From: Siniperca chuatsi
Lineage: Eukaryota > Chordata > Actinopteri > Centrarchiformes > Sinipercidae
Assembly: GCF_020085105.1 (NCBI RefSeq)
Contig: NC_058045.1
Span: forward strand, 11,107,833-11,171,832
DNA length: 64,000 nucleotides
Reading direction: 5' to 3'
Positions 1 to 64,000 of this stretch are shown piece by piece. How positions within the stretch are numbered: position 1 is the stretch's first letter; each line of letters starts with the position of its first letter. The position numbers were made by a program, and so were the translations under genes. The notes beneath the pieces were generated by a model. That model did no database searches. It was not told the DNA's origin and saw nothing but the letters and a program-made list of their open reading frames with translations.

Positions 1-134
1 ACAACAAGGTGCGTGCTATTTGTATGTACTGTACATACATACAAGTAAGCAAGCTAATCTGACTCTAAATTGAACAGTTTAGTTTAAGTCTGACAATGAA
101 TGACCACATATACTGTACATGTTCATTGCTCTAG

Positions 135-8565
<8,431 letters not shown>

Positions 8566-9545
8566 ACTTCTCCTCTTCTTCTGGCCCATTACGTTTTTCC
8601 TTCAACCAAGGTCACTGCTGCTGTTTTTTGTTTTTTTTGGACTGCTCCTCTGACTCAGGACCAGCTCACCTGACTGGAGCACAGAGCTCTCAAGCACAAT
8701 GGGAAAATGACACTTAATGTAAAGCAACTGCCATGAGTTTCTTGTATACTGTTAGAGCTGAGAGACGTGGAGTGACAGGCCTTGTGTTTGTAAATATTTA
8801 GAAAATCCACTGTATTTTCAGTATAACTATAGTAAAATGTTTGTACAGTTATTATACGGTCTATTTTATGACTTTGTTTATGTTGAAGCTGTAAGTAAGT
8901 ATGTAAAAGTAAGTGTATGAGCACGCTGGAATTCTTAAGTGGTCCTGGTGACCTTGTAAGGACTGTTGTTGAGTGTGTGTATAATAAGTACTTGGTTTTA
9001 GACATTCATGTTTTTACAAGCACTTTGACAAGATGAGCTCTTACCATTCATTCTCATTTACGTAACACTGTGGCCCAGCAGCCTACGCTTAAGTGACTTT
9101 TGATTTGGTAGCTGCGGGACTTATGGTACTGTCTAATATTCCATTACATGCAGCTAACTAAAGCATAGGAATTCCTCCTCATCTGCACCCTCTACACCTA
9201 GCAGGACCATGCTCATATGCCTGAATACACTAAACTAGATCGTAACATCAAAAAATTATGAAATAACATTATTTCTGAATCAAGAAGGGAATACTCAATT
9301 AATGTATATGCACTATGTTTATTCATTTATCCTTTTTGTACAATGTACCAAAAGACCCCAAAAGGGAATAATGCTTCTATGATTTATTAACAGTTTTTTA
9401 AGCAATACCTTTTTTAATGTGAGGATTGAATAATGGATGTGTTATATGGGACCACCAAGGATAGATTTCCTTAAAAACAGTACAATCAAACTAATTGTAG
9501 ACAAATAAAAACTGAAAATAAATGTTTTCTGTTGGTTTAATCAAC
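8566..9545 (+). other. dennd4a: DENND4A 3' UTR
   Basis: AT-rich sequence after the stop codon with no supported reading frame. It ends plausibly after two closely spaced AATAAA hexamers near 9504 and 9517. A further AATAAA at 10635-10640 could give a longer form. No other gene is seen between 8566 and 10892. Confidence 0.6.
9504..9522 (+). terminator. Poly(A) signals, DENND4A
   Basis: Two AATAAA hexamers at 9504-9509 and 9517-9522 on the plus strand, about 0.95 kb after the stop codon. This is seen directly; their use is inferred. Confidence 0.5.
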
Positions 9546-10260
9546 ACAATTGTTTTATAAAGAAATTAATTTATTGACACAGTAATGGATCTATAAAAAT
9601 GTACAGATTATTTGATTCTAGTATTTTGTGTATTTCATTTTGGTCTTCACTGTATGGTGTAGATGTCAGTTTTAGACATTTGGACAACAGTGCACTGTTT
9701 AATGTGACATACAGAGCGTAAAAGGACATTTTAAATATCTTTGAACAGATGGCAGTGCACATTTATTTACACTGAGCATATTAAAAGATATGTAAATGTA
9801 AAAGGTGTTAAGTTTGAACAACAGCTCTGCCCTGCCCTAATTCAAAAATCACTTTCAAAAATGAGTGTGAAGGTTCACTGTGTATATATTGTCTTTCACT
9901 ATTTACTGACAGAAACCTGCCAAGATTCTGTTAGCAGTGTGATGCAGCTCCACATCTTATTACTGGACACAATCATTCATGATGATACAATGCTGGATTA
10001 GAAAAGGCTGTGTGCTTGGAATTAATGCCAGTCTCACACCATGTACATTTGCATTTTAACCACCTTGTAAGTTGTGACAAAAAAAACCCACAGATGACCA
10101 AAATATCATTGGAGGTCTACACGTTTACACACTCAATTTAAACAATGTTTATGAAGTATTATTTATCATTTGTAACACAGATACTAATTTGTATGATTTT
10201 TATAGAAAAAAAGAAATCAAATTTCTTCCCTGGCTGGATTTATAGTTTGCTTTCATTTAT

Positions 10261-10278
10261 GAATAAACATGTTTATTC
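10261..10278. terminator. Palindromic poly(A) signal between convergent genes
   Basis: An 18-bp perfect palindrome, GAATAAACATGTTTATTC, reads AATAAA on both strands. It lies between the DENND4A stop (8565, plus) and the SLC24A1 stop (10893, minus). On the minus strand it is about 0.6 kb past the SLC24A1 stop, a normal 3' UTR length. Use is inferred. Confidence 0.4.
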
Positions 10279-10892
10279 TATGGATGTCAAGTTAGATTTT
10301 TTTTCCAAACTGAGTGCTATTGCTATGCCTTATCTTTCTATAAAAACTGATGTGCATAAAAGAACAGTGAGTTCAAGCAAGCTCAGGTCTTCTATAATGA
10401 ATGTTATAAAACAGTTGTTGGCTCAAGTGTATACTTACATATTATACAAAATTCACATTTTGAAACCTCATACATTTTCCAAAATGTGCACATATTCTAG
10501 ATTTCTAATTCCATTCTGTAGATGCTGTTTTGTAACAGTGAAAAATTGTTAATATCTCTGTTAGTGTTGATTCTTTTCCTGCACAACCTACACTATATTA
10601 GACAGTAGTTCTGCATCTTCTGGTATAATCGAAAAATAAATGTTAAAGCTGCCATTGTTACTAAAAGTGAGTATGTAACAAGTTCTAGAAAATGTTGTAA
10701 TATGTGTATTGCAGCTGATATACCGGACACGTCACTGGCACCAATGCAGAGCAACTACAGTAGCTTTCTGCACAGTTTCTACAGATATCCAGACCCATAC
10801 TCATGAGATTCGTACATGTATGGGTTAACAGTTCTGCTTCAGGTCACAAGTGAAGAGAATGCCTGCTGTAGAGAAGGCTTCTGCTCACATGT

Positions 10893-12534
10893 TCAGATGG
10901 AAACAGGGCAGATAATGATGCGATCCTCCAGCATCACACTTAGCACCAGGAAGATAAAGTAGAGCAGGAACATGGTGAAACCTAGTGCCTTATTCATCTT
11001 CCACTTACAGGATGCAATGGAGATGATGACAAAGAGGAGCATGATAAAGAGCAGCACGATGGCACAGAAGAGCCCATTGCTGCTAACGGCCACTGGAGCC
11101 AAACCGTGGAATGATGAGTACAGGAGCCATGGGACTGGCAGACTTTTGAAACAAAGTGACAGAGCGAGAAACACAGAAAAATGGAAGACAAAGAAATCCA
11201 TCAACTGAGTGTTCATCGCCATTTCTTTTTAAATCGTGACACATCAGGCTATCAGAGCTCACCCCACAGTGATGTCGAAGATGTTGCTGCCCACAGAGCT
11301 GGACACAGCCATGTCCCCCAGGCCTTTACGTGCCACAATAACACTGGTAATGAGGTCAGGAATGGACGTCCCTGCAGCCAGGATAGTCAGGCCCATAATC
11401 TCCTCTGAGATGCCGATGGTCTCACCCACCTACAAGGGCAAAGCAGAGTTCAGAGTGGATAAAAGTTACAGAAAATTGACTAATGACTAATTCAGGACAC
11501 AATCTTAATCTCACTTTCAGAATGTATTCACTGGTTCAGGGAGGTTTAAATGAAATTAATACATCCTTTGATATCTGGATTCATGTGTATTCAGTTTCAA
11601 CACCAATCTTTGTGAAAGCTGCTTTGTGCCTGTGTGCACAATCAGGAAACAAGGGAACGCATTTCAAATTAATCTGTAAATGTTACTCCAGTAACTGACC
11701 TGATGGGCCCACCACACCATGAGGTAGGAGAACACAGCAATCCACAGAATAGAGCCAAGGAAGGTGGCCACAAAGAATTTTCTGGATTTCTGTTGGACAA
11801 AGTAAGTGATGTAAAAGCAAAACACAGTTGAGGCATTTAAGATACCACAGCTGATCTCAGAGATGCATCTTTACCTGGTTGCGCACATCTGGAACTGTGA
11901 GCCACAGAGGGAAGATTATGGGCAGCAGGAAGAGGTAGGTGGCTTGTTTACGTCGTGTGTCAGGCCACTCTAAAGACAGAGGCTCATCTTCTTTCTGTCC
12001 TTTTTCTTCCTCCCCCTCATCGTCATCCTCCTCATCATCATCATCATCTTCATCTTCACTGGACTCATCGCTGTCTTCATCGCTGTCATTTTCATCACTG
12101 TCGGCACCTCCTGACCCTCCTGACCCATCCTGTTCTGCTGGCACATCCTCCTGAAGTGTTGGAGAAAGACATCATGATGGACAACAGTAGAAGCAAAAGA
12201 GAAATAAAAAACAGACCAAAAAAGACCAAAGAAGCCTAAAGAGGCCATTTACTGCCTGAAGTTGTAGCTTTGTACATTGACTCTTACATAGACAGGTATC
12301 AAAGATTGACTTCTGGGCTTTTTGATAACCACCAGGACATGGTTGGAGAGTACCTTCTTGTCCTCTGGCTGCTCCTTCTTCTCTGTTTCTGTGGCCGGGG
12401 CAGCTTCTGGGTCTTTGGTCTGCTCAGTTTTCCCCCCATAATCTGCAAAAGGAATCCCAAAAATCTTGTGCATTTCCCTCATGCCTCTGACTCATTCAGC
12501 TATCTAAAAGAACTCCCCTGTCATGTCATAAGAC

Positions 12535-12573
<39 letters not shown>

Positions 12574-15500
12574 TCTTTATTTATATACCACTTATCAAAA
12601 CAAAGTTACAAAGTGTTTCACATAGCAAGCAGAAAACACATAAAAACATGAAATAAAAACAAATAAAACACAGCAGTAAATGAATAAAAATATTAAATGA
12701 ACCATAATAAAAAATAAAAACTAGAATCAGATGAAATCAGTGAAGGCGGTGCGATAAAAGTACGTTTTAAGCTTAGATTTAAAAGAAGCCACTTACTCAG
12801 CCTGACGTATTTCCTCGGGCAGGGAGTTCCAGAGTCTCGGGGCTCTTATTTCAAAAGCTCTGTCCCCCTTAGTCTTCAGCCGAGAGTCTGGAACACATAA
12901 AAGGCCCCTGCCAGAGGATCTCAAGGTGCGAGCAGGGTTGTATGGGGATAAAAGATCTGAGATATACTGAGGAGTCAGACTGATAAGTGACTTGTAAGTA
13001 ATTAAAAGCACCTTTAAATCAATTCTAAAACGTACCGGAAGCCAGTGTAAAGAGGCTAAAACCGAGGTGATGTGATTGAACCTGTATACTCTGGTTAAAA
13101 GCCTGGCAGCTGAGTTCTGTACTGTCTGTAGCCGGTCTACAGTTTTTCTATTTATGCATGTAAAAACACTGTTACAGGCGTGATGAGATAAAAGCATGTA
13201 AAATAGTTTCTGTGTCTTTAAAACTTAGCATAGGACAAATTATGGGAATGTTCCTTAGTTCATAAAAGCAAGTTTGTACAAGTTTTGTAACGTGTTGCTC
13301 AAAGCTTATTACTTAATTACAGTCAAACAAGATGCCAAGATTTCTATCAGAAGGCTTTATGTACTCAGACAGGTACCCAACACATGGCAGTATTTGACTG
13401 TTTGTGTTACTGGACAATCATTTCTGTTTTGGCTGAGTTCAATTGAAGAAAGTTATTTGACATCCAGTTTCTTACATCTACTAGGCACTCCTGTAAAGAA
13501 CTCAGCATACTAAGATCAGTTGGCTTAATGGGGACGTACAACTGTGTGTCGTCAGCATAACAGTGAAAGGAAACACCATGTCTATGAATTATATTACCTA
13601 GTGGATAAAGAGAGAATAAAATTGGTCCTACAATTGACCCAGCATCAAGAAGTTGCTTAGCCACAATTCTTTTAAATTATTTTGATAAAAGGTAATTTTG
13701 AAATTGGTCGGTAATTTTCATGAACCATATGGTCAAGCCCAGGCTTTTTTAGGAGTGGCTGAACACTAGCAGTTTTGAAGTAGTCAGGGACGTAGCCCAA
13801 GGATAGAGAGCTGTTAAAATTTGATAGCAACCACGGCCCAATCATTTCAGTTGCATTAATTAAAAGCTTTGTTGGCATTACATCCAATGGACAAAAGGAC
13901 ACTTTCATGTGAGCTACAATATTAAAAATTGTGGAAATGGAAACTGGGATGAAGTGGTTGAGGATAACTTGTTCTGGGGACTCAACATCATTGAAAGTTG
14001 TACAGGCCAAACTTTAGGACTGGTCATATGGAGAAATGCAGTGAATGCGTTGTTAGGACATGATATATGAGGTCATCCTCAGGGCGACTGGACTGAATGA
14101 ACTCACTGTCTTCTTAGGAGTATGTATTTGGATTTTATTACATGCTCCTGTAGGCATGTTGCCTAGTCTTTAGTACCGTTTGTATGTTGTTTTTATACAG
14201 TATATTTTACCTGTACGCAATTTGATGTATTCCTTGTGTTTTATATAAACTACCCTGTATACACTTATGTATATATTTTACTACTGGTCACCCACAGTAT
14301 GCTGCCAAGCAACATAAAATGCATGCAAAAGACAAAATTTACCATTGGCTGCAATACTGGTTGCAGAAGTTACCTTATACTATTATAATGAAAGAAATGT
14401 ATCATAGACATCTAATCTTTCTGCTTTTACAGAGCCAGTTTGCCTCATTCAGTTCACATGCTGAAATATTTTGGTTGTATTTAAATTTGAAATAGAGCTT
14501 TGCAGCCCAGATCATGAGCAGCTTTCAGACTCTGTTCATGAGCAGACTCTGAAAGCTTAAAGAAAGGTGCCTGATCAGTGGAAGACCATCACTTTACCTT
14601 CACTTTTGTCTTGAGTTTTGCTCTCTGCCTTTTGTTTAGCCACATTATACAGAGTCTCAGCCTTATCCTTAAATTTCCCTACGAACAAGCAAAAACAAAC
14701 TTAAAATTGTGTGATGAATAACTCAGTCATGTGATAATATTTACAATAATTTAGTTAACATAGAGCAAAATACTAGCCATATAAAATCAAAAACAACAAC
14801 AGCATCATAATCCTTACTGCAGCGCAGAACAATGTCATGAAAGGATCAAAGAACTTATCAAAGGAATTGCACAAGAGGAACTGCTCAGCACAAGACAAGA
14901 CAGGATCTTACTTTTGCTCTCCATTGAAAACCCATTATACTGTTCATGAATTCCAATGCTTCTTTGTCTATTAGAAACAGTGATTTGTTTCAAATGGACA
15001 AATAGACATCTTTAAAAAAAGAATGCAGGGATTTGCTGTTTCCTTTTGATCTAATGTCTCAGATTAAATACATCAAGCAAACATAATCAAAAAATTATAA
15101 TCAATAGCAGAGGTCGATATAGAAAACCGTGTAGTACACAGTACGACGGATAGCAACTGCAAACATCCATTTTGATATTACATGCAAAACATTTCAAACA
15201 ATTTTTTACAGCTTTTTTCCCTTTTAACGGTGCTCATATTCCCCAAATATCACAAATATATTTGATTAACAAACTCATCTTTGTGTATTTTAGTTTGGCA
15301 GCACATCATTATTTAAGGAAGTAAGTAAGATATTTATAATGTTGCTTTAATGCATCTCAATGTCACTAGTGATCTCCAAGAATATAGATGAATGGACGAT
15401 ACAGGGGCTGCTAGCTGTGATCCAGATTTTATAGGCTCATTCAAAAGCTGATTATTGTGCTGGAGTGGTGGAGTGTTCGCTGCCTAGAGGCCCGAGAGAC

Positions 15501-18476
15501 AAGCAAACCAGGAGCCATGGCAACAATTGTTTAACCAGCGAGCACCACATCATAGTTAACAGATTACAGATACTTTTTTTATTATCTAACTGATTTAACA
15601 GAAATGATAACACCTTTTGGTATGCCTCTCACATAATAGAAATTGTTTAATAATCATTAACAATTTAATAATTATTATGTGTAAAACTATCGTTCTGTTG
15701 ACTAATACCATAGCTATATGTGTCCTAAGAATATTTTTCATATTTCACTGTGGGCCTACAACTGGATCCCTCAATAGACTGAGGTAGGTATTTATCTGCT
15801 TAGTATCAATCTGGACTTAGTGTTGCCTTCATTTGGGACACTTTGCTAATCCATTTTACTATAAGAAGGGCGTAGTCCCCAGATCCTCAATATAAGAACA
15901 GTTTTAAAGGCAATTATCAATCAATAGGGTAATCATTGTGGCGATATGGTACTCACCCTCTCCTAGAGGGTCTAATGTGTGGATCATAAGTTGGAAGATG
16001 GTGTTTCTCATGGTGCTGTTGTGTAAAGAAGCTGAACTTCCTCCTCGCTGAAGGGATGGCTTCAACTGGGGGAAAAGATGGCTACGGTCACGACAGCTAC
16101 TTCAACAACAGACAGTGACACATCAATGTAAGACAATTATGCCATAGTGGAGATCAGGCTTGTACTTTTTCTAGAGAAGTGCATTTACATGTGGCAGCAC
16201 TTAAAGGGAGAAATGTTAACATGATGTAATGATGAACGGGACTGTGGAAAGGTCAATAAGATAACACTGTGAGCGTCAAGGGTATCAGGATGTTGTTTTT
16301 TGTGTCTTTCTTTTTGCAGTTGATTGGTTGGTTGATTGTTTGATTTTTACCTTTAAATGATTCTTGTCTTCTGGAGCAGGAGGGGCATTATCTTCATCAT
16401 TCCCATTTTTCTGTGTGCAACAATGTTTTTTCAGTGATAAGCATTCATTGGTAGAGATGGTTATTTCATTTAGTTAGAGCCTAAATATCAGTATATACTG
16501 TATACTATATTCTTATACATTGCTATTTCACACATTGCACACTCTGGGGGTCTTGTTAGTGTTATATCTCAGTAAAAAGATGGAGCTGTGCGTCTTGTAT
16601 AGGATTATAATTTTGTGAAATGATCCCTCACCCTATTAAAACTAAAAAAAAAAGAACACTATGGTGTGATTATGTGTGATATGAAATAGCATTTTCAACA
16701 ACATGACATAATTACATTTGCTCATTAGTTCCACCCAGTTCCAGCAGTGTATCCAGCTCAATAAATGCCCTGAGTGTGCACAAATACTGTAGCTTTACTT
16801 TGTGTAAATTAAGCCTCAATCACACTTACCAGGGTTAAACAAGTATATGTTTATGCTAGTTTGTACAAATCTGTAGCTCCTCAAAAGATTTGTTTGCTGT
16901 GGCTGATCAGCTGGTCCCCCAAGGCCTTTGCTAGTATAATTTCACTCTTTTGACACTATTTGCATAGAACCCCACAGGTGAGAGTAGAGATGTCATGAGG
17001 GAGGAGTAATGTGACTTTCTGTTTCAGTAATAAACCACACTGCTTGTGATGAGTATAACAGAATTAGAGACAAAATTATGCATGAGTGAAAGGGCTAGTT
17101 TCACTACTTTCATGTTAACATGATTAAAAACTAACAAAAATTGTACCAGTAAATAATGTGTTAAGTATCACAAAATCTGCAAATGTTCAACTCATCAAGA
17201 GGTATACATTTCTCTTCAATAGCTGTACACAGATATGTTGTTCTTAAAAGCTCCATAGCTTCGTTCTCAATTACATACCACCGTTGTAACAAATAACTAA
17301 TATACTAATATGCTTAGAAGCATTTAGACAACTTTTTAGACAAATGCCTACACACTTTTAGTTTGTAACTCTTCAGGGTTTCTTCCACACTTTTTTTAGA
17401 CCAGGGTCATGTTCAGTCACAGGAGTGCTTACCTTTTCAGGCTCCTCCACAGCAATAACTCTGACAATGTTCTTGTGTTTGTAGAGTTGGGTCTTGAAGG
17501 CCCGCTCTATTTGTACATTGAACTTCATGAAAATCACATAGAGAGTATAACTGGTCACCAGCATCATGCTCTCCCACCACATTATGACATTATCCAAGAA
17601 GAAGATGATGAGTAAGATGAGGTCAAGTATGTAGAAGGATACATCTCTGAAAAGGGGCCACCAGGTTAGATGAAGTACCTCCCGTGAAAACAAAGCACAC
17701 ATTCCAATCACGAACAAAATGTTGAAAACTGCTGAACCAACGATTGTGCCAATACCCACATTGCTGTGGGCGATGAAGACTCCTATCAAGGAGGTGAAAA
17801 GCTCAGGAGCAGAACCTCCGGCAGCCATGAAGGTGGCTCCTGCCACATCGTCAGAGATGGCTAACTTGTCTGTGATTACCCCCAGCGCAGGAACAAAGAA
17901 CTCATCACACACAATCGCAAGGGAAATGAACATGTACATCATCCCAAAAATGTGGAGGATCACCCAGCCTTGTCTGCGGTCTTCAATAGAAAAGATATCT
18001 TCAGGGTATTCATCCTTAATACGTGGAGCTTCACCAGGAGAAGCTGGAGTGATGGTGGTTACAGGGGGAGCTGGAGCTGGTGTGGGTGTCTCCTGTGGAG
18101 GCTCAGGGGCCACATAGATGCAATGCACAATAGTCCGGTTTGTGGTTGGCAATGATGGAGATTTAGTAGAGGTGGATGCTTTAAAATCTAAAGTTGTATC
18201 CAAATGATGTACCACATGCATCTCTGGGGTTGTTTGATCTGTGGGTTTTAATTCATGTGTTGCAGTGAGAGGTTCCTCCAGCCCCTGAGTCTCTACTGTA
18301 GCCTCCTCAACCCCTTCTGTTGAACCTTCTCCAAAATCCTCTCCAATCTGAGGCATTGGCAAAGGCTCGTACAGTCTGGCACTGATGGTCAACTGGTAGA
18401 GGGTACAGAGAAAAACCCCAGAGAGGAGAAACAGGACCCGGCTCAGCTGCAGTCGCTTCCTTCTTGTACAATACAT
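10893..18476 (-). CDS. slc24a1: SLC24A1 (NCKX1), Na+/Ca2+-K+ exchanger
   Basis: Plasma-membrane exchanger that extrudes Ca2+ with K+ against Na+; in mammals it is the rod outer segment form. Exons in coding order: 18476-17433, 16410-16351, 16065-15957, 14678-14598, 12442-12354, 12150-11875, 11789-11700, 11429-11263, 11142-10893. Phases agree, giving 721 residues. Residues 12-32 form an N-terminal hydrophobic segment, followed by a Thr/Pro/Glu-rich extracellular stretch with an NRT glycosylation site. The alpha-1 repeat has GGSAPEL (Glu about 225); the alpha-2 repeat has GTSIPDL (Asp about 608). The cytoplasmic loop ends in a long Asp/Glu run before PLSLEWP. The [10 protein letters not shown] and [12 protein letters not shown] segments match SLC24A1. 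At 721 residues it is shorter than human (about 1099), mainly in the extracellular and loop regions. ATG at 18476 precedes a basic then hydrophobic start; upstream untranslated exons were not located. Confidence 0.93.
12537..12573. repeat. (AAT)n microsatellite, probable LINE tail
   Basis: About twelve AAT units. They abut the 3' end of the minus-strand LINE, where (ATT)n tails are expected for L2-type elements. Confidence 0.8.
12574..14010 (-). mobile_element. L2-type LINE, degenerate 3' part
   Basis: Minus-strand pieces of a non-LTR retrotransposon lie in an SLC24A1 intron. 14010-13672 holds PLLKKPGLD and [10 protein letters not shown] (reverse transcriptase fingers). 13664-13407 holds [13 protein letters not shown] with the catalytic YADD. 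13197-12793 holds [26 protein letters not shown] and the terminal [10 protein letters not shown] block. 12792-12574 is an A-rich 3' UTR ending in the (ATT)n tail. The frame is broken between blocks and the 5' end is absent, so the element is dead. Confidence 0.8.
14521..14556. repeat. Short intronic hairpin
   Basis: Arms of 14 bases (GCTTTCAGACTCTG and CAGACTCTGAAAGC) differ from perfect pairing at one base and flank an 8-base loop. No function is assigned. Confidence 0.3.
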
Positions 18477-20615
18477 TTTCCTCCAAAGCAGTGATGCTAC
18501 TGGCTATGGAGAATTAAGCTGCATAAATGGGCTTTGGTAGAGGACAAGTCCAGCTCTCTCCCCGGCAGACCATGGGGTAACACAATCCAAAATTTCAGCA
18601 GCGTGATTCATGTCACATCCTCAACTCCTTGGAAAAACCAGACTATTGTAAATGACAAGAAGCATCAGAGATAAAATAGCATTTAGACAGCTGTCTGACA
18701 TAGCATTACTGATTAGCCCATTTAGAAGCTGTTATGACTACTTTCTTTGCACGTTGGTTTCTGAGCAACAGAATGAGCAAAATGAGTGACAGACACAAAC
18801 ACAATAGCAAAGGCAAAACATAAATGCACAAAAAAAAACTGGATAACAATTAAAATAAATTGAAAGTGTCATATGGTAAGGTGTTAATAAATCATAAATA
18901 GAAGAAACAAAACAATGCATTTTAATTACAGATGCAGACTTACCAGAACAAATGTCTTGCAAGGTCAGGGGTGCAAAAATCTCCAAAACCAGATTTCCAC
19001 AGCTGGGTATTGTGGCACAAGGAAAAGCCCAAACCCTTGCCAATGGCCAAAGGGTTATGTAGGACACAGGACAAGTCTTCACAATGGATCAGCATAATAC
19101 CTAATACCTGAAGTCTTCTAAGAGGATTATGTGCATTGTCTCACTCTCACTTTATCATGAGCCTACCTTAGTAATATTTAATTTAGTGCAAAATAAAAGT
19201 GGTGCTTTAGTCTAATGCGATAATGTCTATATAAACTATAGCATAAAAATCCTGTGAAACCTGAGTGCCTTGTTGATTTTGTGTACCTACTTTTTCAGCA
19301 CAGGAATATGAAATTTCCCATTTAAAGTGTGTATTACATAGGAACTATTTATTATAAGGTACACGGTTTTCACCCGGACGGAAGTAGTAGTGCACATTAC
19401 AACACAAATTTTACAGCCCATACATACATATATACATACATAAATATATGTATATACATATGACGTTGGACAAGTCTAAGAGGATTATGTGCAGTGTCTC
19501 ATTATCACACTCAAAACTGATCACAAAAGCATTGGTCATGGAGCCTGGCAGACTTTGGCAATATTCATTTAACTGCCATAAACACACAGTAACAGTGTAT
19601 GCTGTTTTACCTTCAAACGGGAAATTCTTCCTCACCAGTTTCTATGCAGAACTATGCACCAAATTATTAAAAATCCAGGGCTCTGGCCGCTAAATGCCAA
19701 AAGCTAATTGTGCACTCTGGGGTACGATTTTCCTCTTGGGACATCGAGCATCAGCAAGGGGTGGCTCTCGAGAATTATTTTTACATTTCGTGCAGTTTTT
19801 GCACAAAAATAACTTCTCATGTTGATCACTCCGTTTTCTTCTACCGCCACCTGCGCGCGGATCTAAACCTGTCAAAATTTGAACTTTAATACCTCCCAGA
19901 TTTAATATACATAAGCAAATCGAATTAATGATTAAATTATTGAATTTCCCTGCTGATCTATGAATAGATTTTTCAGCACAGAAATATGTGAAGATCACAT
20001 GGGAACTATTTATTCTAAAGTACAGTGCTGTTACCCGGACAGAAGTAGTGCTGCACATTACAACACAAACACTGGATGGGGAGCGAAACGTTCAATGGCA
20101 TGTAACGTTATATATTTAATTTTTGTCATATTAATTGTTCACATTGTAGTTTAACCTATGGATGGTTATCGTCTCACATTTGTTAAATAGTAACCAGAAT
20201 GTTTCTTCCGTTGGGTGTTTTGGCGTTACGTTGCAGAATGCTAGCGTAAGTTAGTCGAAGAACTAGCCAACATTAGCTAACAGTCCTTTGCTGTGACGTG
20301 TTCTTTCATTTTTAGCTTTTAACGTCGTTAATGATCGTTGTTTTAACTAAACTAACCTCACTATGATAACTTACTCTCAAAAGTAGTTGCGCTGAAATTA
20401 ACACTAGTAGCATAATAAGCTACATAATTGACGAATTATCTTGTTAACATGCCCTCCAGCGATAGGAAGATACGCTATTAAACGCTAAGTTAGCCAAATT
20501 CTCAGTTTTGTGCTGTTGTCCTCACAAATATCATCTTTTTCTTTTCCTTCAGTGGGAGCACATTGGAGGGTACTTTGTCCATTATATTATTGGGGATCTA
20601 TATAAGCAGTAAGCC
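18477..20615. promoter_or_regulatory. Divergent SLC24A1/INTS14 intergenic and 5' region
   Basis: The start codons are head to head, 2.1 kb apart. The INTS14 5' UTR part 20553-20615 follows the acceptor TTTTCCTTCAG. A good donor (CTAGC|GTAAGT) at 20246 suggests a noncoding first exon ending at 20245. CCGGAC.GAAGTAGT motifs at 19373-19388 and 20034-20049 resemble ETS-type sites. No coding sequence is seen here. Confidence 0.5.
19291..19408. repeat. Duplicated block, copy 1 (second copy 19969-20069)
   Basis: The block from TTTTCAGCACAG, through GGAACTATTTATT and ACCCGGAC.GAAGTAGT, to GCACATTACAACACAAA occurs here and again at 19969-20069 in direct orientation with modest divergence. A second pair, AAGTCT..AAGAGGATTATGTGCA at 19111-19150 and 19472-19512, has the same order, so a larger segment was duplicated and one copy was later expanded. 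Confidence 0.7.
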
Positions 20616-23600
20616 ATGCCTACCGTGGTCTTAATGGACGTGTCTCTGTCCATGACACGGCCAGTGTCGCAGGATGGCAGCGAGGAGTTTCAGAGGAAGA
20701 ACCTGGCTGTCCACGGACTGAATATGTTGTTTGAACACATGGCCTCAAACTACCGATTGGAGTTCACATCACTGATGGCCTTTTCTTCACTCTGGGAGCT
20801 CTTGGTGCCTTTCACTAGAGATTACAATGCATTACAGGTAAAGTTTGCCTCATATGAGAATCAATCTGAAAAATCAAAGCATGTTTTCCTCTCCTGAGTC
20901 ACTGCCCGAGTTTGACCTCAGAGAAAAAGAGTCTGGAGACTTTGGAGAAGAGTTGGGGATCTAATTAATGTCTCTTTCCAAGCAGGAGGCTCTGAGCAAC
21001 CTGGAAGACTATGACAAGACCTGTGTTGAATCAGCTCTTAATGGAGTTAGTAACGTGGTACAGCAGGAGTGGGGCAGTGCCTGTCCCTGTCAGGTATTTT
21101 GACAAGTCCTTTATACAATATCATCACACCTCTGAGTTTATTATTGATTAAATAAAGCTAGTGTGCAGTCAAATCACTTTTCCATAGTGATCTCAGCAAT
21201 CCATGTCCATTTATTGTTACATAGGATTATGTTTATGTACCTCCTTCCTTTGTCCTGTAGGTGGTGCTGGTTACTGATGGATCTCTTGGTATTGGAAAGG
21301 GTTCCCTACGTCACTCCCTCCAAACACTGAAGCAGCGTGGGGATGACAAGAAATTCCCACTCCCTTTCCCTTTCCCTACCAAACTATTCATCATGTGTGT
21401 AGCCAATGCAGAGGAGGTACTGAATCACCATTTTTTGGTGGCTGTTCAACAATTAATTTCTATTTAATTGCATCTTGATCTGAACACAGTCAGTGTAAAA
21501 CCATGGAGGAAATTTGGTCAGATACCATGAAACCAGAAGCAGCTGGTCATAAACAAGATCTAAGGCGATGGCCTCTACTGGGCCTTTATATCTTAGATAT
21601 TGGTGAAGAAATTTTAGGATGAGAGAATGGCAGTTTGACAGTTATGACTACTGGCAATTTTGAGCCATGAGACTCAAAGAGAAAATCTTTGATATTTTGT
21701 TTTATATTCCTCCAGTACTTCTGCATTCACACTTTTTAAAAAAATTCTATCTTTCTAACTGTAACACAAAAATGAATGCAACCTCACAAGAGCCTTGAGC
21801 ACATTATCTTTTCTGTCAAGTAGCAACAGTTTTCTTTAGTGTGCCGGGGAAGTTTTTATTGCATCCATGTAAAATTTAAGCTTATGCCAAGTTAGCGCTT
21901 GCAATAGATTTGCTAGCTGCAACAAATGCAACCCCCTGTCTTGTGTAGTTACAGATGACTGATGCCATGGACAACTTGGAGGAGCTACTTCGTCTCAGTG
22001 GAGGTGATGGACAGATCTTCACTATGGAGGGACCACTTTGCATGAAGAGTATACAGTCCATGTTTGGGTATGACTGTTACTGGGGAAATAATCCAGAAAA
22101 AAACTGTACTTTTTCATGTTTATATGTTTACTAAGGAAACTTTGGCCACTGTATGCCTTTTTATGTCTTCAGGAGGCTGATTGATCACGCATACTCTCCC
22201 TTCCATGCTGTCCTGCACTGTGGGAACCTGTCCTCAGATGTTCAGGTGTTCCCTCGACCTGAGCCTGTTGTGATGGATGAAGAGGTGGAGCCCATGCCCC
22301 GAACAGTCAGTACAGGTACCCAGCTGGCTTCAAATTTAATGATTTAAAGTAAAATGTAAACTTTTTTTTCCCTCTTAGCACACATTTATCCTGTTATACT
22401 TGTTTCAGATTTGGAAATTGTGGGCTTTATTGAAATTGCTGACATTTCCAGTCCTCCTGTTATATCCAGACACTTGGTACTTCCTATTGCTGTAAACAAA
22501 GGTTAGTGTTGAAAATTTGTTGTGTTGTTTTAAAGAAGAACTAAATATTCATAGACAATCAGCTGTACAGCATGCCTAGGGCTCATTGCTTTTGGTTTAA
22601 CTGATTTTCACAGAATATATCTAGATTTTCTTTTAAGGAGTGGATCATTTTAAACAGATTTTCACCTGCATTGTATGTCCCCACACAGTCAACCATGTCT
22701 TTTTGCAACAAGGGCAGCTCAGATTGTGCTTCCAGTAATACAAATTAAAAGAGAAAAATGGGGAGAAAATGCAAACAAGCTACTGATAATGCACCAGAGA
22801 AATTAGAGTAAATAAAGAACAAAGAGTTAAAATACAAAGTGTTTGTGATGCAAATAATATTTTTAAAACCCCATTTTTTCACTTTATTATTATTACCTTT
22901 CATATTCACATTTTTTTTTAAATACAAAAACTGAAATCAGTGAGCCCTCAGTTTGCCTTGTGTCAATTATGGTATTGCCAATGTATTTTATTTCAGAGGG
23001 GGATGAAGTTGGCACAGGAGGCACAGAAGAGCTTGAGGAAGAACCCTCTGCCAGTCAAGTGGCAGGCAAAAGTCCAAATTTTTGCGTACTTTTACATGGC
23101 AGTCTTAAAGTTGAGGGCATGGTGGCACTGGTCCAGCTAGGGTGAGATGCAACGCAGCTGTTTATATTTAACGTATATGAATTATGCTATGTTCAGAATT
23201 TAGTGCAGTATTAAGACAACTGCAGAGTAAAATGAGTTAATACATTTTTATTTTGGAAATGGTCTAAATCTAGTTTTCTTTTTCCCAGGCCAGAGTGGTT
23301 CGGCATGCTGTACTCCCAAGCAGATAGCAAGAAGAAATCAAACCTGATGATGTCTCTGTTTGAGCCCGGTCCAGAGCCTCTGCCTTGGCTGGGCAAGATC
23401 TCACATTTGGGACCAATATCAGGTAACCTCACACCCCTTCACTGTGTCTGGTGTCTCTGCAGACACATGTCAAACAAGCAAACAGCAGTGTTTTACGTTG
23501 TTTACAACAAACGTCTACAGGGTCTCTTTAGCACTGCTGTAAGTATGACATTTTTGTGATATTGTAAAACTCAGCATTTAAATGTAACTTACACTAACCC

Positions 23601-24574
23601 ATGTACAGGTAAATGACCGTTTGTTCCTAAATTGCCAAGGCCTATCTGTATGTGTACATAATCAACCAGTTAATCATTTACAGTTTTATTACAAAGTTAG
23701 ACTGCTTTGATCGTGATACTGACTTCACTGTTTCATGACCTTTCTGGTATTTCAGAGGCTGCTGAAAATCCCTATGGAGAGGATGACAGTAAAAGTCCTT
23801 TCCCTGTGCAGCCCCAGGTCAAACGAAGCTATGCCCAGAATGTCACTGTGTGGATTAAGGCCAGTGGGCTACAGGTACAGTAAAATTGCTGTATAAAAGC
23901 ACAGTTTTTTGTTAAAGTCTTTATAGAAATGACAGTTGGTACAGGTCATTTTTACATGGTATCTTCAGACTTTGTGTTCCCAAAATGCACCTGCCATGGT
24001 ACTTTTAAAGAAACTGGAGGGACTGTTTTCCCTTAATGCATTGCAGCTAGGACCTTTCACAATTAATAGTAATCACAGTTTTCAATTTAGAGATTTTTAG
24101 GACTGTGACCATATTGAGTATTGAGTCAAAACATTGTTGAAGGTCATTTCTGGTGACCATTGACTCAAGTTATTTATGCTATCATTCCACAGACTGATGT
24201 GCAGAAGATCCTGAGGAATGCAAGGAAATTGCCAGATAAAACTCAAACCTTCTATAAGGTAAATTTAGCTGAAAACTATAACCTTGAACTGTGATATTTT
24301 TCATAATTTTAAATGACTTGTTTGTATTTGAATCTGTCAGGAGCTGAACCGTCTTCGGAAGGCTGCCTTGGCTTTCGGTTTCTGGGAGCTCCTGAAGGGA
24401 GTGGCTGATCTGCTGGAGAGAGAGTGCACCCTGCTGCCAGACTCGGCCCATCCGGATGCTGCTTTCCAGCTCTCCCACGCCGCACAGCAACTCAAGCTGG
24501 CCAGCACTGGTGACTCCCAGTATGCTGCTTTTGATCACAACATTGTTCCCATGCACACTGACTTCTCAAGCTGA
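20616..24574 (+). CDS. ints14: INTS14 (VWA9), Integrator complex subunit 14
   Basis: Subunit of the nuclear Integrator complex, which cleaves and terminates snRNA and other RNA polymerase II transcripts; INTS14 pairs with INTS10. Exons: 20616-20837, 20986-21093, 21261-21416, 21949-22067, 22173-22315, 22409-22501, 22997-23141, 23289-23422, 23756-23874, 24193-24258, 24341-24574. All phases close, giving 512 residues against about 518 in human. The N-terminal von Willebrand A domain opens with VVLMDVSLSM, the DxSxS metal site at residues 8-12. GGDGQIFTMEGPLC, PNFCVLLHGSLKVEGM, SYAQNVTVWIK and the C-terminal LNRLRKAALAFGF block match INTS14. The acceptor at 21949 rather than four residues' worth of bases downstream is chosen because it restores the LQM sequence of the family. 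The C-terminus stops at HTDFSS, a few residues short of human. Confidence 0.95.
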
Positions 24575-25473
24575 GCCACGTCTGAATTAGTAAAAACTGA
24601 CTAAAATATAGAAGCCTCAGCCTGTGTGGGCAGCACCTGTGCGTGCTGAATGTTGTTTAAAGAACTCATCAAGGGGGTTGCTTCAAAAACCTTAATGTCG
24701 GAGTCACTTACACTCCTTCTTTGACACTGCATAAATATGGCAAAATGTACATAAGGAGGTGTTTGTAAGATGTTAGCGTGTACATATTTTTTTTTTTGTT
24801 TTTTACATGTTCCTTTTGTAGGATCTTTTTCACAAATTGACTAGATTTAAATTTCATTTTTATTCAGTGTCAAATAACTGCCGCATGTACAGGAAACCTG
24901 GGAAATGTTGGCATTTGAATTCTTCATAGCAGGTAAATACTGAGCATAAGGGACACAAAATGTTCTCTGAATTTTAGTCACCAGTCACCAGTATAATTTT
25001 CCCTGAGGTTTGTGGGACGGTTTAGAAATCTGGAATGATAACAAATACAGTATTTGTTGAGAATGTTGTCTCTCTTCATTCGTACACAAATTAGTATGAA
25101 ATGACGACAGCAGGGTTTCATCATCAGTGCCTGTCGCAATCCATTCAGAAAAAAAAAAACTTAAAAGGAAAAATAAACACAGTATCACAAAGTATATCAA
25201 GTTATATGGCTTAGTACAGCTCTTCACTAATCTACAAAATACATCTAAGAACTCAAATCACCAGTAAATGAGACTTTCAATATTGCATCATCTTGTTCAT
25301 GTTGACCATAAATGAAATTATTTTAGTGAAAGCAAAGGAAAAGAAAAATAACTTCTTCATAACAAATACTAGAAGTGATTTGACTGGAGCATGGTTAATG
25401 ATGATCATTTAAAACATTTTCATTTTAAAACAAGCAGGCAGCAAAGGTGTTTGAGTGTTGTTGGTGCTGAATC
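24575..25473. other. Convergent 3' UTRs of INTS14 and HACD3
   Basis: 0.9 kb of AT-rich sequence between two converging stop codons. AATAAA on plus at 25172-25177 could serve INTS14; TTTATT at 24858-24863 is AATAAA on minus and could serve HACD3. If both are used, the two 3' UTRs overlap. No reading frame is supported. Confidence 0.45.
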
Positions 25474-28400
25474 TCAATTTGCTTTCCTCTTCTTGGTACA
25501 GAAAAGCCTCTTCCTCTGCTTGTAAAGATGACGGAAGTTGATAAAAAGTCCTGAGCAGGGTGGAAGGGTCGGCATAAACAAAACAAAATTTGATATCAGA
25601 AAAGAAATGCTGACATTAGAACATATTTGTTCAAAGATATGTATGATTAATGTTTTATCTGGAGACATACCTAGAAACATGAGAACAAGATAGATGTGCA
25701 GGAAGTATGAGAAGCTGATAGAAGTACCAACGGCCTTTGGTAGAGGAATGCTGAAGAGTTTGGTCTTGTCAAAGATGGGAATAGATTGTATCACAGCAAC
25801 AGCTACATGGAATTGGTAGATGAGATACATTTTAGTACTTGTGTGTGTGAAGAATTATTATTAACTCTGAGAGAAGTAAACAAACTCACCTTCAGATATA
25901 ACACCTAATGGGTACAGTGGTATCCAGATTGTGTACCGCAGCCATGTGAGAGTTTCCCACTCTGTATTGAAACAGCCCAGCATGTAAAATGGATACCTGA
26001 AATTGCAGCATCATGTCAGTTTTAGGAAGGAAACACAAGGCGTGTTGCTATTAATCAACAGACAAGGCTGCAGCAATAATAGTCCATCCTCATAACAATG
26101 CTGCCTAAATGACTGATGATGGTGATTCTTGTAACACCAACTGCTGCACCCATCTGCTGCTTCATAAACCTTAACCTCAAACTTCTGTCTGTTGATCTGT
26201 CTTGAAGTGATGCTGCTGCTCTGATCAGATTTGCTTTGTGCCTCTTTTACTGACAGTGTGCTTGTTGTGTCAACAGTTAATGCCACAGATGTTATACTGC
26301 AACAGTTTTAGCATTTGTTGTAGGGCTAGAACTAAGGCCAAGAAAAGAAATACATTTCCACATTTGAGAACCTGGAACAATCAAATGTTTGGCATTTTTG
26401 CTTAATTTTCTTTCGATTGATTAATGGACTAATTGTTGCTATATTTTAAGATTTGTGTTTCTGAGTAAGCAGAATCAAACTAAAAAGTAATAATCCAGTA
26501 ATAATCTAATTTTTACAATATTGTTTAAACTTCTAAATCTTATTAACAACAAAATAGCTTAAAACGTCCACAATTCAGCAGAAGTTTGTCCATTTAGAGA
26601 ACATTTGGTGTGATTTCTGTGACACAAAATTGTGCTTAGACTCTGGCTTGAAAATAAAAATAAATCTCAAATAAATCCATTTACATGACTGTTCAGCATG
26701 AACAACGATGAGGCAGATGCATACTTACCTAAAAATCTCAATGGCGCTCCACAGATAGAAAACGAAGAACACAACTACCTGGTTGTGCATTTCCTCCAAA
26801 CTACCAAAAATGATGAAGAGGATAAAATTCCTTCCAACCACCTAGTAAAAGAACAAAACCCACTTAATAATAAATTAGTACTAACACTTGAAATGTATTG
26901 GCACATCTGTTACACGCATTTTTTATAGTCGTGCACATCATGAAATTTCAATTGTAGCTAATGAGCATCCTATACCTGTATAAGAGTAGGAATAACACCT
27001 GTCCGGACTACACCAAAAGCAGCATTGAGGACCTCTACTGCTGCCAGGATCTGGCAGAAGAACATCACGTCTGATATGGTGTGAAACGTGTCGTAGAGGG
27101 AATCTGAAATGAGAGCAGTCTTATAAAATAAATGTCTTACCAGGTTTTTGTGAAGAAATTGATCAATGAAGGAACTTTAAGGACTTTAAGCCACAGAAGT
27201 CTTATATATTTCCTCACCTTCGCCAAAGATAAAGAGCCGCACAGTCATGTTGACAAAGATCCATGAAAAACCAAGAAACTGTACCAGGTTATATACAAAC
27301 AAAAATCCAGTTTTCAGGCTGACAAACCCTGAAACATTATAAAGAAAAATAAATCACAGAGGCAACTGATACACACAACTTTGCTTGAACAATTTGACAA
27401 AAGTTTACTGCCAAAAACAAACTCTTCAACAAAATGTGGGAACAAAATTGTTAGACTTCAGAGAAACAGGCATGCATCCAGAAAGATTTGTGCTCACCTT
27501 CCTCTTTATGCCTTGAAGCCTTCAGCCTGTTCCTTTTCTCCTCCTTTTCAAAGTAAAAAACAACAACAATATATTGATACAAGTGTTCAGTCTTTGCCTT
27601 TGGTATCAATAGTACAATCTTAGTTATTATATTTGGATAATATTAATATTTTTGCAATACTGAGTATGAGTATGTTATTTATTACAGTTGTCAAATGCAG
27701 GGTTGCGCAAAATGTCTCACTGATGTCAAAACTTGAATCTCACCTTTTCCCGGATCTCCATCTCAGCGTCAGATTCGTCCAGCCAGCGGTCAAAATCAGG
27801 TACCAGGAAGACTGGTTTACGCTCCTGTGCCGCCAGTCTTTCCCACCAACCTCGCTGCTCTTTCCGCACTGTAATATTCACCTGCCGCTGCGTGGACTTA
27901 TGGCTCACCTGGACACACAGATTGATGAGCACAGTCAGCAAAACTAGAGGGCATAAGTAAGAAAGGAGCAGTACAGTTCTAGGACTGATTTTAACATGGA
28001 TACATACCTCTGGCTTTACTGGTAAAAGAAACTCCAAGCTGAACTTGTACTCGTTTTGTCCTTTTGCACCATGGCCCTGGGCTACACACAAAATACCATA
28101 AGAACTGTTACAAATCATTTTCTTTTAAACAAATATTTTCATAGTCAAATGAACATGAAATGTACGTCACCTCTAAACTGAAGCACTTTTTCGTGTACAT
28201 GGACATCAATATTCTGCAAAAAGAAAAAGAGGCAGATGATGAGCTTACTTCCTCCTACAGAGTGAGAATTTAAGCATCATATTACTTGCCTGTGCACAAT
28301 ACCGTTGAACAGACACAATAATAAAACATTTAAAATACAATGAAGCTAAGGTTACCATAACAATCTAAAAATCCATCACCAATGGTGACATTTAATTACC

Positions 28401-28879
28401 AGCCTGAATAATTTCCTTGTTTGAAGACACGCTCGAGGAAGTGAGTCGTTTAACATAATCTCCACCCTGAATCAGCTCTTACTGTTTACTGCACAATAAA
28501 CATTATAGCAATATACAGTGTCATAAGAACCGGATAGATAATGACAGGCCTTAGCAGGAGCTTTATATCAACTATTACCCAAAATGATCTCTATTTGTCA
28601 TCCGATATCCAAAGTGTACAGCTACCCAGCGGTGTGGCATTTACAAGAGCCTACACTCTTCATTTGCATTATTTAATATTTACCCTTAGAGGCACGAAAT
28701 AGTGCACGTGCCTGTCAGAGAGTACTATCCGAAAGCAATTTCCTGATGAAAAGTGAGTGCAGGCAGTTTGTGTCCTGTTAGGTGCACTCTTGTTAGCTCA
28801 CCTGAGCGTCTGTCAGTTCCACTCGCAGGTAAATCTCTTCATGGCGTTGAGCCCAGTAAACGAGAGGTGTGAGTGTCAT
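25474..28879 (-). CDS. hacd3: HACD3 (PTPLAD1), 3-hydroxyacyl-CoA dehydratase 3
   Basis: Endoplasmic reticulum dehydratase for the third step of very-long-chain fatty acid elongation (3-hydroxyacyl-CoA to trans-2-enoyl-CoA). Exons in coding order: 28879-28802, 28213-28171, 28081-28008, 27908-27744, 27543-27498, 27328-27218, 27103-26976, 26841-26729, 25996-25890, 25802-25671, 25550-25474. Phases close to 357 residues, near the human 362. The N-terminal CS/p23-like domain starts PLVYWAQRHEEIYLRVEL and includes AQGHGAKG. Then come PDFDRWLDESDAEME, a basic linker, and six or so membrane segments. The dehydratase motif WSAIEIFRY, with the catalytic Glu and Tyr of the family, is intact. The basic C-terminus (KKRKAN) fits an ER retention signal. 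Start at 28879 gives the family's LTP.VYWAQRH opening. It is divergent with PPCDC. Confidence 0.95.
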
Positions 28880-29179
28880 TGTTCCGTTTTTTATAGAGTT
28901 TTAAGTTTCAAACAAATATCAGTGTGGGCGGACAATGAATGAAGTCTCCTCGCCTCATGCTAGCCGTCCTGGAAAGCCTCACCAAATACCCAGAATATTC
29001 TGCGAACGTGCGCGGTCGCCATCTGTCAGCGTAGCGACGTGCTCATGCAGGAGAGAGCTCCGCTGATTATGCTCTCCTCTGATTGGCTGGTGATGAATAT
29101 TTACGGAAGTAGTTAAGTTAAAGCGGTTTACAGGGGCACGACAGGGCAGTTTGTCGACCTCTTCTTGTGATTTCCTAAT
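28880..29179. promoter_or_regulatory. Bidirectional promoter HACD3/PPCDC
   Basis: Only 300 bp separate the two start codons. The stretch contains an inverted CCAAT box (TCTGATTGGCTGG, 29078-29090), GC-rich patches with CpGs near 28997-29040, and ACGGAAGTAG at 29103-29112 (ETS-like). No TATA box is evident. Sharing by both genes is inferred from geometry. Confidence 0.6.
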
Positions 29180-34964
<5,785 letters not shown>

Positions 34965-36090
34965 AAAGTAAACATGATGACTTGTCTTAAAAATGAATTT
35001 GTGTCCAAACCTTCAAGGCCCTACACACCCATGAGAAACACAATTGCTTTTACTGATTTTACCTGGTGAGTCCTCTTGTTGGGATTGTGTGGATGTGTTC
35101 CGACCGTCATTGATTCGCATCTCCCTGACTCTTCTGTTTGTTTTTTTGCACCTGTTAGGGCAGGACAGGGCAACATGCACCTTTACCCTTCTTATTGTAC
35201 ATGGACATAGCTTGACCCAAGTGCAACCTCTACAGCCTAATCAGCCGGAATAACAAAAAAAAGTGGGGGGATGCAGGTCCTTTTTTTTAGCTGTTACCAG
35301 CAGCTACATTTTAAAACATTTGGTGCTGGTTTTTATATGTATCATTTACTCATCATGATATCATACTGACGTGATTGATGGCTTGTTGGAGAGAGAATAC
35401 CCATCAGCTGATCTTGTCATTTAAGCCCCCCCCCTTCTGTAGTGATGTATTAATCCCATTGAAAAGTGTGATAGTATATTTCTGTTGTTTCCAAAGCAGC
35501 ATTTCATTAGTGACATGTCATTGATCTTATGTGGGTAAGTTGAAAAATGCAGTTAATGCTTGACAGTTTTCTGTCCACACTGTTTAAATGTCTGTCATCC
35601 ACATGCGTGTGTGTATAGTCTGCCTTCCAACATGGAAAATGCTTACTGTACTGTACATCTCTTCTTTGTATTTTTCTTCAAAGGTGATTGGCAAAGAAAT
35701 TGTGCATTACTGCCAGCACTGTGAAAAGAGTAAAGTTGAATAGACAAACCTGTTTAATGATGTACTCCACTTGGCTTTTAAGGAAAATGCTTGGTTCATC
35801 TGAATTTCCCCATGACTGTTTATTTTGTGTTTAATATAGCTGGCCAAACAACGCGGTTTGGGTCAGGTATGGGAATATTATTATTTTGTCAATTGAGAGT
35901 CTAATATTCTGCCTGTTTAAAAAAGGTGATGGTAATTCTTGGGCTGTTAGCATCCTCGCAAAACAAAGGTCAGAATTTCAAGCATTCTGTAGTTTGTAGA
36001 AAAAACAAATGTTCACTGTGCTTAAAGCAACAGAGATGTACTTCAGCAAACTGGTCATTATGCAATAAAAAGTCTTTAAATGCATGTGCT
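34965..36090 (+). other. ppcdc: PPCDC 3' UTR
   Basis: No coding frame is supported after the PPCDC stop. An AATAAA at 36064-36069 is the first good poly(A) signal, giving a 3' UTR of about 1.1 kb. Confidence 0.5.
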
Positions 36091-39000
36091 TATCAAGTCA
36101 TTCATTTTAGTGTGAACAACATTCTTCTTATTTGAGTCTATAGAAGCTGTCATGGTTTGAGTTTAATTATGTGAGACAAAGCAGCAGAAACTCTTTCCAC
36201 AAGGCACTTTGACAGACTGGCTTTACTGCATAACATACACATTACACATAGCATAAAACTGTCAGCTGTATGGGTGTAAGTATGGATGTCTACTCTTATT
36301 TTATTTGTGCAGACAATATTTATGTTTAATATTTTTGAAAAATGTCCTGATAATATTGTGGTTTAAATGTTTTAAAAGATATTCAGAGGACAGGTAGATG
36401 TATTCTACAAAGTGATTTTCACCATGACTCCAAGCACCAAAGGTCAAAAGTGATGAAACCCATGGTTCAAATAGTGTTAGACATGTTTATCTTTGTGAAA
36501 ACCCTGCATCTCCTAACAAAGTGAAATGTACCAGTCTGGATTATGTCAAGAGGAGACAGACGAGAGAATGTCGAACCAATCCAGACAATGGCTTGTTTAT
36601 ATTAGTGAGTGGAAGCAGACAGTAACGACTGTCTTACTTGTAATAAACTGAAAGGAAGGAACTGAACCTTGTAGGTGGTAATCTTGGAGGTATGTCTCCT
36701 CTGCAGTATTATCATGTTGGACAAGTAGTACTACACAGCACTTTAGGCTACCTGCTTCATAAGAGGTAAAGATATAAATACTCAAACATTGTCATCCAGA
36801 AAGAAAAAAGCAGTTGTCAATAACATAGTTGCAAAACAGATTCAGATTTACAAACACAATCTAAATCACCACTGTATAAGGTTGATTATTAAAATTATTT
36901 TATCTTACAGTTATACACTTGTTATTGTTTTACAGTACTCTTGAAAAAACAGAAGTATTCCTGATAACACACATCATTGGTGAATCATTAATTGTATTTT
37001 TGTCATCAAACTGTAAACATGCACTTATTTCCAAAGCACAAACCACCAGATGCAAGGGAGGCGGGGAAATTTGGTTTGCAAATAGCCAGGGGCATTGATA
37101 CTGTTAAGCAGTCTAGGTTGCAGCACATGGAGCCATGTGAATGGCTCTCCAAACAAAAAGCATCCTTTCCTGAGCCATAACCTGTGCTGCTGCTATTGGC
37201 TGCTGAGTGATTCTGTTAACGATGCCAGAGGAATATTACATCAGCCATACCGACAAGGGGAGTGTCATTGAGGCCTTGACAGCTCTGTAGAGGAGTGTGC
37301 AGCCTGCAGGTGCGCCTAATGGGAAAAAAACACCATGTTCTCACAACTAAGGACAAATCATCAAAACTTTAGATAGGCTGTAGTCAGATGCAATTATCAA
37401 AGTATGCTTTCAAGACTAAACATACTACTTTTTTTCTACTGCCACTTCAATGCCTGTTTATCAAAAGATGTTTACTTCAAGAACTTACTGAACAGTCTCG
37501 CAAAAATATTATTGCACTCTCAGCTATATCAAACCTCTTATGTTTTGTGATGTGCAAAAACATGCAGGACAAAATTCTAATATAAATATGGTTGCAAATA
37601 AAGGCCAATGTAACTAAATGTAAAAAATGATAAAGCACCAAGTTTACAAGAGACTGATCCAGCAGCATACCAACTCACTTCCCACACTGTCGACATACTT
37701 CACTGTCACTAGTTTTTAACAACTAATCACTAGTTTCTCATTCAATTAACTTAAATGATTAGCTCAGTTACTTATCTCTAATTATTATAATTCTGATGTC
37801 AACTTAAAGGAATAGTTTAACATTTTTGCAATCCATGACTACTTTATACTCTCTACCTTCAGATATTAGTCACTTTATTTAATCAGGTAGTCTCATTGAT
37901 ATCAAGAGAATAAGAAATAGTCGTAGTCCAACAACCACACAACCAGCATACAAGCACAACACGTCTTAGTGACAAAATAGAATTAATAAAATCAATAAAA
38001 GGAGGCAAAAGCAACATCAGAGAGTAAAGCTTTGAAATTTCCAAGGGGAGTGAAAGAATCTAGTTTGATTGTAGTTTGCAGTTCATTCCATTTAAAAGGT
38101 GCATTGTGCCTGAAACTAGTTTAGTAGTTACTGGATTGTATACTGTAGTTACAAGGTTTAAATGAGAGAAGAGATTTGAGGTAGTTTTGAAGCTTTAACA
38201 GTAGAAATGTGACTGAAAGTCAGCTATCATACTGAGCATGCAGCTCCAGCTTTGATCAAGAGTTAAATGCAATTAACTGGACACAACCCTAATTTAATAC
38301 TAAAAAGGGTTAATTTTATTTGATATAATGAACCAGAATATACACAGGAACTGCATTATTTAGCAAGATGTGCTATGATAGACTGTTGTAGGTTAACTTG
38401 CTGTTGGCGAAGCTAAATATTAGCTTCAGTCAAACCATGATGTATAGTATGACTGGATTTGTTAATTGCATTGTACTCTAGATGGAAAGCTGCAGTGGAG
38501 TGACTGAAAATGAAATATACACGTGCATTGCCATCCACATTGCACAATGCATACTTTTCATAGTGAGTATAGCCTATACTGTATAGACATGGCACTACAA
38601 ATATGCAGTACACCTATATAATATGTTGTTCTCTGTGTCATTCAGGCGCACATGCGTGCGCACGTGTGTCTGTTGCAACTCGAGCAGTCTCTAGGCTCAA
38701 CACGTTTGTAGCCGCTGGGAATGTTCAACTGTCTTTCATCAGAAACGACATCCTGAGAGATTAGCTGCTCTACTCCCTGTGTCACCACAACTCACCGTAT
38801 TGACTCTCAGAAGATGTCTAAAAGTGGTAAACACCTCGTGGATTCGCTTATGAGCAAGTATTTGTCTTGCACAACATTGACATATTGTTCTTTATATATT
38901 TATTATAATATGTGTACTTTTTATACATATTGTAGTGTTACATACACAAGCAATTATAAAGTTGTGTCTTTTCCATTAGAAATATAAATAATTTACAGTA

Positions 39001-41299
39001 CAAATAATAGTATAAAATAATTTACAATAATTTACAGTAAACTTCAATTTGAGATTGAGAATGACTTCCGGATGGGAGCCGAAATGTCTTGAATTTGAAA
39101 ACATTGTCCAGATGACTACGACTGAAACTTTTTCTACAATGGAACACTCCTGGACGAATGAGGGACTACACCGTCTTACAGTAAACTACCTAATAAAAGT
39201 GAAACAGGAAAAAAACAAAACTTTTGATTTGTGCTGATGCTCTTACCTCAGTTATGCATTTATTGCTCTTTTTGTATGCATCACCATAACACTGTAACTC
39301 CTTCTTCCTATCCAGGATCCTATCCAGAAAATGTTATCTATGTTGATAGCCACAGGGAAAGACAAGCCCTTTTTCAAGATCATTTGTTTACATTAAAAAC
39401 GGTTAAATTGATCTGCTAAATGTTTGCAACAGATTATTATCTATTTAAGTATGTTAGATATTTCACAGACAAGTTTCACAGAGGAAAATAAACTTACTAA
39501 AATAAATAAACTAACAATACATTACTGCCAACTATGTTGCCAGTAAGTATGTGTCAAAGTATCAGGAAATAAGAGGCAGCCGATCACTTTAAAAGAAAAA
39601 GAAAATCAAATATCTCTTCACTCTGTATAATCATTCACTAACTTGGCTACCAGCAACAAGTCCACAGGGGGGATTCCTGGTGTTTCTGACCCTTTTCTGG
39701 AAACCCTTTGTACCTGGCTACAGCTTTCTGCACCGCCTGTCTATGTCTATTTGCTTGCCAGTTTAGAAACATGTTACTAATGACAAAGTACAATACTGTA
39801 TGTGTTAAATGCATCATTTTTGCATTGTATGTTTGAAGATTTGTGTTGCTGTATCCATATGGCACACTGTTAGCCCCTTGATGCTCTGTGTTGGTTAGCC
39901 TTAGGCTGTAATGCCATGGTAACTGGAAATAGGGGAGATGTGAAAGCACTCCGTGGGGAAAAGTCTTCTCTCCTCAGTCAAACCCCCACGACGAGCATCT
40001 CTTTACCTGCGAGGCCACAGGGACTGACGGAAGCCACCAACTTGTCTAGACTAAACTGTGGCAGTCCCATGGGACACACAAATTAGACTCCAACTCACAG
40101 GTGAGGGGGGACTGGTATGATGCAAGTGCAACAAGAAATGAACTCATCCAGAGGGTAAATCAAACAAGTGGAAGAATTTGTGTTGACAATAATGTTGGAC
40201 TGCCTGTATCTCACCACAGCGATCTTATTAAAGTACTAAACATGCTGCTAAATCAAACATTACTATTCCTTTATTAGAATGTAACTTATTTTACTTATAT
40301 TGTATATGTGTATGTATGTCATGGCTCATGGACAAACTCAGTGACAGGTCAAATATGGGACATGATCAATGACGAGGTAAAACACAATCTGACTGGGGTA
40401 ATGCTGACCTGATTTTAACTTTGGTCAAATAAAGTCAACCATTAACTACATTAGGATGAGGGCAACACATGGTGATTCTGTGCCAGAGCCCTCCTTCACA
40501 GCAGTATTTTGTTTGTTAAGTTATATTATGCTCTTATTTTTTTAAATCATCATCCTTAACAAGCTCTGTGGTTCAATAAAGGTTTTACTTTTCTGAGGAG
40601 GCTACATGCACCCATGACAGTCTGGATACAGCACTGCACCTGCATGGGACTTGAGCAGTCTTACAGCCAGCCTAACCATAGAGTTTTTCAAGGAAACACT
40701 TGAATATGTTGTCAGCAGAATATCATTGAATTCATTTTCTTGTTGCAGATATCATCACAGAGGTGTGCTCCAAATCCTTGACTTTTTCTGTGCCTTATTC
40801 ATCGTCAAAAGCTATGCAGAGTGACCCAATGCATGACTGTGGTATATAAAATGTCTAGTTCGTTTTGTTGTAAAAGTGCAGTGGGATTACTTAATCTAGG
40901 TCAGGAGTTCCCAAACTGTTTTTACAACTGTGTGAATAAGCAACAAATAACAAAAGATGGAAAGTGATGCATGCATGCAGAACGACTTTCGAAAACTTGA
41001 TGTCTTATGTTATTTACATGAAGTGAAATAATAGTGATAACAGCTTATTTCGTATTTTTAGTGATCCCCCTCCCTGAAAAGGTTGGGACCAAAACTCTGG
41101 TTGGGGAGCAACAGAGAAAGGACTGAAAAATCAGAAAAATAAATAGCACACCCACTTGTCCTATCTGTTAATGAATTAATAAAAACATGACTAACTTCAC
41201 TTAAGGTAGCATCGGCAGCCAGCTGGCAGCCGGGAAACAGCCATTAAAAGTGAGAAAGTGAGCATCGGGAAAAGATTAGCTTACATGTGTAAAAAACAA
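36091..41299. other. Gene-poor intergenic region
   Basis: 5.2 kb with no supported gene. It holds a half MITE and degenerate element-like sequence (37800-38230), a CpG/NRF1-like patch at 38645-38665 followed by a possible exon, a repeat-like stretch near 39060-39190, and a possible untranslated exon ending CTCACAG|GTGAGG at 40101. None has protein-level support. Confidence 0.5.
37800..38230. repeat. MITE half copy and degenerate dispersed repeat
   Basis: TTAAAGGAATAGTTTAACAT at 37804-37823 is the terminus of the same MITE family as at 6692-7128, without its partner end. The following TTTATTTAATCAGGTAGTCT stretch, with ATCAATAAAA and TTCATTCCATTTAAAAGG, reads like eroded 3' ends of mobile elements. 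The family is unknown. Confidence 0.35.
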
Positions 41300-41577
41300 G
41301 CCGTGGATAGACAGAGGATGTGACTCCGCCTATTGATCAAAGACCATCCTCCTCCCTTTTGTCTTTTCTTCAGTTTGTTAACTTCTCTAAAAGCCGCGTG
41401 GACTTTGGGCGAGCCGCTCAAACCTTTTGGCAGACCTTTTCATTTCGTGGGATTTTGGCGCAGGGACTGGCCGAGTCCACTAACAAGCAGATAAGAGACA
41501 CCCCCCTCTCCACCCCCTTAGAAGTTGTGTTTCATGGAGTCTTTGTGGAAATCATTGATTGTCATCACAGCAGCGAG
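41300..41577 (+). promoter_or_regulatory. Probable noncoding first exon and promoter, C15orf39 homologue
   Basis: The sequence is GC-richer than its surroundings, with CpGs in AAGCCGCGTGGA and GGGCGAGCCGC. It ends in a strong donor, CAGCGAG|GTAAGA, at 41578. The next good acceptor (TATATTCTCAG, exon from 43664) leads 42 bases later to the ATG at 43706. The start of the exon is unknown. Confidence 0.5.
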
Positions 41578-42378
41578 GTAAGAAAAAAAACGTTTACTGC
41601 TCAATCTTCAAATGTCCAAATTAACGACATATGATGCAGATTGCGAAACAAACAAATCGTGTTTAACTTGGCAAACACGCGAGTGTGTCTTCTAAGAAAG
41701 CATGACAAGTAATTAAACTATTTCATGTTTATTTCAAGCAAAATGCATCATAAATGTTTGAAACTGTTTTTTTTTATTCCAGTGTGGTTTTAGTTTTACC
41801 GTGGTTTACGACGCCGTCGCAGCCTGTATAGAAATGACTCGCACTATAAACGCTCTTGCGCGTGCTTGATTTTCATATTATTTGTGTCCCATTATTAATT
41901 TGAGCAGGCTGTTCATGCAGGCAGGACAACAAGCTCGTGTCTTTCCATGTAAACCCCCGATAAGCAAATATATGCGCCCCGTAGGTTACAACGTGCCTGC
42001 CTGCCAAAAGAAACTCCGAAGACACTTTTTAACACATTTCAAGTTCCGTTTTTATGTCTGTACGTGAGTCATTTTTATTGGTTACTTTCAGAGCGAATTG
42101 CCGTAAAGAAACGACACGACCCCCGTTCGTGTCATGTGAACTTGCTGACATCTTCCAACTTTTCTTGACCTGACAGATTAGTTTTCAGATAAATGAGTTG
42201 TAACTTTTAAGGCAGACTGGACTGAAGTGAATTTTTGTCTTCTCACTCTTTTCCCATGTGGTTTGAGGCTCAGCCTGTAAGTAGCCTACAACCATGGTCA
42301 GTTTGGACGGTTTGCTTTCGGAAGTCACACTCTTTATCACCCTTGCCCTACAGTCTAGATCAGGTAGCGCGAACTCAG

Positions 42379-42396
42379 ACACACACACACACACAC
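42379..42396. repeat. (AC)n microsatellite
   Basis: About nine AC units in the first intron of the C15orf39 homologue. Confidence 0.8.
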
Positions 42397-43705
42397 TTCA
42401 CAGAGTGCGGCGTTTAGTCCGTTGAAAACAGCTCTGCGCAGTTTCCTCCATACATAGGCATATAAACCACATTTCTCCTCGCTATATGCAGATAAGCCAA
42501 CGCTCTGTGCTTTTCTGAAAGGTGTCAACAGGATGAACTGATAAAATCTGTTAGCACTTCTGTTTGCTGCATGAGCCTGGATTTGGTCTTAATGTGGACC
42601 CTGTGGGGTTAGTGAGACTTTCACATCGCCATCATCACAGCCTATAGATATTTGTCAGATATTATCATCATTTCATTTTTTATACAGTTTGCTAGACGTA
42701 TATGTTCATCGCATACAGCTGTTTCAACATATATTGGCAAATGTTGTGCTCCGAATTTGGCTGCCTGTCGAAAGACAGCAGGGATATTTTGCACTGTGAC
42801 CTGTTGGTTTTAGGGAATGAAATTGCCACTAGTGGGAGTACAATAATTAAAAAGTTTAAAAAAAACAAAAACAAAACCCAAACACCTTAATACTGTTTCA
42901 TCCTGTATCGCATGTTCATGCAGATGCTTGTGTGGCAGATTTATGAATTCTTCTGTCTTTCTCCTACAGTCAGACCGATTCTGTTGTGCACAAGTTGTTG
43001 TTGTTGAAGTGTATGAAAAGGGAACTATGATATGACTGAGGGTTTGTGGTAATGAAATGCAGAATAGAAACATGCAGTCCACTGTAGTGTTGGTTCTCAG
43101 GACTTAAATGCAAGATGAAAAGTGCATGTCAGATCAGGTGATAAGTTCTGTTTTGATAAAAGCGAGACTGAAGTTCTTCAGCTCTTCAGGAGTGACAGTG
43201 ATGACATTCTGACATCTGAAAATACGACTCAAATACATTATTGCAGTAATTCAGTCCCATTGTAATTTTTGTATTTGCAGACATGGCCTTTAAGTGAATA
43301 CTGCTTTCACTCACACATAGATATTATATCATCATCATAACTGGTAATACTGGAGGCTGCACCATGAGAGCAACATGTGGCAACTATCACATTGGCTGTC
43401 TGTAGGAAATTGTTCTCATTATTAGCCTTTCTCATTCACTAATATTCCTTGCATAAGTGTTAAGGGTGTATGTGACATACATGTGATAAGCCACAAGATC
43501 GCCAAGTTGAGAAAATGCCTCAAGCAAAGTGTTTATTTTTCTGCTATGTATCCTGCTGTCCTCTCTGAGGGCTGATGTGGGAGTTTATTCACGCGGATCC
43601 CTTGAACTAATCTAGAATGGATATCTTGAATGCCAGTGTCTAATTGTTGTTTTATATTCTCAGGTCTGGAGCCATATCATTGTATCATCATAACAAAGTT
43701 ACTAC

Positions 43706-46700
43706 ATGATGAGCAGCCAGCAGACCCTCATTGACCCATTGTTTCGAAGCAAGATGCCATTATTTGACGGGACAATAGCATCCACAGGACTGTCAAAACC
43801 ACAAAATATGTCAGATTTCCTGGGTAAGCAGAGGCTGCAGTACAGCGGGACCTACTTTACTTATGACCCCAGAGGAAAGGATGGAGCACGATTCACTCCT
43901 CCTTGGAGCAACTCAAAGGCCTCTCTGCTGGATGTAAGAAGTCCCGTGAGACTCTCTGGCATGGAGGGACAAAACCACAAAATTTATAGGCAAGACAGCA
44001 GTTCTTCAGAGGAAGGCCATTCTCATTCTTCCTCTTTGCATCACGCCCCAGTAAAAGGCTTTACATTTTACACTAAAAGTCCTGGGATCAGCAGTCCTAC
44101 AGCTGCTACAGCAGTGGATGTTAGAAAACAAAAACATGACAATTCATGTCCCCCATCGGAAAACTCTGTTTACGTAGCGATTCCTAAGCCAGTTTATGGA
44201 CATAACCCTTGCTGTAATGAACTGGGTTATGTGATAGGACAACGATACAGTGTGGAACACGGCTCTCCGAGGACACCAAACACTGTATACGAGCATGACT
44301 GGATGCAAACTGATGCTCACTACACTGAAAGATCGCCCATCCAGAGGAAAGCACAAGAGACACTGCTGCAACAGAGAGGTTTACAGTTTGAGCCCAGTGC
44401 AGAACCGCTGAAGAGGATACCTGTGGAGGCATACAGCCCAGGTAAAGCAAGAACTTTGCCTGCTATCATTGAGCCAAACTACAGCAGTTACCCCTGCACC
44501 CTGACTCGCACACTGTTTGGTTCTTTAAGTGAGCAGAGCCAGCGTTTACAGACTTCCCCCAGAGGCTACCCTAGCTTATACCCCTCCCATCCTACATATG
44601 AGCATATGACCTCAGAGGTTTATCAGGAACATTCTCCCATGTCCAAATATGGCCAGCTAACACAGCACCCGATGTTTTACTACCCCCAGGCAAATGTGGA
44701 GGTAGAAAACAGGACACAGTGTAATGATATTGGCAGTAAACAGAGAGAAGATGTCCCTGTTATTCTTAAACACACAATCTCAAACCCCCGGGAGCATTAC
44801 ATAGTGCCTCAGTCGTTTCATGGTGAAATTTCTTTGCCTTTGCCTAGCACTGAAAGGTTGCCAAATCATTCCTTTATGCAGGGGTTTGACTATCCATGTT
44901 ATGCAGTTCCTAGATTTCATTTAAACGCAAGCCAAATCAGATCCCCCCTAAAAAGGCAACATGCATCACCTATCTTGCACTCCAATCGCATAAATGTTTT
45001 CCCATCCAGCCAATACATGGATCACCACATGGCCTCAGCAACCAACCTACATAAGGACAAACCCAATGCCGGCCTGCATATTGGCCAATCACACACCAAC
45101 TCACCATTCCTACGTGTGGACCAAACCAGTCCTACAAGACGTATCAGCCAACCTGGCGTCTTACCATCCAGCGTACAAATGAACAGATTTTTCCCCCCAC
45201 TCACCAGTCTGCACATAGACCGACCCCACCTCCCACCAACTGGCTTGAACATGGACAGACTCCTGGACTATTCCTCCTGTGAAGCCCAAGTTAAGTGCCC
45301 GGAACAGTCAAAACTTTTTTCCCCAGCTGCATGGCTGCCCCAGTCACCCCATTACAGCTCAGATCAAATCCACACAGCTGTACCTAATAGTGGAAATGTC
45401 AGAAAAATTATTTATTCCCCTGCTGTAGCACCAGGAAATAAACACAATGGCCCTGTGTCCAGTTCAGGCACCGCTGTTCTTAAAGGGTGCCTGAAGAGAA
45501 GTATTTCTCACTCATCTTCACCTATCAAAATAAAAGAAGAGGATAGGGATTTATGTGAAGTGGAACTCATTAAGAAAAGACAAAAGGTGGAAATGGAGAA
45601 TGTACAAATAGGGAAAAAAACTGACTTTCCTCCTATGCCAGTTATTGACAACGTCTTCAGTCTGGCACCTTACCAAGCATACCTGCAGGCCTCTGGAGTG
45701 TTATTTCCAGCCAGAGTACCTCAGAGAACCATCCAGTCGTCTGAGCACTGTGAGGTCAAAACCAAGCCAGACATCAAAGAGAAAAGGCCAGATCGAGATG
45801 AACAGCAGCCTGTTGTCTGTCTAGTTTCCAAAAAAATCTGTGCAGATACTCCAACAGAGAAGCCTGTTGTAGAAAACTTTGAACCCAAAAATATTAAAAT
45901 GGAAATAGTAGATCCATCAGACATAGACAGCTCTGTAGAGACTGTTAGTCAGAGGGACTGCTGCAAAGTAACAATCAAAAAAGAGCTTGAAGAGACTGGT
46001 TCATTCAACAGTGGGCCCATGTTGGTGATAAAGAAATGTGAACCCATTGAACTTGAAAGTAAACCCTCACCAGCAAACGAAAATGAGACTTCGGATGATT
46101 CCAAACCTGGTGAAGTGACTGCACAGATGAACTCGTCTTCTCAGGGGGTTACTTCGAGACCACACGAACAGGTGGCCACCCTTCAACCCAAATCCATTAC
46201 TCCACCTCAACCACCTGAGAGCAAACTAAATTTCAAAAACATTCCCCCCCAGTGTCTCAAACTTTCCAACACCTACAAAATCCTTCTCCCTGATATGAAA
46301 CATTCTAGCCCTGTTCCACACCCAGAGAAGCCACCTGTACAGCCGATTACTGAATTTATACCAAAACTAGAGCTCCAAATGCCAGTCCGCAAGCACTTCT
46401 TTGAGCTGCACCATTCCCTCTGCAAGCTAGTGTCCAAATCTGTGTCGGCCTCTTCAGAGCAGGAGCTCAGAACCTGGTTGTCTCAGTTGGAACTGACTGA
46501 ACCTTTATCTCCGTCAACCAAGGTCCAGAAGGTGTCATGTTTGTTGGGGGTAAAAGCCAGAGAGGCGTGGCTCAATGAGGAGATGAAGTCAGCACTCCAT
46601 AAGGTCCTTGAGAGGTTGAGAGAGTACACTGCCGAGGAACGCTGTCCTTTTCCGCATGTCATGCGGACGGGGGCAGTGTTCCTGCCCATGCTGGTGGTGA

Positions 46701-49700
46701 AGGAGCTGCTGTTTCCAACAGTCCTGGGCAGCTTCATCGACCAGGTCCTGCAAGAGCACAAAGTGGAGCTGCGGCCCACCACGCTCTCCGAAGAAAAGAT
46801 CCTCATCCAGCTTCAAAAGCGAGCCTTTTCCTCCAGGCTCAGGAGACTGATGTCCCTCAAACACCTGCCCGACATCTACGCTGACGTGGTCAACCTTTTG
46901 TATTATGCCTGTGTCTGCAAACATCTGGGTGAGTGCATGTTCACTTCACAGTTACTGAGGTAATATAATGTATATGTGTAGTACAGTGAATGGTTTTCTA
47001 GTAAAGGAAGGAAATGGGTATTGCACTGATGTAGTGTTGGTTACAAACATCTTATTTTAAGTCTTAAAATATGTCTGTTTTCCAAATGAATGTTGCTCTG
47101 GGATGGTATTATGGTATTTAGTCTCTCTAGTGTTGTCAAGCCAGACAAATTAGAGGTGCTGCAGTAAGCAACAGTTGTGTTAATTACCCCTCATGATCAA
47201 ATAAGCAGTTGTGTCCAGCATTTCCCCAACACTAAAGTAAATAAATGTTCATGTAGGAGACAGGAAATAAATGAATAATGGCCACTTATTTTAGGTGTGT
47301 GCATACAAGTGTGATTTTCTTTTTTCCCGTAACTACGGCAGAAAAGAATTGCAATTCATGTTGTCAGTTAAGTAGAGTTTATTGGTCAGGCAGCTATAAA
47401 AATTTAACTTTTCACCTCAGTCATGAGTGAAAAGTATGAATCAGCTTGTAAAAAGGTTTAGGTGTCATTTGTTCTTACAGTTATTTATGATAGATCACAA
47501 GATGCACTGAAATAATTCATGTGATACTGTTTCAGGTAGAAGTTCAACAGGATCTTGGTTTCATGAAATGAAAATCCTTGTTTCTTGACAGATACTTTTT
47601 TTTTCTTGATAATACTTTGATAATTTGACCATGTGATATGTACAACGTGACTGCCAAAGCAACACTTCGACCTGCCTTTCCTTGCCGATTTCTGGAAATC
47701 GCCATTGGGAAGATGCTGTGATTTACTGGATTCTTCTAGATTTTATTATTAAGCATCAGATTTTGACTGTTAACTGTATCATGGTTTTCCCTCAAACAGT
47801 CTTTTAGTAATCCTATTTTCTGCATTATTGGCCCTTTTTGTAAAGAACAAATCACAATAAACTAAATATTCAATATAAAATCCATTTATTTTTTACAGAA
47901 TCAACCTCACCTGATGTCCAAAAGAGAGTCCAGGTATATTTATTTTTTATGTTGTCCCTCAATCTCACTACTCTTTGCTTTTTCTGATTAGAAAGAGCAG
48001 GACACTTCTGCTAACTTTTAGTAACTAATCACAAGAAGTTGCATGATTGCATTATACTTGTTATGGGTGGGTGGAGGGACAGGTGCTGAGCTGGGCTATA
48101 TATCTCCTTCGTGATTTTGTTAGATAGTATTAGTAGACCTTAAGGATTGTGAGGCAGGCTTTTGGATCACATTACCAGAGGAAGGAAGTGACGGCCTGCT
48201 ACACACAGGGGGATTAACTGTGGCACATTTTGAGCCCTTTATGTTAAAGAGAAGTTCATGTTTTCAGAAGATTGTGATCATCATCTTTTAACTGACCAGT
48301 TTCCTCAAAAACCTGCATCTGTGCTGTGTTGTCCTTTAGGGAAGTGGGACTAAACGATTGGTACAGTGAGAAAACAGTTTAATGTCCATATGTCCGTTTT
48401 TAGAAAAAGGCTGGCAATATTCTATATTTTCGCTATTGTCAACAAATCCCATGAAAAGACCAAAACCAACAATGTGTTTCTCTGTCTCTCAATACTTTCC
48501 GACTTCCCCACCCTGCCTGTGGCTCTCAGCCCCAAGCCCATTTGTTCCTACTGAAGGCTGAATCTTAAAAAAAAAAAGGGTTGCAAATATATCTTTTTTT
48601 TTTCTCTAGTTTCTAGCAAATGTTAGTCAAACAGGAATAAATAGTGCATTTGTTCTGACTATGTTCAGTTGCATATTTAGTGCACTAGTGAGTATTTTTG
48701 GCTCCAGTACGGTGTATGTGGGTTTGACTCATAATAAACCACAGTGCCCATCTTCATCATAATGAAGAAGCATGCCACCCAGTGCAATGGTGTGGCTAAT
48801 TTGTGTGTTTTAAATATTTTTAGGACAATAATGGAGGTCTATGGCAGAGAGGAATAAGCTATATCAGTCTTTGGCCATACAGACTTGTTAGTAGGATCAA
48901 TTCATCGTTGGTTTTGGTCCTTTTATGGGATTTGTTGACAATAAGAAAGATAAAATATCGCCAGACTTGTCCTTTTTAAATCACTTTTTTATTTTGTATC
49001 CTTTTAACATCTGTTATTTTGGCTAACTGAATTGGCACTTAATCAAATTTCTGTTCACTGCTGACATGATTAACAGTTCACATGGTTTGGGAGCACTTGA
49101 CTGGTATCTGAACATTTGCCTTGTCTTACTCTTGCCCAATTGCTGTTTTATCCCGGACTGATAGCATCCCTTGTAGCAGCTGACTTTTTCCCAGCCTTCG
49201 TGTTTACTCCCACAGCCCTTCTATTCTGTCTCTGCTGAAAGGGTGTTTCATGGTGAAGGATCATGCTGTCCAATCACCATGTCTGCTGATTAATAGAATA
49301 GTTTCTCATTGTTCTTGTGTGCTGAATAAGCGCTATGGAAGCACTGATTTGTCAACTGTAAGGAGATGTTGGACTTTGTGGTTGCTAGCTTGCTTTTTAG
49401 GAATAATCTGTTGGGAAACAAAGTGAATTTATTTCTTTTATTTATATTTGTTTGTGTCAGAAATCCTGAACATCCACTTGTATCTAATGTTTCCCTGATC
49501 ACTAAATCACTTCTATAAACTCTGTAACTCTTACCGTCCCATTTTGTCTGCAACCTAATTTTTATATATCTGGCATATTTCTGTATTTATTTTGACCTCT
49601 CCTAATTGCTATATTCCCTGTGTTGCAGGATTAGATATGGACGATCCTGCTAACAGAGAAAAAGATGAAGGTTGTGAGGAGACTATCAGCTGCAGGACTC

Positions 49701-50749
49701 CTGTATTTTCAGACATTGCTGACTCACCCTCAGAGTTGCACCCAGAGAGACATCTGAAGGACCAGGCAACAAAATCAAATTTGAACAGGAATAAAACAAA
49801 AAGCAGGGTAAAGAGCAGTTCGAGGCGTATGTTTCTGGACAACAGTTTATCAATTGAGGAAGAGACTGATGACACAGAAAAGGCCGTAAGTGGAGGCGTG
49901 CTGAATGCATTTAGCGAGAAAATCTGGAGTGGCCATCAGTCTGAAGGGACTGAGAATAGAGGAATTGACGGTACGGTTATAGAGCAGGATTCTTCACTCA
50001 TTCGACTAAGCACAACTTCTGAGAATTCATGGACATGTCCTTTAACCTTGGATGAGCTTTCTCCATCTCCCAGTGACACAGAAACAGAGGAATCCTCCAG
50101 TCCGTGGCCTGTTAGTCAGCCCTCAGGACCAGCCAAATCTCCGGTTAGATCCAACAATTGTTCAGGCATGATTATCAAACTGCGGCGGATGTTTAGCAAA
50201 GGTCTAAATAGAAAAAAGGCCCGCTACCAAGCAATCTCAGACTCTGGGACATTCACTGATCCTTCCCTCTCACAGACTGATGATGGGGAGGGAGAAGTAA
50301 GCAGCGAGAGTGACCTTCAGAGGAGGACGCCCAAAGTAACCCACAGGTGGCAAAGAACAGGAAGCTTCTCTCATGCATTAAGACCCCTGACCAGCTCTTC
50401 TAAAAGAAAACACAGATCGCTCTTAAAGATCAAATACTGTCCCTACTTGTCTGCCTGCCACAGCGCCGAACATAGGAGGCGATGGGTCCTGCGCTCGGCG
50501 GTCCAGAGGGCTCAGAGGGCCATGAGGTTCTACTACCCAGACCTGGTGGGAAAGAGGATTCGCCATCTGTATGAAGAAGATGACAAATCAGAAGTGTGGT
50601 ACAGAGGAGAAGTGTTAGGTATCCATGAGGCCCACACCAACCCTCTAAAGACTATATTTGAGGTCAGGTATGACAGTGAGCCAGAGTGGAAATACTACCT
50701 GGAGCTGCTGATAGACTATAAAAAAGGTTGGCTCAAGATTGAGGACTAG
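43706..50749 (+). CDS. c15orf39: C15orf39 homologue with Spindlin-like C-terminal segment
   Basis: Poorly characterised vertebrate protein, largely disordered. Two coding exons: 43706-46928 and 49629-50749. The donor CTGG|GTGAGT leaves one base and the last exon needs exactly one (G+GA), giving 1447 residues. Family landmarks are PPMPVIDNVFSLAPY (near residue 642), then RCPFPHV (near 978), HKVELRPTTLSEE and LPDIYADVVNLL. Lysine motifs IKIKEE, IKMEIV and IKKELEE fit sumoylation consensus sites. Basic stretches KKRQK and SSKRKHR may be nuclear signals. Residues 1381-1447 read VGKRIRHLYEEDD...WYRGEV...FEVRYD...YYLEL, resembling a Spindlin/Ssty Tudor-like repeat with Trp1398, Tyr1422 and Tyr1430/1431 at cage-like positions. 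Human C15orf39 (about 1047 residues) lacks this part as I recall it. First exon identity is secure; last-exon joining rests on phase and the HLG.D.D match. Confidence 0.85.
47899..47933 (+). other. Possible 35-nt cassette exon in the C15orf39 homologue
   Basis: It lies between a good acceptor (ATTTATTTTTTACAG) and a donor (CAG|GTATAT). In frame with the first exon it encodes ESTSPDVQKRVQ. Because 35 is not a multiple of three, the last exon would then be read GAT TAG and stop at once, yielding about 1087 residues without the Spindlin-like domain. There is no transcript evidence. Confidence 0.35.
48400..48981. mobile_element. MITE with about 75-bp terminal inverted repeats
   Basis: GTCAACAAATCCCATGAAAA with flanks (48401-48480) is repeated in inverted form at 48905-48980 (TTTTATGGGATTTGTTGACA). 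The similarity extends over the GAAAAAGG.CTGGC.ATATT outer block. There is no transposase; ends near TTA/TAA suggest a Harbinger-like origin. It sits in the C15orf39 intron. Confidence 0.65.
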
Positions 50750-51650
50750 TTTCCCCAAACAGTCTTCAATGTGGCAGTTTTGTTTTTGGTCACTTCACTG
50801 AGTGCAATGACAGCTCTTAATTAGTTCCCTCTACTGTTTTTTGCTTTATTTGCCAACAACGGGCTGATGAGCCCTAGATAACTGCATGTCCTTCTCAGGA
50901 ATGAAGTTTGACTGGATATTTTTTTTTTTGTAATGAGGTCAACTAAACATTCTTGAGCACTTGAGAGCTAACAGGGTAGGTGCATTCTTTAGAGACGGAC
51001 TATAGCCAATGTGTAGATGGTTTTTAAAGCCCTTATGATGTCTTTGATGCATCTATTAATGACATTTCTGGTTTAGTCCCAAATTAGATTGCGGTTATGT
51101 TAAAGAAATGCCCTGACCTTGCTCAATTTTATAAAAAAAAAAAAAAAAAAAAAAGTTAAGTTTTTTTTATGTCATAATTATCCGCTTTTCTGCTTTAAAA
51201 AATAAGAACAAATGTCATTTTGAGTGAAGTTAGTGACTGGTAGATACTTTTTCTTTTCTTTTGTTGCTAGTAAGAAATAAGAAACCAGCAAATGACATAA
51301 GGACATTTTAAAAAGGGTTTTACTGTCAAACAGTGCCGGCCACATGTGTATATAGGTTTACATTAAGAGTGCCAGTCGTGTATGTCATTATAGCAAAGAG
51401 TGACTTTTATCCTGATGATTGTGGTTGTTTTATTGTGTGCAACTGAAGCTGGACAGGCAGTAATGTAGTTCTGTACTAAGTTGTTGACAGTCTGAGATGT
51501 CCCCATGTCAGTGTTTTTTAATCCCTGTGAACCTTAAGATTTACACCTCAAATTGTATTTGGTTTGAATTTTGTACAATTTACTTCTGCAGATAGAATTA
51601 AAACATTATTCTCACTGCTATCTTGAATAAATGTTTGTAATGATTCCATA
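50750..51650 (+). other. 3' UTR of the C15orf39 homologue
   Basis: No coding potential after the stop. It contains a 21-base A run at 51132-51152 and an AATAAA at 51626-51631, the likely poly(A) signal. Confidence 0.55.
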
Positions 51651-53226
51651 TTTTATGTCATGCTGTTGAAATGTTTTTTTATCCCAAAAATACATTATTT
51701 TTTACTTTGGGACCACATTGTGTAAGTTTTCATGGGATTTCTTGAATATTAAAGCTAAATTTCTAAATCTTTACCACTGACAGATTACCAGCTACACCTT
51801 CTCAATTCACCATGTAGAGGATAAAGTCAATTGGAAAAAGACGGCTCAATTGGAAAAAGTTAACCATGCAGTCTTGAAAAACTAAACTGTTATCATGGTG
51901 TGATTGAGTCTATTGCAGAGTCAAAATTAGTTCTAACCTGTAACCCCAGTTAATAACTGGTGTAAGTTTGTCAAAAATAATGTGCTGAATATGTCGTACC
52001 CACCCACCCAACACATCAATGTGGGTGTTATGCTGTAACTGATAAAACACTTGAAGTCTCTCAAAAATGAGCAGTTAATTTTGTAAACATTGCCTTTGGA
52101 AGATAACAGCACCTAAAATATGAAACTTCAAATTAGAAATAGTCTTTGTCCCCATCTTGTGGCAGAATTGTTTGTTGCAAATTTCCTTTTAAACTGTCAG
52201 TGCTGTAAGTTGAAAACTGTATCTCCAGTAATGGGTTTAGCTTGTACCACAGTACACAGTGGTAGTTTCTTAAGAAAACTGTTTTAAAAACGCATCAAAT
52301 ATTGATTGTGGGGAGAAGTTTTTTTTTAATGAAAATGGCTGTTGCCACATTGTCCATTATCAAACTGGAAAATAGTTTCCTTGATAGACATGTATAGAAA
52401 ATCAAGTTCAATAATGATTCAGGTTGTGTTGCTAAGTGAAAGCACTAGCCTGCCTGTATTGCACCTACTATGGAGAAGCTCTCTGCCTCTCCCATGCAAT
52501 GGCACTCCTAATTGTGTATGCACTTTGGAGCACACAGGGCAGAGTGACCTTCCCCTTCCCTGTGTTCCTTCCTAGTGCATGAATTAACTCACTCTTTGAT
52601 CGCAAGTAATATGTTTCCTGATTAATACATATATTGTTGTGTTGTAACAAAGCCTTTATTTTTTATATAGTTTAGAATATACTGTTGATTATGTCTACAT
52701 CTGATGGACATACATGAGTTGTGAGAATAAAATGTGCATGCTCTCTGTACACACGCAATACCAACAGCTGTGGGCTTTGATGTGTTTTGCCGAAAGTCAG
52801 AGGGTGCTCTTTTGTGATAAACTCTTTCTATTTGATAAAGAGACGAAAAAACACTCTTTCCAGGAGTCATATCTCTCTGCCTGGATCCTCCTATTTTAGT
52901 TGCTCACAAACAACCATATCCTTATCTTTACCCACTGTATTCAAGGACAGTCGAGGTAATTATGTTTTGGTTATCTTTAATCAGAAGTTTGCTTGTGTAA
53001 TGGCACCCTCACGTGCATAATGGCACAATAATTCATAACCAATCAGAGTCTGTCAATGATTTCCGTGTTTTGATTATGGACCAATAGGGAACATCCCAAC
53101 AACCCGCCAGGAGGAGCATGTTTTGAAAATATAAGTAAATGCACAACTGAGCCTGTTCAGTTTTACATGTACTTTGTTTTGATATTACAGTAAAATCTAT
53201 ATTGCATTGGACTCTATTCGACTCAA
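51651..53226. other. Intergenic region with promoter-like patch
   Basis: No gene is supported. 53035-53160 contains two CCAAT boxes (AACCAATCAGAG at 53038 and GGACCAATAG at 53079) and a TATA-like AAAATATAAG about 50 bp downstream. This may be a solo LTR or an unannotated start site. The remainder is AT-rich and featureless. Confidence 0.35.
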
Positions 53227-53230
53227 GTGT

Positions 53231-55777
53231 TTTATTGAAGAAGAATTAAAGTGTGTGAGAGGACCTGAAGACATCTGGCCAAGCTGATGGTTTTTCTCCC
53301 ACAAAACAACCACCCATACCAGAACGATGTTTGCAACATTTTTCACTTTAATATTTTCTCCAAAACAGACAACTAATTTTTCCCACATTTTTACACTAAT
53401 AGGAAATAAAACACCTTTGATAGCATAAAGAAAAGATATGTAGAAAAGTATTAAAATTTTTTGGATGTCTCAATTTAATGAAAGTAAGTAGCTGCTTCTG
53501 TTACTTAAAACGATATGTCGAAATGTTCATGAACTACTAGCAGACAATGAAAACAGAGTGAGCCCTGGAGAGCATATTAGCCTAATGATCGCAGCTATAG
53601 CTGCTGTTACCTGCAAGACAGCTTAGAGAAAATAGCCCATCTTTTCTTATTATCCATTCAACGTGTGTCATCACTGGTTTGACTTGAGACAAAATTAATT
53701 CAAAAGTGACATCATACAAACAACCACCTGATCTTTATCATACAATCTGCAAGTAAAAGTGGTGCAAAAAAAGCTAACATTTTTGCTTAAAAATCAAAAT
53801 TATTAAATGACAGTTACCAAATTAATTCCACGCAATTCTGGAAGACACAGCTCTGCAAAGGCATGTAGTACACTAGATCGCAAAATACATAGCGCAGAAA
53901 TGCATCATGGATGTTTGGATAATTCATATGATTGAGACCAAACCTACTCTAATGACTCACACAGTACTCCCAAAAATGAGATTTCTCATGACATTTATTC
54001 AAATAAACAATACAGTTTATAATTTGCTAGGATAAAATAATAAGTTTGAACACATAAGAAGCATTTGGGAGAATTCTCCAAAGATCTGAAACTGGGTTAA
54101 AGGATGTGTTTTAATGAAAGCTGACACTTTGGTGTCATCTTCTGACTTGCATCAGTGCCTGTATATTCATGTCCCCCCCTCCAGTCAATCTTGTGAAGAC
54201 TGCCATATTGCAGAGACATGAGCGAGCATTTACAAGCAGAGAGCTTGACAACCAGAGCAACCACCACATTGAACAATGCAAAACCTGGAGGGGCACTGAC
54301 ATTTCAATGTCGAATCCTCAACCCATGTGCGAAAAATACAGTCTTTAATGCAAAAGCATAACAGCGTTATAAAAACAGTCCTACAACCTTTAGAAGTTTG
54401 CCCTATATTCCTCATCTGCCTAAGGATCACGCAAGTCCATCTGTATAGCTGGGTTTAATGCATTGTTCAGTCTCACTGCAAGGCAAGAGATCTCTTCAAA
54501 GAGGCACGGCCACTATCAGACTGATGCCAACCAAGTATTCCCTGCAAGAGTGATGCAAATGCCTGACCCTGTTTGACAGTGATCCAGCCCAATTAGCAGC
54601 ACTACAAAGCTGTGCTGTCGGTACATTCTATTACCCTCATTCAATCCCCAAGGTGCAAGCTGAGCTTTAAGAGGGCTACCTCAAGCCACGTCGGGAAAGA
54701 GAGAAAAAAGGAAGAAAAAAAAAAAAAAAAGAGTGAATGTCACTCAGTTTGGCTCTTGCAAATAATTAGTCATATTCTTAAATGTTAAACACCTCTACAA
54801 ACAACTAAGAGGGTACGGCAAAAGGTTAGAATAGAGGGACACAGGGCCGGAGCATTCTACCTTACCTCTGAACTGTAAAACTTTCTCTGCTCTTGGGTTT
54901 TCTAACTCGGCAGTGCACTTCCGCTGGAGTACTTTATCTGATCACTTGGCAACTAAGAGAAATTCTTTCTATCGGTCCCCATTTAGAGTTACTGATAAGG
55001 TGTACCTTGTGCACTGCTCTGAAGAGACTTAGGATAGGGCGAATGCCTTATTGTCAAAGACCTCCAAGCTCCCACACACTATGGAGGGAGTAAACAGACG
55101 CAACCCTACATGGCAAAAGTACACCTTTTTCAATATTGGTAAAGAATAAATATTTGAAAATTTCAAAATTATGCAAACACGTGCCACTCTTGCTCTTTAA
55201 CTTCCATGCATATGGACTATTTACAAATTGAAAAATACAGACTTGCTATTTTGTTTTTTTGATGTTTTTTTTTCTTCTCCCCCCCCCCTGAAATGTCTTT
55301 GCCCCTTTGCAATCAGCCAATCAACATTCAGCCACCCAGATATGGATCTCGCCACATATTGCAGACATGGCCAGGACAATTAAAGCTGTGTTGAAAACAT
55401 TTTCACACTAATGGGAAAACAAAAGTCAAAATCAAAACAGAGAAGATTCACAAGCAAAAAGCAGGAAAATAATGTAGTTCAGGGGAGGTGTTACAATATA
55501 AGCCAAAAGGATGTATTTGTTTAAGATGGATTTTCTGCTTTCTCAAGACTCCACTCTGTTGCTAACAATACTGTAGTACACTTTCTTTTTATTACTCTAC
55601 CTTTTATTTAAATATAATTTACTTTGAAGATTTTGTTAAACAAATCCAGGAAAAATGATGCAAAAGTGGTTGGTTTGCCAAAGGAGAGGCGGCAGAAGGC
55701 CCGTGCTGCCCTGTTAAATTGCATCAGCGCTCTAGTTTGTCAAGATACTCAAGAGTCCGTTGCACTGGGATGTGTCC
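53231..55777 (-). other. arih1: ARIH1 3' UTR
   Basis: About 2.5 kb follows the ARIH1 stop on the minus strand with no reading frame. TTTATT at 53231-53236 is AATAAA on the minus strand, a plausible poly(A) signal, though earlier ones may be used. Confidence 0.45.
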
Positions 55778-58700
55778 TCAATCCTCAATGTACTCCCACA
55801 GGTCCTTCTCATAGCCTTCATGCACGTGCTGTAGCAGCACTCTTCGCCTGCTCTCACAGTATCTGTAGAGACACAAAAAAAGTTAAGAGTCCAAGAACAC
55901 ATATGTGCAAGTGGCAGGTGATTGCGATTCTTCCTTCACTGACCTGTACTTATCTTGTACTTTCTGCTTGATGTCCTGCAGGGAGTCCTGGGAGATATCC
56001 CGCTCTAGGTAGCCAGAGAGCACCTCAGTGGCATTTTCCAGGTCTGCCTGGTTGTTCTGATTAACCAAACAATATACACAGCATAGATTAAAAACACACA
56101 ATTGTCAATTATCCATGATAATGTCCCCTAAACTTAGGAGTGTCCTGTCTAAGGCCCAGCTCAGACTACAGGACATTAGGGCCGATTTCCTCCCATTCGC
56201 CACTCCCAACAATCAGGTGACTACTTTGGTCTTGGGTCTTTGTCAATGGACTAGTTCTGCTGCCAGACAGAGGAACAATGAATAGAAATGTGGCCAGAAT
56301 TACGTGGGACAATACGTCTTCCAAGAATAATCATAACTGTATAGACAAAGAGAAGCTTTGGGAGTAAGTCACACTTCACAAGAGAGAGAGTGTGTGTGAA
56401 TGAGAGAAGTGAGAGAGATGAACATGTGTGTCAGAGAGAGAAAGCTAAAGGTGGTGCATGGTTCCCTCTGGCAAGATAATCAAATACTATGTACTACAAT
56501 ATTTTCTATTTCTAATCTTGTGTTTGACAAAATTTGTCTTTTTGATGGAATGTAGTTTCTCAATTGTTAAGGATCTTAAAAACTTGTTATCTGAGTCTGG
56601 CCTGAGGACTAGTTGACCAAAATAGGGATATGGCTATATATACCAGGGTTGATGACTATATTATGATAATAAAACACAATAAATAAGAATAATGTATATT
56701 TTGTTTCTAGTTACTAACAATAAATGGGTGTTTAACTGCTTTCCCTTAAAAAGTTTGTGCTTTATCTTTCTCATTGTTCCTTATTGTTTGCCATCTCTTT
56801 CTCTCTTCTCTCCCCCTCCTCCTCTCGATCACATACAAGCGTGCACACAAACTGTAAAACCAAACCATTGAGCAAAAAGAGGGAGTTTCATTCATTAATA
56901 TAAAAAACATTGATTAGTTGCACTTCAAAAGTAAACAGAATTATTTTGTTGATGGTGTTTGTGATATTATGAACATTTAACAACACTAACTGTGCAAATG
57001 GTATTTCTGAATAAAATATGAATGCTAAAATAGCTCTAGTCATTTATGTCATGCACCATCTGTTCACATTCATGACATTTAAGCAAACAATTTCCCTTTT
57101 TATCATACCTCAAAAATAATGGACTGGTTGTTCTTCTTGAGGTAGAAGGCAAAGACGTAAGTGAACATGAGTGTGGAGCGGCACTGGCACAGCACATCCA
57201 CAGCCTTCTTCAGAAACTGCACCTCAATCCAGGACATGTTGTGCTGCTGCATCTCCTCCATCTTCTGCTTGACCTGAGCATAGAGCTTGTGCTCAAAGCG
57301 CAGGCTCTGCATGTGGTTCATGTAGCGGTTGCAGTAGAACAGGTACCTCTGCAAGGCTGCCCTGGAGCGCTGCACACACAGCATGGAACTGGCTGTAACT
57401 CAAGCATGCTCAACTTGACATGTAAATCTTCAAACTCACTGGATACTGGATCATAAGGCAACATAGTGTATAATGAAATGTCTAAATTGTATTCTGCAGG
57501 CGTTTCATGCTAGACATCATTCTTTAGTATGCAACAGCCATCCATGTTTGTCAGAGGTGTAATGGACATTTATTATCAGGCAGACACAGCAGCATTCCCT
57601 GTACTGTTTCCACCCCACTGAATGTTTTTCAATAAACATTTTAATGGTGTACAGCAGGGTTACATGAGGAACTGTCACTAGTTTGATTAGTTGGAGTGGA
57701 TTACATTCTTATAAAATTTAGTAGATATTTTTGTTGCAGGCTATAAAATAGTTGTGGTATTTATCAAATTATATACATTTATTCAGTACTTTTTATCTGA
57801 ATTTTGTGTCATCCCGTGCAGTGAGATGGAAACAATACTGCTGCATCTGTGTGATTAGAAATGGTAGTTACACCTGTGGCAAATATGGCTGAAGAAGGGC
57901 ATCTTGACTGAAAAGTGGACAAATATAAATATTGTGCCATTATGTGGCATAACCGCCAAAATAAAACTGTATGCAAAGGTTTTAAAATGTATCAATAGGA
58001 GTATCATTTATTACCTCTTGAGCATCTCTGGCTGCCTTTGCATCATCTTCATTATAGCGATTGCAGTTGTACCTGAAACAACACAGCCAGGTCAGAACCA
58101 TCAAGAGTGTTTTCCAGAATACCATAACACACATCGCTACTGTTTGACAATATTTTATGTTTTCATGCTTTCTCATATAAAAGATGTCAGATGTGTATTT
58201 AGACATGAAATGGCATGACACTTTGCACCTGATATTGAAATTGATAAATTTCCACATATTTAAGTTTTTAATTGAAATTAAAACCCATACTATCACAAAA
58301 AAGACCTACTTGGATTATATTCCAATATGGCACTAGCAGTGATACCATCATCATTTACTTTATAAGCCATTAGTTCTTACCAGGCTGAGCCGTGGGGTTC
58401 CCATGGACCCAGGCAGACCCAGCAGAACTCAGCTTTGCAGTTCTGGTTCCGACAAACCATGTGATTGCAGCCACCATCTTTCTCAATGGTCACATGGCAT
58501 TTTGGACACTCCTTTCAGGAGAGGAGAGTAATTACTTTTCTAAGTCTCTGCTCAAGGTCAATTGCTTTACAAAAGTATGACAAAAATCAAATTTTTCCAC
58601 AATTGAAATGTCTTTGTGGTCATCACATTAATTCCCTACCAACATGGACCAGACAAGAGGGCAAAACTAAGTTCACTTTGATTCGATTACATACCTTAGT

Positions 58701-61700
58701 ATTTGCTGCAATCCAGTTTGAAGTTTCACTGTCATCATCACATTTCTTAATCCATTTTCTCAGCCACTGCAAAATAATTTAAATAAGAGTAAGAAATAAT
58801 CATGTTGAAAATGAATGCTAATCTTAAAAGAATTTCAATCAAGATGCTGGAAGAATAGGTTAATATTTTTGTAAAATTATAAAATATTCCCGAATGGCTT
58901 ACTTTACACTTGACAGGATCATGCCAATTCTCTCCACAGTTGAAGCTGCACCAACAGGAGGCATCAAGTCAAATTCACATAATGTTGAATAATTACTATT
59001 AAACAGAATCACATTCAAGTCCTGTCGCTGTCATTTCACGATAATCTAATAGCTCTATTACCAGAACTGACGGCCACACTTGCACCTCACTGGCTTGGCA
59101 TCTGGATACTGGACTTTGACAACATGATGGCAGTCTGGTGCAGGGCACCACTTTAACAGTCGATTGCACTAAAAGGAGTAATGAGAGATAGAACATCAAC
59201 TCATAGTTTCATGGATGCTTAAGAACAAAGTAGTGCATACAGGATAACCTAACAGCTCAACGTTATAAATAAAGGCTTTACATTCCATTTCAACATAGAA
59301 AAAAATCTCAAAGCTTACCTCTACAAAACTATTCGTAATTAAATGCTGGTACTTCAACTTCACTTTTGAATCTGTTATGAGGCGCCTATAGGAGAAGTCA
59401 AATAATTTATTAACCTTCATTACATGAAATGGGTTACTTTAGTAAAAGCTTTATTCCTTCATATTCAGTGTATACCTTTCCAAGCAACAATACAGGAAAC
59501 AAAAAATGTCACACAATGTCATGCTTTCCCGAGTAGCTCACTGAAGTAAAATTGTAAGATGACAATACAGTGAAAATATTCATTTGACTGGTGACATTAA
59601 CTATTTACCAACAACACATTTCATAATTACAAAACTAAAAGTTTAAGTGCAGGCTACTAACCAAGAGGTAGAAAAAGCATTTCATGAAATTCAACATTGA
59701 CATGGGGAGCATATGTTTCTGCGTGTGTTGCACCCTAAACTGATAAGTGAAAACACTGTTAGGTCTCTTGCTAGCTGGTCAGATCAGAATGTAGGTTAAG
59801 ACAATTACTGTCAGATTAATAGCTGGTACAAGAGATTAGTGTCCATGCTTTTAATATGATGGTAGTGGTGTAACTAGAAACCCCTGCACTTAGAACTTTC
59901 TTTTAGAAGGCAAAATGTTACGTAAAAAAATCTTCCAATTTGCTATTTCTATTCCTGTTAAATGCACTAAAAAAGGTATTAATAAAAAAGCATGTCTGAT
60001 TTTAGAGCAATGATATTCATTTTCTTTTAATTCATTTACATTTAATAATTATATCGGTGTGCTTCACTATTTGAACTGTATGACCAAATTGCATAGTGTA
60101 TGGGCTTTATTATGTTTTTTGACTTTTCAAGACCTTCTGGCAACAATTGCAACATGTAAGAGAGTTTAACATTACAGATTTAACAATGTTGTGAGTCTCT
60201 TCTCAAGTAGTTTATTAGTGCACTGCGTCTGTCTGTGTACACTGTTGATGGCACAAAAAATTTGTCAAAATAAAAACAAGAGGAATTATTTTTCTGTTTC
60301 TTGCTCTTTTCATTACCAGAATGGGTCAGTCACATCTACGTATTATGATCACTGCTGACCAATATGCAACAAGACATCAAAACAAATATAAGCACAAACA
60401 GATACTCACATGACTGTGTTGTCATCAACCAAAATGTCACAACTATGAGCAGGACAGGAAATGGTCTGAAAAGACAACACAGAACGCAAACCATTAGTCA
60501 GATAGCTATTAAACAACTAGCAGTGATCAGTGACTCGTACCCTACAAAAAAAAATCTGAGAGAGTACCTGTCCCATTCCTTCTTCTATGATTTTGGTGGT
60601 CAGGTAATCTCCCCAGCACTGCATGCAGAACTTGTGTCCACACTCCAGGCCTGTAAAATACTGTAAGAGAGAAGCATCTAGTAAAAAAAACAAAACAAAA
60701 GATCACACAATTACAAGCATATGCGCTTCTGGTAATCAGGCAAGTCAAAACCTTCATAGTGAGGCCATTCATTAGAAAAAATATAATCCTGATTTGACAA
60801 ACAATTTTGTTTTAACAAACAGATTAAAATAACCGATAATTTTGTGTGCTACAAACCCCATTATAGAAATATTCTAGATTTAAATAGTCTGGATTATGCA
60901 GCTTTCTTTCTGATTTGGGAAAATAACTTAATATCAAAAGCTGCATTTCCACCGCAGGAACTTTCCCAAGGGACGAGGAACCTTTGGAGGAAGCTGAAAC
61001 ACTAAACCAACTGGCCTTGATGATATGCATTTATCCTTTGTTGAGACAGGGTTCTCACTCTTTGCTAGAGATAATTTTCCAGGACCTTTTCAGTGATGAT
61101 CTAGCTGTCGCTACATTTACTACTATCTATCTACTACTGTTACTGTTTTTTATTTTATTTCTTGCCTTATTTTAATGCTCTGTTTTAATATATATAAATA
61201 TATATATATATATTTTTTATAGTATTCTGTTGTATTTTATTTTGTTTCTTTTGGAAACCCTTTGTACTTTACATACCTAAATGTACTCAAAGTTAGTCGA
61301 GTTTGCTAAGAAAATTAACTGCCACTGATTCTTATTAGTAGGGGTGGGGATCATTAATTTTTAATTTAATTAATTTTTAAGCTGCCTGAGCCCTGCCTAT
61401 GGCGTAACTCAGACACCATCAGATATAAATTGTTTGATGACTGCTCACACAGTCAGGTGAGCCCGGGAACCTGTATACCAGAATGGCAGATTTTCACTCG
61501 ACTCACAAAACCTCCGTGATACATGTAAGTTAGCATAATATGTTGTAGAATTTTAGTGTTATTCACGCTTTAATACCGTGTGGTTATGTATCAACATTTA
61601 TATGTACATTTATATATTAACTTCCTTCGTCTTAAGTTCGGTGCATCTACGTGCTGTTTTTAGCTCAGAAAGAGTTCATCATACTAGCAGCACAACACAT

Positions 61701-64000
61701 GGAAGTAGCCAAATCTGTAAAGTTTCCTCAAGTATTCCAGTATTGCACCCTTGGTACGCATTCTGTACCAATCTGCGGAGCCCAACTCCCTGCACTTCGT
61801 GGCCAGAGAAAGCTTGTCCTGGAGAGGAGCAACTAACACTGGTGGCTGGGGTCCCGCTGCAGCTTGGAGGAAACCGGCTACATCCTAGTCTCATACATCG
61901 AAAAAAATACGGTCGATGACAGATAATTCAAATGAAGATCGATTTGAATCAGAAAATAGATTTTTTAAACCCAGCCCTAGTCAACTAGTCAAAGTTGAAT
62001 CACAAATCTTAAACCTTTGCAGGCAAAAAAAGCTGGCAAGCACATCAACTTTAGCAACTGAACAAAACATGCTAACCAATTTAACATTATTCAACCATTT
62101 AAAACAAGTTGGGAAGAAAGCAATGTTTATCTATAAACCTAATAAAAACTACTCCAGTTACCAGCCAACAGTGACTTATATTTACATTTGAAGGATAATG
62201 TAACTGACATTATTTGGAGTTTCGCCACTTAAGTTGTAATGTCATTAAACCTGCATGTGCTACCATGTGACGTGACTTAGGGGTGTGTTATGTGTCATTT
62301 CCACAACATAACCGAGAGCAGCTTATTCAAAATACTCTCTTCCATGTAAACGATAATATGATCATGAACTTAGCACTTTCAGATGGCAATGTTATCCATT
62401 TTGGGGAGCTCTGATAGATAGCTTAGTAGTTCATTTTCAGCCTAGTAGTTCAGTCTCAGCTAAAGGAAAATAGGAGGATGCTCAAATAATTTTCCAGGAC
62501 ATTTTACTTTTTCCTCTCATTTTCCACGTGTTTGGTCAGCTGTTTTCCAGGTTTTCCAGGACGCGTGGGAACCCTAAGTATACTCTATCATAGGAATGGG
62601 GCTGTGCAGTCTGCAGTGTACCTTTAAATTAGATCAATTTGTAGATATGCTTTCACATTGACAATAAAGTTCTTTCTGTTGATAAATGTTGTAATAACAA
62701 AAAAAAAAAAAAGAGTCCAAAGGGGTAAACTGCCATTTTGTCCGCAACCAGCCCTGCAATGTCATTGTGCTGTAAAATGAAAATAAAAAAATCTTTAACC
62801 CAATTCCTTGCCTTTCTATAATACATCAATAACATGTATACAAAAACGCTTCCCCTAACTTTAAGTTGCTGGGGAGATGAGACTTTCTACATTTATTATA
62901 TCCACTCCTGTGATGTTTGACCTGGTTGATATTAAGAGTGCGGTAGCCAGAGGGAGATAACTGTTTAAATCCAAATGTTTGAGGAACCTGTTGCTGGATG
63001 ATTATTCCACTACCACAGGAAACACTGCATCATTTAAAGTAACTATGCTCTTCAATACATGATGGCAATGAATGGATCAACCTAGTCTACTACAATTTTA
63101 AGGTATGTTATAATTACACTTCCTCCACCAGTCTGTACATACAGTCAAGTACTATATGTAACTATGCATGATAAATAAATCATACATAAATCAACCCCTC
63201 GATTTGAATTAAAACATTTTTTTCAACGTTGAGTGCGAGGAAAATATGTAGCAGTGAGTGGCACTTGGCAGAGAAGAGGTAGGATCTCAAGAAGGGATAT
63301 AAATTCGACCATCTTTGGGATTAACTTATTTTCCATTTCCTATTGAAATGGTACAGCATTGTTACTAAACATTTGTTGCAATATTTGTAGTGTTTGACAT
63401 TTGATATTTCCAAGTGAGGAGGACATAGAAACATTCAGCTTTCCATCAGAGTTATGTCAAACTTTTAAAACATTATTAATATTCTTTACTTAAAATTTGA
63501 ACAATTTACTGTTTGAGCAGTTTTATTACCTGGCATTCCCTGACATTCTCCTATCCTAACCCTAACTGACAAACTCTGATTACAGGGCGCAAAGTCTCAT
63601 CTTATATCCTACGTTAATATGATGACTGGTTAGTAACTTATACAACCTTCTGAAAAAATAATTTGGAAAAGGACGAAAATGTCTGTGACGATGCCTCAGT
63701 TAGGAGTCCGCTTGCATTATACAAGTTAAAATGTGCCTTAAATCTCTATATTGGTATTAAGCCAAGACACAACTTCTTGTGTGTCTCGTGTGACCGTTTT
63801 CAACAAAATCCCAATGGTAACAGCACAACTTAGTCCTGAACACACATGCAACACAATGCTGATGTCAGTACTCACAGAGTTGGGGAAGTTCAGATAGCAG
63901 ATCTGACATGGCATGTCCTGTGCCGATGATCTAGTGTTGATAGGAGGACGGATCCGAGGCTTCTTACTGGGGTTAATGACATGACACTCAGAGAAAAGCT
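55778..64000 (-). CDS. arih1: ARIH1, RBR E3 ubiquitin ligase (N-terminal part outside window)
   Basis: Ariadne-type RING-between-RING ligase that works with neddylated cullin-RING ligases. Exons in coding order: 64000-63876 (edge), 60660-60568, 60465-60410, 59385-59319, 59168-59062, 58945-58903, 58766-58695, 58511-58381, 58072-58015, 57369-57109, 56056-55944, 55862-55778. All phases agree. RING1 starts [10 protein letters not shown] and continues [12 protein letters not shown]. The IBR holds [10 protein letters not shown] and [19 protein letters not shown]2 (Rcat) holds [20 protein letters not shown]; the catalytic cysteine (human C357) is the TGC at 58469-58467. The Ariadne domain holds [18 protein letters not shown] and [13 protein letters not shown], and the protein ends [11 protein letters not shown]. 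The in-window protein is nearly identical to human, showing strong constraint. The acidic N-terminus and UBA-like region are missing because of the window edge. Confidence 0.95.
61047..62575. mobile_element. Candidate nested hAT-like elements in an ARIH1 intron
   Basis: The outer ends CAGGGTTCTCAC (61047) and GTGGGAACCCT (to 62575) are imperfect inverted repeats, followed inward on both sides by TTTTCCAGGAC-type sequence. A second pair, TAGGGGTGGGGATC (61339) and ACCCAGCCCTA (to 61979), lies inside. No transposase was recognised, and no clear 8-bp target duplications were found. Stretch 61650-61900 has a fairly GC-rich, coding-like look of unknown origin. Confidence 0.4.
61188..61213. repeat. 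(TA)n microsatellite
   Basis: Imperfect TATA run in the large ARIH1 intron. Confidence 0.7.

Follow-up and report, generated by a model that had tools for sequence, protein, structure and literature searches.

The window analysed here, a stretch of 64,000 nucleotides of Siniperca chuatsi, contains on its forward strand a homologue of C15orf39, a gene whose human product has an almost unknown function and a Pfam entry that is merely a DUF. The features of this gene are the following:

43706..46928, + strand: coding exon of the C15orf39 body, covering residues 1-1074 plus the first base of codon 1075
46619..46927, + strand: conserved core, residues 972-1074, predicted to adopt a SKI/Dachshund-like fold
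46929..49628, + strand: intron from the body exon to the last exon, GT...AG with agreeing phases, donor GT at 46929
47899..47933, + strand: candidate 35-nt cassette exon within this intron, with AG and GT borders
49629..50749, + strand: last coding exon, made of a variable basic linker, the domain and the stop codon TAG
50546..50746, + strand: single Spin-type Tudor repeat, residues 1381-1447, as suggested by sequence, profile and predicted fold

Joining exons 43706-46928 and 49629-50749, with a GT donor, an AG acceptor and phase 1 on both sides of the junction, yields a protein of 1447 amino acids whose body exon matches PF17663 with E = 9.6e-44 and 150.2 bits (cut-off 26.8). The stretch 50546-50746 (+) translates to the 67 residues 1381-1447, and the stop codon TAG comes directly after it, at 50747-50749. 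A previous sequence-only reading had described these last 67 codons as a Spindlin/Ssty Tudor-like repeat, and its translation, its coordinates and its numbering of W1398, Y1422 and Y1430/1431 were all correct. It had also considered that the exon 49629-50749 could be part of another gene. We observed that, in proteins matched by residues 1330-1447, the domain and PF17663 (from precomputed domains) are present in one protein in 95/95 matches and that an identical junction peptide exists in several teleost proteins, which are close relatives; this argues that the exon is part of the C15orf39 homologue gene, and a separate gene is ruled out by the 95 joint occurrences. A domain HMM recovered the repeat in those same 95 proteins, one of which (P0066) is partial. 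As for the sumoylation-like motifs mentioned in that reading, psi-K-x-E matches are found at residues 609, 730 and 757, and a fourth match, at 1443, lies inside the domain.

When the 67 residues were compared by phmmer with all PDB chains (E<=10), we obtained 17 matches, all of them spindlins, with the best value (2.8e-6) for repeat 2. The same search with the whole 372-aa exon gave 18 matches, namely the 17 spindlins and a designed protein at 0.82, and the best spindlin match (4.4e-5) was located at exon residues 303-370. A 20-sequence profile detected 17 spindlin sequences at 1.4e-7 to 7.5e-7, the next protein being UHRF1 at 0.014. With hhalign, the score reached 95.3% against three repeat-2 stretches, with all 60 residues covered, versus 47.3% against three repeat-1 stretches, which are shorter than the repeat-2 ones; as controls, 20 column-shuffled alignments did not exceed 0.7% and the unrelated core gave 0.1%. 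Based on its strands and pLDDT, the domain is predicted by AF2 to form a five-stranded barrel, the remaining four AF2 models having a lower mean pLDDT, down to 43.2. Spindlins rank first in the predicted-structure search too, a fold comparison that spans Foldseek's own candidates only and leaves room for families outside that list. The proposal of a Spindlin/Ssty Tudor-like repeat is thus borne out at the fold level, spindlins leading in the sequence, profile and predicted-structure comparisons with a sequence match beyond chance. The Pfam score alone, which is under the cut-off, could suggest a fortuitous resemblance or an exon of another gene; we regard this as a negligible possibility since the sequence and profile searches, the shuffle-controlled profile-profile comparison and the fold search are consistent with one another and since the domain was found in one PF17663 protein in every one of the 95 matches.

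Pfam Spin-Ssty (PF02513) scores the domain at 15.6 bits and the exon at 11.8, short of its gathering cut-off of 25 bits, and Agenet (13.9) and ARF_AD (12.3) follow closely. Among 20 representatives, Agenet matches 15 and Spin-Ssty 14, with a best E of 0.007 versus 0.00039. Because Spin-Ssty remains below its cut-off and Agenet matches slightly more members, no match carries a Spin label. Using the domain HMM with filters off, we detected no further match above 5 bits in the 106 domain sequences, which rules out more than one repeat per protein. Spindlins (SPIN1-4) have three tandem repeats and SPIN1 uses two of them for bivalent marks, whereas the fish homologue, 1447 residues long, has a single one at its C-terminus. 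With one repeat and a score under the Pfam cut-off, the domain falls outside the Spindlin family in the strict sense; at the superfamily level, sequence and modelled structure place it in the Spin-type Tudor fold with spindlin repeats as its closest relatives. It is predicted to work like a Spindlin repeat, yet it is not a Spindlin family member. The Tudor domains of UHRF1, SGF29 and RDM15 also combine an SH3-like barrel with a methyl-lysine cage, as predicted for the C15orf39 domain.

The cage of SPIN1 Tudor-2 is formed by Phe141, Trp151, Tyr170 and Tyr177, according to PMC7864079, in which the replacements Y170A and F141A are associated with losses of affinity of about 2800-fold and 130-fold, respectively. 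The same paper describes contacts of H3A1 with D189, of H3R2 with D184, Q180 and E142, and of H3R8 with D173 and Y177. An identical cage appears in PMC8213585, with a pocket that also includes His139, Tyr179 and Asp184. The residue counts given here were obtained from 104 complete homologues, the partial P0066 having been dropped first, and these sequences are related and do not represent 104 independent tests. The codons concerned are:

50570..50572, + strand: Y1389, aligned with SPIN1 cage Phe141; 94 Tyr and 10 Phe in 104
50597..50602, + strand: W1398 and Y1399; W1398 is Trp in 104/104, and Y1399, aligned with SPIN1 cage Trp151, is Tyr in 95 and Phe in 9
50669..50671, + strand: Y1422, aligned with SPIN1 cage Tyr170; Tyr in 104/104
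50693..50695, + strand: Y1430, aligned with SPIN1 cage Tyr177; Tyr in 104/104

Other pocket and contact positions are also constant or nearly so: H1387 (SPIN1 H139), E1425 (D173), E1433 (Q180) and D1437 (D184) are each found in 104/104, and E1390 (E142) is Glu in 95 and Asp in 9. L1432 replaces pocket Tyr179 in 104/104, and W1442 replaces the H3A1-binding Asp189, also in 104/104, with the result that the acidic anchor is absent. Since the cage and arginine positions are conserved and L1432 and W1442 differ, the alignment indicates that the homologues retain the methyl-lysine pocket and the arginine contacts and lack the anchor of the H3 N-terminus. The fish domain thus shares with Spindlin repeat 2 its sequence, its predicted fold, the four aromatic cage positions and the acidic residues contacting the arginine that precedes the methyl-lysine, and differs from it by Tyr/Phe in place of SPIN1 Trp151 and Trp in place of Asp189. 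Of the cage proposed from the sequence alone, Y1422 and Y1430 line up with SPIN1 cage residues. The alignment puts SPIN1 Trp151 on Y1399 and not on the neighbouring W1398, either of which may form the second wall, and Y1389, aligned with Phe141, had been missed.

We therefore consider it probable that the last exon encodes one Spindlin-type Tudor repeat predicted to read methyl-lysine, most likely H3K4me3, via a four-aromatic cage. Y1389, Y1399 (or W1398), Y1422 and Y1430 would form this cage, and E1390, E1433 and D1437 would bind the arginine at position -2 relative to the methyl-lysine, the role that the equivalent SPIN1 residues play for H3R2. With W1442 in place of the Asp anchor, the domain may depend less on a free N-terminus and could accept an internal R-x-Kme site. 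Several observations weigh against this reading: the domain is a single repeat, SPIN1 Trp151, Tyr179 and Asp189 are replaced, Spin-Ssty stays under its Pfam cut-off with Agenet matching one more representative, the other AF2 models are less confident, human C15orf39 is reported mainly in the cytoplasm as well as in the nucleus, and some lizard and amphibian records are without the domain. Tudor-like barrels that lack methyl binding exist, and a single repeat outside spindlins is without measured activity; the barrel could then be a structural module, or one binding nucleic acid or protein, that reads no methyl mark, which appears quite improbable to us as all four cage positions are aromatic in 104/104 homologues, from sharks to turtles. 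The target could also be another one: with the H3A1 anchor replaced by an invariant Trp (104/104), it need not be the H3 N-terminus, and human C15orf39 binds the arginine methyltransferase PRMT2, as stated in PMC11173073. In that case, a true Spin-type Tudor fold would use its cage for a methylated non-histone protein or for methyl-arginine instead of H3K4me3. We judge this improbable, given that repeat 2, which binds H3K4me3, shares its cage and arginine-contact positions with the domain and resembles it more than repeat 1 does, even if the repeat-1 stretch used in the hhalign comparison was shorter.

The domain HMM found the domain in 105/275 fetched homologues. Absences were counted over these 275, drawn from the best 120 of 160 and the best 120 of 362 matches; the entries are cluster representatives, within which a long isoform may be missed, and the class tallies, made from species names, were checked against the domain HMM result. 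The domain is carried by 66 ray-finned fishes, including gar and sturgeon, the coelacanth, 4 cartilaginous fishes, 10 amphibians (a caecilian, a newt and 8 frogs), 23 turtles and squamates, and 1 other entry. Entries without it are 62 birds, 52 placentals, 4 marsupials, one echidna, 14 mammal-type entries and 37 other records, among which are short isoforms of turtles, squamates and amphibians and one alligator; crocodilians and monotremes (the echidna) are each represented by one short isoform. No bird, crocodilian or mammal is named among the matches of residues 1330-1447 at E<=1, all of which were listed from 115 candidates. The mean pairwise identity in 18 non-teleost homologues, with gaps counted as differences, is 0.74 for the domain, 0.17 for the linker and 0.71 for the core piece. 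The sequence-only reading had offered two histories, a gain in fish or an ancestral module lost in mammals. The domain is present in cartilaginous fishes, the coelacanth, amphibians, turtles and squamates; the second history therefore fits and the first does not, and a fish-specific gain is ruled out.

A basic motif resembling TRSTSKVLHLRNSMVxIKF precedes the domain, at about residues 1330-1380, in many non-teleost homologues (e.g. P0080 and P0063); the narrow pattern of type TRSTSKVLHL finds it in 16/106 domain proteins, and more are seen by eye.

Mammalian C15orf39 shares the PF17663 body and the core, whereas therian long tails, with stops inferred from protein records, finish before or inside strand 1 of the domain. 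Marsupial long tails end with PYPELVG or AYPELVG in 3/3 cases (wombat, dunnart and monito), which leaves only the first two residues of the domain. Forty of the 43 other long tails (37 placental and 6 further) extend exactly six residues beyond the LVG position, the exceptions being P0202, one residue shorter, and P0219 and P0236, which stop earlier, at WGHKA. Placental-type tails such as PQLLGSQSHHL align without gaps with PELVGKRIRHL, so that the placental stop falls at the position of Y1389. In the 170 domain-less proteins, the domain HMM with filters off gave no score above -3.4 bits; together with tails ending by strand 1, this rules out a domain retained but diverged in mammals. Since the stops differ, truncation took place independently in marsupials and placentals, or one of the two was trimmed further. 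The protein records suggest that the reader was probably lost in marsupials and placentals via stop codons at two places and that the reader-less protein was kept. Some bird records, such as P0115, diverge from the conserved sequence soon after the start of the last exon.

Inclusion of the candidate 35-nt cassette exon shifts the frame and leads to ESTSPDVQKRVQD followed by a stop, i.e. to a 1087-aa product that lacks the domain. A similar peptide, DSTSPAGLQNSVQ, is found at the matching place in the gar protein P0063. By pattern count, 55/276 proteins end directly after the core in a short conserved tail (type G-SSSQAGQHASK); 34 of them are from birds, and the rest include turtles, squamates, an alligator, caecilians, a salamander, frogs and one marsupial. 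From these sequences, it is likely that an old cassette exon chooses between reader-bearing and reader-less isoforms, the latter being the second product that its inclusion would yield.

For core residues 972-1074, Foldseek found a fold match to SKI/SNO/DAC (Dachshund homology) with an E of only 0.05, and a 15-sequence profile found nothing in PDB or Pfam. An assignment of the core to SKI/DAC by sequence thus has no support, the resemblance lying in the predicted fold of the core, without detectable sequence similarity. The sequences themselves show that the domain matches Spindlin repeat 2, that it is conserved and that it is fused to the C15orf39 core, and the modelled barrel is a prediction; a reader of this kind would carry the core, with its predicted SKI/Dachshund-like fold, to marked chromatin.

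According to PMC11173073, human C15orf39 restrains NF-kB in a microglial line and is located mainly in the cytoplasm and also in the nucleus. If the human tail ends as in other placentals (human is not among the named entries), the PRMT2 and NF-kB effects do not need the domain. PRMT2 makes H3R8me2a, which SPIN1 reads jointly with H3K4me3. This same pair of marks would be served if the ancestral jawed-vertebrate C15orf39 had been a writer-reader scaffold, in which the SKI/Dachshund-like core recruits PRMT2, the Spin-type repeat reads H3K4me3 and the cassette exon switches the reader on or off. Marsupials and placentals would then have fixed the reader-less state by separate stops, the placental one at a cage tyrosine, and the human protein would be a truncated remnant without chromatin address. 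We propose this scenario only tentatively and consider it rather unlikely.

We found no report of a Spin-type domain in C15orf39 in the literature searched, most subscription papers and preprints being outside this search. The domain places a single-copy Spin-type repeat outside Spindlin proteins. A conserved likely reader in fish, shark, amphibian, turtle and squamate orthologues provides a molecular hypothesis for the family, and its distribution names the right organisms for testing the family's function. Reader activity would escape work limited to the human or mouse protein, mammals having kept the gene and dropped its probable chromatin-reading end.

Elsewhere in the window, tRNA and Rfam scans gave no match. 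At 12793-14013 (-), two ORFs resemble pieces of LINE reverse transcriptase by eye, without a Pfam match. An exon with an Ariadne domain (PF19422, 3.5e-12), presumably of ARIH1, lies downstream on the opposite strand at 57103-57399 (-), and a sodium/calcium exchanger exon (PF01699, 6.3e-30), which we take to be part of an SLC24 gene, is located at 17373-18503 (-). A Tc1/mariner-like transposase remnant (DDE_3, 5.6e-11) is present at 32274-32825 (+).
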